Shown here: piece by piece, positions 1 through 64,000 of the stretch
How the letters are laid out: each line of letters begins with the position of its first letter
Numbering within the stretch: the first letter of the stretch is position 1
Assembly (NCBI RefSeq): GCF_000011385.1
Contig: NC_005125.1
Span: 4,588,001 to 4,652,000, forward strand
Origin: Gloeobacter violaceus PCC 7421
GTDB taxonomy: Bacteria; Cyanobacteriota; Cyanobacteriia; Gloeobacterales; Gloeobacteraceae
DNA: 64,000 nt
Direction of reading: 5' to 3'
Position numbers and translations under genes: made by a program
Notes under the pieces: model-generated
The model's database searches: none
What the model saw: only the letters and a program-made list of their open reading frames with translations
What the model was told of the DNA's origin: nothing

Positions 1-98
1 ACCTGGGTCATCACCTGCGGCAAAGCCTTCGCAGCATCGGTCCGCTGCTCGTAGCAGTCGGCAATTTCCTTGGCCAAAGGCTTCATCCAGCCGTCCAT
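1..98 (-). CDS. N-terminus of unknown protein, cut by window edge
   Basis: An open reading frame runs leftward off the window. It starts at an ATG (96-98) preceded on the minus strand by an AAGGGG-like ribosome binding site. The visible residues begin MDGWMKPLAKEIADCYEQ, are hydrophilic and probably helical, and show no signal peptide. A second in-frame ATG lies four codons downstream (84-86). It diverges from the SDR gene, so 99-234 must hold both promoters. I cannot assign a family from about 32 residues. Confidence 0.55.
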   Translation of the reverse strand, partial: MDGWMKPLAKEIADCYEQRTDAAKALPQVMTQ

Positions 99-234
99 GT
101 TTAACCCCTTGCTCTATCTGCGATATCCTTTGATTCCATTCTGTTTACCAATTTTGCGCCTGTCCAGTACAAATACTTACCAATTGTCGCCATTTCAGGA
201 ACAATCGATAAGCAGCGACAAGCGAGGAGATCCG

Positions 235-930
235 ATGCAGGGAAGGCACGTATTGCTCACCGGCGGCACGGGCGGTTTGGGTCTGGGGGTGACCCCGGCG
301 GTGCTGGCACGGGGGGCGCATTTGACGATCCCGTTTATCGCGCAGCGGGAAGTCGAGCGCCTCAAAAGCCGCCTCTGCCCGGCGGATCTGAGCCGCGTGC
401 GCTTTGTGGAGGCGAACCTGGCCGAGGAGGCGAGTGTCGAGGGATTGTTGGCTGCGCTGGAGCGGGTCGACGTGCTTATCCATCTAGTGGGAGGGTTCAA
501 CATGGGACCGACCCACCAGTACACCTACGCCGACTGGAAGCGCGACATCGAGTTGAATCTGGATACGACGTTTTTATTGTGTAAGCACTGCCTGGGGCGG
601 ATGCTGGCCACGGGCTACGGACGGATCGTCACGGTCGGTTCGCGCGGTGCGCTGGAGCCTGCCGGGCAACTGGCCGCCTATTCGGCGGCAAAAGCCGGGG
701 TGGTGGCGCTCACCAAGGCGATCGCCGCCGAGACCAAAGGCACCGGGATCACCGCCAATGTCGTGCTGCCGAGCGTCATCGACACCCCCGGCAACCGGGC
801 GGCGATGGGTGCGGAAAATGCCGACAAGTGGGTTAAACCCGAGTCGCTCGCCGAGGTGATTTGTTTTCTCGCTTCGGAGGCGGCCCGCGATGTGCGCGGG
901 GCGGCGGTGCCGGTTTACGGCAGCGTCTAG
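235..930 (+). CDS. SDR-family NAD(P)-dependent oxidoreductase
   Basis: This is a 231-aa classical short-chain dehydrogenase/reductase. The N-terminal Rossmann motif TGGTGGLG lies at about residues 9-16. The catalytic serine is in VGSRGAL, and the YSAAK motif gives the Tyr and Lys of the active site. It is a soluble cytosolic enzyme whose substrate cannot be read from sequence. The ATG at 235 is preferred because GAGGAG lies just upstream and the fold starts within a few residues; the frame stays open back to 70 but that part does not resemble an SDR. Its TAG stop shares the CTAG tetranucleotide with the convergent WD40 gene. Confidence 0.9.
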
Positions 931-3900
931 CCTGCCGCCTCCACCGCCCCCAAAGCCTGGAGCATCGACTTTTGGGCGTCGGTCAGACCCGTCACCCCGG
1001 TGATGTCCATGCCCTCGTAGAGCCGGTCGGCGCGCAGCAATTCGAGGGGTTTGCCGGTGTGACTGTCCCACAGCCGGATCGTTTCGTCCTGGCTGCCGCT
1101 GATGACGGTGCGGCCGTCGGGGCTAAAAGCCACCGACCACACCTGACTGGTATGCCCGGTGAGCGTCCGCAGGCACTCGCCGGTGGCCGCGTCCCAGAGT
1201 CTGACCGTCTGGTCGTGGCTGCTGCTGACGACCGTCCGGCTGTCGGGGCTAAAAGCCACCGACCACACTTGACTGGTGTGCCCGGTGAGTGTCCGCAGGC
1301 ACTCGCCGGTAGCCGTGTCCCAGAGCCAGACGGCGTAGTTGCCGCTGCCGCCTGCGAGGATGCGGCCATCCGGGCTGAAGGCGACCGACCACACCTGGCT
1401 GCTGTCGACTTTGAGCGTATGCAGGCATTCGCCGGTAGCGGCATTCCAGACCCGAACGGTCTGATCGAAGCTGCCGCTGGCCACCGTTCGGCCGTCGGGG
1501 CTAAAAGCCACCGACCACACCCAACTGCTGTGGCCAGTCAGGGTGCGCAGGCACTGACCGGAGGAAACCTCCCACAATTTCACCGTCTGGTCGTGGCTGC
1601 CGCTGGCCAGGGTGCGGCCGTCGGGGCTGAAGGCCACCGAACGCACCCAGTTGTTGTGGCCCGAGAGGGTGCGCAGGCACTGGCCGGTGGCCGCATCCCA
1701 GAGTTTGATGGTCTGATCGAAGCTGCCGCTGGCCAGGGTGCGGCCGTCGGGGCTGAAGGCCACCGACCACACCCAACTGCCGTGACCGGTGAGGGTGCGC
1801 ACACAACGACCCGAGGGTACATCCCAAATCCGCACGGTGCGATCGAGGCTGCCGCTGGCTAGGGTTTGGCCGTCCGGGGCAAAGGCCACCGACCAGATCC
1901 AGCCGGCGTTGCCCTGCAGCGTGCGCAGGCACTGGCCGGTGGCCGCATCCCAGATCCGCACGGTTTGATCGAGGCTGCCGCTCGCTAGCGTCTGGCCGTC
2001 CGGGGCAAAACTCACCGACCAGACCTGGCCGCTGTGGCCGGTGAAGGTGCGCAGGCATTCCCCTGTGGCTGCGTCCCAGAGCTTGACGGTGCAATCGAGG
2101 CTGCTGCTGGCCAGCCATTCTCCGTCCGGGCTGAAGGAGATCGCGCGGATGCGGCCGGTGTGGCCGGTGAGGGTGGTCAGGCAGGTACCGGTCGTCACTT
2201 CCCAGAGTTTGAGGGTCTGGTCGTGGCTGCCGCTGGCCAGCACACCGCCGTCGGGGCTGAAGGCGACCGAGAGCACCTGGTCGGTGTGGCCGGTGAGGGT
2301 GCCCAGGCGCTCGCCGGTCCTCACATCCCAGAGCTTGACGGTGCGATCGAGGCTTGCCGCGGCGAGGGTGTGCCCGTCAGGGCTGAAGGCCACCGACCAC
2401 ATCCGGCCCGTGCGCGACTTGAACGTCCGGGTGCACTGGCCGCCGGCCGCATCCCACAGCCGGACGGTTTCATTGGAGGGACTGCTGCTCGCTATCAACG
2501 TCCCATCGGGGCTGAAGGCGACCGAGTACACCCAACCGCCGTGACCGGTAAGCGTGCGCAGACACTGTCCCGTGGCCGTATCCCACAATTTGATGGTCTG
2601 ATCTTCGCTGCCGCTAGCAAGCACGCTCCCGTCGGGACTGAAGGCAAGGGCGCTGATCCAGTCGGTATGGCCCCGAAAGCTCAGCTGCTGTTGGCCGTCG
2701 CGCACTCGCCACAGGCGCACCTCGCCGCTGTCGTCGCCGATGGCGAGCAATTCCCCCTTCGGGCTGTAGGCGACGAACAGGATGCCGCCGAAGGTTTGGG
2801 CAAAGACCGAGCGGGCCAGATCCGCACCGGCAAAATTTGTGCGGTGCAGACTGACTTTTTGCAAGTACGCCTGCCAGATGGCGAGGCGCGAAAAATCCCG
2901 GCCGGCCAGATCGCTTTTCAGTTCGCACAGCAAATTGAGGGCATTGCCGCCCACATAACCGGGTTCTAGGGGTGAGTGCTCGCGCTGGGCTTCCAGGACG
3001 GCATAAAGTCGCTGCTCCAGGCTGCGCCTGCTGCCCAGGCGGGTGAGCAACTCGTCGAGGATGGGCCGCACGATCAGGCGCACCTGCGTCTCGCGAACGT
3101 AATCTTTCGATTGGGCCTTCATCAGAGCGTGGGATTTCAACAGTGCGATAGGCCCGCGCTCGATTTCGGCACACACCTGCTCGATCAGCCGCTCGGCGGT
3201 AAATTCCATCACCACCGGCTGCTGGGTAAAACCCGCACTGCTGCGCTCGATCAGCGAGCGGCGCAACAGCGATTCGAGCGCCTCGAGCAACCTGGGGGTG
3301 GGGGCGGCGGGGACGGTGTCTTCTCGAAGTTGGGCGGCGCTCACCAGTTCCCGGTGGATAGCCAGCCAGTACATCAGCTGTTTCTCGAAGTGGGTGAGCC
3401 GGTCGAACTGCTGCTCCAGCAGGTTGCGGATGCCGTTGAAGACGACCGCGCCGTGAACAAAAAATTCGCCGATGGCACCGCCGAACAACTCTTGAATCGA
3501 TGTGGAAACAATCTTGAGCGCCAGGGGGTTGCCCCGGTAACATTCCACCAGACTGCGGCGCTCGTCGGGGCTGCCGCTGAGCCCTTTCGCCTCCAGAATC
3601 GCTTCGCCCTCGTCCTCGCGCAGACCGCCCAACCGCAGCGAACGCACCGGCAGGCTCGCCCCCTCCAGCGAAGCGACTTCCTTGGGTTTCTCGCGGCTGG
3701 TGAGGATCAGGCAACTGGCGTGGGGCACTTCTCCCACCTGCCGAAACAATTCTGCGTAGGCCTCGCAGCCCTCGCGGTAGGTGCCGGTCTGCTCGGCGCC
3801 GCTTAATAGCGACTCGCCATTATCTAGAATCAACAGCGTGCGCGAACGGCGCAGGCATTCCATCAGCTTCGATAGACGCCCCTCGGTGCCCGCGGGCAGG

Positions 3901-4493
3901 TTCACCTGCGGGCTGTCGCACAGGCACTCGATAAGCTCGCCGAGCAGTTCGCCGAGCGGCGGAGCGTTGCGCAGCGAGCGCCAGACCAAATGCTCGAAGT
4001 GCTCCTGGGTCTGGCGGGCGAGCTTGACGGCGAGGGTGGATTTGCCGATGCCGCCCATACCCAGCAGCGCCACCAACCGGCAGCGCTCGCGGACCAGCCA
4101 GCCTTCGAGGGTGGCCAGTTCCTCGGTGCGCCCATAGAACAAGGACACATCGACCGCCTCACCCCAATCCTGCCGCGCTCCGCGCGGCGGGACCGGCTCG
4201 GAGGGCTCTACCGCTCCCGCTTCCGGCCGAGCATAGTCGCCGGAACCCAGATCCAGCCCGAACGCCTGGAAGAAACGAAAGAGCGTCTGTTTATCGACCC
4301 CTTCTTCGGCTGTGAGCACCTTGGCGACGGTGCTCGGATCGAGGCCGATGCGGTCACTCAGTTCTTCGAGGGTAAGGCGCTCGCCGCCGTTCGTCCGGTT
4401 CTCCAGTTCGCAGCGCGCCTCGTGCAGTCGCTGCCAGCCCTGGGGGGTCAGCCGGAAGCCGCGCCTGCGTTTTGCCTTGGGGGGGTGGTTCAT
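927..4493 (-). CDS. STAND (NB-ARC-like) NTPase with 14 WD40 repeats
   Basis: This 1188-aa signalling-type ATPase opens with a basic, HTH-like domain (about 1-80). An NB-ARC/STAND core follows, with P-loop GMGGIGKST near residue 145, Walker B LLILDN, a sensor-like LTSRE and an NPLAL motif. A short pentapeptide-like segment ([13 protein letters not shown]) precedes 14 WD40 units from about residue 565, each roughly 42 aa, enough for two seven-bladed propellers. Such proteins are ATP-driven switches whose propellers bind ligands or partners; the ligand is unknown. The start at 4493 follows GAGGAG by six bases, better than the upstream GTG at 4508. The repeats are alike at DNA level (period about 126 bp), so copy number may vary between strains. 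Confidence 0.88.
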
Positions 4494-4977
4494 CGGCGCT
4501 CCTCGCACGGAATGCAGGTGCCCCTACCCGGGCGGCCCTCTAGAGAATGTACGCCCGCTCCGGAAGTTAAGGGTGTTAAGGGGCTATCGCAGAACAATCT
4601 TTATCTTCTACAAAACGCCCCGGTGCAAGGCCTGGGCTTTGGACTGCAATGCAATGTGCAGTGGTCCTTAACGTCCCTATCGTCCCTGGATAAGGCCAGT
4701 GTAGTTCCCTAAGCTTGGTGCTGTGGAGCTCTTTGGCCGTTCCTTCTGGATTTTATCCGCCCAACCGGTCAACCGCCCGAGGCCTGCGCTCAGGCAGTCG
4801 ATACTCAGCAGTTAATTTCCCAGCGGGGGGAAGCATGGAAGCCAATCGATTCGTACCGGCTGTGCTGTGGAAGCAGCTGATGAGCCTGACCGCTCCGCAG
4901 GGGGCGCTCACCACCCCGCCCGCACCGGGCGCCGCGCCCTTTCTATCTTTTCTTCCCAATCGGGTTCAAATACAGTG
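4494..4977. other. Intergenic region between divergent genes
   Basis: These 484 bases separate the WD40 gene (minus) from an ECF-like sigma gene (plus) and must hold both promoters. Open frames here (for example 4715-4978) have no ribosome binding site or recognisable protein, so I treat them as chance. I could not pick out convincing -35/-10 pairs. A GGGTTCAAAT string at 4962-4971 resembles a tRNA T-loop, but no cloverleaf surrounds it. Confidence 0.5.
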
Positions 4978-5568
4978 ATGCAAACCATGGCGACTACAGA
5001 ATTGTCCGAATCGATGGCCCAACCGAGCGATGCACAGCTGTTCTACGCCCTGCGCTCAGGTGAGCGCACAGCGATGGTGAGCTTGTATCGTCGCTATGCG
5101 AGCGTCGTCTATGGCCTGGCGCTGTCGATTCTCAAAAATCCCCAGGAGGCCGAAGACCTCAGCCAGGAGATCTTTTTGAGCCTCTGGCGCGGCGGCGGCT
5201 ACAACCCGGAGCGCGGTTCGCTGTCGAGCTATTTGATGCTGCTCACCCGCTCGCGCGCCCTCGACAAACTGCGCGCCCGCGGCCGCAAACTCAAGATGAT
5301 CGAGCGGGTCGGCCAGGTGAATCTGGGTGAACCCTCCGGGGTGACGCCCCTGGAGCGGGCGACCGTCGACGAGTGCTCCGAACGGGTGCGCGAGGCGGTG
5401 GCAAGTTTGCCCCTAAAGGAGCGCCAGGTGCTCGAACTGAGCGTGTTCAGCGGCCTGAGTTATCCGCAGATCGCCGCGCGGACGGGCACCCCGCTGGGCA
5501 CCATCAAGCGCTGGGCGCGCAAGGGCATGCTTCAGCTCAAAGAAGATCTCAAGGCACTCATAGAATAG
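4978..5568 (+). CDS. ECF/SigG-like RNA polymerase sigma factor
   Basis: This 196-aa protein has the two-domain layout of small sigma-70 factors. Region 2 contains [19 protein letters not shown] and [13 protein letters not shown] (core binding and -10 recognition). Region 4 contains [19 protein letters not shown] followed by an HTH ending [11 protein letters not shown]. It should direct RNA polymerase to a stress or extracytoplasmic regulon. No anti-sigma gene is adjacent, which is unusual for ECF factors. Start choice is uncertain: ATG 4978 or ATG 4987, neither with a strong Shine-Dalgarno sequence. A hairpin with a T-rich tail follows at 5602. Confidence 0.88.
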
Positions 5569-5601
5569 CCGCCGACACCGATGGGATCCCTTCCCCGTAC
5601 C

Positions 5602-5633
5602 GGCGCCTGCTAACGTGGTAGGCGCCGTTCTTT
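5602..5633 (+). terminator. Intrinsic terminator after the sigma gene
   Basis: GGCGCCT pairs with AGGCGCC around a short loop, extended by wobble pairs to about 11 bp (5602-5626). It is followed by the T-rich tail GTTCTTTG. It lies 33 nt past the sigma stop and upstream of the hemB ribosome binding site. Confidence 0.65.
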
Positions 5634-5662
5634 GTCCAACGCACCAGGGGAGGAGGCCCGCC

Positions 5663-6646
5663 ATGTTTCCGTCTGTTCGCCCGCGCCGATTGCGCACGAC
5701 GCCCACCCTGCGCCGGATGGTGCGCGAAAACCATCTGCACCCCGAAGATCTGGTCAGCCCCATCTTCGTGGTGCCGGGATCGGGCTTTGCCCGCGAGGTC
5801 TCCTCGATGCCCGGCGTCTTTCAGCTGTCGGTGGACAAGGCCGTGGAGGAGGCGCGCGAAGTGTGGGATCTGGGCGTCCCCTCGGTGATTCTTTTTGGCA
5901 TCCCCGAGCAAAAGGACGCCGGGGCCACAGGCGCCTGGCACGACCACGGCATTGTCCAGGAAGCAACGACTGCTATCAAAGCGGCCCTGCCGGAGCTGGT
6001 GGTGATGGCCGATACCTGCCTGTGCGAGTACACCAACCACGGCCACTGCGGCGTCATCGAGTTGAGCGACACGATTGGCCATGTCCTCAACGATCCGACC
6101 CTCGAAATTTTGGGCAAGACCGCCGTCGCCCAGGCGCGCGCCGGGGCGGATCTGATCGCCCCTTCCGGGATGATGGACGGCATGGTGCGGGCCATCCGCA
6201 CGGCCCTCGACGAAGCGGGCTTCACCGACACGCCGATTCTTTCTTACGCGGCCAAGTACGCCTCCGCCTACTACGGTCCTTTTCGGGACGCCGCCGAATC
6301 GACCCCTCAATTTGGCGATCGGCGCACCTACCAGATGGACCCGGCCAACAGCCGCGAGGCGCTCAAAGAAATTGCCCTCGACATCGCCGAGGGCGCCGAC
6401 ATGCTGATGGTCAAACCGGCCCTGGCCTACCTGGACATCCTGCACCGCGTCAAAGCGGCGACCCACCTGCCGGTAGCCGCCTACAACGTTTCAGGCGAGT
6501 ACGCGATGGTCAAAGCCGCCGCTCTCAACGGTTGGATCGACGAGGAACGGGTGGTGATGGAGACGCTGATGTCGATGAAACGCGCCGGGGCGGACCTGAT
6601 CTTGACCTACCACGCCAAGGACGCCGCCCGCTGGCTTGGAGCCTGA
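5663..6646 (+). CDS. hemB: Delta-aminolevulinic acid dehydratase (porphobilinogen synthase)
   Basis: HemB condenses two 5-aminolevulinate molecules to porphobilinogen, the second common step of haem and chlorophyll synthesis. The 327-aa length is normal. The ATG at 5663 follows a perfect AGGAGG by six bases. The metal site reads [14 protein letters not shown], with the three cysteines of the zinc-dependent class rather than the aspartates of plant-type magnesium enzymes. The first Schiff-base lysine is in [13 protein letters not shown] and the second in MLMVKPA. It is a single gene between the ECF sigma (plus) and a convergent group 2 sigma. Confidence 0.97.
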
Positions 6647-6665
6647 TCCCCACCTCGTGGGCGGA

Positions 6666-7700
6666 TCACCCGCCTACATACTGCTGCAGGATCTGCTTGC
6701 GCTTGCTGCGCCGCAGCTTGCGCAGCGCTTCCGATTCGATTTGCCGGATGCGCTCGCGGGTCAGATCAAAGCGCTCGCCCACCTCGCGCAGGGTCAGGCC
6801 CTCCTCGCCCTTGAGGCCGAAGCGCAGGGCGAGTACCTCGCGCTCCACGGGCTTGAGTACATTCATGGCCGCGTACAGTTCGCTTGCCAGCGCCTTTTGC
6901 ACCAGTTCGTCGAAGGGCCGCTCTGCGGTGCCGTCCTCGATCATCTCGCCCAGTGAAATGTCCCCTTCGCTGCCCACGGGCATGTCGAGGGACACCGGCT
7001 GGCGGGAGACTTCTTGAATGGTGCGCAGCTTCTTGACTTTGATCGCCAGACGGGAAGCGAGTTCGTCCTCGCTCGGCCGCCGGCCCAGTTCCAGCGTCGC
7101 CATGCGCATCTCGCGGCGCACCTTGCGCACTTTTTCGACCATGTGAATGGGCAGGCGAATCGTGCGCGCCTGGTTGGCGATAGCGCGGGTGATGCTCTGG
7201 CGGATCCACCAGGTGGCGTAGGTCGAGAAGCGGTAGCCCTTTTCAGGGTCGAACTTCTCTGTGGCGCGCATCAGGCCGATATTACCCTCCTGGATGAGAT
7301 CGAGAAAGGGCACATTGCGACCGATATATTTTTTGGCGATCGAGACCACCAGGCGCAAATTGGCGTTGATGAGCTTGCGCTGCGCCCACAGCCCCTGGCG
7401 GGTCGCCTCGATGAGGGCCTTGGGATCGCGACCCATGAAGGCGGCCACGTCCTCTTCCGGCGAAGGTCGACCCAGCCGCATCGCCAGCTCCTCGCGCGCC
7501 CCGTCGATGGCAAGCTTCGCCTGGATGCGGCGGGCCAGATGAATTTCTTCCTCGGGGGTTACCCGCGGGATGCGACCAATCTCGTTGAGATACAGATCGA
7601 CCAGGTCGTCACTACCCTGGGCCTCGCTCCTGGAGGGCAGATTGCCCTCGTCAAGGCCAAAGGGTTGCTCCTCCGAATCGCGGTGCCTCGCTCTCACCAC
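6666..7700 (-). CDS. Group 2 (primary-like) sigma-70 factor
   Basis: This protein of about 344 aa is a non-essential primary-type sigma factor. Region 1.2 is DDLVDLYLNEIGRIPRVT. Region 2 contains NLRLVVSIAKKYIGR, FLDLIQEGNIGLMRA and FSTYATWWIRQSITRAI. Region 3 starts RTIRLPIHMVEK, and region 4 ends in an HTH with LTRERIRQIESEALRKLR. Region 1.1 is short, typical of cyanobacterial SigB/C/D/E relatives; which one it matches cannot be told by eye. The start is ambiguous: tandem GTG codons at 7700 and 7697 follow AGAGGA, while the frame reaches a TTG at 7757. Confidence 0.93.
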   Translation of the reverse strand: MVRARHRDSEEQPFGLDEGNLPSRSEAQGSDDLVDLYLNEIGRIPRVTPEEEIHLARRIQAKLAIDGAREELAMRLGRPSPEEDVAAFMGRDPKALIEATRQGLWAQRKLINANLRLVVSIAKKYIGRNVPFLDLIQEGNIGLMRATEKFDPEKGYRFSTYATWWIRQSITRAIANQARTIRLPIHMVEKVRKVRREMRMATLELGRRPSEDELASRLAIKVKKLRTIQEVSRQPVSLDMPVGSEGDISLGEMIEDGTAERPFDELVQKALASELYAAMNVLKPVEREVLALRFGLKGEEGLTLREVGERFDLTRERIRQIESEALRKLRRSKRKQILQQYVGG

Positions 7701-7880
7701 CGTTCCTCTCCCTCTCGTCTGGCTGCCGGATGTCTCAACATTAAGGAAATCTTGCAAACGGCTGTAAACGAAAATCGATCATCGGCTAAGATTTTTTATA
7801 GGGTTAGGATGAATCCAACCCTGATGAGAGCTCTTTTGTCTTCAATTCAAGCGTCTTTCAGCCATTTTCGATTTTCGATC

Positions 7881-8153
7881 ATGTCCCACGCAGATGCGAT
7901 CAACCCCAACCACGGCCCCCGTCCCACCAATTTGATCGGACCGCAGGTGCGCTACCTGCGCGAGCGGCTGGGGCTGACCCAGGACGAGTTGGCGGGGCGG
8001 CTGTGCCGCTACGGGTTGGAACTCGATTACGTCAAAATCGGACAAATCGAAAACGGCAAGCGCCGGGTCGTCGATTGGGAGCTGGTGGGCTTCGCGCGGG
8101 CGCTCGGGGTGTCCGTGAACTGGTTGCTCTGCGGAGAAGACGGGAGGTTGTAG
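7881..8153 (+). CDS. XRE-family HTH transcriptional regulator
   Basis: This small protein of about 90 aa carries one Cro/CI-type helix-turn-helix: GPQVRYLRERLGLTQDELAG, then VKIGQIENGKRRVVDWELV, ending in ALGVSVNWLLCGED. Little lies outside the domain, so it should bind DNA as a dimer without a sensor domain. An upstream in-frame ATG at 7809 would add 24 residues and has an AGGG six bases before it, so the start is unsettled. It lies 4 nt before the nuclease-like gene and presumably controls it, as controller (C) proteins do in restriction systems; that is inference. Confidence 0.85.
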   Translation: MSHADAINPNHGPRPTNLIGPQVRYLRERLGLTQDELAGRLCRYGLELDYVKIGQIENGKRRVVDWELVGFARALGVSVNWLLCGEDGRL

Positions 8154-8157
8154 GCCG

Positions 8158-9615
8158 ATGGATCGCGCACTGCCGCTTGAGCGCTACGACCTGTACCTGC
8201 TGGCGGGTCGGTTGCTCGCACACCATTTGGCCCGCTCGGGCGGTGTCCAGGTCAGGGCCATTGAGGTGGCCCTGGCGGTGCAGTACTTTCAAGATCTCGT
8301 GCCGGTGGTGGGCAGCGGCGGGGGCATCGGCCTCGACGAAGTGGCCGAGCGCATCTGCGACGGCCTCTACCGCAAAAGCGACGGGCGCCTGCCCCACGGT
8401 CCCAAGGGTGAAACGCTCGTCTGGCCCATCTTGAACCTCGATAGCGAAGGGGTTCCCCAGCCGCTGTTGCCGCAGTCGAGCGCCGAAGGCGATTTTCGCT
8501 GGCACAAGCTGTGCAACGGCCAGCGCGGCATCGGCTGCCACGCCGCCGCCATCCACTTCTGGCAGGATGTCGAATTTCTCGAAGGCGACCGCGACCTGTG
8601 CCCATTTCGGGTCTACGACGGCCATACCTCCCTGGTGATTGACCAGGGCCGCCAGAAGTGCGGCTTCGACGGCAACCCCTGCGGCTGGCAACCGGGCCTG
8701 CCCAAGTTTTTGCAGGTGCTCGGCCGGGGCCGCCAGGCCCGCCTCAGCCGAGTGGCCTGGACAGTGCCGATGTGGCAGGCGCTCGTACCGGCGGGTCAGG
8801 CGCTGCCGGTTTATCCGCTGCTGGCGGCGCTCTACTTCGGAGCGCCCCAACTGGCCAAGGGCCGTGGGACGATCACCCCCGAACAGTTCCGCTGCGATTT
8901 CGGCCTTACAGAAGCGGTCTTCGCGGCTCTTTTTGAGGCCGCTCCCGAGCATCCGCTCAATCGCCGCCTGCTTACTCACCTCGATGCGCCGCCTGCGGGC
9001 GAGCCGCTCTCGCCGCGCTTCGTGCTGCCGGTACTGCCGCCCGAGCGCGAGCGCGGGCGCCCGAGCGGCGGCAGGCTCGTCATCGATCCCGACGAAAAAC
9101 CCGCCTATCAAAAAAGCGGCGTCCCCGGCGGCAGCGCCCGCGATCCGCTGCTGGCCGAGCGCCGACGTCGGCGCCAACTGGAGCGCACCGCCCGTCACGA
9201 CGAAGTGCTCACCCACTTCCGGCGCTGGTTTCGCCTGGCGGGCAAAGAGGTGCGCGAGGACGCCGATACCTTCGACTTTTTGGCCATCGACGAACAACAG
9301 GTGTTACTCGCCGAAATCAAGGTGCTCGGCCAGCAGGATCTGGCCGAAGCCATCCAGGAGACGGTCGGCCAACTGCTCTACTACCAGCGCTTTGCGCTGG
9401 CACCCTGGCGCGAGGAAGGCTATCCGATCGCCATGGCCGCCGTTTTCGAGCGGCCTCCCATCGGCGAATTTGTGACCTTCCTGGGCGCTTTGAATATTCA
9501 CACCTACTGGATCGGCGAAGACCAGCACATCGACGGCCCCGAGGAAAGTCTGGCACTCATCCGTTCGATGGGGGTGCAGGTACACGCCGACCCCGAACTG
9601 ATGCGCGATGCCTAG
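8158..9615 (+). CDS. Unknown protein with C-terminal PD-(D/E)XK nuclease-like domain
   Basis: I do not recognise this 485-aa protein as a whole. The C-terminal third carries a plausible PD-(D/E)XK core: DTFDFLAID (about 369-377), LLAEIKVLG (E-x-K near 386-388), and a helix with AIQETVGQLLYYQRF that resembles the helix after the catalytic strand in restriction-endonuclease folds. The N-terminal 300 residues contain conserved-looking Cys, His and Trp residues (IGCHAAAIHFWQD, KCGFDGNPCGW) but no known motif. A basic linker (AERRRRRQLERTARHDE) joins the parts. GGGAGG ten bases upstream supports the ATG, and it is coupled to the XRE gene. A DNA- or RNA-cleaving role is inferred. Confidence 0.6.
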   Translation: MDRALPLERYDLYLLAGRLLAHHLARSGGVQVRAIEVALAVQYFQDLVPVVGSGGGIGLDEVAERICDGLYRKSDGRLPHGPKGETLVWPILNLDSEGVPQPLLPQSSAEGDFRWHKLCNGQRGIGCHAAAIHFWQDVEFLEGDRDLCPFRVYDGHTSLVIDQGRQKCGFDGNPCGWQPGLPKFLQVLGRGRQARLSRVAWTVPMWQALVPAGQALPVYPLLAALYFGAPQLAKGRGTITPEQFRCDFGLTEAVFAALFEAAPEHPLNRRLLTHLDAPPAGEPLSPRFVLPVLPPERERGRPSGGRLVIDPDEKPAYQKSGVPGGSARDPLLAERRRRRQLERTARHDEVLTHFRRWFRLAGKEVREDADTFDFLAIDEQQVLLAEIKVLGQQDLAEAIQETVGQLLYYQRFALAPWREEGYPIAMAAVFERPPIGEFVTFLGALNIHTYWIGEDQHIDGPEESLALIRSMGVQVHADPELMRDA

Positions 9616-10244
9616 ATTTTTTCGCCGCTCAGCACAAAGGTAGGATCGAGGGCCATAAAAGCCTGCTGGGCACCGCGCCGCTCCAGGCGGTAGATGCCCG
9701 CCTGCACCACCTCCACCTGACGCGCCTGCAGTTCGGCGAACCCCTCGGTGAGCCGGTAGAGTCCTTCGAGGGTGGAAGTGACCGCCACCACCCGTCCCCC
9801 CGCCTTCAGCCGCGGCCAGACCGAGTGCAAGATACCGGCCAAAGCTTTTCCCCCTTCGATGCAAACGCGATCGGGATCGTCTGCGAGGTCGGCGAGACAT
9901 TCGGGGGCACTGCCGCGCTCAACCTGCACATTGGTGACGCCAAATTTGCGGCAGTTGCGCTCGATAAGCTCCGCTACTTCTTCGTCGCGCTCGATGGCAA
10001 CGATCGGGGCGGTGGGACACAGTAAGGCCGCTTCCACCGGGAGCGTTCCGGTCCCGGCGCCGATATCCCAGAACCGCAGCCGGCAACTGAGGCGCAACTG
10101 CGAGAGCATCAGCACCCGCACCTCCCGCGGCGAGAGGGGAATGCCCGGGATGCGCTCGAACCACTCGTCCGGAATGCCCGGAGAGGCGTAGGGCCAGGGT
10201 CTGCCGCTCGAAGGTCCGCTCTCGCTCAAGGATTGTCCAGACAA
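9612..10244 (-). CDS. cbiT: Precorrin-6B C15-methyltransferase, CbiT type
   Basis: This 210-aa protein is a class I SAM-dependent methyltransferase. After the family signature GIPDEWFERIPGIPLSPREV comes the SAM-binding motif WDIGAGTGTLPVEAA, then VAIERDEE and FGVTNVQVERGSAPE. This pattern is characteristic of CbiT, or the C-terminal half of CobL, which methylates C15 and decarboxylates precorrin-6B in cobalamin synthesis. No other cobalamin gene is nearby. The frame opens with TTG and has no early Met, so the start is uncertain. Its TAG stop shares CTAG with the convergent nuclease-like gene. Confidence 0.9.
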   Translation of the reverse strand: MSGQSLSESGPSSGRPWPYASPGIPDEWFERIPGIPLSPREVRVLMLSQLRLSCRLRFWDIGAGTGTLPVEAALLCPTAPIVAIERDEEVAELIERNCRKFGVTNVQVERGSAPECLADLADDPDRVCIEGGKALAGILHSVWPRLKAGGRVVAVTSTLEGLYRLTEGFAELQARQVEVVQAGIYRLERRGAQQAFMALDPTFVLSGEKI

Positions 10245-10402
10245 CGGAAACGACCACTACCCTAGCCGATGAGAACTGGAGCGGGGTAGAGGGGCGCTCA
10301 CCTCCGCCTTGGGGAATATTTCAATTGGTTACCGATTCGATCCCACTTTTGGACGGTCCGCTAAACTGCTTTTCGTTTACTGTGGACAGCCTGGGTATAT
10401 CG

Positions 10403-10720
10403 ATGGAAAGCATTGTCTGGCAAAATGCCGTGATCGTTGTCTCATTCGTAGCCTGTGCGATCGGCCTGGTGCTTGTGTTAGGTTTTCGGTGCACCCCGGC
10501 GGACGAATACGAGCGGGTGGACGAGGCGCTCTTTGCCATGATTTTTGCCTACTGGATGGTCTACTGCGCTTCGGTGGCGATTGTACGCTTCGGCTGGCTG
10601 GAGGGTGAGTTTGTGATCCGCAGCCTGCGCGCCACCAGTGTGCTTGCTTACTTGTTGACCTGGGCGAGCGTGCTGAGCTTGCCGTTGCACCGTTTTTCCG
10701 CCAGCCGCGAAATCGAATAG
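10403..10720 (+). CDS. Small integral membrane protein, unknown function
   Basis: This is a 105-aa protein with three predicted membrane helices: AVIVVSFVACAIGLVLVLGF, ALFAMIFAYWMVYCASVAIV, and a third around SVLAYLLTWASVLSLPL. Charged loops (CTPADEYERVDE and RFSASREIE) separate and follow them. The ATG at 10403 starts just before the first helix. The frame extends upstream to a TTG at 10325, but that part has no Shine-Dalgarno sequence. No family recognised. Confidence 0.55.
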   Translation: MESIVWQNAVIVVSFVACAIGLVLVLGFRCTPADEYERVDEALFAMIFAYWMVYCASVAIVRFGWLEGEFVIRSLRATSVLAYLLTWASVLSLPLHRFSASREIE

Positions 10721-11418
10721 GGCGAAGCTCGACCGCGAGCCGGCCGCACCGATGCAGGCGGCAGCCCCCGAGCACAGCCAGTGGCTTTGCCAGGCATCCC
10801 GAGGCCGGTTGACTCGGTATTTGTTCATCCCGTAGCCAGCGTTTCATGGCCTTTACCACGTTCCCGTCCCCACTTTTTGACCGACCGCTTGCCGAAGTGC
10901 CGGCGGTTGTGCTGCCGCTGTGGGGGCGGTTGCGAGCGTACTTCGGCCTGGCGGTCACATACCTGACCCAGTTGCTCGTCGTCGAGAACGTTTGCCTGGC
11001 GGGAAGCGGTGGACTCGAAAGCCCGCAGCGCAGCGACATCGAAGACGTGCAGGTTCTGATCGTCAAAACCCAGGAGGCCTGTGCCCGGTTCGTCGTCGGC
11101 TTCGGCCGGACGGTAGGCCGGGGAATTTTGCAACTCTGCCGCTGTGCGGCTGGTACAGATGAAAGTCGCGGATTCGGCGGCGGCCAACCCGGCCAGTTGT
11201 CGGACCCGCACCCGCCCCTGGTGGCCCACCAGGTGCCGCGCGTCAGTCTTGTCGGTCAATTGTTGCGCTGGGTTCTTGATCCGCCCGAACCCGGCCGCCG
11301 CTGACAAAACTGTTGTTTCGTCTGTATTATTCCCGCAGAGGGGTTGTCTAATGTTTCAGCAACGTATAGCAGTTTTTTCCTCCAGGTGCGGAACCGTGTT
11401 GCGCGCCGGGAGGTTGGG
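10721..11418. other. About 700 bases without a confident gene
   Basis: Long frames overlap on both strands here (plus 10846-11304; minus 10825-11307 and 10377-11066), but none gives a recognisable protein, signal sequence or good ribosome binding site. No terminal inverted repeats or target-site duplications were visible. It could be a decayed gene. The 3' end carries the promoter and ribosome binding site of the downstream methyltransferase. Confidence 0.4.
10846..11304 (+). CDS. Doubtful 152-aa ORF
   Basis: Of the frames in this stretch this one has the strongest third-position GC bias (about 74 percent by my count), which is the only argument for it. The protein starts MAFTTFPSPLFDRPLAEV and has a hydrophobic middle (AVTYLTQLLVVENVCLAG). 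The C-terminal third is rich in Gly, Pro and Arg and looks like translated non-coding DNA. No Shine-Dalgarno sequence precedes the ATG. It may be a gene remnant or chance. Confidence 0.2.
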   Translation: MAFTTFPSPLFDRPLAEVPAVVLPLWGRLRAYFGLAVTYLTQLLVVENVCLAGSGGLESPQRSDIEDVQVLIVKTQEACARFVVGFGRTVGRGILQLCRCAAGTDESRGFGGGQPGQLSDPHPPLVAHQVPRVSLVGQLLRWVLDPPEPGRR

Positions 11419-12609
11419 GTGAGTGCGCCCGGGGCGGTGCAGCTGAAGCCCCAACGCCGCAACCGCCGCACCCATCCGTGGATTTTTGCGAGTGAAGTCG
11501 CCCGTTTTCCACCGCTTGAGCAGGTGGCGGACGGCAGCATGGTCGATGTGCTCGATGCCCAGGGCCGCTTTTGCGGGCGGGGATTTCTCAACCGTCAATC
11601 ACAAATCGCGGTGCGCTATCTGGAGCGCGGCGCGGATGTGGTAATCGACCGGGCCTGGTGGATCGAACGGTTCGGTAAGGCCCTGGAGCACCGGCACCGT
11701 TTTTTGGGGCCGCAGGTGAAGACTTTCCGCTGGATCCACGGCGAGGCGGACGGCCTGCCGGGGCTCACGGTCGATCGCTACGGCGATTTTGTCGTCGTGC
11801 AGCTGTTGGCGCTGGGGCTTGAGCCCTGGCGCGAAGTGATCGTCGAGTGTCTGGCGCAACTGGGGTCGCCTCTGGGCATCTTCGAGCGCTCCGACGCACC
11901 GGTGCGCCGCCTGGAGGGGCTCAAGGAGCGGGTGGGTTGTTTGTGGGGCGAGGCGCCGCCGACGCTGGTTGAGATCGAAGAAGGTTCCGCCCGGCTCCTG
12001 GTGGACATCCAGCAGGGGCAAAAGACGGGCCTTTTTCTCGATCAGCGCTTCAACCGCCAGCACGCCGCCCGCTTTGCCGAGGGGCGCAACGTGCTCAACG
12101 CCTTCGGCTACACCGGTGCTTTTGGGGTGCAATGCGCCCTGGCCGGGGCCAGTTCGGTCCTCAACGTCGATATCGCCGAGGCGGCCACCGCGATCGCCGA
12201 GCAAAACGCCCAGCTCAATGGGGTGGGCGAGCAGTGCCGGGCGCTCACCGCCAACGCCTTCGATGTATTGCGCGAATTCGACCGGGAGGGTCGGCGCTTC
12301 GAGATGATTATTCTCGATCCGCCCGCCTTCGCCAAAAGCCGCAGCGTGCTGGAGGGGGCTCTGCGCGGCTACAAGGAGATCAACCTCCGGGCAATGAAGC
12401 TGCTCACCCCAGGGGGGATCCTGGTCACCTGCTCGTGCTCGTCGCACCTGAGCATGGAGATGTTCCGCGACGTCATCCGCGACGCCGCCCAGGATACCGG
12501 CCGCACCGCCTGTCTGGTCGAACAGCGCGGCCAGGCGCCCGATCACCCGATCTTGCTGCATATCCCCGAGACCGAGTACCTGAAATATCTTCTGATCAGC
12601 ATCGACTGA
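11419..12609 (+). CDS. rlmI: Class I rRNA methyltransferase, RlmI (m5C1962) type
   Basis: This 396-aa protein has the RlmI architecture: an N-terminal PUA-like RNA-binding domain (RRNRRTHPWIFASEV), a central EEHEH domain with FLDQRFNR, and a Rossmann methyltransferase domain with NAFGYTGAFGVQCALAGA. The motif IILDPPAFAKS and the cysteines of LVTCSCSSH are those of 5-methylcytosine RNA methyltransferases. It should methylate 23S rRNA. GTG at 11419 follows GGGAGG by five bases and gives the length of E. coli RlmI, so it is preferred to the ATG at 11351 in the longer frame. moaD follows after 38 bases. Confidence 0.88.
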   Translation: MSAPGAVQLKPQRRNRRTHPWIFASEVARFPPLEQVADGSMVDVLDAQGRFCGRGFLNRQSQIAVRYLERGADVVIDRAWWIERFGKALEHRHRFLGPQVKTFRWIHGEADGLPGLTVDRYGDFVVVQLLALGLEPWREVIVECLAQLGSPLGIFERSDAPVRRLEGLKERVGCLWGEAPPTLVEIEEGSARLLVDIQQGQKTGLFLDQRFNRQHAARFAEGRNVLNAFGYTGAFGVQCALAGASSVLNVDIAEAATAIAEQNAQLNGVGEQCRALTANAFDVLREFDREGRRFEMIILDPPAFAKSRSVLEGALRGYKEINLRAMKLLTPGGILVTCSCSSHLSMEMFRDVIRDAAQDTGRTACLVEQRGQAPDHPILLHIPETEYLKYLLISID

Positions 12610-12647
12610 GGCGGGGCACGATAGGGATAAAAGCGTTCCGGGGGGCG

Positions 12648-12893
12648 ATGAAAATCGAGATCAAGTTGTTCGCCAGCTACCGCGAGGCGTTCGAGCGCGA
12701 CGAGTTGGTGCTGGAATTGCCCGAGGGCACCACCTGCGCCCAGATCCAGCGGCATCTGGCGGGCGAGCGGCCGCAACTGGCGCGCTGGGAGGCGGTGGTC
12801 CGCTACGGCCTCAATCGCCAGTTCGTCGCCCCCGACACCCCAGTGGCCGACGGCGACGAACTGGTGCTCATCCCGCCGGTGAGCGGAGGGTAG
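12648..12893 (+). CDS. moaD: Molybdopterin synthase small subunit
   Basis: MoaD is a ubiquitin-fold sulfur carrier whose C-terminal thiocarboxylate supplies the dithiolene sulfurs of molybdopterin. The 81-aa length, the start MKIEIKLFASYREAF and the end VLIPPVSGG with its terminal Gly-Gly all fit. It lies immediately upstream of moaE, its partner, with 4 nt between the genes. The ATG at 12648 begins the first beta strand. Confidence 0.95.
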   Translation: MKIEIKLFASYREAFERDELVLELPEGTTCAQIQRHLAGERPQLARWEAVVRYGLNRQFVAPDTPVADGDELVLIPPVSGG

Positions 12894-12897
12894 GGCC

Positions 12898-13347
12898 GTG
12901 GGCGGCGAACACTTTTGTTTTACGGACAAACCGCTTTCGATCGAGCGCGCCTACACCCTGACGGCCGCTCCCGCCTCGGGGGCGGTGGTGACGATGGTGG
13001 GCACCGTGCGCGCCAGCACCGGGGGGCGGGCGGTCGCTTTTCTTGATTACGAAGCGTTTGAACCGATGGCCCTGGATGTCTTTGCGCAGATCGCCCGTCA
13101 GATCCGCGAGCGCTGGCCCGCCACCGGCAACATCGTCATCCACCACCGCCTGGGACGCCTCATGGTGGGCGAAGCGAGCGTGATCATCGCCGTGGGCAAC
13201 GCCCACCGAGCCGACGCCTTTGCCGCCTGCCAGTACGCCATCGACACCCTCAAGCTGGATGCTCCTATCTGGAAAAAAGAGCACTGGGCGGATGGGGACA
13301 GCGACTGGGTGGTGGGTCTGGCGGTTCTCACTGAACCGAGTACCTGA
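12898..13347 (+). CDS. moaE: Molybdopterin synthase catalytic subunit
   Basis: MoaE converts precursor Z (cPMP) to molybdopterin using MoaD thiocarboxylate. The 149-aa protein has the family pattern: GAVVTMVGTVRAST, LDYEAFEPMA, IVIHHRLGRLMVGEASV, AACQYAIDTLK and the catalytic lysine region PIWKKEHW. The start is a GTG at 12898, four bases after the moaD stop, implying translational coupling. The pair supplies molybdenum cofactor for enzymes such as nitrate reductase that lie elsewhere. Confidence 0.95.
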   Translation: MGGEHFCFTDKPLSIERAYTLTAAPASGAVVTMVGTVRASTGGRAVAFLDYEAFEPMALDVFAQIARQIRERWPATGNIVIHHRLGRLMVGEASVIIAVGNAHRADAFAACQYAIDTLKLDAPIWKKEHWADGDSDWVVGLAVLTEPST

Positions 13348-13354
13348 AGCCGGT

Positions 13355-13540
13355 TTACGGGTTTGCCCGGCCCCGAAATTGGTCTACCAGCGCTTTGAAT
13401 TCCTGCCATTCTTCAGGGTTCAAAAAGCGCTCACCTCGCAGTTTGTCCCGACCGGTTGCACCGCTGGCCACCGCCCGTGCACGAGCCAGCTGCATCAGTT
13501 CTACAAGGCGCTGTTGGCGTTGATCTGTCACGTTGCTCAT
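13355..13540 (-). CDS. Small protein of unknown function (61 aa)
   Basis: The protein begins MSNVTDQRQQRLVELMQLAR, is highly charged and probably helical, and ends in QEFKALVDQFRGRANP. Its ATG overlaps the TGA of the upstream 50-aa frame by four bases (ATGA), so the two are translationally coupled. The size and arrangement resemble a toxin-antitoxin or small two-component unit, but I recognise neither partner. It converges on moaE with a 7-nt gap. Confidence 0.55.
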   Translation of the reverse strand: MSNVTDQRQQRLVELMQLARARAVASGATGRDKLRGERFLNPEEWQEFKALVDQFRGRANP

Positions 13541-13689
13541 CTTCCTGGTTCTGCATCCACGGGTATCACCTCTCCATCAAAAATTAGCTGGGCCACCGGT
13601 AGTGACGGGCTGGGCGTCTTGATATACCAGGTGCCGGTCTCCCGAATCACAGACATCGGATTCCAGTAATTCGAGGGCATCGAGGGCAT
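13537..13689 (-). CDS. Small upstream partner, about 50 aa, possibly frameshifted
   Basis: This frame reads NYWNPMSVIRETGTWYIK near its start and LPVAQLIFDGEVIPVD later, a plausible small beta-rich domain, and ends by overlapping the next gene (ATGA). Its two possible ATG codons lie in a 9-bp direct repeat, ATGCCCTCG twice. A different frame just upstream begins at 13723 and reads MEPSEAQFLIVNALDALELL, which also looks protein-like before decaying. The gene may therefore start at 13723 and have suffered a frameshift near 13680. Confidence 0.4.
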   Translation of the reverse strand: MPSMPSNYWNPMSVIRETGTWYIKTPSPSLPVAQLIFDGEVIPVDAEPGR

Positions 13690-13876
13690 TGACGATTAGA
13701 AACTGTGCCTCACTCGGCTCCATCTATGTCTCATGAAGACTACACAGGCAGGATACCCACGCAGCCTGCGTCATCCTGCAACCGTCGCTCAATCCTGGAT
13801 TTTTTGACTTCAGCCGCAGACGCACCGCCGATATGCTATCGATCGAGGGTGGTTTATTATATTGCCCGCGAGGTAC

Positions 13877-15157
13877 ATGCCTGTGAGTGACGATCTGCTG
13901 CGCGCAACCGATCCGCTGGTGGCTGGCTGGATCGACCGGGAACTGAACCGGCAGCGCTCCCACCTGGAACTGATTGCCAGCGAGAACTTTACTTCTGCGG
14001 CGGTGATGGCTGCTCAGGGCTCGGTGCTCACCAACAAATACGCCGAGGGACTGCCCAGCAAGCGCTACTACGGCGGCTGCGAATTCGTCGACGCCGTCGA
14101 GCAAATTGCCATCGACCGGGCCAAGGCGCTCTTCGGCGCCGCCCACGCCAACGTGCAGCCCCACTCGGGCGCGCAGGCGAATGCGGCGGTCTTTCTGGCG
14201 CTCTTGGAGCGCGGCGACAAGATTCTGGGCATGGACCTCAGCCACGGCGGCCACCTCACCCACGGCTCACCCGTGAACCAGTCGGGCATTTACTTCGAGG
14301 CGCTCCACTACGGCGTCGATCCTGCAAGCCACCGCATCGACTTCGATCAAGTACGCGAACTGGCCCATGCCCACCGCCCGAAACTGATTATCTGCGGCTA
14401 CTCGGCCTACCCGCGCGTGATCGATTTCGAGTGCTTCCGCGAGATCGCAGACGAAGTGGGAGCCTACTTGCTCGCCGACATCGCCCACATCGCCGGGCTG
14501 GTGGTGGCGGGGGTGCACCCCAATCCGATTCCCCACTGCGACGTGGTCACCACCACCACCCACAAGACCCTGCGCGGGCCGCGCGGGGGCCTCATCCTCA
14601 CCCGCGACGAGGCCCTGGGCAAGCGGTTCGACAAAGCGGTCTTCCCCGGCACCCAGGGCGGTCCCCTCGAGCACGTGATTGCCGCGAAAGCCGTCGCCTT
14701 CGGCGAAGCCCTGCAGCCCGAGTTTAAGACCTACGCCGCCGATGTGGTGGCCAACGCCCGCGCCCTGGCCGAGCGCCTGACGGCCCGCGGCCTGACCCTG
14801 GTCTCCGGCGGCACCGACAACCACCTGATGCTGGTGGACCTGCGCTCGGTGGACCTCACCGGCAAGCAGGCCGACCTGCTGATGAGCGATGTGAACATCA
14901 CCACCAACAAAAACACGATCCCCTTCGATCCGCAGTCGCCCTTTGTGACCAGTGGCCTGCGCCTGGGCTCCCCGGCGATGACCACCCGCGGCCTGGGAAC
15001 AACCGAATTCGGCGAAATCGGCGAGATCATCGCCAACCGCCTCACCCAGCCCACCGACGCCAGGGTCGTAGCCGACTGCCTGGAGCGGGTCGCATCGCTG
15101 TGCACGCGCTTCGCGCTCTACCCGCACCTCGGCCGAGTGGTGGCCCCGGTGGGCTAG
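13877..15157 (+). CDS. glyA: Serine hydroxymethyltransferase
   Basis: GlyA is a PLP enzyme that interconverts serine and glycine with tetrahydrofolate; in cyanobacteria it feeds one-carbon metabolism and photorespiratory glycine use. The 426-aa protein carries [10 protein letters not shown], the PLP-binding lysine motif [16 protein letters not shown], and [13 protein letters not shown]. The ATG at 13877 follows GCGAGG. The 154 bases upstream are AT-richer and probably hold its promoter. The TAG stop shares CTAG with the convergent oxygenase gene. Confidence 0.98.
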
Positions 15158-15786
15158 TAGCCCCCCCGGCGGACGGCCGCGCGCGATTCGATCACAAATT
15201 CCGGTATCTGGGCGAGTTGTTCCTCGTCCAGCTGATACTGCTCGCATACCAGGCTCAACCGCCGCCCGCAAACCCGCATCCGCTCGACCGCGTGGGTGAG
15301 ATCCCCTTGAAAGTGAACCAGCAAATTGATTTCAGGCCGGATGCGGCCCACCGGCCTGCGGGCACGGCTGAGCACCAGTTCGCCGCCTTCTAGATCCGTG
15401 GGCACCTGCACGTAGAGCACGCTCACCGCAAAGGGCGGCTCGATGGTCTTGCAGTACGAGCGCAGGCTGCGGTCGATATGGGGATCGACGCGTGAATTTT
15501 CTTCGAGCAGCAGCGGATTGAGATAAAAAGCGTTGCACTCCTCCACCAGCGCCAGATCCAGATAGCTGCCAAAAAATGGAAACCGGCGCCGGACGGTCGC
15601 CAGTCCCGCCCGGGTGAAGACGACCGAGAAGCCGCGGGTGGCCACAAAGTCCCGGTTGAGGTTGTTGATAGCCAGATAGGGCGAAGCGAGGATCTGACCT
15701 GCCAGATCCGTCAGATACACCGGGCTGAAGGCCCGAGGCTGCAACCGGTAGTAGCCCACGCCGCTCCCATTCGCGCTTGTCCGCAT
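15154..15786 (-). CDS. 2-oxoglutarate/Fe(II)-dependent dioxygenase
   Basis: This protein of about 210 aa shows the facial triad of 2OG-Fe(II) oxygenases. The HxD pair is in [13 protein letters not shown], the distal His in [10 protein letters not shown], and the 2OG-binding Arg is likely in [12 protein letters not shown]. The double-stranded beta helix spans roughly residues 80-190. The substrate (protein residue or small molecule) is unknown. I chose the Met at 15786 because the domain follows directly. The frame is open to an ATG at 15825 that would overlap the start of the divergent methyltransferase. Confidence 0.75.
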
Positions 15787-15823
15787 CGATGGTACAAGGG
15801 AAACGTCGCCATCTGTCACGCCC

Positions 15824-16669
15824 ATGACCCGCGAAGCTCTCTTCGACCGTTACCTGGCGCCGGTGCTCAGAGCGCTCATCGACGAGGACGCCTTCTTGCG
15901 CCCTTATCGGGGTATCGACTGGGAGCAGGCCACCTCCGAACTGCGCCGCCCCGAGGTGCAATATCCGCCCTATTACCTGGAGAACAACTTCCATGGCATC
16001 CCGGGCGGCTACCTGAGCATGCGCGCCGCCGTCACCTACGACCCAATTACCCAGTACGTTTTGTGGCCCAATGAAACCTGGGTGCGCGATTGTCTGGTCA
16101 AGGCCGTCACCCGGCCGCCGGGTCGGATTCTGGATCTAGGCTGCGGCACCGGCTCGACGACGGTACTTCTGGCGCGCGCTTTTCCCGGGGCGCGGGTGAC
16201 GGGTCTGGATCTTTCTGCCGACATGCTGGTGGCAGCCCGCCTCAAGGCTAAGCGCGAAAAGCTTGCCGTTGAATGGCTGCATGGCGATGCGCGCGCGAGC
16301 GGATTGCCGGAGGCGTCCTTCGACCTGGTGAGCGCGTCGCTGTTGTTCCACGAGACCCCGCCTGACGAGGTGCCGGTTATTCTTGCCGAGATGCACCGGC
16401 TGCTGGTGCCGGGGGGGCAGTGCCTGATTCTGGATGGTGCCCAGAGCACGCTGCGCCGGGTGGAGTGGCTGGGCGAGATTTTCGAGGAGCCGTTTATCGG
16501 GGCCTACGCAGCGGGCGATCTGGCCTGTGACCTGGCGGCGGCCGGGTTCGGGGCGGTGCGTACCGAGGAGCACTGGCTTATCCACCAGGTGAGCCGGGGG
16601 GTGAAACCCATCTGGCGACCCGGGCTCGCCTATGCTGAAACTCGTCCGCAACCTTCCGAAGCGCCATGA
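15824..16669 (+). CDS. Class I SAM-dependent methyltransferase
   Basis: The 281-aa protein has an N-terminal helical segment of about 95 residues (FDRYLAPVLRALIDED, NNFHGIPGGYLS). A Rossmann methyltransferase domain follows with motif I ILDLGCGTGSTTVLLA, acidic loop VTGLDLSADML, and post-motif HGDARASGLPEASFDLVSAS. It resembles the UbiE/COQ5-like group acting on small molecules; the substrate is unknown. No Shine-Dalgarno sequence precedes the ATG. The stop overlaps the GST start (ATGA). Confidence 0.82.
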   Translation: MTREALFDRYLAPVLRALIDEDAFLRPYRGIDWEQATSELRRPEVQYPPYYLENNFHGIPGGYLSMRAAVTYDPITQYVLWPNETWVRDCLVKAVTRPPGRILDLGCGTGSTTVLLARAFPGARVTGLDLSADMLVAARLKAKREKLAVEWLHGDARASGLPEASFDLVSASLLFHETPPDEVPVILAEMHRLLVPGGQCLILDGAQSTLRRVEWLGEIFEEPFIGAYAAGDLACDLAAAGFGAVRTEEHWLIHQVSRGVKPIWRPGLAYAETRPQPSEAP

Positions 16670-17277
16670 TCGACCTTTACACGTTCACCACTCCCAATGG
16701 CCGCAAAGTCTCGGTGATGCTGGAGGAAGTGGGCCTGCCCTACACCGTCCATGTCGTGGACATCTCCAGCGGCGACCAGCACCGGGAAGAGTACCTGGCC
16801 ATCAACCCGAACGGCAAAATTCCGGCTATTATCGACCACGACACGGGGCTCACGATCTTCGAATCCGGGGCCATCTTGATCTATCTGGCTGAAAAGACCG
16901 GCAAATTGCTGCCGAGCGAACCCGCTGCCCGCTACGCCGCTTTGCAGTGGCTGATGTGGCAGATGGGCGGGGTGGGACCGATGTTCGGACAGCTCAACCA
17001 CTTCAAGCGCTTCGCCGACGAGCACGTTCCCTACGCCATCGATCGCTACTTTCGCGAGAGCATCCGCCTCTACCGGGTGCTCAACCGGCAGTTGAGCCGC
17101 AATCTTTACGTAGCGGGCCGCGAGTATACGATCGCCGATGTAGCCATTTTCCCCTGGGTGCAGATCCACGCATTCCAGGGCATCATCCTCGAAGATTTTC
17201 CCGCCGTCGAAGTGTGGTTCGAGCGGCTCAAAGCCCGACCCGCCGTGCAACGGGGTATGCAGGTGCCCGCGCCGTAG
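16666..17277 (+). CDS. Glutathione S-transferase family protein (YfcG/Ure2-like)
   Basis: This 203-aa protein has the thioredoxin-fold N-terminus MIDLYTFTTPNGRKVSVML and the G-site motif FESGAILIYLAEKTG. An all-helical C-terminal domain includes YTIADVAIFPWV. The TPNGRKVS segment matches the nu-class/YfcG group, which has disulfide-bond oxidoreductase or peroxidase activity with glutathione. It is coupled to the upstream methyltransferase by an ATGA overlap, so the two may act in one detoxification or modification pathway. Confidence 0.9.
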   Translation: MIDLYTFTTPNGRKVSVMLEEVGLPYTVHVVDISSGDQHREEYLAINPNGKIPAIIDHDTGLTIFESGAILIYLAEKTGKLLPSEPAARYAALQWLMWQMGGVGPMFGQLNHFKRFADEHVPYAIDRYFRESIRLYRVLNRQLSRNLYVAGREYTIADVAIFPWVQIHAFQGIILEDFPAVEVWFERLKARPAVQRGMQVPAP

Positions 17278-17357
17278 ACAGTTGGGCCGCTGGCACAAAG
17301 TCGCTTTTTTCTACAGCTGTCCGCACCTAGAATCTCGACACCTATCGGATCATCCCG

Positions 17358-17578
17358 ATGAACAGACAGATGGAGTGGCGCTCGGGATCGCCCACGATTT
17401 TTCTTGGCTTATTGGGACTGTCGGTGCTCGCCTATTGCGGGATGGTGCTTGCCTCAATCCCGGATGTTCGGGCTTTGGACCGACGGCCTGACGGCATCTT
17501 CCCATGCCGCAGTTTAGTAGCGACGGCCGGGCGGTGCCGCTGCAACTGCGCGTCGGCGGCAACACTTATGCGTTTTGA
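17358..17578 (+). pseudogene. Small membrane or secreted ORF, apparently frameshifted
   Basis: The first frame starts MNRQMEWRSGSPTIFLGLLG and contains one hydrophobic segment (FLGLLGLSVLAYCGMVLA) followed by VRALDRRPDGIF. After that it decays. A second frame picks up at about 17504 with MPQFSSDGRAVPLQLRVGG, ending TYAF at 17578. Together they read like one protein of about 70 aa with an N-terminal anchor and short beta-rich tail, split by a one-base shift near 17500. The 3' end overlaps the convergent gene. A sequencing error is equally possible. Confidence 0.3.
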
Positions 17579-18135
17579 TCGTCCGCTTCGGGAGTGTCTT
17601 CTTCTTCGCGCAGTTGCAAACACATAAAAATAATCCGAAGCCACTGGCTGAACAGGGCCGCCTGCTCCGGATCTTCGATCTGGCGCCCCTCAAAGGCCAG
17701 TTCGAACTTGAACGAGTCGAGGGTGTAGCCGTCGCGGTGGGCGCGGATCACCCCTTCGACCAGCATCTCGACGCCGGTCTCATCGGCGCTCGGCTCTAGG
17801 CTGGCGAGCGGTTCGCCCGGGAGCGCCTCTCCTGCCAGTTCGAGCGTCAAATAGATAAGCCTCAGCCACAGATCGCGCACCCCCAATTCCTCGGGGTCGA
17901 AGGCAAGATTGGCATCGAGGGCGGCGTTGCCGGTCAGCTTGCGGTTGGCAATCAGTTCAAGTTTTAACCGGTCGAGGCTTAGCCCCTGGCGGTAGGCGGC
18001 GATCGTCGCACGCGCAAAAGCTTCCAGAGCAGCGATGTAGTCAGGGCCGACACCGCGCGCGTACAGAAACAACCATGCCTTGCGGAAGGCCAGTTCGATG
18101 TCCCCCAGGGGGTACCTCCTTCCCGCCTGTTGCAT
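17566..18135 (-). CDS. Unknown soluble protein with internal domain duplication
   Basis: This 189-aa protein has no recognised family. Two halves look related: AYRQGLSLDRLKLELIANR ... LWLRLIYLTLELAG and AHRDGYTLDSFKFELAFEG ... QWLRIIFMCLQLRE. Each is a helix-turn-strand-helix unit of about 60 residues. The C-terminus is acidic (EEEDTPEADDQNA). ATG 18135, preceded by GAGAG, is chosen because the upstream extension in this frame is low-complexity and reads through the Mn-catalase terminator. It lies downstream of the Mn-catalase gene but is separated from it by that hairpin. Confidence 0.65.
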   Translation of the reverse strand: MQQAGRRYPLGDIELAFRKAWLFLYARGVGPDYIAALEAFARATIAAYRQGLSLDRLKLELIANRKLTGNAALDANLAFDPEELGVRDLWLRLIYLTLELAGEALPGEPLASLEPSADETGVEMLVEGVIRAHRDGYTLDSFKFELAFEGRQIEDPEQAALFSQWLRIIFMCLQLREEEDTPEADDQNA

Positions 18136-18221
18136 TCTCTCAAGATACCACCGTTCCCCCAAGGCACTCGGGTGGTTTCCTGGAAGGGGTGGACAAGTCG
18201 GAATCGGTCGAACCGAACGGA

Positions 18222-18254
18222 CCCATTGGAGAACCGCCACAGGTCTCCAATGGG
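18222..18254 (-). terminator. Terminator of the Mn-catalase gene
   Basis: A perfect 11-bp inverted repeat, CCCATTGGAGA (18222-18232) and TCTCCAATGGG (18244-18254), encloses an 11-nt loop. It lies 11 nt past the Mn-catalase stop on the minus strand. The tail read leftward (TCCGTTCGGTTCG) is only moderately T-rich. Confidence 0.6.
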
Positions 18255-18265
18255 CTCGACTCTCG

Positions 18266-18958
18266 TTACTGCATCCGGGAGGCCGGATCGGCGACATATT
18301 CGAAGGTGGGTTCAGTGTTCCACGGGCCGCGCTCGTCGGCCTGCCCACCATTGGAGGACAGGTTGTAGTACAGACGCACCGTCTCATCGGGCTCGATCGA
18401 ACCGAACAGCGGGTCGGTGAGTTTGCCCAGCGAATCGAGGGCCTTCATAAACATCTGGGTGTGGGAGATCTCGCGGGTCAGCAGGTGTACCAGGGTCTTG
18501 CGGGTGCCTTCGTCGGGGGCCAGCTTAATGAGCGCTTCGTAGGTCTGTCTTGCTCCCGCCTCGGCGGCGATATTGGCGCGCAAGTCGCGCACCACGTCTC
18601 CCCCTTCGTTAAGATAGGCGGCGGTCCAGGCCGACCCCTGGCTATCCAGAAAGTGCGGTCCGACGCCGCGTACGGCGAAGAGCGTACTCTTGAACGCATC
18701 GGTCTGATCGACGTTTTTGGTGTGCCCCTCGATGAGCTTGCCCACCATCTCCAGGTGACCAAATTCTTCGACGGCGATGTCCTGCAGCATGTCCTTGATG
18801 CCCGGATGCTCGATGTGGAACGACTGCACCCAGTACTGCAAAGCGGCTGAAAGCTCTCCTGTCGCCCCGCCGAACTGCTCAAGCAGCAGTTGGGCAAAGC
18901 GCGGATTGGCTTCATCAATCTTGACTGCATGAATCGGTTCTTTTTTGTGAATGAACAT
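18266..18958 (-). CDS. Manganese catalase
   Basis: A non-haem, dimanganese catalase that dismutates hydrogen peroxide. The 230-aa ferritin-like four-helix bundle shows the expected metal ligands: Glu in RFAQLLLEQFGGATGELSAA, E-x-x-H in DIAVEEFGHLEMV, Glu in ANIAAEAGARQTYEAL and His in REISHTQMFMKAL. It is shorter than the 270-300 aa Thermus/Lactobacillus enzymes, matching the short bacterial form. ATG 18958 follows GGGGAG by six bases. It is expressed divergently from obgE across a 274-nt gap. Confidence 0.93.
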   Translation of the reverse strand: MFIHKKEPIHAVKIDEANPRFAQLLLEQFGGATGELSAALQYWVQSFHIEHPGIKDMLQDIAVEEFGHLEMVGKLIEGHTKNVDQTDAFKSTLFAVRGVGPHFLDSQGSAWTAAYLNEGGDVVRDLRANIAAEAGARQTYEALIKLAPDEGTRKTLVHLLTREISHTQMFMKALDSLGKLTDPLFGSIEPDETVRLYYNLSSNGGQADERGPWNTEPTFEYVADPASRMQ

Positions 18959-19232
18959 CGAAAGCTCCCCAAATGAATAAACGGCTTTGTGCAGACTTGT
19001 CAAACAAACGCCCATGGATTTTGAATGCCACGACGGCTTGAATTCAAAAGTTTTCAATACAAAAAAGTCCGCTTCCATATTTTGTGAATTGGGGGCTTCC
19101 CGCGCTTGCACCCTGGGGTGGAGAAAATTCCTTGCCAGTTGCCATGTCTCTCCTTCCCCGGGGGAGTGCCGCCCTTTTCGGTGCCGTTCGGTCCCGGCTG
19201 GCTACGATGGGATCTGAGCGAATAGGCGGGCG

Positions 19233-20240
19233 ATGCAGTTTATCGATCGATCAGAAATCGAGGTCGAAGGGGGCAGAGGCGGCGACGGTATGGTGGCCTA
19301 CCGCCGCGAGAAGTACGTGCCGGCGGGCGGGCCGGCGGGTGGAGACGGCGGCCACGGCGGCGCGGTGGTGCTGGAGGCAACCGCCAATTTGCAGACGCTG
19401 CTCGACTTTAAGTACCGCCACCGCTTCGAAGCCGACGACGGCACCAAGGGCGGCCCCAAAAATCTCACCGGCGCCAAGGGCAAAGATCTGGTGATTGCTG
19501 TTCCTTGCGGCACGGTGGTGCAGGATGCCGTGACCGGCGAGACGATAGGCGATCTTACCGAACCGGGCCAGCGGCTGGTAGTGGCGGTGGGGGGCCGGGG
19601 CGGCCACGGCAATACCCACTTTGCCAGCAACCAGAACCGCGCCCCGGACTACGCCACCGAGGGCAGATTGGGCCAGCAGCGCAAGCTTTTGCTCGAATTG
19701 AAGCTGCTTGCCGAAGTCGGGATTATCGGGCTGCCGAATGCCGGCAAATCGACGCTCATCTCGGTGCTCTCGGCGGCACGACCGCGCATCGCGGACTACC
19801 CGTTTACGACCCTGGTGCCCAATCTGGGGGTGGTGCGCAAGGTGACCGGCGACGGGGTCGTCTTTGCCGACATTCCAGGGCTCATCGAGGGAGCCCACCA
19901 GGGAGTCGGGCTCGGGCACGAATTTTTGCGCCATATCGAGCGCACGCGCGTGCTGGTGCAGCTGATTGCTCTGGACAGTGCCGATCCGTTGGCCGACTAC
20001 CGGACGGTCATCGACGAACTGGGCCGCTACGGCCGCGAGCTGCTCCACAAATCCCGGATCGTCGCCCTCAACAAAGCCGATGTCTGCCTGCCTGAGGAGG
20101 CGGAGCACTGGCGGCGGATTTTATCGACCGAGACAGGCGAGCCGGTGCTGGTGATCTCAGCGGCAGCCAGAAGCAACCTCGACGCGCTGCTCGCGCGGGT
20201 CTGGCAGGTTCTGGAGGCCCCCCAGGGTGTAACGACATAG
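19233..20240 (+). CDS. obgE: Obg-family GTPase
   Basis: ObgE/CgtA is an essential GTPase acting in 50S ribosome assembly and stress control. The 335-aa protein has the glycine-rich Obg domain ([31 protein letters not shown]) over residues 1-158. The G domain carries P-loop GLPNAGKST, switch [12 protein letters not shown]3 [13 protein letters not shown]4 NKAD and G5 ISAAA. It lacks the long acidic C-terminal tail of E. coli ObgE. It begins an apparent run with the secreted-protein gene 15 nt downstream. Confidence 0.97.
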
Positions 20241-20255
20241 AAGGAGGTATCCCAA

Positions 20256-20744
20256 GTGCGCAGAAGACAGAGCCTGGGCCTGGTGGCCGTGCTTGCCTGC
20301 GGCATGCTTGCGGCGGGGGCGGCGGGCAAAGTGAGCGAGGCCGAGGCGCGCAATCGCCTGATCAAAATCATCGAACAGCTCGAAAAAACCCGTTTCTGCC
20401 AGAGCGGCCGCTGCCGCTACACCGACGTGCGCTTTCAAGTCAGCCAAACCGACCGGGCCGACCGCCCGTTTAAGGGCCTGATCCGAGCGGGCATCGTCCG
20501 CCCGTCGCAGACGCTGGACAAGGCGCGCTACCAGCTCGAATTTATCGGCGGACGTTGGCAACTGATGGGCGGTACCGAATCGACCGACGTCAACGAGGCG
20601 CTCTACACCGGGGACAATTACGAATTCACCAGCGCCTACGGCCGCACGCCCGTGCGCGGCAAACTCACCGACCCCACCAACGACCTGGAGACCGGCTACA
20701 AGCGGCTCTACCTCAAGATTCTGGACAAGGGCCGCGAGCGCTGA
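20256..20744 (+). CDS. Exported protein of unknown function
   Basis: This 162-aa protein opens with a signal peptide (MRRRQSLGLVAVLACGMLAA, cleavage probably after the AGAAG region). The mature part is basic, with a Cys pair in RFCQSGRCRYTDV and a beta-rich remainder (YQLEFIGGRWQLMGG). GTG at 20256 is supported by a near-perfect AAGGAGGT. It is probably periplasmic or lipid-associated. I recognise no family. It sits between obgE and chlP on the same strand. Confidence 0.7.
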   Translation: MRRRQSLGLVAVLACGMLAAGAAGKVSEAEARNRLIKIIEQLEKTRFCQSGRCRYTDVRFQVSQTDRADRPFKGLIRAGIVRPSQTLDKARYQLEFIGGRWQLMGGTESTDVNEALYTGDNYEFTSAYGRTPVRGKLTDPTNDLETGYKRLYLKILDKGRER

Positions 20745-20848
20745 CCCGGCCGCGACGTTTTGTTACACTACGCAATCTCCCACCGGGAGCCGCGAAAGTG
20801 CGTGTTAATATGCCCACCAGTCGGGCGTCTTGCGGCGGAGGGAAACCA

Positions 20849-22045
20849 GTGACACTTCGAGTAGCGGTGGTGGGTTCGGGTCCTGGCGGTTCGAGCGCCG
20901 CCGAAATTTGTGCGAAGGCCGGGTTTGAAACTTATCTCATCGAGAAGAACCTGAGCAACGCCAAACCCTGCGGCGGGGCGATTCCGCTGTGCATGGTAAG
21001 CGAGTTCGATTTGCCCAGCGAGATCATCGACCGGCGTGTGCGCAACATGTCGATGATTGCCCCGAGCAACCACGCGGTGGACATCTCCCTTACCAAGCAG
21101 GACGAATACATCGGCATGTGCCGCCGCGAGGTGCTGGATGGGTTCTTGCGCAACCGGGCCGCTTCGGTGGGAGCGCACCTCATCGAGGGCACCTTCACCG
21201 AACTCAAGCGCGGCACCCCCTACGTTCTGGAGTACCGCGACAAGGACGGCAACGCCCGCTCCCTCAAAGCGGACATCGTGATCGGTGCCGACGGCTTTCA
21301 CTCAAAGATCGCCAAGACCATCGACGCCGGGGACGTGCCCTACGCCATCGCCTTTCAAGAGCGCATCGAGTTGCCGCCCGAGAAGATGGCCTACTACGAA
21401 GACCGCGCCGAGATGTACCTGGGTTTTGACGTCTCGCCCGATTTTTATGCCTGGATCTTTCCGAAGTCGAATCACGTCGCCGTCGGCACCGGCACCATGT
21501 CCCCCAACAAAGACGGCATCCGCCGGATGCAGAAGGCGCTGCGCGAGCGGGCGGGGGCCAAAATCGCCGGGGGCAAGATTATCAAAATTGAAGCGCACCC
21601 GCTGCCGGAGCGCTCGCGCCCGCGCCGGGTGGTAGACCGGGTAATGCTGGTGGGCGACGCTGCGGGCTACGTCACCAAATCGAGCGGCGAAGGCATCTAC
21701 TTCGCCGCCAAGTCCGGCCGCATGGCCGCCCAGACGATCGTCGAGGCGGCCGCAGGCGGCAAGCTGCCCTCCGAAGCGCAATTGGGCGAATATGTGCGGC
21801 GCTGGGACCGCCAGTACGGCCTCACCTACCGGGTGCTCTCGATCCTGCAGGATGTCTTCTACCGCAGCGACGCCACCCGCGAGGCGTTCGTCGAGATGTG
21901 CGCCGACCGCGACGTGCAGCGGCTGACGTTCGATTCGTACCTGTACAAGACCGTGGTCCCCGCCGGTCCCTTCGTGCAGACCAAGATCACCCTCAAGACG
22001 CTCGGCTCGCTACTGCGGGGCAATGCCCTCTCCCCCACCCGCTAG
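20849..22045 (+). CDS. chlP: Geranylgeranyl diphosphate/geranylgeranyl-chlorophyll reductase
   Basis: ChlP reduces three double bonds of the geranylgeranyl chain to make phytyl groups for chlorophyll, tocopherol and phylloquinone. The 398-aa flavoprotein has the FAD motif VAVVGSGPGGSSAAE, the family signature AKPCGGAIPLCMVSEFDLP, and the second FAD motif VMLVGDAAGYVTKSSGEGI. GTG 20849 is chosen because GGAGG lies eight bases upstream; an ATG at 20811 would add 13 residues. It overlaps the next gene by 23 nt. The enzyme is expected at the cytoplasmic membrane if this is a thylakoid-less Gloeobacter. Confidence 0.96.
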   Translation: MTLRVAVVGSGPGGSSAAEICAKAGFETYLIEKNLSNAKPCGGAIPLCMVSEFDLPSEIIDRRVRNMSMIAPSNHAVDISLTKQDEYIGMCRREVLDGFLRNRAASVGAHLIEGTFTELKRGTPYVLEYRDKDGNARSLKADIVIGADGFHSKIAKTIDAGDVPYAIAFQERIELPPEKMAYYEDRAEMYLGFDVSPDFYAWIFPKSNHVAVGTGTMSPNKDGIRRMQKALRERAGAKIAGGKIIKIEAHPLPERSRPRRVVDRVMLVGDAAGYVTKSSGEGIYFAAKSGRMAAQTIVEAAAGGKLPSEAQLGEYVRRWDRQYGLTYRVLSILQDVFYRSDATREAFVEMCADRDVQRLTFDSYLYKTVVPAGPFVQTKITLKTLGSLLRGNALSPTR

Positions 22046-22916
22046 ACCGCTCGTCATCGCCCACCGCGGCTGCCGGGCGCAGGTGCCCGAGAATACGCTG
22101 CCGGCTTTCGAAAGAGCCCTCGACCTGCGCGTCGACGGTATCGAGATGGACTTACACCTGAGCGGCGACGGCCAGGTGCTGGTCAGCCACGACCCGCGCC
22201 CGCTGCCCGGCAAATGCCGCCTCAGCACCGGTCCGCTTCCTGTGGAGCCGCCTTGCTGGGGAGAGTTGGAACTGTCAACGATTCAAGATAATTACATCGC
22301 TGATTGCCAGTTCGAATTGGGGTCCGCGGAGCGCCCAAAAACCCTCTACACAGGCCGGATCGCACCGCTGTTGATGAAAAATGTAGCTAGCGTCTTTGTG
22401 CCGCCTACCCTCGAGCAGGTGTTCGCGTTGCTAGCGGCTTATGGGCAATTGGGTGCCGAACAGGCACTATATTTGCAAAGCATTCGCATATTTCTTGAGA
22501 TCAAACGCGCCCCGTTTTATGACGCCCTATGGCTTGGCCCCCATGGCGAGCGCTTCGAACAGTGTGTTGCCTCTGCGATTGAACGATCGAGTTTCTGTAA
22601 GAATGTTGTGGTTCTGTCCTTTGTGCCCCGCGCACTTCAGGCGATCGGGCAGTGCAATCGCTCGATTCGAACTGCCCTACTTACCGCACATACACCGGTC
22701 AATTTGCTGACCGATATGCAACACCTTAATGCACAGCTGTGGTGTCCCTACTACCAGTCTATCGATCGCTCCGCAGTCGAGATAGCCCAGGCGGCCGGTC
22801 TACAGGTAATACCCTGGACTGTCAATGACGCCAAGGAAATGGCTGTACTTACCGAATGGCGGGTGAACGGTTTGGTTACCGATGTGCCCGATCTTTTGCA
22901 GGCGCTGGGTTGCTGA
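22023..22916 (+). CDS. Glycerophosphodiester phosphodiesterase (GDPD) family
   Basis: This 297-aa TIM-barrel phosphodiesterase shows the GDPD active site: IAHRGCRAQVPENTLPAF (catalytic His, Asn-Thr), GIEMDLHLSGDGQVLVSHD (Glu, Asp and His ligands), ILEIKRAP region, and the terminal VNGLVTDVPD. It hydrolyses glycerophosphodiesters from lipid turnover to glycerol-3-phosphate. No signal peptide, so cytosolic. Composition changes inside the gene: the first 230 bases are GC-rich like chlP, while the rest is clearly AT-richer. That suggests mosaic origin or recent transfer. It overlaps chlP by 23 nt. Confidence 0.85.
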   Translation: MPSPPPARPLVIAHRGCRAQVPENTLPAFERALDLRVDGIEMDLHLSGDGQVLVSHDPRPLPGKCRLSTGPLPVEPPCWGELELSTIQDNYIADCQFELGSAERPKTLYTGRIAPLLMKNVASVFVPPTLEQVFALLAAYGQLGAEQALYLQSIRIFLEIKRAPFYDALWLGPHGERFEQCVASAIERSSFCKNVVVLSFVPRALQAIGQCNRSIRTALLTAHTPVNLLTDMQHLNAQLWCPYYQSIDRSAVEIAQAAGLQVIPWTVNDAKEMAVLTEWRVNGLVTDVPDLLQALGC

Positions 22917-23014
22917 AAAGTCAAAAAATCGCTTCCCGCTTCCCCGGGAACTTCGCTATGTTTGATGTATAGTTTGCAACAGCAAGCCATGATCCCGGAG
23001 GAAAAACAGTAGAT

Positions 23015-23416
23015 ATGGAAAACCAGGAGAAGATCGAGTTGGCATTGAAGGCGCTGCATAAAAAGAATGCGCTGCCGATGCAAAGTAGCCAGTTGGTGCG
23101 CGAACTCGCCTCCGAGACCCAGCTCTCGGTGAGCACCATTTACCGTTACCGCCACGTGTGGAAACGTTTTGCCTACAAGCCGCGCACCAGTCTCGATGAA
23201 ACCCTTGAAGCGGCTAAGACTGACGAACGCTTTCTCATCAGCATCCGGATGCCCGGAGAACTGCTCAAGTGGCTTAAGGACGAAGCCCAAAGGCGCCACG
23301 TTGGCTACCAGTCGTTTTTGATTTCGTTGCTCACCTGGGCGAAGGGTTCGACGCTTCTTTCGACCGATGAAGACGAATACCCTTCACTAAATGAAAAAGA
23401 AACCGGCGTTCTCTAA
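23015..23416 (+). CDS. Putative DNA-binding protein, HTH-like plus RHH-like
   Basis: This 133-aa protein has two possible DNA-binding parts. Residues about 20-55 include LVRELASETQLSVSTIYRYR, a helix-turn-helix-like segment. Residues about 70-105 (FLISIRMPGELLKWLKDEAQ, then HVGYQSFLISLLTWA) have the beta-strand/helix/helix pattern of ribbon-helix-helix (CopG-type) proteins. The C-terminus is acidic. GGAGG lies about 13 bases before the ATG, longer than usual. The gene is AT-richer than its neighbours and sits beside the AT-rich half of the GDPD gene. It may be an orphan antitoxin-like regulator. Confidence 0.6.
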   Translation: MENQEKIELALKALHKKNALPMQSSQLVRELASETQLSVSTIYRYRHVWKRFAYKPRTSLDETLEAAKTDERFLISIRMPGELLKWLKDEAQRRHVGYQSFLISLLTWAKGSTLLSTDEDEYPSLNEKETGVL

Positions 23417-23635
23417 GCGCGCCATAAGCCCCTTTTGTTCGGGTAGTAAACGGCATGCCGTACTGCCGATCATTATTTGCGGGATTTTAGCATAGCCCTC
23501 CGATCGCGAGGGTATGGGTTTTGTGCTGCCACCAAGCTGTCCGCGAAGTTCCATCTGCAGCGCATGCATATATCTACCCCCGGAGCCCCTCGGGATTTGT
23601 TATCCCGATTCCGCGTTGGGACCGTGCCGTGCTCA

Positions 23636-23673
23636 TCAAAATGCCCCACGCTGCAGAAGTGCGGCGTGGGGCA
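23636..23673 (-). terminator. Strong intrinsic terminator of the isc operon
   Basis: A 10-bp perfect stem, TGCCCCACGC (23642-23651) with GCGTGGGGCA (23664-23673), is extended by GCA/TGC and a T-G wobble around a GAAG tetraloop. Read on the minus strand it is followed at once by TTTT. It lies 28 nt past the DUF760 stop and so ends the iscS-iscA-rsmE-DUF760 transcript. Confidence 0.8.
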
Positions 23674-23701
23674 CCGGCTTAGAGTGCAAGAACAAACGTG
23701 C

Positions 23702-24046
23702 TCAATCCTCGCCGCCAAGGGCGGCATTCAAGCGGCCTTCCAGTTCCATGCGCTGCTCGACGTTGCGCAGAAAATAGCCGGTCATCATCGCCGAGGCGAG
23801 CAAAGCCGAGAGGTTGTCGCGGTTGGTGCTTACCTGAACATTGAACTGGTTGCTCGGCAGGCTACCCATGAGCCCCTGGATATTGCCCGCGATCATCTGA
23901 TGCACTTCCGGGGTGACGGATTGGGCGATCTGCGAAAGCAACTCGGGCGACTGCATCCGCAAGTAGTGGACGAGTTTGTTATCCTGCGGCCGTTCGCCTG
24001 TGGCCGATTCGGATTCGAATTGCGAAGGGTCGAAAGGGACAAGCAT
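23702..24046 (-). CDS. DUF760 family protein
   Basis: This 114-aa cyanobacterial/plant conserved protein has the characteristic pattern NKLVHYLRMQSPELLSQIAQ, then VTPEVHQMIAGNIQGLMGSL, QFNVQVSTNRDNLSALLASA and MMTGYFLRNVEQRMELE. Its biochemical function is not established to my knowledge; plant relatives are plastid-targeted. The Met at 24046 begins the usual N-terminus. It is the last gene of a minus-strand operon, 64 nt after rsmE and just before a strong terminator. Confidence 0.88.
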   Translation of the reverse strand: MLVPFDPSQFESESATGERPQDNKLVHYLRMQSPELLSQIAQSVTPEVHQMIAGNIQGLMGSLPSNQFNVQVSTNRDNLSALLASAMMTGYFLRNVEQRMELEGRLNAALGGED

Positions 24047-24110
24047 GGCATCCTTGGCGGCTTGTGCGTAACATCTTGTAATTTGATCGTGGCATTTGCG
24101 CCAGGGAGCG

Positions 24111-24827
24111 TCAAGTGTCCTCAGGCTTCCCTTCGTACCAGGCGGCAATCCAACCGAGGGCAAGCAACGGTGCGGTCTCGGTGCGCAGGATACGGCTGCC
24201 CAGGCTGCATACCTGGTAACCGGCGTCGGTGGCGGCGGCCACTTCGGTCTCACTGAACCCCCCTTCCGGCCCAAATAGCAATGTCAGGGCGGCGGCCGGC
24301 AAATAATTCAACAAAGGTGGCCGCACACCGCGGGCAGTGCAGATAAGCCGCGTACCCCGGGCAGGGTGCCTCAGAAACATGCCAAACAAGGCCGGTGGTT
24401 CGACGACGGGCAGCACGGCGCGCTCCGACTGCTCCGCGGCTTCGCGGACGATCGCCTGCCAGCGCTTGTGCCGCTTGGCATCCGGCTGCACCACCGAGCG
24501 CTCGCACACCAGCGGCACAATCCGGTCTGCCCCCAGCTCTGTAGACTTCTGCAACAGCCAGTCCCAGCGATCGCCCTTGGGAACCGCGCAGGCGATGGTG
24601 ACCGGCAGGGGCAATTCGCCCGTTCGGGGCAAAAGCGAGCCGAGCCTGACGGTGTCGCCCGCGAGGGTCGCCTGCCAGGTATTGCCCAGGCCGTCGCCTA
24701 CGATGCAACTTGCTCCGTCCCGCAGCCGCAGTACCTGCCTGAGGTAATGCGACTGGGCCGGGTCGAGCCGGGCGGTATCACCGCTAAACTGAACCGGGTC
24801 CAGAAACAGCCGGGCGGTGCTGCCCAT
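24111..24827 (-). CDS. rsmE: 16S rRNA (uracil1498-N3)-methyltransferase
   Basis: RsmE is a SPOUT-class methyltransferase that modifies U1498 near the decoding site. The 238-aa protein shows an N-terminal PUA-like part (SHYLRQVLRLRDGASCIVGD). The knotted SAM-binding domain has KGDRWDWLLQKSTELGADRI, RHKRWQAIVREAAEQSERA, LTLLFGPEGGFSETEVAAA and LGSRILRTETAPLLAL. It begins 14 nt after iscA and presumably belongs to the same transcript. Confidence 0.95.
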   Translation of the reverse strand: MGSTARLFLDPVQFSGDTARLDPAQSHYLRQVLRLRDGASCIVGDGLGNTWQATLAGDTVRLGSLLPRTGELPLPVTIACAVPKGDRWDWLLQKSTELGADRIVPLVCERSVVQPDAKRHKRWQAIVREAAEQSERAVLPVVEPPALFGMFLRHPARGTRLICTARGVRPPLLNYLPAAALTLLFGPEGGFSETEVAAATDAGYQVCSLGSRILRTETAPLLALGWIAAWYEGKPEDT

Positions 24828-24841
24828 GGGGCGGTGCGCCG

Positions 24842-25216
24842 CTAGGCCGAGAAGGAACTGCCGCAGGAGCAGGAGCGCTCGGCGTTGGGGTTGTTGAACT
24901 TGAAGCCGCCGCCCAACAATTCGTCGCTGTAGTCGAGCACCAGCCCGTAGAGAAACAGCAGACTCTTTTTGTCGGAGACGACTTTAAAGCCGCTGTGGTC
25001 GAAGACCTCGTCGTGGGCGGTGACGTTGGATTCTTCTTCGAAGTCCATCGTGTAGCTGAGGCCCGAGCAACCGCCGCCTTTGACGCCGACGCGCAGCATC
25101 AGATCGCCGCCGCGGCGCTCGCGCAGGCGCATCACCTCGGCGAGGGCGCTTTCGGTCATCTGGATGCCTCGGCGCGGAAGGCGACGGGCCGGAGCGGTGT
25201 CGATGCTGGTGGTCAT
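24842..25216 (-). CDS. iscA: A-type iron-sulfur carrier (IscA/SufA family)
   Basis: This 124-aa protein delivers Fe-S clusters or iron to apo-proteins. It has a basic N-terminal extension (MTTSIDTAPARRLPRRGIQ), then the family core with the three conserved cysteines: first in VGVKGGGCSGLSYTMDFEE, the last two in ERSCSCGSSFSA. The Met at 25216 is preceded by AGGA. It starts 4 nt after the truncated iscU frame, itself overlapping iscS, so the order matches an isc operon rather than the suf cluster typical of cyanobacteria. Whether it is IscA or SufA by phylogeny was not tested. Confidence 0.93.
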   Translation of the reverse strand: MTTSIDTAPARRLPRRGIQMTESALAEVMRLRERRGGDLMLRVGVKGGGCSGLSYTMDFEEESNVTAHDEVFDHSGFKVVSDKKSLLFLYGLVLDYSDELLGGGFKFNNPNAERSCSCGSSFSA

Positions 25217-25220
25217 GGTG

Positions 25221-25376
25221 TCATTCCTGGGTGGGTAGGGTTTTGGATTGTTCGGCCTGGTAGTCGGCAACGGCAGCCCGCATGGCATCCTCAGCCGGCA
25301 CCGAGCAGTGGATCTTGACCGGCGGCAGGCTCAGGAGATTGTTGTAGTGGTCGATGACTTTATCGCTGTACGGCAT
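25221..25376 (-). CDS. Internally deleted IscU (51 aa): ends kept, scaffold core missing
   Basis: The reading begins [13 protein letters not shown], matching the first 13 residues of IscU (E. coli MAYSEKVIDHYEN). It then jumps to [19 protein letters not shown] and ends [18 protein letters not shown], matching the last 30 or so. About 84 central residues are absent, including the first two cluster-ligand cysteines. The third (KIHCS) and the LPPVK chaperone-recognition motif remain. The junction is in frame and the frame is intact from ATG to TGA. It overlaps iscS by 17 nt and ends 4 nt before iscA, the normal iscU place. It could be a decayed remnant, or a small peptide kept for another use; it cannot be a normal scaffold. 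Confidence 0.8.
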
Positions 25377-26637
25377 GGCCTGGGATCCTTTCAGGGTGTG
25401 CGGTGGGCAAAAGAAAGTCAGTGGGCGGCCAGGCCATCTGCTTCAGGTCGATGCCTTCCTGGTGCATCTCCCACAGAGGCGACATCTCGCGCAGGCGGTT
25501 GACCACCTCGACAATTTTGGCGCTGGTGCGGTCGATGTCTTCTTCAGTATTAAAGCGGCCGATCCCGAAGCGCAGCGAGGAGTGAGCCAATTCGTCGCCC
25601 ACCCCCAGGGCCTTGAGCACGTAACTGGGCTCCAGCGACGCCGAAGTGCACGCCGACCCGGAGGAGAGTGCCACCGTGTCGTTGAGGCCCATCAGCAGGG
25701 CTTCCCCTTCGACAAAGGCGAAGCTCAAGTTGAGGTTGCCGGACAGGCGATGTTCCAGCGAGCCGTTGACATAAACCTCGCTCAACCGACCGGTAATTTG
25801 TTCTAAGAGCCGCTCGCGCAGTTTGCGCGTCCGGGCCGCTTCGACTTCGAGGTTTTGCACCGCCCGCTCGGCCGCGGCACCCATGCCGACAATCAGGGGC
25901 ACATAGAGGGTACCGGAGCGCATGCCCCGCTCATGGCCACCGCCGTGCAACTGCGCTTCGAGGCGCACACGCGGGTTCTTGCGCCGCACGTAGAGAGCAC
26001 CGATGCCCTTGGGGCCGTAGAGCTTGTGGCCTGACATCGACATCAAGTCGATGCCTAGGGCCTGCACGTCGATGGGCACTTTGCCCAGGGCCTGGGCAGC
26101 GTCGGTGTGAAAGAGCACGCCGTGGGATTTGGCAATCTTGGCGATTTCGGCGACAGGCTGAATGACGCCGATTTCGTTGTTGGCGAACATCACCGAGATC
26201 AAAACGGTCTCAGGGGTAATCGCCGCTTCCAACTCGGCCAGATCTATGAGACCGTCGGGCTTGACCGGCAGATAAGTGATGCGGCAGCCGTGCTGCTCGA
26301 GGTACTTGGCGCTATCCAGGATGCACTTGTGCTCGGTGACCACGGTGATGATGTGGTTGCCCTTCTCGCGGTACACCTCGGCCACACCCTTGAGGGCGAG
26401 GTTGTTCGATTCAGTGGCGCCGCTGGTGAAGATGATTTCCTTCGGGTCGGCCCCTACCGCCGCAGCAATCTGGGCGCGGGCGTTTTCGACCGCTTCCTCC
26501 GCTTCCCAGCCATAGGCGTGGTTGCGGCTGGCCGCGTTGCCGAATTTCTCGGTGAAGTACGGCAACATCACCTCCAGCACCACCGGATCGACCGGGGTGG
26601 TGGCGTTGTTGTCCATATAGATAGCTCTAGTGATCAT
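25360..26637 (-). CDS. iscS: Cysteine desulfurase, IscS type
   Basis: IscS is a PLP enzyme that takes sulfur from cysteine for Fe-S clusters, tRNA thiolation and molybdenum cofactor. The 425-aa protein starts [18 protein letters not shown]. It carries the PLP lysine in [15 protein letters not shown] and the catalytic Cys loop [16 protein letters not shown], which is the long group I loop. After the usual IscS end (LSPLWEMYKDGVDL in relatives; [19 protein letters not shown] here) there are about 22 extra residues, beginning [20 protein letters not shown], that run into the iscU start. It heads the operon iscS-iscU'-iscA-rsmE-DUF760; no iscR is adjacent. Confidence 0.95.
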
Positions 26638-27052
26638 CCTGCCTGTTCCCTTCGGGTGCTAAACGTCTCGCCGGACTCGAACGGATACCGCACTAACTTG
26701 GTACTGTTTCGCTGGCTTCATTGTACTTTACGGTGGTGGCGATACCGGTGGCGAACGACGGCTCAGCAAGACATGCCTCTGACTGGGACTTGGCCTGGCC
26801 AGAGCTGTGGAAGAGGACTGTGCGCCGAGAGCGGCAAGGCTTAGCGCCTGGTTATCCTGTTGTCCTGCCAGACGCGGTGGACTGCTGCCGAAGCTTCAGC
26901 CGCGGGGAGTGTCAATGCTGTTGAGCCTGATTTTGCGGGGTCGAACTCACTTCCGGCCTGCATGGCGGGCTTTCTTCCCCCAGGGAGAGCCTGCCGTGCC
27001 GGACTGCCGCGACGATGGAGAGAACTGCCGCCAGGGCATACAGGAGGAAAAC
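26638..27052. other. Intergenic region upstream of iscS
   Basis: These 415 bases separate iscS (minus) from a stress-protein gene (plus) and must contain both promoters. Several short frames cross it, none with a ribosome binding site or recognisable product. I found no hairpin or operator repeat that I would defend, and no iscR-like gene. Confidence 0.5.
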
Positions 27053-27586
27053 ATGGAGACACCCCGCGAGCCGCTCACTTCGTTGCCGCCGGATCTTATC
27101 GAGAGGGGCACGCTGGCCGGACTGTTCGTGGACCGGCGCAGCGCCGAAGCCGCCATCGCCGATCTCGACGCGAACGGGTTCAATCTCGACACGCTTGGGG
27201 TGGCGCTCGCCGAACGGCAGGAACAGCGCGAACTGATCAACGCAACCGGCACCCAGACCGTCGAAGAAGCCGCCGAGGGCGGCAGTGGTATCCTCGGTAC
27301 AATCGCCAATCTGCTGAGTCCCCGCGAGCCCGCCCTGGCGGAGAAGTTGGTGGAACTGCTCACAGGTATGGGCGTCCCTGAGGCGGAGGCACGGCATTTC
27401 GAACGGGGAGTCGCCCAGGGCTCCACCTTGGTTACGGTGCAGGCGCTTGGGGTTCGCGTCACCGACGCACTGGCAATCTTGAACCGTCACGGCGCGGATG
27501 TCGGTTTTGCGGTGAGCCCGGAGGCGCTCTTGCCGTCCAGCAGCAACCCGCCCGACAGCACCGGGCTTGACCTGGCGGGCGGCTAA
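27053..27586 (+). CDS. General-stress-protein-17M-like (YflT) domain protein
   Basis: This 177-aa protein has the GSP17M/YflT-like start, RGTLAGLFVDRRSAEAAIAD, then LDANGFNLDTLGVAL. A glycine-rich hydrophobic stretch (GGSGILGTIANLL) follows, then LTGMGVPEAEARHFERGVAQ and a closing region GSTLVTVQA typical of this family. Function is not defined; relatives are induced by general stress. ATG 27053 follows AGGAGG by five bases. It converges on the pseudopilin cluster with an 11-nt gap. Confidence 0.72.
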   Translation: METPREPLTSLPPDLIERGTLAGLFVDRRSAEAAIADLDANGFNLDTLGVALAERQEQRELINATGTQTVEEAAEGGSGILGTIANLLSPREPALAEKLVELLTGMGVPEAEARHFERGVAQGSTLVTVQALGVRVTDALAILNRHGADVGFAVSPEALLPSSSNPPDSTGLDLAGG

Positions 27587-27597
27587 ATTCTGGCCGC

Positions 27598-28563
27598 TCA
27601 GGGATCTTTCACGCAGATGGCATTGGCGGTGCAGACGTTGCGGGCGACAACGGTGGTCGTAAAGTCGAGGGCGTCGCCCGCATTCTCGCGCAAGTACGTC
27701 TGGGCGGTTGAACCGGTGGAGGCCAGATAGCGATCGGCCTGGCTGCCTGCGAGGCTGCCCCGTAGGCTGATTTGCACCGTCTGGGCGCTCAGGTACCTTA
27801 CCTCGATACCCTTGTCGGCGTCGAGAAAATCGGCGAGGGCAAAACTTGCCTCATCGGCCGACGGCAAACTGCGCAGGAACACGCCATCCACCGGCGGAGT
27901 GGCGGTGGCATCGAAGTTGGCAAGGTCGAGAAAGCGGTTGGAATTTTCAGCTTGGACGAACTCGTCGTAGCGGATCGGCACCGGTTGTGATTCCCAGCGC
28001 TCCAGAATGCGCGGGCCGCCCCAGGCGGAGCCGGGGGGCGGGTCGGTGACATAATAAACAATCAGGTTGTAGGCCGGGATCGAGTTGGCGGAGCCCCAGG
28101 CGGTGAGAGCGCCGCTGTCGAGGTTGAAGGCGAGCGGTGTTCCCCGGCCCGCAGGGGAGGCGCGATCCCCCAGGCGACCCGTGCCTGTCACCGTGGGCAC
28201 CCAGAAGGCCAACAAAATCCGAAAGCCGGGCGAATCGGCCTGTACCAACCGGCTTTTGTCGAAATTGGCGAAGGCCAGGGTCGTTTCCTCGGTGGCGGTA
28301 GTCGGGTTTATCGGGTCAAGGAGCAGACGGTCGGTGGCACTGCTTTTGGGGTCGGTGTTGTAGATATAGCGGGCCTGGCGCAATTCGTCGGTCATCAACC
28401 CGAGGGCACTGTGCAGATCCATCTGCACGTCGCTCACGGCGTTTTCGACCAGGGCATTTTTGCCGAAGTTGGTGAAGGTGTAGGTCACAGCCCCCACGAG
28501 CAATAGACCAATCACCGCTGTGATCAACAGTTCGAGCAACGTCAGGCCGCGGCGGTTGCGCAT
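27598..28563 (-). CDS. Pseudopilin, HpsC-like (prepilin-type N-terminus)
   Basis: This 321-aa exported protein starts MRNRRGLTLLELLITAVIGL, a short basic leader followed by the prepilin peptidase site (G before TLLELL) and a 20-residue hydrophobic helix. The rest is a large globular domain. By size, sequence and place as the last gene after an hpsA-like gene and two other pseudopilins, it resembles HpsC of the hormogonium polysaccharide secretion system or a PulJ/GspJ minor pseudopilin. Its ATG overlaps the upstream TGA by one base. Confidence 0.72.
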   Translation of the reverse strand: MRNRRGLTLLELLITAVIGLLLVGAVTYTFTNFGKNALVENAVSDVQMDLHSALGLMTDELRQARYIYNTDPKSSATDRLLLDPINPTTATEETTLAFANFDKSRLVQADSPGFRILLAFWVPTVTGTGRLGDRASPAGRGTPLAFNLDSGALTAWGSANSIPAYNLIVYYVTDPPPGSAWGGPRILERWESQPVPIRYDEFVQAENSNRFLDLANFDATATPPVDGVFLRSLPSADEASFALADFLDADKGIEVRYLSAQTVQISLRGSLAGSQADRYLASTGSTAQTYLRENAGDALDFTTTVVARNVCTANAICVKDP

Positions 28564-29138
28564 CAGAGCGTCCCCACCGAGACGACGCTGATTTTACCTA
28601 GATAGGTGTTCATGATCGCCCCCCGGCTTGCGCCGTTGGGGTTGCTCTCGCGGCTGCGCAGGTAGCCGGGCAGGTCTTTGGCTGTTTCCAGACCGGCATC
28701 AAGGTTGTCGCCGTCCTGGAGCACGACGGTGCCTATCTGGGAGGGATTCACCGTGCCGCGCTCGTCGAAGGTCCAGCGGTAGGGCGGCCCCGGGATACTG
28801 GTGCGATAGATCCAGATGCGCTGGGGCAAGGGCCGCCAGTCGGGTACAGCCGGACGTTCAGCACCACGGTAAAGCGCGTAGCGATCCGGCGGATCGTCGG
28901 GATCGGCGTTGCGGCCCGGGTCGTGCAGGGTGAATTCGAACGTGTAGGTCTCGGAGGATTCGAGGGCGCGGGAGCGGGCCTTGCGGGCGGCCAGGGCCAA
29001 CTCCTGCACACCGCTGTCGAAGCGGCGCGACTGCAAAAGGCCGTAGGCCGACACCGCTCCGAAACTCGCCAACAAACCGATGAGGGCTATGACGATTATC
29101 AGCTCGAGCAGCGTAAATCCGAGGGCCGCGCGCCTCAC
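28563..29138 (-). CDS. Pseudopilin, GspH/FimT-like
   Basis: This 191-aa protein starts at a GTG that overlaps the upstream TGA (GTGA). It reads VRRAALGFTLLELIIVIALI, the prepilin cleavage site (GFTLLE) and hydrophobic helix. The pattern SGVQELALAARKARSRALES after the helix is typical of GspH/FimT minor pilins, which cap or prime pseudopili in type II secretion or type IV pilus machines. The frame is open far upstream of this start, but that part overlaps the preceding gene and is not pilin-like. Confidence 0.75.
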   Translation of the reverse strand: MRRAALGFTLLELIIVIALIGLLASFGAVSAYGLLQSRRFDSGVQELALAARKARSRALESSETYTFEFTLHDPGRNADPDDPPDRYALYRGAERPAVPDWRPLPQRIWIYRTSIPGPPYRWTFDERGTVNPSQIGTVVLQDGDNLDAGLETAKDLPGYLRSRESNPNGASRGAIMNTYLGKISVVSVGTL

Positions 29139-29995
29139 TGGTAGCTCCTCGCGATATCGGCGCTCAGGACCACCAGCGGGGCGAGGGGGCTGAAAACCGG
29201 CGGGGTCTGCGGGTCGTTGGCGGCAGACCGGGTGTCGGCCACCTCCTCGCTGCGCGAGGTGATCAAAGGCCGCACCGCCCGGGTGAGCCGGGTCGGGTTG
29301 CCGTCGCCGTCCACCGGCAAATCGCCGTCCTTGCCCGCCAGATAGAGGCGCACCACCACCCGCACCACCTCCTGCCGGTACCACTGGGGATCGTCCAGGG
29401 CCACAGCGGGGGTGGCGGAGCCCGGCGCATAACCCCAGAAGACCTGCACCCGGTAGGTTCTGGAACCACGCACCCCCGCCATGGTGAAGCCCGCCGAGCG
29501 CGGTGAGTCGGGCGGCTCGCGGTTGACATCATAAAGATAAAGATCGTCCGGCCCTTCGCCGCTCGGGTCGGGACTGCTCACTTCGTAACCGTCCGAGTTG
29601 AAGGGGTAGTTCTCGGAGGCGGTAAGCGGCAGAGCCCCCGGCGGAACCGCTTCGGGGTACTGGCAGCCTTCGTATTCGACCTCGCTCAGCACACAGGGCC
29701 GGGGCAGGGGTACAAGCCGGTCGCGCATGGCGGTCGGCACCAGGCCGCCGATATTCTGGCGGGAGCCCAGACCGCGGTTTTCGATGGCCGACCAGGAGCG
29801 GCGAATTTCTTCGATTTCGAGTTGGGCGAGGTTAGTAGCCTCGGCGATCAGTTCCTGTTGCCTGCGCAGTAGGGCAGCGGCGGAGAGCATCGGGGCGAGA
29901 GCCGCCAGAAACAGCGCCAGGAGCACCGTGGCCACCAGCACCTCGACGAGCGTAAGACCCCGGCGCCCGCGCGGGCGTCTAGTTGCACTGGGCAT
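29135..29995 (-). CDS. Pseudopilin, HpsB-like (PulG/GspI-like)
   Basis: This 286-aa protein starts MPSATRRPRGRRGLTLVEVL with the prepilin site and a hydrophobic helix (ATVLLALFLAALAPMLSAAA). A long globular part follows whose motifs (IAEATNLAQLEIEEIRRSW) resemble cyanobacterial HpsB. The ATG at 29995 overlaps the end of the hpsA-like gene by 17 nt. With the next two genes it forms a set of three minor pseudopilins, probably assembled by the general type IV pilus apparatus. Confidence 0.72.
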   Translation of the reverse strand: MPSATRRPRGRRGLTLVEVLVATVLLALFLAALAPMLSAAALLRRQQELIAEATNLAQLEIEEIRRSWSAIENRGLGSRQNIGGLVPTAMRDRLVPLPRPCVLSEVEYEGCQYPEAVPPGALPLTASENYPFNSDGYEVSSPDPSGEGPDDLYLYDVNREPPDSPRSAGFTMAGVRGSRTYRVQVFWGYAPGSATPAVALDDPQWYRQEVVRVVVRLYLAGKDGDLPVDGDGNPTRLTRAVRPLITSRSEEVADTRSAANDPQTPPVFSPLAPLVVLSADIARSYQ

Positions 29996-32492
29996 TGCGG
30001 CAAACCTTACTGGTGAGGGCACCGCCACTACTGCTGCCAAATCGGATCGATTCGGCAGTGTTGAGGCGGGAGACGTGGCGCAAGGCGGCTTCTCCATTGC
30101 GCAACCGGTAATCGTAGTTCAACGCTCCATATTTATAACTTGTTCCCGAAAGGGGATTGGTCTGGTTGGATTTGGCCTCCACCCGCGCCTTCAGGGCGGC
30201 ATCGGTGGTCAGTTCGCCCAGCCATCCCGCCCCCGGGGCGCTGATCGCCACCTCCGGCGCCACCGCCCCGCCGTTGAGGGTAAAGTTGGTGCCGTTGATG
30301 TGCCCGGCGATGCGCCGGGCGCTGTAGAGCAAGGCATCGACGCGCTGGATCTGGGTGGGACGGACCACCGCGTAAGGGTCCAAGATACCCGGATCGCGGT
30401 GCACCAGATCCAACATCCAGCTTTTGCGGTCGTATCCGCCCGCTGTGACCAGGGAGGCGACGGCATCGGTGCTCCAGCCGCTCCGGCCGCTTTGCAATTG
30501 GGCAATGACGGCTTTGGCGCGGTTTTCCGCCTCTTCGAGGGAGGCCGGGTCGTCCGAGAGGGCCAGATTCTCAGCAAAAAAATGCCGGGCGCTGTCGACT
30601 TTGGCGGGATCTGCGCTGGTGGCCAGGGTCAGCAGCGTCTCGGGGGGACCGTCTTTGCCGTCCGCTGGAATGCGGTGATGCGAAACGTCCACCCGCCAAC
30701 TGCTCAGCGAACCTTCCCCGCCCGGGATGCTCTCCCCCAACAACGCACGGTAAGCATCGTCGGACAGCCAACTGCGCAGGGCTTTGCGGGTGCTGTCCCA
30801 GACAACCGGTCGGACGAGGGCGTCGTAGGCTTCGAGTGTCGTGACCTCACCGGCGGGGATCGCCTGGCCCGCCAGGGTGCGCCACTGGCCGGCGCCCACC
30901 GCTACCAGCTCCTCAAGCCGTCCATTCAGGATTCGCAGAGCGGCCGTCCGGCCCTTGGTGAAGCCGAAGCGCGAGCGGATGTGGACCTCGCCGGCCCGAT
31001 CGCGGTAGAGCCTGGGCGCATCGTCCGCCCCACGCTCGGTGTAATCGCCCAGGATGATGCTGCCGCCTGCAGCGAGGCGCAAACTGTCTTTGGCGGCGGC
31101 AATATCGGCCCGGGCCGCCGCGTCCGGGTCGGTGGCGGCGGTGTAGTTGCCAAAATTTCCGGGTGGGTTGCGGTAGACCAGGTCGCCTGCCACGTAGAGG
31201 TTGCGGGCGCTGTAGATCTGGCCCTGGCCCTGGAGGCAGCCGCGCAAGACCACATCGCCTTCTACGAACAAGTCCCCCTGCACAAGCAGCGGATTTTTGG
31301 CGCTGCGGCAGTGGCCGTTTGCCTCGGAGGGCAGTTCCCCAAGCAGCACGGCCTGGCCCGCCACCACCGGTCCAAGGCGGGCGACCGGCCGGGCGACGTA
31401 AGTGCTTTCGAAAGCAACCGCTTGGACATTGCCGCTCACCGAGCCCGAGGCAGTGCGCGCAAGCGCTTCGAGATCAAAGGGTGGAAAATCGTCCAGCCGT
31501 CCGTTGCGATCGACATCCTCGCCGCGCAACAAATAGAACAGTGGTCCGAAGTACCGGGTCGTCACCCCGGCATTCCCACCCGGCCGGTCGGACTCCAGTA
31601 CGACCCCGTTGAGGCGGGTGGCCCGTCCCGATCCATAATCGAGATCGCTTTTGTCGTTGGTGGCGAGCTGGTTGGTGTAGACATTCCCCCGGATGCGCGA
31701 GGCCAGGGCATTATCCGTGGTGTTCCTGCCGCTGTCTTCGAGAATGCCTTCGCGGTTGCCGTCGCCCCAGGCAGAGGACGGTCCGGTGGCAATTTCTCCT
31801 GTACTTTCGTCGAAACCCGCGTCCCCCATGGCGGATTTGTCGGCTGCCTTGTGCTCAAAGCCGGGACGCAGATGGGCCAGAGCCCCGACGTTGCCGTGGA
31901 TCTGCAGGTGACAGAACTGGCAGTTGGGTTCGCGCGCGAGCAGCGCAAACTCGAAACTCTCGGGTGCCAGGCCCTGCAGCGTGCGCGAGACGGTCTGGCT
32001 GGTGCCGCGCAGGTAGGCGGTGGCGAATATTTCCAGATCCTTCGCGGTGCCATCCGCCGCCGGCAGCGCAAAGACGCGGGCGATCACCTCGGCCGGAAGC
32101 TGGCTTGCAGGGCGGATGGCACCCGGCTCGGCAAACAGCGCCCCCGGATCGGCCGCCACTTTGGCATCGCTCACAACCAGATAGAAAGCCAGCTCCGGAT
32201 CCCCGCGGTTGGCGGCGTGGCGCGAAAGCGGGTCATCCGGGGGCAGCAGCAACCGGCGCAACCATTCGGCGCGGGGCAAACCGGCGCGGCGGTAATCTCC
32301 GAGCAGCTTGCTGCGCACCAGTTCGCTCGCTCCCTCGGCCAAATGTCGCGCTTCGAGGGCGCTGCGACGGCCGGCGGTGCCGGTGGCCAGCTGGGCTCCC
32401 AACAGCAAGGCGGCACTGGCGATCGTACCGACGATAAGACCAATGGTCAGAACCATCACCAGGGTGACGCCGCGCCGCGAACGCAAATGCAT
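29979..32492 (-). CDS. HpsA-like large exported protein, PilX-type N-terminus
   Basis: This 837-aa protein starts MHLRSRRGVTLVMVLTIGLI, a pilin-like leader and membrane helix as in PilX/HpsA. A very long extracytoplasmic region follows with beta-helix-like stretches (GDLFVEGDVVLRGCLQGQGQ, IYSARNLYVAGDLVYRN). Near residue 190 it carries a CxxCH motif (NCQFCHLQIHG), the pattern of covalent haem attachment. In filamentous cyanobacteria hpsA sits with pseudopilin genes needed for polysaccharide secretion and gliding; here the order hpsA-pseudopilins is kept. Start 32492 is chosen because the leader begins there; upstream sequence in frame is not pilin-like. Confidence 0.75.
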   Translation of the reverse strand: MHLRSRRGVTLVMVLTIGLIVGTIASAALLLGAQLATGTAGRRSALEARHLAEGASELVRSKLLGDYRRAGLPRAEWLRRLLLPPDDPLSRHAANRGDPELAFYLVVSDAKVAADPGALFAEPGAIRPASQLPAEVIARVFALPAADGTAKDLEIFATAYLRGTSQTVSRTLQGLAPESFEFALLAREPNCQFCHLQIHGNVGALAHLRPGFEHKAADKSAMGDAGFDESTGEIATGPSSAWGDGNREGILEDSGRNTTDNALASRIRGNVYTNQLATNDKSDLDYGSGRATRLNGVVLESDRPGGNAGVTTRYFGPLFYLLRGEDVDRNGRLDDFPPFDLEALARTASGSVSGNVQAVAFESTYVARPVARLGPVVAGQAVLLGELPSEANGHCRSAKNPLLVQGDLFVEGDVVLRGCLQGQGQIYSARNLYVAGDLVYRNPPGNFGNYTAATDPDAAARADIAAAKDSLRLAAGGSIILGDYTERGADDAPRLYRDRAGEVHIRSRFGFTKGRTAALRILNGRLEELVAVGAGQWRTLAGQAIPAGEVTTLEAYDALVRPVVWDSTRKALRSWLSDDAYRALLGESIPGGEGSLSSWRVDVSHHRIPADGKDGPPETLLTLATSADPAKVDSARHFFAENLALSDDPASLEEAENRAKAVIAQLQSGRSGWSTDAVASLVTAGGYDRKSWMLDLVHRDPGILDPYAVVRPTQIQRVDALLYSARRIAGHINGTNFTLNGGAVAPEVAISAPGAGWLGELTTDAALKARVEAKSNQTNPLSGTSYKYGALNYDYRLRNGEAALRHVSRLNTAESIRFGSSSGGALTSKVCRNAQCN

Positions 32493-32577
32493 GAGATTTT
32501 CCTGCTCTGCGTCCCCATTCAAGCGACAAATCAGCGGCGATGACGGGATGCCGCTTCCGCCGCACGCCCGCCCGACA

Positions 32578-33015
32578 TCAAGGCGGCAGATACTTCTGAA
32601 CGACCTGCCAGCCGGTGGCAAGCACCGCGGCAAAACCTACGAGCAACAGACTACCCGCTCCCAAATGCAAAGGTTTTGCCCAGCGGCGGCCGCGCAGCAT
32701 CTGCCGGGCGGTCCAGGCGGAAGTAGCGACAAGGGCGACCACAAAAAGCCCCGAACCCAGGTGGGGAGAATGGCCGAGCGAGCCGAAGCGGCCCAGGGTA
32801 CCCACCACACCAATGCCGAGCAGCAACGAAGTCAGGCCCACCAGGGCCACTCCGGCGCCCAGGTGCAATCGGCGCAAAGCCCGTCCGCTGCGCCCTCCAG
32901 GGCGCCGGATCAATACCCACAGGCCACTCGCCGCCAGCAGGGCGTACACCGCGAGGGACAGACCCATCGACCAGGCCGCAATTTTCCAGAGCCAGAGAAA
33001 CGAGGGCAGGTGCAT
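32578..33015 (-). CDS. DUF4079-like membrane protein
   Basis: This 145-aa polytopic protein has four likely membrane helices: LWKIAAWSMGLSLAVYALLA, LGAGVALVGLTSLLLGIGVV, LGSGLFVVALVATSAW, and LGAGSLLLVGFAAVLATGW. Histidines recur at helix starts (RLHLGAG, GHSPHLGSG, KPLHLGAG), as in cytochrome b561-like haem proteins and the cyanobacterial DUF4079 family. Function unknown; haem binding is inference. It lies upstream of the hpsA-like gene on the same strand with an 85-nt gap. Confidence 0.65.
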   Translation of the reverse strand: MHLPSFLWLWKIAAWSMGLSLAVYALLAASGLWVLIRRPGGRSGRALRRLHLGAGVALVGLTSLLLGIGVVGTLGRFGSLGHSPHLGSGLFVVALVATSAWTARQMLRGRRWAKPLHLGAGSLLLVGFAAVLATGWQVVQKYLPP

Positions 33016-33062
33016 CGGCCGAGGGCTCGCACTACGGCGCTATCGTAGCAGCCGCCCGCCGT

Positions 33063-33647
33063 CTAGAACTCCTGGCGATCCCCGGGTCCCTGTTCGGTGC
33101 GGGTGTAGGCCACCGCCGCGTAGGCCGAATCTTCGGGAAGCTGCGACCAGGCCGCCGGGGCCAGCGACACATCCGCCACCAGCAAACGGCTACCCTCAGC
33201 AAGACTGCTGCGCAGCGCCGAAACGATCTGCTCGGGGGCGGCCTGCGACTGTACCTGCCAGACGTTGGCCAGCAGCGGCCGCACCTCGGAACCGGCGGCA
33301 CTGGAGACGGTCGCGGTATCGAGGGGTTTGTCGAAGGCGATGGTCAACAGCCGGTCGCTGACGTCCTGCTCGACCGCCTCGGTAAAGCGACCGATAAAAT
33401 CAGCCACTTCCCCCTCCACCCCCGACCAGGCGACGATCGACTTGGAGACATCGACCATATAGAACTGCTCGTCCTCCCCAAGGCGCTCCTTGAGTCGGCG
33501 CTGCAAATTAAAGGGCAGATCGGAGCTATTGAGCAACCAGACGTTCTCCATCGGGCGCGCCTGGGGCTTGAGCTCATCGATGAAGCTCACCAGATCCGGA
33601 TAAGCGCTGAGCGGCTGTTTGAGTTCGTAGGCAAATAAATACAGCAT
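33063..33647 (-). CDS. Putative tandem Cas2/SinR-like fold protein
   Basis: This 194-aa protein has two similar halves. The first (MLYLFAYELKQPLSAYPDLV, ENVWLLNSSD, LGEDEQFYMVDVSKSIVAW) follows the beta-alpha-beta pattern of the Cas2-related SinR family. The second (LLTIAFDKPLD, ANVWQVQSQAAPEQIVSAL, EGSRLLVADVSLAPAAW) repeats it less exactly. There is no signal peptide, and no cas gene or CRISPR array nearby. The acidic catalytic residue of Cas2 nucleases is not obvious, so binding rather than cleavage may be its role. Family assignment is by pattern only. Confidence 0.55.
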   Translation of the reverse strand: MLYLFAYELKQPLSAYPDLVSFIDELKPQARPMENVWLLNSSDLPFNLQRRLKERLGEDEQFYMVDVSKSIVAWSGVEGEVADFIGRFTEAVEQDVSDRLLTIAFDKPLDTATVSSAAGSEVRPLLANVWQVQSQAAPEQIVSALRSSLAEGSRLLVADVSLAPAAWSQLPEDSAYAAVAYTRTEQGPGDRQEF

Positions 33648-33716
33648 GATCCCTCCGGTATTCCGCGCGATACTCCATCGAAATCATCGTAGGCAGTTAC
33701 CCATACTCGCTCATCC

Positions 33717-33775
33717 CCACAAAGGCAGACCCCCCATTGGCCCTTCCCGATCTGCGCTTCTCCACAAAGGTAGAC
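33717..33775. repeat. Short imperfect direct repeat in an intergenic region
   Basis: CCACAAAGGCAGAC (33717-33730) recurs as CCACAAAGGTAGAC (33762-33775), one mismatch in 14 and 45 bp start to start. It lies upstream of two small genes (33907 onward) and of the divergent SinR-like gene. Such spacing could be a pair of regulator sites; no regulator is suggested. Confidence 0.4.
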
Positions 33776-33906
33776 ACACACCGATCCGTCCAGCTGCTAC
33801 AATGCCGCTGCGCTCAAGCGCAATGACTTGTTCGGCCTTGGCCCTGGGGCTACCTTCTCTAGTCGGGCATCATGCCTAGGTATCGCCCGATAGAGACCTG
33901 AAGTCC

Positions 33907-34014
33907 ATGGAGTTGATGCTCATTGGCCTGGCCCTCGTCATTCTCACCCTCGCCGACCGGCCCCGCACCCACAGCCGTCGCCCCAACAACGCCGATGGAA
34001 ACGCCCGCAGTTGA
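33907..34014 (+). CDS. 35-aa single-helix membrane peptide
   Basis: A short frame reads MELMLIGLALVILTLADRPR followed by a basic hydrophilic tail (THSRRPNNADGNARS). It would be a one-helix membrane peptide. The ribosome binding site is weak. It overlaps the next gene by 20 nt in another frame, an arrangement that suggests coupling or chance. No family recognised. Confidence 0.35.
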   Translation: MELMLIGLALVILTLADRPRTHSRRPNNADGNARS

Positions 34015-34165
34015 AACCTATTTGCTCACCAATCGGCTTTTGACCGAGCCGCAACTGGTGCGCGCCCGCGAACTGGTGCAACTGTGGCAGGGCAGTCTCC
34101 CCATCGTGCTCTGGAAATTGGGCCTTATTGACCTTAACACTTTTGCCATCCTGCTCGAACTCTAG
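33995..34165 (+). CDS. DUF2949 family protein
   Basis: This 56-aa cyanobacterial protein has the DUF2949 pattern: YLLTNRLLTEPQLVRARELV, then QGSLPIVLWKLGLIDLNTF. It is small, helical and probably soluble. Function unknown. The ATG at 33995 is chosen because residues upstream in this frame are Pro/Thr-rich and unlike the family. A long GC hairpin follows 27 nt past the stop. Confidence 0.75.
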   Translation: METPAVETYLLTNRLLTEPQLVRARELVQLWQGSLPIVLWKLGLIDLNTFAILLEL

Positions 34166-34192
34166 CGGCAGATGGGTCGAGGCAATACCAGC

Positions 34193-34223
34193 CGGCCCCG
34201 GTGCGCCTGACGCACCGGGGCCG
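34193..34223. terminator. Bidirectional hairpin between convergent genes
   Basis: A perfect 13-bp stem, CGGCCCCGGTGCG (34193-34205) with CGCACCGGGGCCG (34211-34223), closes a CCTGA loop. It lies between the stops of the DUF2949 gene (plus) and lgt (minus). T-runs are weak on both sides, as often in GC-rich genomes. Confidence 0.65.
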
Positions 34224-34235
34224 CTTGTTCGAGGC

Positions 34236-35039
34236 TCACGGCGCCTCTTGTCGGGCACTGCGGCGATTGAGCCACCACAGACCGACTGCCCCCAGCACGA
34301 TTCCGGCGAGGCTGACCAACTGGGCGGTGCGCAGCGGACCCACCATCAGCGAGTCGAGGCGCAACCCTTCGATCCAGAAGCGTCCGACACTGTAGGCCAG
34401 GGCGTACAGACAGGCGATGCTGCCGGGCCGCAGATTTTTAAAGCGAAAGAACACAAACAGCAACAGGGCCAGTACCCCCAGGTTCCAGAGCGATTCGTAC
34501 AGAAACGTCGGGTGGTAGTAGGCAAAGGCGGCCATCCCGGGCGGGCGGTTGGCCTCGGGGATAAACAGTTTCCAGGGCAGATTGGTGGGGGCACCGTAGG
34601 CTTCGGAATTGAAAAAGTTGCCCCAGCGGCCAATGGCCTGGCCGAGGATGAGCCCCGGGGCGGCCAGATCTATCATCGTCAGAAGCGAATAGCCGTTGCG
34701 GCGGCAAAAGAGCCAACCGGCGAGCAGCCCCCCCAAGATGGCGCCGTGGATGGCGATGCCCCCTTCCCAGATGGCAAACACCTTCCACCAGGGTTCCCCG
34801 GCGAAGCGCTGCCACTCGAAGAGTACATAGTACAGCCGCGCCATCGGAATCGCCCCCACCACCAGCCAGACGACCAGATCCGAGAGCACCTCCGGGGCGA
34901 CCTTGCGCTCGGGGGCCAGTTTCTGCGACAGCAGCGTACCGGCAATGATTCCCGCGAGAATGAGCAAGCTGTACCAGCGGACCGCAAAGCCGCCAATCTG
35001 AACGATAAGCGGTCCCGGGGAGGTGAAGCCGGTTTCCAT
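34236..35039 (-). CDS. lgt: Phosphatidylglycerol--prolipoprotein diacylglyceryl transferase
   Basis: Lgt transfers diacylglycerol from phosphatidylglycerol to the lipobox cysteine of prolipoproteins in the cytoplasmic membrane. The 267-aa polytopic protein carries the signature GRWGNFFNSEAYGAPTNLPW, the IHGAILGG motif with the essential His, and HPTFLYESLWNL. Helices flank each motif. ATG 35039 is two codons after a GTG (35045), and either could start. It follows ycf34 by 8 nt on the same strand. Confidence 0.96.
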   Translation of the reverse strand: METGFTSPGPLIVQIGGFAVRWYSLLILAGIIAGTLLSQKLAPERKVAPEVLSDLVVWLVVGAIPMARLYYVLFEWQRFAGEPWWKVFAIWEGGIAIHGAILGGLLAGWLFCRRNGYSLLTMIDLAAPGLILGQAIGRWGNFFNSEAYGAPTNLPWKLFIPEANRPPGMAAFAYYHPTFLYESLWNLGVLALLLFVFFRFKNLRPGSIACLYALAYSVGRFWIEGLRLDSLMVGPLRTAQLVSLAGIVLGAVGLWWLNRRSARQEAP

Positions 35040-35047
35040 GGGCACCG

Positions 35048-35290
35048 TCAGGTGGGAATCAATTCACCGGGGCGCAGACGCGACCAGCGGCCGGGATCGC
35101 TCACGAAGCTTTCACAGCCGACCACGTCCCACTCCATGCCCTGGCCGTAATCGTAGATGTTGACGTTGATGACCGGATGAATCGGCTCGAAGGAAGGTTC
35201 CTCCGTCAGGTGCGGCTGCTGGTGGATGGTCTCGACCTGGTGATAGGTCTGGCAACGATCCACGAGCGCGCAATTGATGCAGATGCACAT
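35048..35290 (-). CDS. ycf34: Ycf34 family iron-sulfur protein
   Basis: Ycf34 is conserved in cyanobacteria and red-lineage plastids; the Synechocystis protein is reported to bind an Fe-S cluster and affect photosynthetic electron flow. The 80-aa protein starts MCICINCALVDRCQTYH with four closely spaced cysteines (2, 4, 7, 13). It has the conserved HQQPHLTEEPSFEP, MEWDVVGCESF and RLRPGELIPT segments. It is upstream of lgt on the same strand. Confidence 0.94.
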   Translation of the reverse strand: MCICINCALVDRCQTYHQVETIHQQPHLTEEPSFEPIHPVINVNIYDYGQGMEWDVVGCESFVSDPGRWSRLRPGELIPT

Positions 35291-35377
35291 AGGCGGATCC
35301 TGTGGAGAGCACGGGAGGGCGACAAGCCTCCCATCGCCTCAAGGCTAGCATCCCAAGCCGCAGGCGACCGATCCGGA

Positions 35378-36160
35378 TCAACCTTCCGAGAGGTTGGGAT
35401 CTTGCCGCTCGCGCTTGGGCGAGGGGATCAAAAAGCCCACCAGCCCCCCCGCCAGAAATCCGCCGAAATTCTGGACAATCAGCGACCAATCGGAGGTGCG
35501 GGTGAGCACCGGGCCGAGGCCGAAGGCCACGAACAAAATGAACCACATCGGTGAGGACACCAGAAAGCCCTTCCAGCTGAAGTAACCACCCCTGTCGCGG
35601 CCGTGGCTGGCAAAACCGGCCACCAGACCGCCGCAAATCGAAAGCACAAAGGTGAACAGCCAGTGCTCGCGCGGAATGCCCGGTACCGAGGCGCGCCCAC
35701 CCTGGCGGATCGACACGTCGATGGCGTTGACCGTCTCCATCAGCGCTTTGCTGCGGCCGTTCTCCTGGACGTAGAACAGATTGCCGTAGCGGCCCTGCAG
35801 TTCCTGCCAGAAAACCCGCGGCAGCTTCTCGCGCACCGCCATGCCGATGTTGAAATCGAGGGGGTTGTTCTCCAGGACATTGAGCACCACCAGGATCGAT
35901 CGTTCATCGAGTCCCCAGTAATCGCGCACCGCCCTGCCGGGCGACTCGATTTTTTGGGTCAAAACCCGCACCTTGAAACCGGAATTTTTCTCCAGTGCCG
36001 TCAGCTGCCGGCCCAGCACTTGGCGCTGCTGCGGCGTCAATTGCTCGGCGATATCCAACACCGGCACCGGCGGCTGCGGGAGGTTGACCTCGGCCCGCAC
36101 TGCCGGACACGCGAGTGCCAGCCCCAATAATCCACCGAGAAGCCAACCCATCCTGCCCAT
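35378..36160 (-). CDS. TPM-domain membrane protein, Psb32-like
   Basis: This 260-aa protein has a signal peptide (MGRMGWLLGGLLGLALACPA). A TPM/TLP18.3 domain (residues about 35-165) follows with LTPQQRQVLGRQLTALEKNS, KVRVLTQ, DERSILVVLNV and LPRVFWQELQGRYG. Two or three C-terminal membrane helices then appear (WLFTFVLSICGGLVAGFA, SSPMWFILFVAFGLGPVL, GGFLAGGLVGFLIP). Psb32 relatives protect or repair photosystem II. The domain should face the periplasm here. ycf34 and lgt follow it on the same strand. Confidence 0.85.
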   Translation of the reverse strand: MGRMGWLLGGLLGLALACPAVRAEVNLPQPPVPVLDIAEQLTPQQRQVLGRQLTALEKNSGFKVRVLTQKIESPGRAVRDYWGLDERSILVVLNVLENNPLDFNIGMAVREKLPRVFWQELQGRYGNLFYVQENGRSKALMETVNAIDVSIRQGGRASVPGIPREHWLFTFVLSICGGLVAGFASHGRDRGGYFSWKGFLVSSPMWFILFVAFGLGPVLTRTSDWSLIVQNFGGFLAGGLVGFLIPSPKRERQDPNLSEG

Positions 36161-36355
36161 AGAACAACCCGCGTCCTTTTTTTCAAGTGTAATGGTGCTG
36201 GTGAGGATTGGCTCATCTGCTTATTTACAAAGGTTGCAGTGGGGGGAGCGGAAATTTGCGGACGACCCACTCTTTTTCGATAGCCGAACGGCTATGATTG
36301 TGGGCGATAAGGACGGCAGATGAGCGAAGTTCTCTAGAGTTGTTGGCAGTAGCCT

Positions 36356-36838
36356 ATGGATCTGCAGGAAGCGCTAGAGAAGATATGGGAGAGCCAGCGC
36401 TACCAGACCAAGTCTCCCCTCGAAGCGCTCAAGTACCTCCAGCAGGAGGTGCTGGAGGCGCAGCTTGCCTGGCTGCGCAGCAATCCCGACAAAGCCCGTC
36501 AAAAGATTTGTGAGGCCCTACCCCGCCTTCTGGTAACGATGCGGCTGTTGGGACTCGATCCGCAAGGAGTGCTCGAGCAGAAGGCGGCCGGGGCTACCCA
36601 GCGCCAGCGGATCATGTACATCATCGGCAACCGCGTCGAGGTGCGCGTCGGCGACGAGTTGCGCGGCAGTTGGACGATCTGGTCGGAGGAGGATCTGCGC
36701 GAGGTCCACAACCTGGCGCGGGAATTTGAATGTATCCTGGTTCACACCCCCCCCGAAGATGCCAACAGTTACCAGGTAGGTTTTTTCAACAGCGGCGGCA
36801 ATGGGAGCAGCTATCCGTCTTCAAAAGCTTCTGGCTGA
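36356..36838 (+). CDS. Unknown soluble protein with MazG-like helical N-terminus
   Basis: This 160-aa protein starts MDLQEALEKIWESQRYQTKS. Its helical first 75 residues (LQQEVLEAQLAWLRSN, KICEALPRLLVTMRLLGLDP) have the spacing of Glu residues seen in all-alpha NTP pyrophosphatases (MazG-like), though the match is weak. The C-terminal half (MYIIGNRVEVRVGDE, EDLREVHNLAREFECILVH) is different and unrecognised. It overlaps the downstream pseudouridine synthase by 38 nt and so probably shares its transcript. Confidence 0.6.
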   Translation: MDLQEALEKIWESQRYQTKSPLEALKYLQQEVLEAQLAWLRSNPDKARQKICEALPRLLVTMRLLGLDPQGVLEQKAAGATQRQRIMYIIGNRVEVRVGDELRGSWTIWSEEDLREVHNLAREFECILVHTPPEDANSYQVGFFNSGGNGSSYPSSKASG

Positions 36839-37547
36839 GCACGGTATCGCCTCCCGCCGTAAAGCGGAGGCATTGATCGTCTCAGGTCAGGTGTGCGTCA
36901 ACGGCACGGTCGTCGATCGGTTGGGCACTCGGGTCGATCCCCAAATTGATCTCATCGAAGTGTTCGGCCAGCCGTTGCACTGCATGCCGCCGTTGCTCTA
37001 TGTCCTTTTGCACAAGCCGGTCGGTTGGCTTTCGACCTGCTTTGATCCGCGTGGGCGGCGGACGGTACTCGATTTGTTGCCGGCTGAATGGCGGACGGGC
37101 CAGGGTCTGCACCCGGTGGGCCGTCTCGATTGCGACAGTTCGGGGGCATTGATTGTCAGCAACGATGGGGAGTTCACCTTCCGGCTTACCCATCCGCGCC
37201 ACCAGTTGCCTAAAACCTATCGAGTCTGGGTGCGTGGCCGACCGACGGCGGCAGTACTCGGGCGCTGGCGCGCGGGCGTCGTGCTTGAGGGCCAAAAGAC
37301 GTTGCCGGCGGCGGTCACGGTCGTGAGCCGGGCTGCTGAGGCGACGGAGCTGGAGGTTGTCCTGGTCGAAGGCCGCAACCGCCAGATCCGCAAGGTGGCC
37401 GAGCTTCTGGGGCATCCGGTCGAGCGGCTGCACCGCACGGCCATCGGCCCTGTTGCCCTGGCGGGACTGCCCCCGGGCGCCCACCGTTTATTATCCGCTT
37501 CTCAAATCGAACGACTACTGCAAGCCACTGGAACCTTCGACTTATGA
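36801..37547 (+). CDS. Ribosomal pseudouridine synthase, RsuA/RluB family
   Basis: This 248-aa protein has an N-terminal S4 RNA-binding domain (RLQKLLAEHGIASRRKAEAL, SGQVCVNG). The catalytic core has the key Asp in HPVGRLDCDSSGALIVSNDG, YVLLHKPVGWLST and EGRNRQIRKVAELLGHPVERL. It isomerises uridine in rRNA; RluB-type (23S) fits the size, but RsuA cannot be excluded. It overlaps both neighbours (38 nt upstream, ATGA downstream), placing it at the head of the rodZ-mre run. Confidence 0.92.
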   Translation: MGAAIRLQKLLAEHGIASRRKAEALIVSGQVCVNGTVVDRLGTRVDPQIDLIEVFGQPLHCMPPLLYVLLHKPVGWLSTCFDPRGRRTVLDLLPAEWRTGQGLHPVGRLDCDSSGALIVSNDGEFTFRLTHPRHQLPKTYRVWVRGRPTAAVLGRWRAGVVLEGQKTLPAAVTVVSRAAEATELEVVLVEGRNRQIRKVAELLGHPVERLHRTAIGPVALAGLPPGAHRLLSASQIERLLQATGTFDL

Positions 37548-38332
37548 CAACCGAGAGTTTTCAACCCGACTCGCTCAAATCGGTGGGCTCATTGCTTGCG
37601 AGAGGCCGCCAGCAACGCGGCTGGTCGGTTGACGACGTCTCGGAGCGTACGCGCATCCCGAGGCGCTATTTGCTGGCTATCGAAAGCGGCCAGACTGACC
37701 ATCTGCCGGAGCCGGTGTACGTGCGCGCCTTTATCCGCAAGTACTCCGACCTAGTTGAACTTGACGGCACAGAACTGCTCAGAGAACTGCAACCCGCCGC
37801 TGCGGCCGCCGAAGCAGTGACGGCCGGTACCCCCATCGAGCGGGCCAGTGCCTCGCTCGGCAAGCCGACTTTGCGCCCCTTTCACGCCTGGTTGCTCTAT
37901 GGGGCCCTGGTGATCCTGGCCCTCGGAGGATTTTCGTACCTGCAGCGCTCGCAAGAACCCGAGGTGGTCTCGGCGGTCAAACCCACCAAGCCCGCACCGA
38001 CCAAACCTGCCCAGGGCAAAACCCAGAAGCCGCCCGCCAAACCGACAACCCAGGGGGCCGGTGCTTTCGGCCCGCCCGCCCCCGCTTCTAAGGGATTGCA
38101 GATGCAACTTGCGATGACCCAGGCCTCCTGGGTGCGGGTGATCGCCGACGGCCGCAAGGCCTTCGAAGGCGAATTGCCCGTGGGAGCAAAGCGCGACTGG
38201 CAGGCCGAAAAGCAATTTACCGTACGGGCCGGCAACGCCGGGGGCGTGCTCATTACCCTCAACGACCGCTCCCTTGGACAGCTAGGCAAATCCGGGGAAG
38301 TCGTCGAGCGCGTCTTTCGTCCGGAACCCTGA
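37544..38332 (+). CDS. RodZ-like HTH membrane protein
   Basis: This 262-aa protein has the RodZ layout. A cytoplasmic HTH domain (LLARGRQQRGWSVDDVSERT, IPRRYLLAIESG, PEPVYVRAFIRKYS) is followed by a transmembrane helix (WLLYGALVILALGGFSYL, about 110-127). A Lys/Pro-rich periplasmic linker (AVKPTKPAPTKPAQGKTQKP) and a small C-terminal DUF4115-like beta domain (ASWVRVIADGRKAFEGEL) complete it. RodZ ties MreB to the wall-synthesis complex, and mreB begins 61 nt downstream. The ATG overlaps the pseudouridine synthase stop. Confidence 0.88.
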   Translation: MTTESFQPDSLKSVGSLLARGRQQRGWSVDDVSERTRIPRRYLLAIESGQTDHLPEPVYVRAFIRKYSDLVELDGTELLRELQPAAAAAEAVTAGTPIERASASLGKPTLRPFHAWLLYGALVILALGGFSYLQRSQEPEVVSAVKPTKPAPTKPAQGKTQKPPAKPTTQGAGAFGPPAPASKGLQMQLAMTQASWVRVIADGRKAFEGELPVGAKRDWQAEKQFTVRAGNAGGVLITLNDRSLGQLGKSGEVVERVFRPEP

Positions 38333-38393
38333 ACAGACCGCGAATCTTCTCTGTGTTAGGATCCCCATCGAGTCATCCGTGTGAGGGTGTTGC

Positions 38394-39440
38394 GTGGGCC
38401 TTTTCAGTCGGTTTTCCCGAGACATGGGAATCGACCTGGGTACAGCCAATACGCTGATCTACGTCGCCGGTCGGGGCACGGTGCTCTTCGAGCCGAGTGT
38501 GGTCGCCCTCGACGAGCGCACCGGCAAAGCCCTGGCCTTCGGCGAAGCCGCCCGGCAGATGCTCGGGCGCACCCCCGGCAGCGTTGTCACGATCCGGCCT
38601 TTGCGCGATGGGGTGATAGCCAACTTCGACGTCACCGAGATGATGCTTAAGCACTTTATCCAGCGCGTGCACAATGGGCAGTACCTTGTCTCCCCGCTGA
38701 TTGTGATCGGGATTCCAAGCGGGGTGACCAGCATCGAGCGGCGGGCGGTGATGGAGGCGGCCATCCGGGCGGGGGCGCGGGAGGTGCGCCTTGTGGACGA
38801 GCCGGTGGCGGCGGCTATCGGTGCCGGTTTGCCGGTGAGCGAACCGACCGGCACGATGATTGTCGATATCGGTGGCGGTACGAGCGAAGTGGCGGTCCTC
38901 GCCCTCAAAGGCACGGTGCTCTCCGAGTCGGTGCGCGTCGCGGGCGACGAACTCACCGAATCCATCGGCACCTATCTCAAGAAAGTGCACAACCTGGTAA
39001 TTGGCGAGCGCACCGCCGAGGGGATCAAGATGCAGTTGGGCACAGCCTATCCCCAGCGCGATGAGGCGGCCGGCAAAATGGAGGTGCGCGGCCTGCATCT
39101 GCTGTCGGGGTTGCCGCGGACCGTGGTGGTCCGGGCGGCGGAGATCCGCGAAAGTATGCACGAACCGCTCTGCGCGATTGTGGAGGCGGTCAAGCGCACC
39201 CTGGAGCGCACACCGCCGGAATTGGCCGCCGACATCGCCGATCGCGGCATCGTGCTGGCGGGGGGCGGAGCCCTGCTGCGCGGTCTGGACGATTTGATTT
39301 CCGATGAAACGGGGGTAGCGGTGCACGTCGCCGAGAATCCGCTCGGTTGTGTGGCCCTTGGCATCGGCCGCGTACTCGAAGACTTCCAGCGTTTGGAGCG
39401 GGTGCTGGGCGGCAGCATCAAGCGGCTGAGCGATCGATAG
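38394..39440 (+). CDS. mreB: Rod-shape actin homologue MreB
   Basis: MreB polymerises under the inner membrane and guides peptidoglycan synthesis. The 348-aa protein carries phosphate loop 1 MGIDLGTANTLIY, phosphate loop 2 TMIVDIGGGTSEVAVLAL and adenosine motif GIVLAGGGALLRGLDDLI. An amphipathic N-terminus (MGLFSRFSRD) suits membrane binding. The start is a GTG with GAGGGTG upstream. mreC follows after 12 nt. Regulation appears to be through the whole rluB-rodZ-mre unit. Confidence 0.98.
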   Translation: MGLFSRFSRDMGIDLGTANTLIYVAGRGTVLFEPSVVALDERTGKALAFGEAARQMLGRTPGSVVTIRPLRDGVIANFDVTEMMLKHFIQRVHNGQYLVSPLIVIGIPSGVTSIERRAVMEAAIRAGAREVRLVDEPVAAAIGAGLPVSEPTGTMIVDIGGGTSEVAVLALKGTVLSESVRVAGDELTESIGTYLKKVHNLVIGERTAEGIKMQLGTAYPQRDEAAGKMEVRGLHLLSGLPRTVVVRAAEIRESMHEPLCAIVEAVKRTLERTPPELAADIADRGIVLAGGGALLRGLDDLISDETGVAVHVAENPLGCVALGIGRVLEDFQRLERVLGGSIKRLSDR

Positions 39441-39452
39441 AGGGGTGCAGCG

Positions 39453-40691
39453 GTGGTTGAGCGGCTCAGGCGGTGGTGGATACGGTTTGGACTGGTCGCG
39501 GTGGCGGGGCTGCTGGCCTTGGGTTTGGGCTGGTGGATGCGCCAGTCGGGCGGCGCGCTCATCGCGGATCTATTTGGCCTGGCCGCTTCGCCTTTTGTCT
39601 ACGCCGGTCCGACCCCCGCTCAAAAGCGGGACGATCGCGCAAGCCAGATGCAGGGACGCCTGGAGGCGCTCTACTACGAAAACCGGGAACTGCGCAGTCT
39701 GCTTGAACTGGAGGAGAAGCTCGACCTCAAGACGATCACTGCCCAGGTGATCGGCCGCAGTGCCGATCACTGGTGGCAGGGCATGGTCGTCAACCGCGGC
39801 GGCGAGGACGGCGTGAAGGTGGGTTCGTCCGTGCTCAGCGACGGCGGCGCGGTGGTCGGCCAGATCAGCGAGGTCTCGGCGCGCACCAGCCGCGTGCTGC
39901 TGCTGTCGGATCCCGGCTCGCAAGTCGGGGTGATGGCGGTGCGCCCGCGGCTGATGGGTATTCTGCAGGGGCGACGGCGCGAGCAGGCGACGGTCGAATT
40001 TTTTGAGCAGCAACCGCTCAAACCCGGCGAACTGATCGTTACCAGCGGCCTCAGTTCGCGCTTTCCCGCCGGTCTGCCGGTGGGCCGGGTGGTGGGCCTC
40101 GACAAGAACCAGGCCGTACCCCGCGTCAAGATCGCATTTCTTGCCCCGATCGGCCGCCTCGAATGGGTCAAGATCTACCCCGGTGAGCCCGCCGTCAAGA
40201 TTGAACCGCCCCCTCCACCACCTCCACCTCCGATTGCTGAGCCGGCGGCCCCCCAACCCGCAGCCAGTACGCCCACCGGGGCAACGACCGCAAAACCGGC
40301 ACCCCCCACCCCCAGCGCCCCCGCCGAAGTGACGATCGCCAAGCCCAAAGCGGCAGTGCCGCCCGCAAGCACACCGCTCGTTCCCAAACTCAAGCCCTCG
40401 CCCGCACCCGAACCGGAGGGACAAACCCCGCCGACCTTCCCGCTCAAACCGGCGGCCAGCCCGCGCCTTTCGACCCCCGATACGGACATCGCACCGGGCG
40501 GTACCCCGAAGCCGGCTGTTCCCCGTCCCTCCGAAGCGCCCGCCCCTTCGACCACTCCCGAGTCGGTTCCAGCCGAGGCGCCCGCTCCGCCTCCCGCCTC
40601 CAGTACCACCGCGGGCGAAGGCGCCGTCAGTCCCGAAAATCGCAATGGAGCCCCCGCCGATGCAACCCTCTCTGCTCCGCCAATCTATTAA
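39453..40691 (+). CDS. mreC: Rod-shape protein MreC with long Pro-rich tail
   Basis: MreC links MreB/RodA to periplasmic wall enzymes. The 412-aa protein has one membrane helix (FGLVAVAGLLALGLGWWM) and a coiled coil (MQGRLEALYYENRELRSLLE, LELEEKL). The MreC beta-barrel domain follows (VIGRSADHWWQGMVVNRGGE, GLSSRFPAGLPVGRVVGLD). From about residue 248 it carries some 165 residues of low-complexity Pro/Ala/Thr sequence that ordinary MreC proteins lack. The start is a GTG at 39453. It overlaps mreD by 47 nt. Confidence 0.95.
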   Translation: MVERLRRWWIRFGLVAVAGLLALGLGWWMRQSGGALIADLFGLAASPFVYAGPTPAQKRDDRASQMQGRLEALYYENRELRSLLELEEKLDLKTITAQVIGRSADHWWQGMVVNRGGEDGVKVGSSVLSDGGAVVGQISEVSARTSRVLLLSDPGSQVGVMAVRPRLMGILQGRRREQATVEFFEQQPLKPGELIVTSGLSSRFPAGLPVGRVVGLDKNQAVPRVKIAFLAPIGRLEWVKIYPGEPAVKIEPPPPPPPPPIAEPAAPQPAASTPTGATTAKPAPPTPSAPAEVTIAKPKAAVPPASTPLVPKLKPSPAPEPEGQTPPTFPLKPAASPRLSTPDTDIAPGGTPKPAVPRPSEAPAPSTTPESVPAEAPAPPPASSTTAGEGAVSPENRNGAPADATLSAPPIY

Positions 40692-41184
40692 CGCGATCGG
40701 CACCCTGGTCTCGGCCGTCTGCGCGCTGCTGGCGCTGTTTGCGCCGGTACCGGGGTGGGCGATCGCGGGCATCGGCGTCGATTGGCCGCTCATCTGGGTA
40801 ATTTGTTTCAGTATCCGCCGGGCACCCCTGCCGGCGGGGATCGCGGGGCTGGCCATGGGCTGGGCGCAAGACGGCCTGACCATCGCCCGTCCCACCCACG
40901 CCCTGGGCCTCGCCCTCGCCGCGGTGCTCACCGCCCGCCTCGAAAAGCAGCGCTTCATCCAGGAGGACTTTATCTCGGTGGCCCTAATTACCTTCGCGAT
41001 GGCCGTGCTCTCCGAGACCTGCATCGCGGTGCAGTATTCGCTGATGGGCGTGCTGCCCCTGGCTGAAATCTGGTCGCACCACCAGTCGGTGGCCCTCGGT
41101 TCGGCACTGATCAGCAGCCTGTGGGCACCGATCGTCTACATGCCTCTACGCTGGTGGTGGCGCGAGCCGGTTCCCTTAAAATAA
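40645..41184 (+). CDS. mreD: Rod-shape protein MreD
   Basis: MreD is a polytopic membrane protein of the elongasome. The 179-aa sequence has five or six hydrophobic helices (LVSAVCALLALFAPVPGWAI, WPLIWVICFSI, GIAGLAMGWAQD, LALAAVLTARL, LITFAMAVLSETCIAV) and ends with basic residues. The G-W-x-Q-D motif at the end of helix 3 fits the family. It is identified mainly by topology and by following mreB and mreC. ATG 40645 lies inside mreC; ATG 40660 is an alternative. Confidence 0.9.
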   Translation: MEPPPMQPSLLRQSINAIGTLVSAVCALLALFAPVPGWAIAGIGVDWPLIWVICFSIRRAPLPAGIAGLAMGWAQDGLTIARPTHALGLALAAVLTARLEKQRFIQEDFISVALITFAMAVLSETCIAVQYSLMGVLPLAEIWSHHQSVALGSALISSLWAPIVYMPLRWWWREPVPLK

Positions 41185-41189
41185 GTTCT

Positions 41190-41876
41190 ATGAATGACAA
41201 GCTGATTGTTCGCGACTATTTCAACAACACCGGTTTTGAGCGCTGGCGGCGCATCTACGGAGACGAGGCGGTCAACCGCATCCAGCATTCGATCCGTGTC
41301 GGCCACCAGCGCACTTGCGAGCGCGTACTCGAATGGCTGGGCGATGTGCATGACCAATCGATCTGCGATGCGGGCTGCGGATTGGGCAGCCTCAGCTTTC
41401 CGTTGGCCGAGCGCGGTGCCCGGGTATTCGCCACCGACATCTCCGAGAAGATGATCCTCGAAGCGCGCCGCAGGCAAAAGTCGCGGCTCCCCGACAGTGA
41501 CAATCCCCGCTTCGAAGTGCTCGAACTGGAGCAAATCGACGGCCGCTACGACACCGTCGTCTGTCTGGACGTACTCATCCACTATCCCCTTGACCAGGTG
41601 GAGAAAATGCTCGCCCACCTGAGCAACCGGGCGGGCGAGCACCTCATCCTCACCTACGCCCCCAAAACCTTGCTGTTTGCTGCCCTCAAAAAAGTCGGCG
41701 AATTTTTTCCGGGGGCAAACAAGACCACCCGCGCCTACCAGCACCGCAGCGAGGACATCGAGGCGATCCTGACACGGTTGGGCTGGAAGATCCTCAGGCG
41801 GGCGGCCATCGACGACAAGTTTTATTTTGCCCGCCTGGTGATGACGGCGCGCTCCGCGTCTGCAGTGGCGGCATAA
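41190..41876 (+). CDS. chlM: Magnesium-protoporphyrin IX O-methyltransferase
   Basis: ChlM methylates the C13 propionate of Mg-protoporphyrin IX with SAM, the step after Mg chelation in chlorophyll synthesis. The 228-aa protein has the family start VRDYFNNTGFERWRRIYGD and SAM motif ICDAGCGLGSLSFPLAERG. It also has VFATDISEKMILEARRR, CLDVLIHYPLDQVEKML and LTYAPKTLLFAALKKVGEFF. It starts 6 nt after mreD, so chlorophyll synthesis is apparently cotranscribed with cell-shape genes here. Confidence 0.96.
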   Translation: MNDKLIVRDYFNNTGFERWRRIYGDEAVNRIQHSIRVGHQRTCERVLEWLGDVHDQSICDAGCGLGSLSFPLAERGARVFATDISEKMILEARRRQKSRLPDSDNPRFEVLELEQIDGRYDTVVCLDVLIHYPLDQVEKMLAHLSNRAGEHLILTYAPKTLLFAALKKVGEFFPGANKTTRAYQHRSEDIEAILTRLGWKILRRAAIDDKFYFARLVMTARSASAVAA

Positions 41877-42003
41877 GACTTACAAGAGGAGATTAATCAT
41901 ACCCACCCCTGGGCTGGGCACGGTTCGCCCTTCTATTTTCAGGTGCGGGCCGACCCTTCCTCCTTGGCGACTACACTGAGAACCAAGCACAACAGCAATC
42001 CCG

Positions 42004-42567
42004 ATGGTTCCCAACCCCCTCCGCTGGACAACCCGAGATCTTGGTGCCATGCCCGACGATGGCGGTTGGAAACGCTACGAAATCATCGATGGAGAACTGT
42101 TGGTGACCCGCGCCCCCCATATTCGCCATCAGGCCGCAGCGGGCAAACTGCACGTTCGCCTGGAAACCTGGTCAGAGGTGACTGGTTTGGGGAGCGCTTT
42201 CCAGGCGCCAGGAGTGATTTTCTCCCCGACCGATGCAGTGATTCCTGATGTCGTTTGGATTGGCCGAGAGCGCCTCGCCGACGGCATCGATGGGGCAGGA
42301 CATCTAACCGTTGCCCCTGAACTGATGGTCGAAATTCTCTCTCCCGGCGAACTCAACGAACAGCGGGACAAAGAAGTCAAACTCAAACTTTACTCCCTGC
42401 ACGGGGTTCAGGAGTACTGGATTGTCAATTGGCAACTGAAAACCCTGGAAATTTATCGCCGCACAGACGCCCAGCTCCAACTCGCCGCCACTCTCCTCAG
42501 AAGCGATACCCTCACCTCACCCCTACTGCCGGGATTCAGCACCTCCATTGCTCAATTATTTCTGTGA
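42004..42567 (+). CDS. Uma2 family (DUF820) PD-(D/E)XK protein
   Basis: This 187-aa protein belongs to a family heavily duplicated in cyanobacteria. It shows YEIIDGELLVTRAPHIRHQ, VIPDVVWIGRER, the core LMVEILSPGELNEQRDKEVK (Asp/Glu and Lys of the nuclease-like site) and LYSLHGVQEYWIVNWQLKTL. Function in the cell is unknown, though mobile-element association is common. It is monocistronic between chlM and a response regulator, and somewhat AT-richer than its neighbours. Confidence 0.92.
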   Translation: MVPNPLRWTTRDLGAMPDDGGWKRYEIIDGELLVTRAPHIRHQAAAGKLHVRLETWSEVTGLGSAFQAPGVIFSPTDAVIPDVVWIGRERLADGIDGAGHLTVAPELMVEILSPGELNEQRDKEVKLKLYSLHGVQEYWIVNWQLKTLEIYRRTDAQLQLAATLLRSDTLTSPLLPGFSTSIAQLFL

Positions 42568-42816
42568 ACCAAGGTGCCCTGCCCCCTTTTTCTAAGGGGA
42601 TCAAATGAGAAACATGCAGCATATATCGCACATTTGGGGGTGTCGATCCGTCTCTTGATCGAGCAGACTGAGGGAGGAGATGGGTGCGTAGGTCACGTGC
42701 GCCCCATACCTTGAGCGAACCGCAACTGTACTCGGCGACATATCTCTTCAGACAAGTGGCCGCTGCTGGTGCCCGGTTCTATGATGAGTCGCATACACCC
42801 GGAGACAAGGCCTCAC

Positions 42817-43506
42817 ATGTCCGCGATCCGCGTAGTTCTGGTAGAAGATCACGACCTCACCCGCGCCGGAATGCGCATGACGCTTCAGCAGCACGACAGC
42901 GTGCAGGTGGTGGGCGAGGCGGCGAACGGCCAAGACGGATTGAAGCTCATCTCCAAAGAAAAGCCCGACATCGCCATCGTTGATATTGGCCTGCCGGATA
43001 TCGACGGTATCGAGGTGACCCGCCGCCTCAAAGCCGAAGACCCCGAGGTGCGGGTGCTGATTCTCACCCTGCGCGACAACGACCAGACGGTGCTTGCCGC
43101 CTTTGCCGCCGGGGCCGATTCGTACTGCATGAAGGACATCGGCTCGGCGGACCTATTCGCGGCTTTGCAGACCACCCGCGAGGGCCACTCCTGGATCGAT
43201 CCATCCATCGCCCGCACGGTGCTGGGGCAGATCGGCAGCCAGCCCGCCGCTGGAACCAGTACTGTGCAGATCAATGCTGCCGAACCCGAGTTCACCCAGA
43301 TCCTCGAAGCCTCGCCCCTGACTGAGCGCGAACTGGAGGTGCTGCAGCTGATTGTCGAGGGCCGCTCCAATCAGGATATTGCCGACCAGCTCTACATCAC
43401 TGTAGGCACCGTCAAGACCCACGTGCGCAATATCCTCAGCAAGCTGTGCGCCGACGACCGCACCCAGGCGGCGGTGACCGCGCTACGCGCCGGGTTGGTG
43501 CGTTAG
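42817..43506 (+). CDS. NarL/LuxR-type response regulator
   Basis: This 229-aa protein has a receiver domain (IRVVLVEDHDLTRAGMR with the acidic pair, phospho-acceptor Asp in KPDIAIVDIGLPDIDG, Thr in ILTLRD, Lys in SYCMKDIGS). A LuxR-type HTH follows (LTERELEVLQLIVEGRSNQD, GTVKTHVRNILSKL). It would act on DNA when phosphorylated; no kinase is adjacent. ATG 42817 is seven bases after AAGG and starts directly before the receiver strand. Upstream in-frame sequence is not conserved-looking. Confidence 0.95.
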   Translation: MSAIRVVLVEDHDLTRAGMRMTLQQHDSVQVVGEAANGQDGLKLISKEKPDIAIVDIGLPDIDGIEVTRRLKAEDPEVRVLILTLRDNDQTVLAAFAAGADSYCMKDIGSADLFAALQTTREGHSWIDPSIARTVLGQIGSQPAAGTSTVQINAAEPEFTQILEASPLTERELEVLQLIVEGRSNQDIADQLYITVGTVKTHVRNILSKLCADDRTQAAVTALRAGLVR

Positions 43507-43571
43507 AACCCCTTCCTGTAGTGCCAATTTGCCCGAGCACGCTACAATTAGCGGAACGTGAGCAGGTGGCC

Positions 43572-45245
43572 ATGCAGGAACGCTTTCCCAATCAGTTTCC
43601 ACAACCGGGGGCGGCCAAGCCGATCGGCACTGTCGTGCAGGGATCGCTCAGCGAAGGGCTCGAAGTCCGGCTCAGCCCGGAGGTTTCCGTCGAAGAGATG
43701 CGCGTGGGCAAGTTCTGTGTCGTCTACGGGCGGCGGACGCGCTTTTTCTCGATGCTCACCGATGTTACCCTGGGCACCGCGAGCCCCAAGATTCTGATGA
43801 ACCCCCCGGCCCCGGAGGACGATTTTCTTTTCGAGGTGCTCTCGGGTACGAGCACCTTCGGCACCGTGCAACTCACGCCGATGCTGATGTTCGAGACTGT
43901 GAACGGCCAATCGGAATTGCGGCCGGTCAAGACGATCCCTTCGCACTTTTCGCAGGTGCACGAGGCGACTTCCTACGATTTTCAAATGGTCTTCGGCTCC
44001 GAGGAAAACCCCGACAAGAAAAACTTTTACGTCGGGATGCCCCTCGACATGGACGTGCCGGTCTGTCTCGATCTGGAGCGCTTTGTCGAGCGCTCCAACG
44101 GCATCTTCGGCAAATCCGGCACCGGCAAATCGTTTCTGACCCGTCTGATTCTTTCTGGGGTGATCAAAAAAAACGCCGCCGTCAATTTGATCTTCGACAT
44201 GCACTCGGAATACGGCTGGGAAGCAGCCAAGGAGGGTAAAGAAGCTTCCACCGTCAAGGGCTTGCGCCAGTTGTTTCCGGGCCACGTGCAAATGTACACC
44301 CTCGATCCGGATTCCACCCGCAGGCGCGGCGTGCGCGACGCGCGGGAGTTGTTTATTTCCTACGATCAGATTGAAGTCGAAGATCTGTCGCTCATTCGAG
44401 GGGAACTGAACCTCTCGGAGGCGAGTATCGAGAATGCGAATATCCTCCGCCACGAGTTTCAGCGCGGCTGGATCGGCACGCTCCTGTCGATGAGCGGCGG
44501 CGAGTTGCAGGAATTTTGCGAATCGAAAGGGGCGCACTTCGGTTCGACGATTGCCCTGCAGCGCAAGCTGCTCCGGTTGCAGGATTTGCGCTATATCAAG
44601 CCGGTGTGTCCGGCCAACTATATTGGCGAAATTCTCGATCATCTGGCGGCGGGCAAGAACGTCGTCATCGAGTTTGGTTCACAAGGATCGCTCCTCAGCT
44701 ACATGCTCGCCGCCAATATCCTCACCCGCCGCATCCACGAAGCTTATGTGCGCAAGGCCGAACTCTATTTGCAGACCAAAAAGCCCACCGACAAACCGCG
44801 CCAGCTGATCATCACCATCGAGGAAGCCCACAAATTTTTGGACCCCAAGACCGCCCGCCAAACGATTTTCGGCACGATCGCCCGCGAGATGCGCAAGTAC
44901 TTCGTGACGCTGCTGGTGGTCGATCAGCGCCCTTCAGGCATCGACAACGAGGTGATGAGTCAGTTGGGTACCCGGATCACCGCTCTATTGAATGACGACA
45001 AGGACATCGACGCGGTCTTCACCGGTGTTTCCGGCGGCCAGACCTTGCGCACGGTGCTCGCCCAACTCGACCCGAAGCAGCAGGCCCTTGTGCTTGGCTA
45101 CGCCGTGCCGATGCCGGTGGTGGTGCGCACCCGCAGCTACGACGAGCAATTTTATAAAGAAGTCGGTTCTCCAGACCCGGCTGAGATGGGCGATGAGGAG
45201 CTGTTTCGGGAAGCGGAACTGGCCAATCAAGATCTGGGGTTTTAA
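43572..45245 (+). CDS. HerA-like (DUF87) ATPase
   Basis: This 557-aa protein is a FtsK/HerA-superfamily ATPase. An N-terminal HAS-barrel-like region (IGTVVQGSLSEGLEVRLSPE, VGKFCVVYGRRTRFFSMLTD) precedes Walker A NGIFGKSGTGKSFLTRLIL. Then come Walker B LIITIEEAHKFL, an arginine-finger region (FGTIAREMRKYFVTLLVVDQ) and a C-terminal beta part. HerA proteins translocate DNA with the nuclease NurA, but no NurA gene is adjacent. Similar stand-alone genes occur widely in cyanobacteria. It shares a TTAA stop with the convergent gene. Confidence 0.88.
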   Translation: MQERFPNQFPQPGAAKPIGTVVQGSLSEGLEVRLSPEVSVEEMRVGKFCVVYGRRTRFFSMLTDVTLGTASPKILMNPPAPEDDFLFEVLSGTSTFGTVQLTPMLMFETVNGQSELRPVKTIPSHFSQVHEATSYDFQMVFGSEENPDKKNFYVGMPLDMDVPVCLDLERFVERSNGIFGKSGTGKSFLTRLILSGVIKKNAAVNLIFDMHSEYGWEAAKEGKEASTVKGLRQLFPGHVQMYTLDPDSTRRRGVRDARELFISYDQIEVEDLSLIRGELNLSEASIENANILRHEFQRGWIGTLLSMSGGELQEFCESKGAHFGSTIALQRKLLRLQDLRYIKPVCPANYIGEILDHLAAGKNVVIEFGSQGSLLSYMLAANILTRRIHEAYVRKAELYLQTKKPTDKPRQLIITIEEAHKFLDPKTARQTIFGTIAREMRKYFVTLLVVDQRPSGIDNEVMSQLGTRITALLNDDKDIDAVFTGVSGGQTLRTVLAQLDPKQQALVLGYAVPMPVVVRTRSYDEQFYKEVGSPDPAEMGDEELFREAELANQDLGF

Positions 45246-45802
45246 GCGCCCGTCTGTTCGGCGCGCTGACGTTTGCGAAAACGGCGCACCTTCATCAAAT
45301 TGGCGCAACCGTCATCACACCAGCGCTTGCCGCAACACTTGCTCTCGTCGAAGAAGACCCAGCGACAATCGGGATTCTCGCAAATCTTGATGCGCCGCAG
45401 GTTGCCCGTGCCTAGCAGTTCAGCAAATGACGCGGCGATTTCGGCAAGGACCCAGGGCCAATCCTGGCAGACAGGCGTCAACTGCAGCCGGTAGCCCTCC
45501 TCACCGCAACAGACGAGCCGGCGGCTGGTGGGGGCTGCCTGCAACACCCTATTGAGGGCATCGAGGTCGGCGGCGGCCGGCGGCTCTCCCGCCGCAACCG
45601 CATCGACAATCCGCCGCAGCAGATGTCTCAACTGTACCAGCGACTCCAGTTCGCCGCCGTCGGGAGCTTCGACCGCCGCGAGGCCCCAGCGGTTGAGAAA
45701 GCGCACCAGCCAGTCGGGATCGCTCAGCCGATCCTCGCTGCGCCCGCTGCCGCAGTGGTCGTGCCGCTCGCTGTTGATCAGCTCAAAACAGAGGACATCC
45801 AT
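45242..45802 (-). CDS. CGNR zinc-finger / ABATE-like protein
   Basis: This 186-aa protein has an N-terminal ABATE-like helical part (LVRFLNRWGL, LVQLRHLLRRIVDAV) and a C-terminal CGNR treble-clef zinc finger. In the finger, ICENPDCRWVFFDESKCCGK is followed by WCDDGCANLMKVRRFRKR. Such proteins are putative stress-linked DNA-binding regulators. The usual CGN motif is replaced by CAN in DGCANLMK. The stop overlaps the HerA-like stop in TTAA. Confidence 0.85.
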   Translation of the reverse strand: MDVLCFELINSERHDHCGSGRSEDRLSDPDWLVRFLNRWGLAAVEAPDGGELESLVQLRHLLRRIVDAVAAGEPPAAADLDALNRVLQAAPTSRRLVCCGEEGYRLQLTPVCQDWPWVLAEIAASFAELLGTGNLRRIKICENPDCRWVFFDESKCCGKRWCDDGCANLMKVRRFRKRQRAEQTGA

Positions 45803-45997
45803 TCACAAGTAACGTGATAAAATTGGGTTGACGGTTACGAATTGGGCGTTTACGATGCTTATGTAACCAGCATAATATTTTTTGGGCGTTACGGCGAGTT
45901 GTCGTTGGCCTGCCGCCCTGCCGAGATTTCTGCCCCGCGCCACCTCGACGCTGCTTGTGGGACGGGTGCTGTTCGGTCGTTGTCCTTCTGGAGAATT

Positions 45998-46309
45998 ATG
46001 ATGCATCTCAAGCTGGCGAAGCTGACCCATTACCTTACGCAGTGGACGATTTTCTTTTTGCTGGCCGTCGCCATCTGGATTTACCAGACCTTGTTTTTGC
46101 AGCCGGTGAAATTGCCCCCCGCGCCGCTCGCTGTGGCCCCGCAAACCAAGGTGGTTACACCTCCCGAGCGCGATAGCGACCTGCGCGATCCCGAATACGT
46201 GGTCACGCCGCGCGGTACCTTTGCCCGCTACCGCATCGGCAGCGAGCACTTCTTCTACCGCGACGGCAAGCTCGTGCGCCAAACGCCCGTTTACTTGCCG
46301 AAGCTATAG
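45998..46309 (+). CDS. Single-pass membrane protein, unknown function
   Basis: The 103-aa protein has one N-terminal helix (LTQWTIFFLLAVAIWIYQTL) and a short hydrophilic, Pro-rich then charged domain (FARYRIGSEHFFYRDGKLVR). Two adjacent ATG codons (45998, 46001) follow CTGGAG. Longer upstream extension of the frame is unlike coding sequence. It precedes the ferredoxin-like gene by 42 nt. No family recognised. Confidence 0.6.
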   Translation: MMHLKLAKLTHYLTQWTIFFLLAVAIWIYQTLFLQPVKLPPAPLAVAPQTKVVTPPERDSDLRDPEYVVTPRGTFARYRIGSEHFFYRDGKLVRQTPVYLPKL

Positions 46310-46351
46310 GGTGCCAGGAGGTTACATTGGACTGGCCGCGAGGGCCGCACG

Positions 46352-46717
46352 ATGTCGCCTGTTCCCATCCAGATTTTTGCCTGCCAGAATCGCACCTGCC
46401 GTCGCGACGGTAGTTCCGCGGTGCTCGCCGCGCTCGAAGGCGAACTGGCCTGCTGCGGGTTGAGCGACCAGGTGGAGTTGCAGGCCACCGGATGCCTCAG
46501 CCAGTGCGGCAACGGTCCGATGCTGCTGGTGGTGCAGACCGCCACCGGCCGGCAGATCTGGTACGACCGGGTGCGGCCGGAGGAAATGCCGCTGGTCGTC
46601 CGCCGACACCTTATCGAGGGCAAGCCGGTCACCGACATGCTCTACCGTACCAAGCATCCAAAGCGTTCTTTTCCGGAGTGGTCGCCCCTACCCCCCCCCT
46701 GGCATACCTCCCCTTGA
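46352..46717 (+). CDS. Thioredoxin-like [2Fe-2S] ferredoxin domain protein
   Basis: This 121-aa protein has the NuoE/Shethna-type fold with four cluster cysteines: two in IFACQNRTCRRDGS (C-x4-C) and two in ATGCLSQCGNGPMLLV (C-x3-C). It binds a [2Fe-2S] cluster and would pass electrons or sense redox state. Cyanobacteria carry several such short proteins; the partner is unknown here. The ATG at 46352 starts nine residues before the first Cys. The C-terminus (PEWSPLPPPWHTSP) looks disordered. Confidence 0.85.
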   Translation: MSPVPIQIFACQNRTCRRDGSSAVLAALEGELACCGLSDQVELQATGCLSQCGNGPMLLVVQTATGRQIWYDRVRPEEMPLVVRRHLIEGKPVTDMLYRTKHPKRSFPEWSPLPPPWHTSP

Positions 46718-46796
46718 GCTGGGGTAACCATAGAATGTTTTGATGTCTACTGGCTCAAAACATTTAATGCAATCGATGCGCTTTTGATACCTTAGA

Positions 46797-46930
46797 GATG
46801 GATGGGGAGTAGCCGCCCGCGCTTGCGGGGCAGTCGGTCGTCAACCCGAAGCGTTTGCTTCCGGTCGATTGCATGTGCCGAGGCACGATTGGCGAGACCA
46901 CCACGACGAAAACTGCCGTGGGGTCTGCCT
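46797..46930 (+). promoter_or_regulatory. yybP-ykoY manganese riboswitch
   Basis: The 5' leader of terC contains hallmarks of the yybP-ykoY element: GGGGAGTAGCCGCC at 46804-46817, a GC hairpin (CCCGCGCTTGCGGGG) directly after, and GGCGAGACCACC at 46891-46902. The element senses Mn2+ and is typically found ahead of TerC/Alx or P-type pumps, exactly this context. A possible expression-platform stem (CCACGACG with CTGCCGTGG) lies at about 46900-46921, before the ribosome binding site at 46957-46963. Confidence 0.85.
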
Positions 46931-46968
46931 GTCAGATCCGATACCTGCGGTCACTGCTGGAGGTGAAT

Positions 46969-47931
46969 ATGGATTCTTTGTGGATCTGGGTTGGTTTCAA
47001 CGCTTTTGTGCTGGGGATGCTAGCCCTCGACCTGGGGGTGTTTCACCGCAAATCCCACGCGGTTTCTTTTAAGGAAGCCCTCACCTGGAGCGGCGTCTGG
47101 ATCGCTCTGGCGATGGTTTTCAACGTTGGTCTTTATTTTTGGATGGGACCGGAGCCGGCGCTCGAATTCTTTACCGGATACCTGATCGAAAAATCGCTGA
47201 GCGTCGACAATATCTTTGTGTTCGTGCTCATCTTTTCGGCCTTCAGCGTACCGGCCATCTATCAGCATCGGGTGCTCTTTTGGGGGGTGCTGGGGGCGCT
47301 GGTGATGCGCGGCATTTTGATCTTTGCCGGTGCGGCTCTGTTGAAGGAGTTTCACTGGATCATCTACATCTTCGGGGCGTTTTTGGTGTTCACCGGTATC
47401 AAGATGGCTTTTCCCGAAAAAGAAGAAAAGGACATCACCCAGAACCCGGTGCTCAAGCTGGTGCGTCGGTTGATCCCGGTCAGCGACAACTACGTCGAAG
47501 ATCGCTTTTTCATTCGCAGAGCGGGTCGGTGGGTGGCCACCCCGCTGTTTCTGGTGCTGCTGCTGGTGGAGACTACCGATCTTATCTTCGCGGTCGACTC
47601 GATCCCGGCCATCTTCGCGGTCACGACCGACCCGTTTATCGTTTACACCTCGAACGTGTTCGCCATCCTCGGTCTGCGCTCGCTGTACTTCGTGCTGGCC
47701 GGTGTGGTGGGCAAGTTCCACTACTTGAAGCTGGCGCTGTCGGTCATTCTGACTTTTGTCGGCACCAAGATGCTGCTCATCGACATCTTCAAAATCCCGA
47801 TCGCCGTCTCGCTGTTGGTGATCGTGAGCGTGCTGGCCGTTGCGGTTGTCGCTTCGATCATGCGCGCCCGCCTGCTCGATAAGGAGCGTGAACGCCAGGA
47901 GCGCGAACTGGCGCTTGACCGGCGCGAGTAG
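46969..47931 (+). CDS. TerC/Alx-family membrane protein (probable Mn exporter)
   Basis: This 320-aa protein has about nine membrane helices and TerC signatures: LALDLGVFHRKSHAVSFKEA, GYLIEKSLSVDNIFVFVLIF and VETTDLIFAVDSIPAIFAV (the Asp/Glu-containing helices). The C-terminus is charged (RARLLDKERERQERELALDR). Alx relatives export manganese, and a yybP-ykoY Mn2+ riboswitch lies directly upstream, so Mn homeostasis is the likely role; tellurite resistance is less likely. ATG 46969 follows CTGGAGG. Confidence 0.93.
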   Translation: MDSLWIWVGFNAFVLGMLALDLGVFHRKSHAVSFKEALTWSGVWIALAMVFNVGLYFWMGPEPALEFFTGYLIEKSLSVDNIFVFVLIFSAFSVPAIYQHRVLFWGVLGALVMRGILIFAGAALLKEFHWIIYIFGAFLVFTGIKMAFPEKEEKDITQNPVLKLVRRLIPVSDNYVEDRFFIRRAGRWVATPLFLVLLLVETTDLIFAVDSIPAIFAVTTDPFIVYTSNVFAILGLRSLYFVLAGVVGKFHYLKLALSVILTFVGTKMLLIDIFKIPIAVSLLVIVSVLAVAVVASIMRARLLDKERERQERELALDRRE

Positions 47932-47949
47932 GCGCCTGCAGATTGCTAT

Positions 47950-47977
47950 GCGGCCAGGAGATTTTGCTTCTGGCCGC
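47950..47977. terminator. Hairpin between convergent genes
   Basis: GCGGCCAG (47950-47957) pairs with CTGGCCGC (47970-47977) around a 12-nt AT-rich loop. It is followed on the plus strand by TCGTTATT. It lies between the stops of terC and the RCK-domain gene and may serve both. Confidence 0.6.
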
Positions 47978-47980
47978 TCG

Positions 47981-50014
47981 TTATTCGGGAAAGATGCCGG
48001 TGTTGGACACTCCAGGGTCGCTCAGAACACGGGCATTCATGCCGACGCGCTCCAGTTCGCCCACCAGGCGGTGGGCCTGGTGGCGGTAGAGGGGGCAGGG
48101 CAACGTGCCCGGAAGCGCCTCCAGCCAGTGGGTGGCCTCCGGAATGCTGCAGCCGCAGATGCGCACCAGCATGTAGGTCGCCTCGCGCCGGATGTCGTCG
48201 GCGCGGGGTGCTATTGCCGACACGCGCCAGCCGGCCGGGTGGGGATCGCCCTGCTCGATACGTCTGAGCGCTGCGAGGCTGGCAAGGACCACCAGCCGGT
48301 CGCCCGGGTCGAGGCGGGCGTCAAAAGGCGGCATCAATTCCGCCGGTTGCGCCGGTTTCTGGTGCAACAGCGCCACGACGTCGTAGCCGAAGGCAATCCG
48401 CGAAAGAACCTGGCCCGCCAGTGTATCACCTGTTTCGATGCGGTATTCGGTCACCAGCACCGTCTGCTCGCCCAGCCGGAACAAATCGAGTACCTTTTCG
48501 CCGAAGGCCGCGCCCACGAATGCCTCGGCGGCAAGATTGTAAGCATTTAAGATCTTTGCCCCCGGCAACAGTTCGGTGAGGTTGGCGCTGAAGCGTGGGT
48601 CGGAGGTGCCCAGCACCAGCCTCGCCCCTGGGTTGTGCTCCTGGGCCATCAGTCCCACTTCGAGATTGACCAGTTCGTCTTCGGTGGCAACGACAACGCT
48701 GCGGGCGCTCTCCAGGCCCAATTCAGCCAGCACCGCCATCGGCTCGCCCACCACCACCGGCAGCTGGGGCAGGTCCGCGGCATCGAGGCCATCGCCGTCC
48801 ACACCGACCACGGGTTGCCCCAGCTCGAGCAGATAGCGGGCGATGCGGCGGCCGATGGCCCCCAGGCCGATGACGACGATGTGATCGCGCCGGGGAGCGG
48901 CGGGGCGGCGGGAGGCAAATTGAAAGCGCGAGACCAACAAGCTCTGGGTAATCAGCGCGTAGAGCACCCCCACGAAGGCGGCCCCGGCCAGGGTGAGCAG
49001 GAGGCTAAAGAGGCGCAGCCACCAGGGTAGAACTTCTTTGGGTTGGATTTCACCAAACAGATCGCCGTAGCCGCCCAACAGCAGGATTGCCGTGGTATAG
49101 AAGCTGTTTTCAGGGCCGATCGCCGGGTCTGCCAGCCAGAAAAGCCCCGATCCCAAGGTGAGCAGTACCAGGACCGTCAGGACACTGACCAACGCGACTC
49201 TGGCGGCCTGCTGCCGCTCGGAGCGCCAGAGTTTCTCGGCGGCAGTTTTGAGCTTGCGGATCACCATACCAAACGTCACTGTCAGACGCCTCGCCGCGGC
49301 CATCGAGCGAAAATCCGGGCCTTCCGCCTCCGCCACCTCGACGCAGGTGACCATTTTTTCGGCTTCGAGCATTGCCTGTGGATCCCAGTCGTAAAAGTTG
49401 GGAGTTGACCCGTAATCGAGAACCCGCCGCAGGCGGCTGTTGAGCTGATGGACATAGCGGTATCCGGCCCAGTACGGCTCGGCGGGCCGGTAGGGGCGGC
49501 GCACCACCCGCAACAGCCGGCCGTCAAGGGAGAACAGTCCCGCCGTGCCGTCGTCCATTGCCGCGAGGGCAAAGGCCGGTGCCGGCAACTGGTTGGCTTC
49601 GAAGGCGACAAAATTACCCAGACGCTCCGCCAACAGCGCGTTGAGGTTCTGCTTGCCCGAGCGCAGTACCAGGCGTACGCGGGGGTTGAGCCTGCGGGCT
49701 GCGAAAGCTGCTTCAATGTTGACTTTCTCGTCGCCGGTCACCAACAGCACACTGCGGCAGCGGTAGATGCCGGCCTTCTCAAGCACCGTCGGCTGCAGAC
49801 AGTCACCCACCACCAGTGCTTCGAAAGCCTCCGCTAATCCGGGTACTTCCCAGGATCCCGGCGCGGCACGATCGATAGCCACGACCCGCACGCCAAAATC
49901 TTTGAAGGCCGCCGCGCACTGCTGCCCAAAGCTCCCCAGGCCGCAAACCAAAAACCGATCCAACACGGGGGGATCGTCGTGATAGCGGCGATTGTCGTCC
50001 GCCCGTCCACTCAT
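47981..50014 (-). CDS. Two-RCK-domain, two-TM ion-channel-like protein
   Basis: This 677-aa protein has an N-terminal TrkA-N/RCK domain (RFLVCGLGSFGQQCAAAFKD) and a middle region with two membrane helices flanking a filter-like loop. The helices are ALVSVLTVLVLLTLGSGLFW and LRLFSLLLTLAGAAFVGVLY; between them lies ILLLGGYGDLFGE. A second TrkA-N domain (HIVVIGLGAIGRRIARYLLE) and a TrkA-C-like region (DTLAGQVLSRIAFGYDVVAL) follow. The GYGD resembles the K+ selectivity filter, so a nucleotide-gated potassium channel or transporter subunit is likely. The last 60 residues are unassigned. The N-terminal RCK ahead of the pore is unusual. Confidence 0.82.
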   Translation of the reverse strand: MSGRADDNRRYHDDPPVLDRFLVCGLGSFGQQCAAAFKDFGVRVVAIDRAAPGSWEVPGLAEAFEALVVGDCLQPTVLEKAGIYRCRSVLLVTGDEKVNIEAAFAARRLNPRVRLVLRSGKQNLNALLAERLGNFVAFEANQLPAPAFALAAMDDGTAGLFSLDGRLLRVVRRPYRPAEPYWAGYRYVHQLNSRLRRVLDYGSTPNFYDWDPQAMLEAEKMVTCVEVAEAEGPDFRSMAAARRLTVTFGMVIRKLKTAAEKLWRSERQQAARVALVSVLTVLVLLTLGSGLFWLADPAIGPENSFYTTAILLLGGYGDLFGEIQPKEVLPWWLRLFSLLLTLAGAAFVGVLYALITQSLLVSRFQFASRRPAAPRRDHIVVIGLGAIGRRIARYLLELGQPVVGVDGDGLDAADLPQLPVVVGEPMAVLAELGLESARSVVVATEDELVNLEVGLMAQEHNPGARLVLGTSDPRFSANLTELLPGAKILNAYNLAAEAFVGAAFGEKVLDLFRLGEQTVLVTEYRIETGDTLAGQVLSRIAFGYDVVALLHQKPAQPAELMPPFDARLDPGDRLVVLASLAALRRIEQGDPHPAGWRVSAIAPRADDIRREATYMLVRICGCSIPEATHWLEALPGTLPCPLYRHQAHRLVGELERVGMNARVLSDPGVSNTGIFPE

Positions 50015-50074
50015 CGCCCGGTGCCGTCGGAGGTGACCGCTTCAGCCTAGCAGCGAGCGGGAAAGCGAGAACTG

Positions 50075-52156
50075 CTAAGTGGTGGCCCGATAGCGCTCCG
50101 AGCGGCGCCCCAGGTTCGCCACCAGGGCGACCAGTTCGATAGGCTCGGCGGGCTTGTTCAAAAAGGCATCGATCCCGCTTAAAAAAGCGCGCGCCCGGTC
50201 CCTGGCGGTAGCGCAGGCGGTGAGCGCGAGCACCGGTAGGAACTGGTTTTGGGCGTGCAACGCTTCAAGCAGCGCGTAACCTTCTGTGCCGCCCACGCCC
50301 AGATCGACGATCAGTACATCCGGCCTGAGCCGTTCGAGCAGTCCGAGGGCTGCACTCGCCGATTCGGCAGTCATCACTTCGGCCTTGCAGCCATGGAGCA
50401 CTTGCTGAATAGCCCGGCGGGCCTGGAGGTCGTTGTCCACCACCAGCACGCGCAAGCCCGCAAGCCAGTCGGCCGCCTCCGGGGGCAACTCCTCGGCAGG
50501 AAACACTTCGGCGGCATCGGGCGGCGATTCGATTTTGCCGATGCGCACCGGCATCAGCGGCAGGCACACGGTAAAGGTTGCCCCCTGGCTCTTGCCGAGG
50601 CTCTGGACCTGCACGGAGCCGCCGTGGGTCTCGACGATGTGGCGCACCAGCGACAGGCCCAACCCCAAACCGCCGTGCAGGCGGGTGCTGCTGCCGTCCG
50701 CCTGGCGAAAGCGGTCGAAGACGTAGGGCAAAAATTCGGGGCCGATGCCGACCCCGGTATCGGCGACGGCGATTGCAACGGCGTTGGCGACGCAGCGCAT
50801 CGACACTTCGATGCGGCCGTCGGGTGGTGTGAATTTGACGGCGTTGGAGAGCAAGTTGGCTACCACCTGCAGCAAACGCCTGCGATCTCCCGACACCAGC
50901 CCGGCATGGGGATCGAGCCTCAGCTCGAGACGGATGCGTTTGGCCTCGGCGGCTATGCGCTGGCCGGCCACGGCCGCCGAGACCACCTCAGCCATCTCGA
51001 CCGGCTGAACCTGGAGGTTGAACGTGCCCGCGGCGATGCTCGACATGTCGAGCAGGTCTTCGATGAGCTGGGCCTGGGCTTGGGCGTTGCGCTCGATAAT
51101 CTCGACGGCGCGCCGGGCGGTCTCGGTGTCGAGGCGGCCCCGGCGCAACAACCCGGCAAATCCGAGGATGCCGTTGAGCGGCGTGCGCAACTCGTGGCTC
51201 AAGGTGGCCAGAAACTCGTCTTTGAGGCGGTTGTTCTGCTCAGCCAGCTCGCGGGCGCGCTGCTCACGCTCAAGCAACGCCTGATGCTCCTGCCCGGCGC
51301 GCCGCTGCTCGGTGACGTTTCTTTGGACCGCAATAAAGTGGGTGAGCTTGCCTGTCCCATCGCGCACCGGCTGGACCTCGATCGCAAGCCAGTACTGATC
51401 GCCGTTTTTGCCGTAGTTGAGAATCTCAACGGTATAGCCCTCGCCTCTTTGGAGGCGCTCGCGCATGTACATGACCGTCGCCGGGTCGGTCTGTGGTCCT
51501 TGCAGCAGCGCCCCCGGGTTGTGACCGCGAACTTCGTCTAGAGTGAAGCCCGTCAGGGCGGTGAACCCTGCGTTCACCCAGACGACACGGCGCTCGACAT
51601 CGGTAATCACCACGGAGTGGTTGGTGAGTTGGGCGACGGCTGCCAGGGTCGGCAGGTCGGCATCGCCGCCGCTGAGCAGTTGTTCGAGGCGCTCTCGCTC
51701 CTGCTCGAGACCAGCCAGCCGCTCCTCGGCGAGCCGGCCCGCGGTCACATCGTGGGTGACCATGGCATAGCCGGACACCTGTCCATCGGGGTTGCGCAGG
51801 GCGCTGAGCACCACCTCGGCCCAGAAGCGGCTACCGTCGGGCCGCACTCGCCAACCCGTCAGCGCGATGCGGCCCTGGAGGCGCGCTTCTTCGAGGTCCT
51901 GTGTGGGCCGTCCCCGCTCGCTGTCCTCGTGCGCATATAGACAACTGAAATGCCGGCCAAGGGGATCCCCGGCGCACAGGCGTTCGGACCCGGCACTGCG
52001 GCCGACAATGGTGCCTTGCCCATCGAGAGTGAGGATCGTGTAATCCTCGATATCGTCGATAAGCAGGCGTAGGCACTCAGACAGGCCAATGCCTTCCTCG
52101 TCACTCGAGGATTCGGCAGTCGTGTCGTGGCATGGTTGATCCTGCGGACCTGCCAT
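50075..52156 (-). CDS. Hybrid sensor histidine kinase: PAS-PAS-HisKA-HATPase-REC
   Basis: This protein of about 693 aa senses an unknown signal. A PAS domain (ECLRLLIDDIEDYTILTLDG) is followed by a second, LOV-like PAS. Then come the phospho-acceptor His in FLATLSHELRTPLNGILGFA, ATPase N box LLSNAVKFTPPDG, G boxes VADTGVGIGPEF and GGLGLGLSLVRHI, and a C-terminal receiver with Asp in DVLIVDLGVGGTEG and Lys in FLNKPAEP. The LOV-like PAS reads GHNPGALLQGPQTDPATV, with Pro where LOV photosensors have Cys. It has no membrane segment. ATG 52156 follows a G-rich ribosome binding site; the frame extends to 52201. Confidence 0.93.
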   Translation of the reverse strand: MAGPQDQPCHDTTAESSSDEEGIGLSECLRLLIDDIEDYTILTLDGQGTIVGRSAGSERLCAGDPLGRHFSCLYAHEDSERGRPTQDLEEARLQGRIALTGWRVRPDGSRFWAEVVLSALRNPDGQVSGYAMVTHDVTAGRLAEERLAGLEQERERLEQLLSGGDADLPTLAAVAQLTNHSVVITDVERRVVWVNAGFTALTGFTLDEVRGHNPGALLQGPQTDPATVMYMRERLQRGEGYTVEILNYGKNGDQYWLAIEVQPVRDGTGKLTHFIAVQRNVTEQRRAGQEHQALLEREQRARELAEQNNRLKDEFLATLSHELRTPLNGILGFAGLLRRGRLDTETARRAVEIIERNAQAQAQLIEDLLDMSSIAAGTFNLQVQPVEMAEVVSAAVAGQRIAAEAKRIRLELRLDPHAGLVSGDRRRLLQVVANLLSNAVKFTPPDGRIEVSMRCVANAVAIAVADTGVGIGPEFLPYVFDRFRQADGSSTRLHGGLGLGLSLVRHIVETHGGSVQVQSLGKSQGATFTVCLPLMPVRIGKIESPPDAAEVFPAEELPPEAADWLAGLRVLVVDNDLQARRAIQQVLHGCKAEVMTAESASAALGLLERLRPDVLIVDLGVGGTEGYALLEALHAQNQFLPVLALTACATARDRARAFLSGIDAFLNKPAEPIELVALVANLGRRSERYRATT

Positions 52157-52350
52157 CGCTTTCCCCCCTGGTGTGGCGGTGCCTAGCGGCTGCTGTTCCA
52201 CCCCACTTCTATTCAGCTGGTAGTGAAGGAAAACGGGCTCTAGAAACTGAAAGATTTTTAGTCAATTGCGGGCCGATCGGAGTCTGTCTTGCGATAGATA
52301 GACGGCAGCGACACCCTCACCGGTCAGAAAGAAAACTAGCAAGATTGAGC

Positions 52351-52461
52351 ATGGTTAACCTGACAGAGACCGTGACAACTACCCTGATGGCAGAAGACGC
52401 TCCCGCGGCGATGGACAACCTCGTCGAGATCCTGGGCGAGTTCGACCTGAACGCCCGGTAA
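52351..52461 (+). CDS. 36-aa acidic peptide ORF
   Basis: A short frame reads MVNLTETVTTTLMAEDAP followed by AAMDNLVEILGEFDLNAR. The peptide is acidic and amphipathic. It ends 6 nt before the stop of the convergent ABC1 kinase gene. No strong ribosome binding site precedes it, so coding status is uncertain. Codon use (GAC, CTG, GCG, CTC) resembles real genes of the window. Confidence 0.35.
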   Translation: MVNLTETVTTTLMAEDAPAAMDNLVEILGEFDLNAR

Positions 52462-52467
52462 AGCCCT

Positions 52468-54156
52468 TTAGCTGCGCAGGACGGGCTGGGCGGCCGGGGG
52501 GGTGAGGCGCTCGCGCAGGCGGTCGAGGGCCTGATCGACGAGCTTGCGCGGCTGGATGGCCGGGCGGACCAGATTCCAGAGACGCCCCAGCTCGTGAGTG
52601 TGCAGGCGGTCGCCCTCGGTAAGGGCCAGCACCAACCGCTCACGGATAAAGGATCCGTCCTTGGAAAACAGCGATTCGAGGCCGTACTGAGCCGCGGGCA
52701 GCAGGTCGAAACTGCCGCCGGTGCCTGCGATCTGGATGAGGTTTTCGAGGCGGTGCCACTGGAAGCGGCCGTCTTTGAAGAGAATATCCAGCAGACGCTG
52801 GCGCAACCGGGGCGATTCGCCGGTGAGCAGGCGGCGGGCCACGTAGGGGTAAGCCACCTGGATAATCTTAAAATCGGGGGTCAGCGAGAGGGCGATTCCC
52901 TCCTGGGTGATCAGCGAACGGATGATCAGCGCGAACTTGGCGGGCACCCGGAAGGGGTACTCGTACACCAGGTCCGAAAAACGATCGGTGATCGTCTTGA
53001 AGTTAAAATCCTGGACCTTCTGGCCGATGATGTCCCCCAGAACCAATTCCAGGGCGGGCACGATGGGAGCCACGTCGGTGCCGGGGGCGAGAAAGCCCAG
53101 TTTGACGTAATCGTGGGCAAGCGCCTTGTACTCGCGGTTAATCAGGTGCACCAGCGAATCGACGAGGTTTTCTTTAGTTTCCTCCGAAAGCTGGTCCATC
53201 ATCCCGAAGTCGATGTAGGCCATGCGGCCGTCGCGCATCGCAAACAGGTTGCCCGGGTGCGGGTCGGCATGAAAAAATCCGTATTCCAAAAGCTGCTTGA
53301 GGCCTGCCTCGACGCCGATGCGCACCAGCGATTCGATGTCGAGCCCGGCGGCTTTGACCGCGGCGACATCGGTGAGCTTAATGCCGTCGATCCACTCCAG
53401 GGTGAGCACTTTGCGGCTGCTGTAGTCGCGGTAGATCCTGGGCACATAAACGGTCGGGTCGCTCTCGAAGTAGCGGGCGAAGCGCTCGGCGTTGGTCGCT
53501 TCGTTTTCGTAGTCGATCTCTTCAAAAAGCTTGTTGCCGAATTCATCGACGATGCTCGCCAGGTCGTGGCCCAGATTCAACGGCAGCCGGCCTGCGAAGC
53601 GCGCGCAAAACCAGCGCAACAGGGTCAGGTCGAGGGTGAGCTTGCCCACCAGGTCGGGGCGCTGCACTTTGACGGCCACCTTTTCGCCGGTGTGCAGTTG
53701 GGCACGGTAAACCTGTCCCAGCGAGGCGGCGGCCACCGGCGTCGGGTCGATGCGGGCGAAAACTTCTTGGGCGGGGCGGCCCAGTTCGCTTTTGATGTAC
53801 TCGAAGGCGACCGCGTTATCGAAAGGAGGCAGCTGATCCTGCAGCCGGGTCATCTCCTCCATGTAGTCCTTGGGCAGCAGATCCGGCCGCGTCGAGAGCG
53901 CCTGACCCACCTTGATGCTGCCGGGACCGAGGTCGGTGAGCAACTGCCGCAGTTGCGACGCCCGCTTGCGCCGGTTGCGCTCGATAGAGCCGCTCAGCTT
54001 GTCCCCCCAGAGCTGCAGGCCAAAGATCAAAAAGGCAAAGCTCACAGCGAGGGCACGGCGTAAAATCACCAGCGGACGTCTGCGGTAGTAGGCGCCTATG
54101 AGTTGGGGATCGTAGCTGCGCAGATCCTGAATGCTTGCGAGGTGGGTGCTGCTCAC
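52468..54156 (-). CDS. ABC1/UbiB-family atypical kinase
   Basis: This 562-aa protein belongs to the ABC1K (UbiB/COQ8) family. The KxGQ motif lies in GPGSIKVGQALSTRPDLLP, the Ala-rich nucleotide loop in PVAAASLGQVYRAQL, the Lys in VAVKVQRPDL, and the catalytic region in FFHADPHPGNLFAM with IDFGMMDQL. It has an N-terminal membrane-associated helix (LAVSFAFLIFGLQLWG). Cyanobacterial and plastid members influence prenylquinone and tocopherol metabolism, which may link to chlP. Monocistronic. Confidence 0.95.
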   Translation of the reverse strand: MSSTHLASIQDLRSYDPQLIGAYYRRRPLVILRRALAVSFAFLIFGLQLWGDKLSGSIERNRRKRASQLRQLLTDLGPGSIKVGQALSTRPDLLPKDYMEEMTRLQDQLPPFDNAVAFEYIKSELGRPAQEVFARIDPTPVAAASLGQVYRAQLHTGEKVAVKVQRPDLVGKLTLDLTLLRWFCARFAGRLPLNLGHDLASIVDEFGNKLFEEIDYENEATNAERFARYFESDPTVYVPRIYRDYSSRKVLTLEWIDGIKLTDVAAVKAAGLDIESLVRIGVEAGLKQLLEYGFFHADPHPGNLFAMRDGRMAYIDFGMMDQLSEETKENLVDSLVHLINREYKALAHDYVKLGFLAPGTDVAPIVPALELVLGDIIGQKVQDFNFKTITDRFSDLVYEYPFRVPAKFALIIRSLITQEGIALSLTPDFKIIQVAYPYVARRLLTGESPRLRQRLLDILFKDGRFQWHRLENLIQIAGTGGSFDLLPAAQYGLESLFSKDGSFIRERLVLALTEGDRLHTHELGRLWNLVRPAIQPRKLVDQALDRLRERLTPPAAQPVLRS

Positions 54157-54327
54157 GCCGGTACGGCTTTAAACGAAAGTTAACTTCTTTTTACCATTGT
54201 CACCGATTCTTCACCGCGGATCAACGTGCAGACGGCAAAATGTTCGCCCGGCTACACTTGCACAAAGCGACAGTTGCTTTAGTATGAAAAAGTTCCGGGT
54301 GAGGCAATTGCAAGGAGCAGGGCGGCG

Positions 54328-54925
54328 ATGCGGATAAGCGTCCTTTGGCAAGGCCTGCTGGTGTCTGTACTGCTGATGCCTGTCCTGCTGCCGGTGCAGG
54401 CGGCTTCTGCGATGGCGATGGTCCAGGTGCACTTCGACGATGCGAGCGGTGAGCTGAAGCGCATCTCGGGCGACCTGGGTCCGGCGCAGACTCCCGAGAT
54501 GCTCCGCACGACAATCGACAAATACCGTGCCTTGTTTCTGGATCCCGAGGCGCTGACGGGGTTGCGTTTCACCCGGCTGTCGTTTGTCGACAACACCGAA
54601 ATTTATCAATTCCAGCAAACCTACGAGGGACTCGAAGTCTTCGGTTCCTCGCTGATTGTGAGTGTGTCCAACGGCCGGCTCAAGACCCTCATCAACGACC
54701 TGCGGCCCAATTTGCAACTGGATACCCGCCCGGGCATCGAGCGTGAGGAAGCCGAGCGCGTCGCCCGCGCCGCCTTGCACTCGCAGAAGGAGCAGGCGCG
54801 CACACGGCTGGTGGTCTACGCCCGCTCGGAGGAGTTGGCGATTCTCGCCTACGCCGTCGCCTTCGACCGCTCGACGGTGCTCGTGGACGCCCGCAGCGCC
54901 CGCATTATCGGCGTCGAACCGCAGT

Positions 54926-54942
<17 letters not shown>
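54328..54942 (+). CDS. Exported FTP/PepSY-like propeptide-domain protein
   Basis: This 204-aa protein has a signal peptide ([20 protein letters not shown], then VQAASA). A region resembling the fungalysin/thermolysin propeptide motif follows: [49 protein letters not shown] PepSY-like part comes next ([25 protein letters not shown]). No protease domain follows, so it may be a free-standing inhibitor or chaperone of a secreted metalloprotease. The stop lies 17 nt inside the convergent lipB gene. Confidence 0.7.
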
Positions 54943-55593
<651 letters not shown>

Positions 55594-55594
<1 letters not shown>

Positions 55595-56802
55595 CAGCTC
55601 GGCACCAGGCGGCGAAAGTGCTTTTTGCCCACCTGCAATACCGCCCCCGTCAGTTCCGCCGCCTCGGCAAATCCGCAGTTCGGATCGGTTATCCGCTCCT
55701 GGTTGAGGCGCACCGCCCCGTTTTTGATCTGGCGCATGCCTTCGGAGACAGTCGGGCACAGCCCGGCTGCTTTGAGCAAGTTGGCAAGCCGCACCGGAAA
55801 GGCGATCTCGGTCAGGGAGAACTCCGGCACCGCCTCCAGATCCGCACCGGTCCCGCCGGAGCCGGTGACCATGGCTGCCGCCGCTTCCTGGGCGCGCAGA
55901 GCCTGCTCGGGCGAGTGCAGCCAACCGGTGACGGCGAGGGCCAGGCGTTTTTGCCGCTCGCGGGGGTTGGCGGACAGGGCAGAGACGCTCAAATCCGTGA
56001 GCAGCTCGAAGTACGTTTCCACCAGGGCGTCGGGGGTCTTCTCCAGCTTCGAGTACATCGTGAGCGGGTCTTCGGTGACGCCCACGTAATTGTCGAGGGA
56101 TTTGGACATTTTCTTGACGCCGTCGAGGCCCACCAGCAACGGCACCGTGAGGGCAAGCTGCGGCTTTTTGCCGAACAATTCTTGCAAGTTGCGGCCCATG
56201 AGCAAGTTAAAGCGTTGGTCGGTCCCGCCCAGTTCGATGTCGGCGTCGAGGGCGACCGAGTCGTAGCCTTGCATCAGCGGGTAGAGAAATTCGTGCAAGT
56301 AGATGGCCGTACCCGCCTCGTAGCGCTGGCCAAAGTCCTCTTTGGCGAGCATCTGGGCGACGCTGGTGGAGGCGAGGAGCTTGATAATTGCGGCCAGATC
56401 CAGACCCGATAGCCACTCGGTGTTGTTGCGCACTTCGAGTGTGTCGAAATTCAGAATCAGCCGGGCCTGGTCGAGATAGGTTTCGGCGTACTCCTCGACC
56501 TCAGCGGCACTCAGGCGCGGGCGGGCTTCGGACTTGCCGGTCGGGTCGCCTATCTGGGCGGTAAAGCCGCCGATGAGCAAGATGGCGGTGTGGCCCAGAT
56601 CTTGAAATTCGCGCAATTTGCGCAGTACGACCGTGTGCCCGAGGTGCAGATCCGGCCGGGTCGGATCGATCCCCAGTTTGACGCGCAGGGGCATTCTAGC
56701 GGTTTCAGCATCCGCGAGGCGCCGGGTGAGCGCCTCCGCTCCGCCCGGGAAAATTTCTGCCACGCCGTGCCCACTCAGGCGCTCCACTTGCCGCTCGTCC
56801 AT
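55594..56802 (-). CDS. tyrS: Tyrosyl-tRNA synthetase
   Basis: A class I aminoacyl-tRNA synthetase of 402 aa. The HIGH-type motif is in [17 protein letters not shown], the KMSKS loop is [13 protein letters not shown], and an S4 RNA-binding domain ends the protein ([15 protein letters not shown]). The sequence around HLGH resembles the TyrZ-type bacterial enzyme. The Met at 56802 is preferred; the 25 residues upstream in frame are Pro/Arg-rich and overlap the preceding gene. It is followed by lipB and preceded by ycf51 on the same strand. Confidence 0.97.
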
Positions 56803-56827
56803 CGTCGTTTTGCAACGGTTCAACCAC

Positions 56828-57382
56828 CTATTTAACGGGCTTGGCCGTCTCGCCGGCAATGCGGCGCGCCTCGGCAAGGGCCGCTTCGTCCACTTTGATC
56901 GCAGGCTCCTGCTCCTGAGTCTGCCCGGCTTTGCGCTCGAGGGAGCCCACGTAGAGGACGCGCGTCACCCCGGGCCGGGGGTGTACCACCGTGCGCGCTT
57001 GGATCAAGAACGTCCCGCCCCCGGCGAGGCTGCGGCCGGTGGAACGCAGATCCACCGCCGCCTGGCGCAGCGTGGTGGCGAGCGCCGCCACAGTGATGGT
57101 GGGAGCGACGACGATCACCGCCCGGTTCGCCCCCCGGTCGAAAACGATGCTGAATTTTTCGGCTCCCGGCACCTTTGGGCGGACGATCGAAGGCAGGATG
57201 GCGAGGGTCCAGACCCCTGAGGTGAGCACGACCAGAAACGCGGTGGTGCCGAAGGCCCGAAAGCGCCATTTCTGCTTGGTCAGCCAGGCCACCAGGGTCA
57301 CTGCCGCCGCCAGGATGGTGACGATCCCGAGGATATTGCCCACCTGTGTAAAAAACTCGCCCACGCGCTTTGCCTGTCCCAA
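56828..57382 (-). CDS. ycf51: Ycf51 family membrane protein
   Basis: This protein of about 184 aa is conserved in cyanobacteria and some plastids (also DUF2518). Two N-terminal membrane helices ([20 protein letters not shown] and [20 protein letters not shown]) are followed by [20 protein letters not shown], then [20 protein letters not shown] and [10 protein letters not shown]. Function is unknown. The start is a TTG (57382) or an in-frame GTG at 57364. It ends 26 nt before tyrS. Confidence 0.88.
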
Positions 57383-57457
57383 TCGCCGTTATCATGATCG
57401 TCCAAAAAACGGCGTTTGTTGGGATAACAATAAAAGGGCAGCTACAGGTCGGCTTCG

Positions 57458-57721
57458 ATGGACACAGAAGACGTGCGCGCCCTCATCCTCCAGACCTTTC
57501 CCGACGCCTCCGTCGAGGTGCAGGATTTCACCGGCACCGGCGACCATTTTCAGGCCATGGTCGTCTCGGAGCGCTTCGCCGGCCTCACGATGATCAAGCA
57601 GCACAAACTGGTCTACCAGAGCGTGCAAAATTACATCGACGACGGTCGTATCCACGCCTTGGCTCTGCGCACCTACACCCCCGAGCAGTGGCGGCGCGCC
57701 TCGGTGCAGGTCGAACTCTAG
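57458..57721 (+). CDS. bolA: BolA family protein
   Basis: BolA/IbaG proteins bind monothiol glutaredoxins and [2Fe-2S] clusters and can bind DNA. The 87-aa protein has the class II KH-like fold with VRALILQTFPDASVEVQDFT, DHFQAMVVSERFAGLTMI and KQHKLVYQSVQNYI, with the family His residues. In many cyanobacteria a glutaredoxin gene is next door; here rplM follows instead. ATG 57458 is preceded by weak ribosome binding sequence. Confidence 0.93.
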   Translation: MDTEDVRALILQTFPDASVEVQDFTGTGDHFQAMVVSERFAGLTMIKQHKLVYQSVQNYIDDGRIHALALRTYTPEQWRRASVQVEL

Positions 57722-57805
57722 CCTTCTCACCGGTTTTTGAGAAATCGGGTTAATTGTGTATAATTCTAATTTGTGTGCGCAACGGCACCACAGGAGCCAT
57801 TGACC

Positions 57806-58264
57806 GTGACAGCTAAGACATTTCTCCCCGCAGTTGACGAAATTGAGCGTCGCTGGCTGGTGGTAGATGCCGCCGGGCAACACCTTGGGCGGCTGGCGAG
57901 TGTCGTCGCCAATCTCATTCGGGGCAAGCATCGCCCCAACTTCACGCCCCACCTCGACACCGGCGACTTTGTGATCGTCGTCAACGCCGAAAAAGTCGAA
58001 GTAACCGGCAAAAAGTCCAGCCAGAAGCTTTATCGCCGCAGTTCCGGCCGCCCCGGCGGCATGAAAGTCGAGACCTTCAGCCATCTGCAGGCGCGCTTGC
58101 CCGAGCGCATCGTCGAGAAGGCCATCTGGGGCATGCTTCCCCACACCCGCCTCGGCCGCCAGCAATTTACCAAGTTAAAAGTCTACAAGGGGCCAGCCCA
58201 TCCCCACGCCGCCCAAAAACCCGAAGTCTTCGACCTGAGCACGGTCCTTGGAGGTCACTCGTGA
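57806..58264 (+). CDS. rplM: 50S ribosomal protein L13
   Basis: L13 is an early assembly protein of the large subunit. The 152-aa protein shows [39 protein letters not shown], and the [19 protein letters not shown] signature. The start is a GTG at 57806 with CAGGAG upstream. The TGA overlaps the rpsI GTG (GTGA), the standard rplM-rpsI pair. An AT-rich stretch just upstream (57750-57775, TAATTGTGTATAATTC) probably contains the operon promoter. Confidence 0.97.
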
Positions 58265-58662
58265 GTCAAAATGCAGCCGTCTATTGGGGCACCGGCCGCC
58301 GCAAGTGCGCCATCGCCCGCGTGCGCCTCGTGCCGGGAAGCGGCGAACTGGTGATCAACGGTCGACCGGGCGATGAGTACCTGCACTTCCGTCAGCCGCT
58401 GATGAGCCTGGCGAAGGCGCCGCTAGAGACGTTGGGCCTCGAAAATCAGTACAATATTATAGTGAACGCGTCCGGTGGCGGCGTGGCCGGCCAGGCCGGT
58501 GCCATTCGCCTGGGGATTGCCCGGGCGCTGTGCGAGTTGTCCCCGGACAACCGTCGGCCCCTCAAGGTCGAGGGTTATCTCAGCCGCGATCCCCGCGCCA
58601 AGGAGCGTCGCAAGTACGGCCTGAAGAAGGCCCGCAAAGCCCCTCAATTCTCCAAGCGCTAG
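58261..58662 (+). CDS. rpsI: 30S ribosomal protein S9
   Basis: S9 contacts P-site tRNA through its basic C-terminal tail, here ending [17 protein letters not shown]. The 133-aa protein has [37 protein letters not shown] and [16 protein letters not shown], all characteristic. It begins with GTG overlapping rplM by 4 nt. Confidence 0.98.
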
Positions 58663-58676
58663 CAGAGGCAAATCCC

Positions 58677-58901
58677 ATGCCCAAGGCCGGTATTCATCCT
58701 CGCTACGAGGAGGCCCGCATCGTCTGTGGTTGCGGTGCCATTTACGAGACCCGTTCCACCAAACCCGGCGTCACCAACGTCGAGATTTGCGCCAACTGCC
58801 ATCCCTTTTTTACCGGGCAGCAGAAAATCGTCGACGCCGAGGGCCGCGTCGATCGCTTCCTCAAGAAGTACGGCAATGTCCAGCCCCGCACCAAGCGCTA
58901 A
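58677..58901 (+). CDS. rpmE: 50S ribosomal protein L31
   Basis: A 74-aa L31 of the zinc-binding (C+) type. The cysteine pairs are in [14 protein letters not shown] and [15 protein letters not shown]. The end is VDRFLKKYG plus a basic tail. It follows rpsI by 14 nt and precedes prfA by 96 nt, the usual cyanobacterial order. Confidence 0.97.
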
Positions 58902-58917
58902 AGCCGCCATGTACCGT

Positions 58918-58994
58918 TGTGCTCCTCTGCCGTTCCATTAGCGTCGCTGCCTGTTGACCGATCGACAGCACACTTTGATTTGCGGAGGAGCACA
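58918..58994 (+). promoter_or_regulatory. Long-range stem masking the prfA ribosome binding site
   Basis: TGTGCTCCTCTGC (58918-58930) can pair with GCGGAGGAGCACA (58982-58994): 12 Watson-Crick pairs and one T-G wobble. The right arm contains the GGAGGAG Shine-Dalgarno sequence of prfA (ATG at 58998). The 51-nt loop holds a second small stem, CTGTTGA with TCGACAG. In RNA this would hide the ribosome binding site unless opened. The pairing is seen in the sequence; a regulatory role is inference. Confidence 0.55.
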
Positions 58995-58997
58995 CCC

Positions 58998-60092
58998 ATG
59001 GCCAGTCCCGATTTAATGGTTCAAAAGCTCAACGACATCGAGCGAACCTATAACGATTTGACTACTCGCCTAGGCGACCCAAGCCTGGCAAGCAACCCCC
59101 AGGAGATGCTGCGCATCGTGCGCATGCGCGCGGGCCTGGAGCGTACGGTCGAAGCCTACGACCATTGGCAGCGGCTGTGTGCAGAACGCAACGCCGTTCG
59201 CCAGATGATTCGCGACGAGCAAGATCCCGAGTTGCGCGAACTGGCCGAAGAGGAGCACACCGGCCTCGAGGAGCGCATCGCCCGGCTCGAAGACGAGATT
59301 ACGCTGCTGCTGTTGCCGCGCGATCCCAATGACGACAAGAACGTCATGCTCGAAATTCGGGCTGGGACAGGCGGTGATGAGGCGGCTATCTTCGCGGGCG
59401 ACCTGATGCGCATGTACATCCGCTACGCGGAGGGCCAGGGCTGGTCGGTGAAGCTTGCCAGCGAATCGCCCGCCGAGATGGGCGGCTTCAAAGAAGTGAT
59501 CCTCGAAATTCGCGGCGAGAGCGTGTATTCCAAGCTCAAATTCGAAGCGGGGGTCCACCGTGTCCAGCGCGTGCCGGTCACCGAGACCCAGGGGCGCGTG
59601 CATACTTCCACGGCCACGGTCGCGATCATGCCCGAGGTCGAAGAAGTGGACGTCGAGATCAATCCCAACGACATCGAGATCACCACGACCCGTTCGGGCG
59701 GTGCGGGCGGTCAGAACGTCAACAAGGTAGAAACGGCGGTGCATCTGGTCCACAAGCCCTCCGGCATCCATATCCACTGCCAGGAGGAGCGCTCGCAGTT
59801 GCAAAATAAAGCGCGCGCCATGCAGATTCTGCGCGTCAAGCTCTACGACATCAAACAGCGCGAGCAGCACGAGCAGGTCTCCGGGCTGCGTCGTTCCCAG
59901 GTCGGTACCGGCGATCGATCTGAAAAAATCCGCACCTACAACTACAAAGACAACCGGGTGACCGACCACCGCCTGAGCCAGAACTTCACCCTCAACACCG
60001 CCATTGAGGGCGAAATCGAAACGCTCATCCAATCGGCCATCGCTGCCGCCCAGCGCGAACAACTCGCGGAACTGGCCCGCAGCAGCGGATGA
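58998..60092 (+). CDS. prfA: Peptide chain release factor 1
   Basis: RF1 ends translation at UAA and UAG. The 364-aa protein has the stop-codon recognition motif PVT ([14 protein letters not shown]) and the hydrolysis motif GGQ in [22 protein letters not shown] 58998 follows GGAGGAG. The stop overlaps era (ATGA). Many genes in this window end in TAG, so RF1 level matters here. The leader could fold over the ribosome binding site. Confidence 0.98.
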
Positions 60093-61003
60093 TTATCCCC
60101 GAAGCGCCGCCGGGCTTTCGCTCGGGTTTTGTCGCCATCGTCGGCCGCCCCAACGTCGGCAAATCGACGCTGGTCAACCGGCTGGTGGGCGAGAAAGTCG
60201 CTATCGTCTCCCCAACTGCCCAGACGACCCGCAACCGCCTGCGGGGCATTCTCACATTGCCCACCGCTCAGATCATTCTGGTAGATACACCAGGGATCCA
60301 TAAGCCTCAGCACCGTCTGGGCGAAGTGCTGGTTCACAATGCCCGCAGCGCAGCGGGATCCGCTGACGGGATTGTCTTGGTCGTCGATGGCTCGGTGGAA
60401 GCCGGGGCGGGCGACCGGTTCATTGCCGAGAGCCTCAAAGGGAGCAAAGCGCCTGTCTGGCCGGTGCTCAACAAAGTCGATCGCCGCTCTCGAAATCAGG
60501 TGGAACCTATCCGCGAGAGTTACCGCAAGCTGTTCGACCCGGAACTGGTGTTCTACGAAATTTCGGCCCTCAAAGGTTCCGGGATTGAACCTCTAATGGA
60601 GAGCATTATTTCAAGCCTGCCCGAAGGGCCGTACTACTACCCGCCGGATCTGTTCACCGATCAACCCGAGCGGTTCATCATGGGCGAACTCGTCCGCGAA
60701 CAGGTGCTGCTTGCTACCCGCGAGGAAGTACCCCATTCGGTGGCAGTGGTGATCGACAAAGTCGAAGAAGGCGAAACTCTCACCCGCGTGCTCGCCACGA
60801 TCATGGTAGAGCGGGATTCCCAGAAGATTATTTTGATTGGCAAGGGCGGTCAGATGCTCAAGGCAATCGGCACCGGTGCCCGCCACCAAATGCAGAAACT
60901 GGTGGGCCACCAGATTTACTTGCAGCTATTTGTGAAGGTCAAGGAGCGTTGGCGCCAGTCCGACTCGACGCTGCGGGATTTGGGGTACCGCCGGGAGCAG
61001 TGA
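60089..61003 (+). CDS. era: GTPase Era
   Basis: Era binds the 3' end of 16S rRNA during 30S assembly. The 304-aa protein has P-loop [14 protein letters not shown], switch [13 protein letters not shown]3 [15 protein letters not shown]4 NKVD and a C-terminal KH domain ([31 protein letters not shown]). Its ATG overlaps the prfA stop. Its last 65 bases overlap the convergent M28 peptidase gene, so the two mRNAs would be complementary there. Confidence 0.98.
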
Positions 61004-62603
61004 GGGCGAAGCGTTTAAAGAAGCTCGCTGCGTTCCACTCGGGACGCTCCGACTGGTTGGCGACTCGCACCAACAGTCCTTCGATGATCCGGTTGAATTT
61101 GGCGGCGGCTTCGAGGTCCACCGGTTGGTTGATGTCGTCCGACGGGGCGTGGTAGCGGGTCGTCAGCCACGCTTTTTGAAGTTTCTCCTCGGCCGAACCC
61201 TTTTCGTAGCCGAACTTGAAAGCCAGAGCCGGCACGCCGGTGCGGATGAAACTGTACTGATCGGAGCGCACGAAGCTGTTGCGGTTGGGCTCCGGGTCGC
61301 TGATGACTGTCACGCCGACTTGCCCGGCCGACTCGCGCAAAGGCTGCGCCAGGTTCGATTCTTCGAGGCCCAGCGCCGTCAGGCGCGTGAGCGGGTGGAT
61401 GGGCAGGAACATGTCCATGTTGAAATTGGCCACGAGCGGCCTCATCGTCGGGCGGTTGGCAAAGAACTTCGAGCCGAGCAGCCCCTTTTCCTCGCCGCAG
61501 ACGGCCAGAAACACGACCGAGCGCTTGAGCTTGAGGTTCTGGGCGCGCATGCCCGCAGCCACGTCGATGAGCGTCGCCACCCCGGCGGCGTTGTCCATCG
61601 CCCCGTTGTAGATGCGGTCACCGCCAATCGGTTCACCGATCCCCAGGTGATCGAGATGGGCCGAGAGCACGATGTACTCGTTTTTGAGCTTCGGATCGCT
61701 TCCAGGCAGCATCGCGGCGACATTCGCCGAGGTGAGCGTGTCGCTTTTGACGCTCACCTGCGCCTTGAGCACGGCGGGGATGGCGAATTTGGGCAGCGGT
61801 TTTTCGGTGTCGGCGGCAGCCAGGATCTGGGCAAAGGTGACGCCCGAACCGGCAAGCAGCTTGTCCATGCTGGCCGGGTTCATCCCGACGGTCAAAACCA
61901 AATCGGGCGCGTCCTGGAGGGCGGATTCGGCGAGCACCATCGACGGAAAAAAGCGCAACAGCTTCGAGCGCTCCCAGGGGATGTCCATGATCCTGGGGTT
62001 CTGCACCGTGATCAGCCCCACCGCCCCGGCCTGCTTCAGAAATTTCCAGCGCTCGGCCACCGATCCGTAGTGCGAGCGCAACGCACCGGGGATCGCCGCC
62101 GGGCCGCCGCTGAGGACAACGGCAATCTTGCCTTGAAGGTCCAGCCCCGCCAGGTCGTCGTAATTGTTTTCGGGCACCGTGAGGCCGTAGCCTGCGAAGA
62201 CCAGGGGCGCTTCAAGATTGGGCGCGATACCGTTGCGCACGCCGATGACCGCGTCGTCGCCAATGGCCAGCGCTTCGAATGTGCCCCCGCGCATCAGCGT
62301 CAGGCTGGAGCGGCCCTCATCGAGCACACGGCTTTGAAACTTGACCGGCTGCAGATAACCTTCGCTCCCGGCGGGCAACGCCCCCGCCCGCTTGAATTGC
62401 TCCGCGACGTAGCGCGCCGCTTGCAGATAGCTCTCGCTGCCGGTGTTGCGGCCTTCAAGGCGGTCGTCGGCTAGAAACCGGACGTGGGACCACCAGTCCT
62501 TGCCCGACCCGGCGGCGTTGTCCGTCTGGGCAGAAGCGGCAGGACCAAGGGCGGTGGCGCAGATGAGCGCGGTGCAGGCGAGCAGGCGTCGGATTGGGAG
62601 CAT
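60939..62603 (-). CDS. Secreted M28-family metallopeptidase with PA domain
   Basis: This 554-aa protein has a signal peptide (LLACTALICATALGPAASAQ) and a PA-like insertion (APLVFAGYGLTVPENNYDDL). Its M28 zinc aminopeptidase domain has ligands in VLSAHLDHLGIG (His), YNGAMDNAAGVATLI (bridging Asp), VCGEEKGLLGSKFF (Glu pair), NFNMDMF (Asp) and RYHAPSDDINQ (His). It should cleave N-terminal residues in the periplasm or outside. The C-terminal tail of about 40 residues ([18 protein letters not shown]) extends into the era gene on the other strand. Confidence 0.92.
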   Translation of the reverse strand: MLPIRRLLACTALICATALGPAASAQTDNAAGSGKDWWSHVRFLADDRLEGRNTGSESYLQAARYVAEQFKRAGALPAGSEGYLQPVKFQSRVLDEGRSSLTLMRGGTFEALAIGDDAVIGVRNGIAPNLEAPLVFAGYGLTVPENNYDDLAGLDLQGKIAVVLSGGPAAIPGALRSHYGSVAERWKFLKQAGAVGLITVQNPRIMDIPWERSKLLRFFPSMVLAESALQDAPDLVLTVGMNPASMDKLLAGSGVTFAQILAAADTEKPLPKFAIPAVLKAQVSVKSDTLTSANVAAMLPGSDPKLKNEYIVLSAHLDHLGIGEPIGGDRIYNGAMDNAAGVATLIDVAAGMRAQNLKLKRSVVFLAVCGEEKGLLGSKFFANRPTMRPLVANFNMDMFLPIHPLTRLTALGLEESNLAQPLRESAGQVGVTVISDPEPNRNSFVRSDQYSFIRTGVPALAFKFGYEKGSAEEKLQKAWLTTRYHAPSDDINQPVDLEAAAKFNRIIEGLLVRVANQSERPEWNAASFFKRFALTAPGGTPNPAASSRTGANAP

Positions 62604-62742
62604 GGCGATAGACGGGATTTCTCAGACCAGTCTACAAGCCGCTGCCGGGGCGGGCTGACAAAAAGTCCGTCGTCCTACAACGGAAAAATATGTGACGGGG
62701 GTTCTAAAATCAAAACTACTTATCCTTAGCAGGGGAGGCCCC

Positions 62743-63672
62743 ATGGCACAACGTCCGATCATTCTCGGCATCGTCGGCGACAGCGCGGCGGGCAAGACCA
62801 CCCTGACGCGAGGCCTCGCCCAGATCCTCGGCCCCGACAATGTCACGATCATCTGCACCGACGATTACCATCGCTACGACCGCAAGCAGCGCGCCGAACT
62901 GGGGATCACTGCCCTGCACCCCGATTGCAACTACCTCGACATCATCCAGCAGCACCTCGCTTTGCTGCGCACCGGCCAGCCGATCTTAAAGCCCATCTAC
63001 AACCACAAAACCGGTACCTTCGATCCGCCCGAGTACATCAAACCGCGCAATTTTGTGGTGGTCGAGGGGCTATTGGGTTTCTCGACGCGGGGGATGCGCG
63101 ATTGCTACGACGTCAAAGCCTACCTGGCTCCCCCGGAGTCGCTGCGTACCCGCTGGAAAATCAGGCGTGACACCGCCAAGCGCGGGTACTCCGAGGAGCA
63201 GGTGCTGGGCGAAATGGCCAAGCGCGAACCCGACTCGGAGCAGTTTATCCGGCCCCAGCGCAGCACAGCGGACCTGGTGGTGAGCTTCTACCCGGGCCAG
63301 AACGGCCCCGATACCCAGCTCAACGTGCGGCTGGTGCTCAGACCGACCATTCCCCACCCGGACTTCGTGGATGTCATCGAGCGCAGCGGCGCCCACACCC
63401 GCTCGGCGGTGCGCGTCGAACTGGACCGCGACATGGGCAAGCCCGTCGATGTGCTCGAAGTGGACGGCCATGCCACCGACGAGCAGGTCAAAGAACTCCA
63501 GGATGTGCTCTGCGAAGAGATGGCCAACGGCTCGCAGCTGTGCAATATCCCCGCGGACCTGGGCAAGGTGACCGGCACCACCGGCGAAACGCTGCAGAGC
63601 CATCCACTCGCCATCTCGCAGTTGCTGATCACCTACCACATGCTCAAAGCCTCGCGGGGCGTCTACGTTTAG
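62743..63672 (+). CDS. Phosphoribulokinase/uridine kinase family protein
   Basis: This 309-aa P-loop kinase matches the phosphoribulokinase family: IVGDSAAGKTTLTRGL, TIICTDDYHRYDRKQRAELG, GITALHPDCNYLD, PIYNHKTGTFDPPEYIKPRN and VVVEGLLGFSTRGMRD. Calvin-cycle PRK of plants and cyanobacteria has a redox Cys in the P-loop (GDSGCGKST); here it is Ala, so thioredoxin/CP12 disulfide control through that pair is impossible. It may be a second, PRK-like kinase rather than the main enzyme. ATG 62743 follows GGGGAGG. Confidence 0.85.
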   Translation: MAQRPIILGIVGDSAAGKTTLTRGLAQILGPDNVTIICTDDYHRYDRKQRAELGITALHPDCNYLDIIQQHLALLRTGQPILKPIYNHKTGTFDPPEYIKPRNFVVVEGLLGFSTRGMRDCYDVKAYLAPPESLRTRWKIRRDTAKRGYSEEQVLGEMAKREPDSEQFIRPQRSTADLVVSFYPGQNGPDTQLNVRLVLRPTIPHPDFVDVIERSGAHTRSAVRVELDRDMGKPVDVLEVDGHATDEQVKELQDVLCEEMANGSQLCNIPADLGKVTGTTGETLQSHPLAISQLLITYHMLKASRGVYV

Positions 63673-63739
63673 CCGCCCGCGACCGGCCCGTGTACAGATT
63701 GATAAACGGCCCGATGAACCGTTGCGCCCGGTGCGTTAG

Positions 63740-64000
<261 letters not shown>

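What the first reader, a model, noticed from the sequence alone, without database searches (positions are those of the whole stretch)
7881..9615. XRE regulator coupled to a PD-(D/E)XK-like nuclease with a novel N-terminal domain
Two genes 4 nt apart: a minimal Cro/CI protein and a 485-aa protein with D...E-x-K core spacing. There is no DNA methyltransferase gene next to them; the convergent cbiT is a corrinoid enzyme. The layout recalls control-protein-regulated restriction or single-gene defence nucleases. The 300-residue N-terminal part with Cys/His/Trp motifs matches nothing I recognise.
Basis: partly seen in the sequence, partly recalled or inferred. Interest (0 to 1): 0.55.

Follow-up and report, generated by a model that had tools for sequence, protein, structure and literature searches.

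The report
Ancient orphan restriction-type DNA-cutting enzyme
In some early branches of cyanobacteria, a probable DNA-cutting enzyme that shares its presumed DNA-recognition part with bacterial restriction enzymes has been kept as an ordinary inherited gene, without the protective partner gene such enzymes normally need.

Summary
In detail: XRE gene 7881-8153 and a 485-aa gene 8158-9615, 4 nt apart, no DNA methyltransferase gene beside them. The 485-aa protein has no family match, but its C-terminus models as a PD-(D/E)XK nuclease (D373, E386, K388 invariant in 17 of 17 aligned rows). So it is most likely a restriction specificity domain.

The defence reading is not supported. Homologues sit in 18 of 388 genomes sampled from the class, single-copy, apparently vertically inherited, with no cognate methyltransferase found; the sampled neighbours are not defence genes; GTCTC is not avoided. 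The XRE orthologue occurs in exactly the same 18 genomes, always divergent from a sigma factor, with a conserved dyad (CGAWWWTCGATC) in every XRE-sigma interval; the nuclease is next to XRE only in Gloeobacterales.

Best reading: a domesticated, methyltransferase-less restriction-type nuclease, in Gloeobacterales read from the XRE/sigma switch. Its substrate is unknown. Shared ancestry alone could explain the co-occurrence.

The parts
6666..7757 (-). sigma-70 family factor (regions 1.2, 2, 3, 4), divergent from the XRE gene; its counterpart is divergent from the XRE orthologue in 18 of 18 holder genomes
   Evidence: Pfam; synteny in 18 of 18; one 100/100 clade of 12 XRE-type sigma rows
7769..7780 (+). 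operator-like dyad copy 1 (CGAAAATCGATC), sigma side
   Evidence: exact match; conserved in the sigma-XRE intervals of the holders
7869..7880 (+). operator-like dyad copy 2 (CGATTTTCGATC), abutting the XRE start codon
   Evidence: exact match; conserved
7881..8153 (+). XRE-family regulator, 90 aa, closest PDB sequences are 434 repressor; orthologue present in exactly the 18 genomes that hold the nuclease
8158..9615 (+). 485-aa restriction-type nuclease (whole gene)
8158..9012 (+). N-terminal specificity-type domain (residues 1-285), shared with the presumed R genes of dual-methyltransferase R-M systems
   Evidence: hhalign 99.4%, E 1.6e-21; BLASTP E 9e-15 and 6e-12
8536..8682 (+). stretch with the codons of the conserved Cys cluster C127, C148, C168, C175 (probable metal site; inferred)
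9154..9186 (+). conserved basic linker AERRRRRQLER (residues 333-343)
   Evidence: alignments
9190..9573 (+). C-terminal PD-(D/E)XK nuclease domain (residues 345-472); D373 at 9274-9276, E386 at 9313-9315, K388 at 9319-9321
   Evidence: model and structure comparison; conservation

Best explanation
The 485-aa protein is a domesticated restriction-type endonuclease. Shown here: an N-terminal domain homologous over its full length to that of presumed R-M restriction subunits; a C-terminal domain modelled with the PD-(D/E)XK fold, with invariant D, E and K; no cognate methyltransferase found; a distribution and trees that fit vertical inheritance; an XRE orthologue in exactly the same genomes; and a conserved dyad in every XRE-sigma intergenic region. 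Inferred: the N-terminal domain, with its Cys cluster, binds a DNA sequence or a modified or damaged form of it; the C-terminal domain cuts; cutting of the host genome is avoided by choice of substrate or by low expression rather than by methylation. In Gloeobacterales the gene is the second of an operon whose XRE product binds the two dyads and controls its own operon and the divergent sigma factor, so nuclease level follows that switch. In the other holders the nuclease has its own promoter.
For: N-domain homology: hhalign E 1.6e-21 over columns 5-283; pairwise E 9e-15 and 6e-12; found in both directions in genome searches. In all three R genes (L046, L050, L200) it is followed by NOV_C (Pfam for L046 and L200; record annotation DUF3883 for L050), and they lie directly behind an N6A-type and an m5C methyltransferase gene (the TIGR02987 model was run on L046's only). 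C-domain fold: most of the top rows are PD-(D/E)XK proteins (labels recalled), Z 8.8 to 5.4. Catalytic residues 17 of 17. TIGR02987 over its cut-off in 0 of 18 holders and PF00145 absent from 9 of 18, the window's genome included. XRE orthologue in 18 of 18 holders and in 0 of the other 370 genomes at that level. Dyad within one mismatch in 18 of 18 sigma-XRE intervals (43 site calls, dyad mates included, against 0.24 in mononucleotide shuffles). Nuclease, XRE and sigma trees agree in broad outline.
Against: Direction of descent is not shown: R-M systems may have taken the domain from a housekeeping nuclease. No DNA binding or cleavage is shown. The dyad is absent from the 400 bp upstream of all 10 unlinked nuclease genes, so XRE control of the nuclease is not general. 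Co-occurrence may be shared ancestry: the holders look like early-branching lineages, and the SigA tree could not place G027. In the short XRE tree, drawn with midpoint root, G007 and G008 do not group with the other Gloeobacterales. The N-terminal model has no fold match, and residues 146-165 are under pLDDT 50. The C-domain Z values are middling and Foldseek alone gave no E under 0.001.
Confidence: 0.5

Rival explanations
1. A housekeeping DNA repair, recombination or DNA-uptake nuclease (working like NucS/EndoMS: N-terminal DNA-binding domain plus C-terminal PD-(D/E)XK domain). It never was a restriction enzyme; R-M systems borrowed its N-terminal domain.
For: Distribution and trees that fit vertical inheritance, single copy; neighbours of unlinked copies are housekeeping genes (enolase, ATP-sulfurylase, TGT, NAD synthase, recR, comFB); C-domain rows include NucS/EndoMS at Z 7.5 and archaeal Hjc at 6.5; GTCTC, the Alw26I site (recalled), is not avoided in holder sequence (observed/expected 0.90-0.95).
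Against: The only relatives of the N-domain found outside the family are presumed restriction genes, and the XRE is nearest to controller-protein models. Z values near 7 are common for unspecific matches.
Confidence: 0.3
2. An active stand-alone anti-phage nuclease (orphan restriction or type IV-like) that recognises modified or otherwise non-self DNA and needs no methyltransferase.
For: Restriction-type specificity domain plus nuclease; an XRE regulator resembling controller proteins.
Against: No specific defence match among 9 neighbours in the window (only generic matches) or among 10 neighbours of unlinked copies; no relative in plasmid or phage records or in the viral contigs scanned; stable vertical inheritance is unusual for defence genes.
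Confidence: 0.15
3. The XRE and the sigma factor form one regulatory pair, and the nuclease is an unrelated neighbour that came to lie behind the XRE gene in Gloeobacterales; the matching distribution is only shared ancestry. (Compatible with any nuclease function above, so the confidences do not add to one.)
For: The XRE-sigma pair is kept in 18 of 18 holders, the XRE-nuclease pair in 8 of 18; no dyad upstream of 10 of 10 unlinked nuclease genes.
Against: The tight operon is kept across all 8 Gloeobacterales holders; the distributions match exactly, including G027, whose nuclease and XRE lie on different contigs.
Confidence: 0.4

Closest known systems
Presumed R subunits (NOV_C/DUF3883 type) of dual-methyltransferase R-M systems with an Alw26I/Eco31I/Esp3I-type N6A methyltransferase (found here: L046 in G288, Roseomonas plasmid CP099480.1, viral contig L200)
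   Same: The whole N-terminal domain (about 280 residues, Cys cluster); a C-terminal nuclease-type domain with D...E-x-K
   Different: C-terminal domain of another family (hhalign probability 5%, aligned only at the D...ExK core); no methyltransferase partners; chromosomal and apparently vertical
C-protein-controlled type II R-M systems
   Same: Small XRE regulator directly upstream of a nuclease gene; operator-like dyads at its own promoter
   Different: No methyltransferase; the divergent gene is a sigma factor; the nuclease is unlinked from the XRE in 10 of 18 genomes
NucS/EndoMS and other two-domain RecB-like nucleases
   Same: N-terminal domain followed by a PD-(D/E)XK domain (Z 7.5, rmsd 3.1 over 100-101 residues)
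   Different: N-terminal domain without detectable similarity in sequence or fold
COG4636 putative PD-(D/E)XK nucleases, many in Gloeobacter (PMC551604, passages read)
   Same: PD-(D/E)XK-like proteins abundant in cyanobacteria
   Different: No Pfam family matched the 485-aa protein at E 10; it is single copy, whereas the paper reports 95 COG4636 copies in G. violaceus and horizontal spread

Membership tests
PD-(D/E)XK nuclease superfamily | common core fold | tested here: met
   AlphaFold2 model; most of the best rows are PD-(D/E)XK proteins, Z 8.8-5.4. Caveat: Z is middling and Foldseek E is 0.04 or worse
PD-(D/E)XK nuclease superfamily | conserved D and E-x-K catalytic residues | tested here: met
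   D373, E386, K388 in 17 of 17 rows
PD-(D/E)XK nuclease superfamily | metal-dependent DNA cleavage | not testable with these tools
   needs purified protein
Type II restriction-modification system | cognate DNA methyltransferase | tested here: not met
   none adjacent; TIGR02987 over cut-off in 0 of 18 holders; PF00145 absent in 9 of 18 including the window's genome. Other adenine methyltransferase families were not searched one by one
Type II restriction-modification system | restriction-subunit specificity domain | tested here: met
   full-length homology to the N-domain of three presumed R genes; that the domain sets specificity is inferred
Alw26I/Eco31I/Esp3I restriction endonucleases (TIGR02986) | match to the family model | tested here: not met
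   NCBIfam scan of the protein gave no family at E 10; nor did L046's R gene at E 0.1
R-M controller (C) protein | small XRE protein that binds an operator at its own promoter | tested here: inconclusive
   best PADLOC family Control_protein, E 2.8e-6; conserved dyads; binding not shown
R-M controller (C) protein | controls the genes of an R-M system | tested here: not met
   no methyltransferase gene; the conserved partner is a sigma factor
Anti-phage defence system | location among defence genes or on mobile elements | tested here: not met
   neighbours were sampled, not scanned in every genome

The most novel reading that the evidence does not exclude
An ancient three-gene module of early-branching cyanobacteria (XRE regulator, dedicated sigma factor, restriction-type nuclease) in which a restriction enzyme has been turned into a regulated host function that acts on the cell's own or incoming DNA under a transcriptional switch shared with a sigma factor.
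Probability: 0.2. Interest if true: 0.75.

Novelty: new variant of a known kind. Interest (0 to 1): 0.5.

Why it matters
Restriction enzymes are held to be costly and quickly lost without their methyltransferase (general knowledge). A restriction-type specificity domain kept intact with a catalytic nuclease domain, in single copy and apparently by vertical descent in early branches of cyanobacteria, would be a clear case of domestication and gives a defined protein and operator to test. It also gives a lead on an unassigned N-terminal domain: the same module is joined to two different PD-(D/E)XK-type domains, which marks it as a portable, probably DNA-recognising part.

Tried and rejected
Defence island: not supported. 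In one search the matches were a WD40 protein to HEAT-ARM_XIII, the sigma factor to MzaA and two methyltransferase-fold proteins to mad2, all generic in my reading.

Unprotected cutting of the Alw26I site: GTCTC is not avoided (0.90-0.95 of expectation) in Gloeobacter, Gloeobacterales or f7 sequence, and no asymmetric 5- or 6-mer stands out as missing (104, 166 and 179 kb of fetched sequence, not whole genomes).

XRE as a general regulator of the nuclease: no dyad within 400 bp upstream of 10 of 10 unlinked nuclease genes. Genome-wide the motif is no commoner in the 18 holders than in three non-holders.

N-terminal fold: no confident match in PDB or viral models. The weak second-look rows (Z 2.9-3.9; YceH, LOTUS, ESCRT-II, PafBC and others) are mostly winged-helix proteins (recalled); not used as evidence. 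Sequence profiles against PDB: nothing for the N-domain, one irrelevant row for the whole protein.

Relatives in phages, plasmids and viral contigs: none of the window protein. L046's R protein led to Roseomonas (none in phages, or viral contigs), and the Roseomonas N-domain led to L200 (nothing new in plasmids or phages).

Independent losses: G006 (same order) has the sigma factor but no XRE or nuclease; its sigma match ends 85 bp from a contig end, so this absence is uninformative. A SigA tree could not place G027; holding it with G062 and f7 was not rejected (AU p 0.305).

TIGR02986 restriction enzymes were sought as a yardstick for the N-domain; 96 genomes gave one short weak match, so the N-domain was not compared with Eco31I itself. 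A search for the NOV_C family in the phylum added nothing.

Literature: seven searches. Passages of PMC551604 and PMC11119718 were read; the rest were seen as listings only. No description of this gene, the XRE-sigma pair or the N-domain appeared in those listings; most subscription papers are not held.

Rows dropped before counting: of 21 genomes matched, G209 and G249 (short matches with stops) and G288 (N-domain only, the R-M relative) were not counted as holders.

Full report
What is there. The window is part of a 4,659,019-base single-contig genome; by its length (recalled) it is Gloeobacter violaceus PCC 7421, and the close named relatives found are Gloeobacterales MAGs and one labelled Aphanocapsa lilacina. 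The XRE gene (7881-8153) and the 485-aa gene (8158-9615) are as described, 4 nt apart. The 485-aa protein matched no family at E 10 in Pfam, NCBIfam, PADLOC or PHROGs, and its only PDB-sequence rows were two at E 1.5.

Nuclease domain. An AlphaFold2 model from 17 aligned rows (A1; pLDDT 76.9) has a C-terminal domain (about residues 345-472) whose best structural neighbours are mostly PD-(D/E)XK proteins (labels recalled): Can2/Cdn1, XisH, AF1548, Card1, NucS/EndoMS, BsmI, Nt.BspD6I, McrBC, Hjc, FokI, with Z 8.8 down to 5.4. Foldseek alone gave no E under 0.001. D373, E386 and K388 are invariant in 17 of 17 rows. A conserved basic stretch (RRRRRQLER) precedes the domain.

N-terminal domain. A class-wide search brought up one distant relative, in G288, matching the N-terminal part only (E 6.2e-6). 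It is a 441-aa protein with a NOV_C domain (PF13020, E 2.6e-17), next to an m5C methyltransferase and an Alw26I/Eco31I/Esp3I-family N6A methyltransferase (TIGR02987, 415 bits over a cut-off of 353.5). The reverse search from it found the N-terminal part of the window's family in 8 holder genomes at E 2.9e-6 to 7.1e-4. Two further systems of the same layout turned up: a Roseomonas plasmid and a viral contig, L200. Profile comparison of the family's N-domain (13 rows) with these three gave 99.4% probability, E 1.6e-21, over nearly the whole domain. The C-terminal parts (13 rows against 2) gave only 5%, aligned just at the D...E-x-K core. So one N-terminal module is joined to two different nuclease-type domains. 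In restriction enzymes with separate parts, such a constant part with an exchangeable nuclease is expected to be the specificity domain (inference). That these three genes are the restriction subunits is inferred from position and domains. C127, C148 and C168 are in 17 of 17 rows and C175 in 16 of 17, which suggests a metal site. The N-domain model alone has pTM 0.83 but no fold match.

Distribution. Of 388 genomes sampled from the class, 18 hold a long homologue (three weaker matches were not counted): 6 of the same family, 2 others of the order, 8 of family f7, and one each of f22 and f31. No relative was found in plasmids, phages or viral contigs. Trees of nuclease, XRE and sigma factor agree in the main groups, as expected for vertical descent; the short XRE tree is less clear. 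Sampled neighbours of unlinked copies are mostly housekeeping genes and none of 10 matched PADLOC.

No methyltransferase. None of the 18 holders has a TIGR02987 match over the cut-off (of 19 genomes searched only G288 was over it), and 9 of 18, including the window's own genome, have no PF00145 match at all. GTCTC is not avoided. This is not a conventional R-M system.

The regulator. The XRE orthologue (64-99% identity; in G102 split by a frame break) occurs in exactly the same 18 of 388 genomes; the next-best match in another genome has 42% identity. It lies directly upstream of the nuclease in 8 of 8 Gloeobacterales holders and not in the fetched surroundings of the nuclease in the other genomes examined (for G036 the two genes are on different contigs). 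In all 18 it is divergent from a sigma-70 factor. That sigma factor forms one clade (100/100, 12 of 12 rows), found in 11 of 11 holders searched, in G006, and at that level in none of 9 other non-holders. G006's match ends 85 bp from a contig end, so its lack of XRE and nuclease says nothing.

Operator. Each sigma-XRE interval holds CGAWWWTCGATC within one mismatch: two separate sites in 14 of 18 genomes and one in 4; 43 site calls with dyad mates against 0.24 in mononucleotide shuffles. In the window the copies are at 7769-7780 and 7869-7880, 100 bp apart on one strand, the second abutting the XRE start codon. Close relatives (G000, G001, G003) are not independent. The motif is no rarer in three non-holders, so only its place is special. 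Binding by the XRE is inferred.

Links to R-M control. The nearest paralogues of the XRE, in G016 and G007, are 82-aa proteins between a divergent m5C methyltransferase and an HNH nuclease, a usual controller-protein layout. PADLOC's best family for the window XRE is Control_protein.

Reading. The simplest account is that a restriction-type nuclease, and perhaps its controller, became a fixed chromosomal gene set early in cyanobacterial history, without a methyltransferase. How the host escapes cutting is unknown: a substrate limited to modified, damaged or foreign DNA, or tight control. The reverse descent, and a plain repair role, remain open. Shared ancestry could by itself explain the matching distribution, because I could not place G027 on an organism tree.

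Noticed in passing
L046:10631-11863, L050:about 12624-13794, L200:3790-5004: The m5C methyltransferases of the three dual-methyltransferase R-M systems look circularly permuted: in L046 the C-terminal part of PF00145 comes first in the protein; the other two read alike by eye.
   Followed up: partly
upstream of the nuclease in L041, L049, L038, L017, L040: An inverted repeat of the type GTCTCA...TGAGAC, fully or partly kept, lies roughly 65-100 bp upstream of unlinked nuclease genes; GTCTC is also the Alw26I recognition sequence (recalled). Chance or an autoregulatory site.
   Followed up: no
upstream of the nuclease in L038, L039, L040, L041, L049, L017: A conserved promoter-like stretch GTTTCTCYAYTACACTGAC precedes the nuclease in f7 genomes.
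   Followed up: no
window 927-4508 (-): 1193-aa protein with a long C-terminal WD40 repeat region and, by eye, an N-terminal HTH and NTPase-like part; such STAND-like proteins can be defence or signalling proteins.
   Followed up: no
L119:4130-6159 and L120:4139-6206: m5C methyltransferase, XRE controller and 257-aa HNH nuclease: what looks like a complete controller-type R-M system in G016 and G007.
   Followed up: partly
L045:1392-2860 and L118:4634-4866: In G111 the nuclease gene, and in G102 the XRE gene, is broken into two overlapping or adjoining pieces: frame breaks, real or assembly errors.
   Followed up: no
L042:8239-8721 (-) and L045:3479-4078 (+): Neighbours of the nuclease in G062 (ComFB, competence) and G111 (RecR, repair) are DNA-handling genes.
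   Followed up: no
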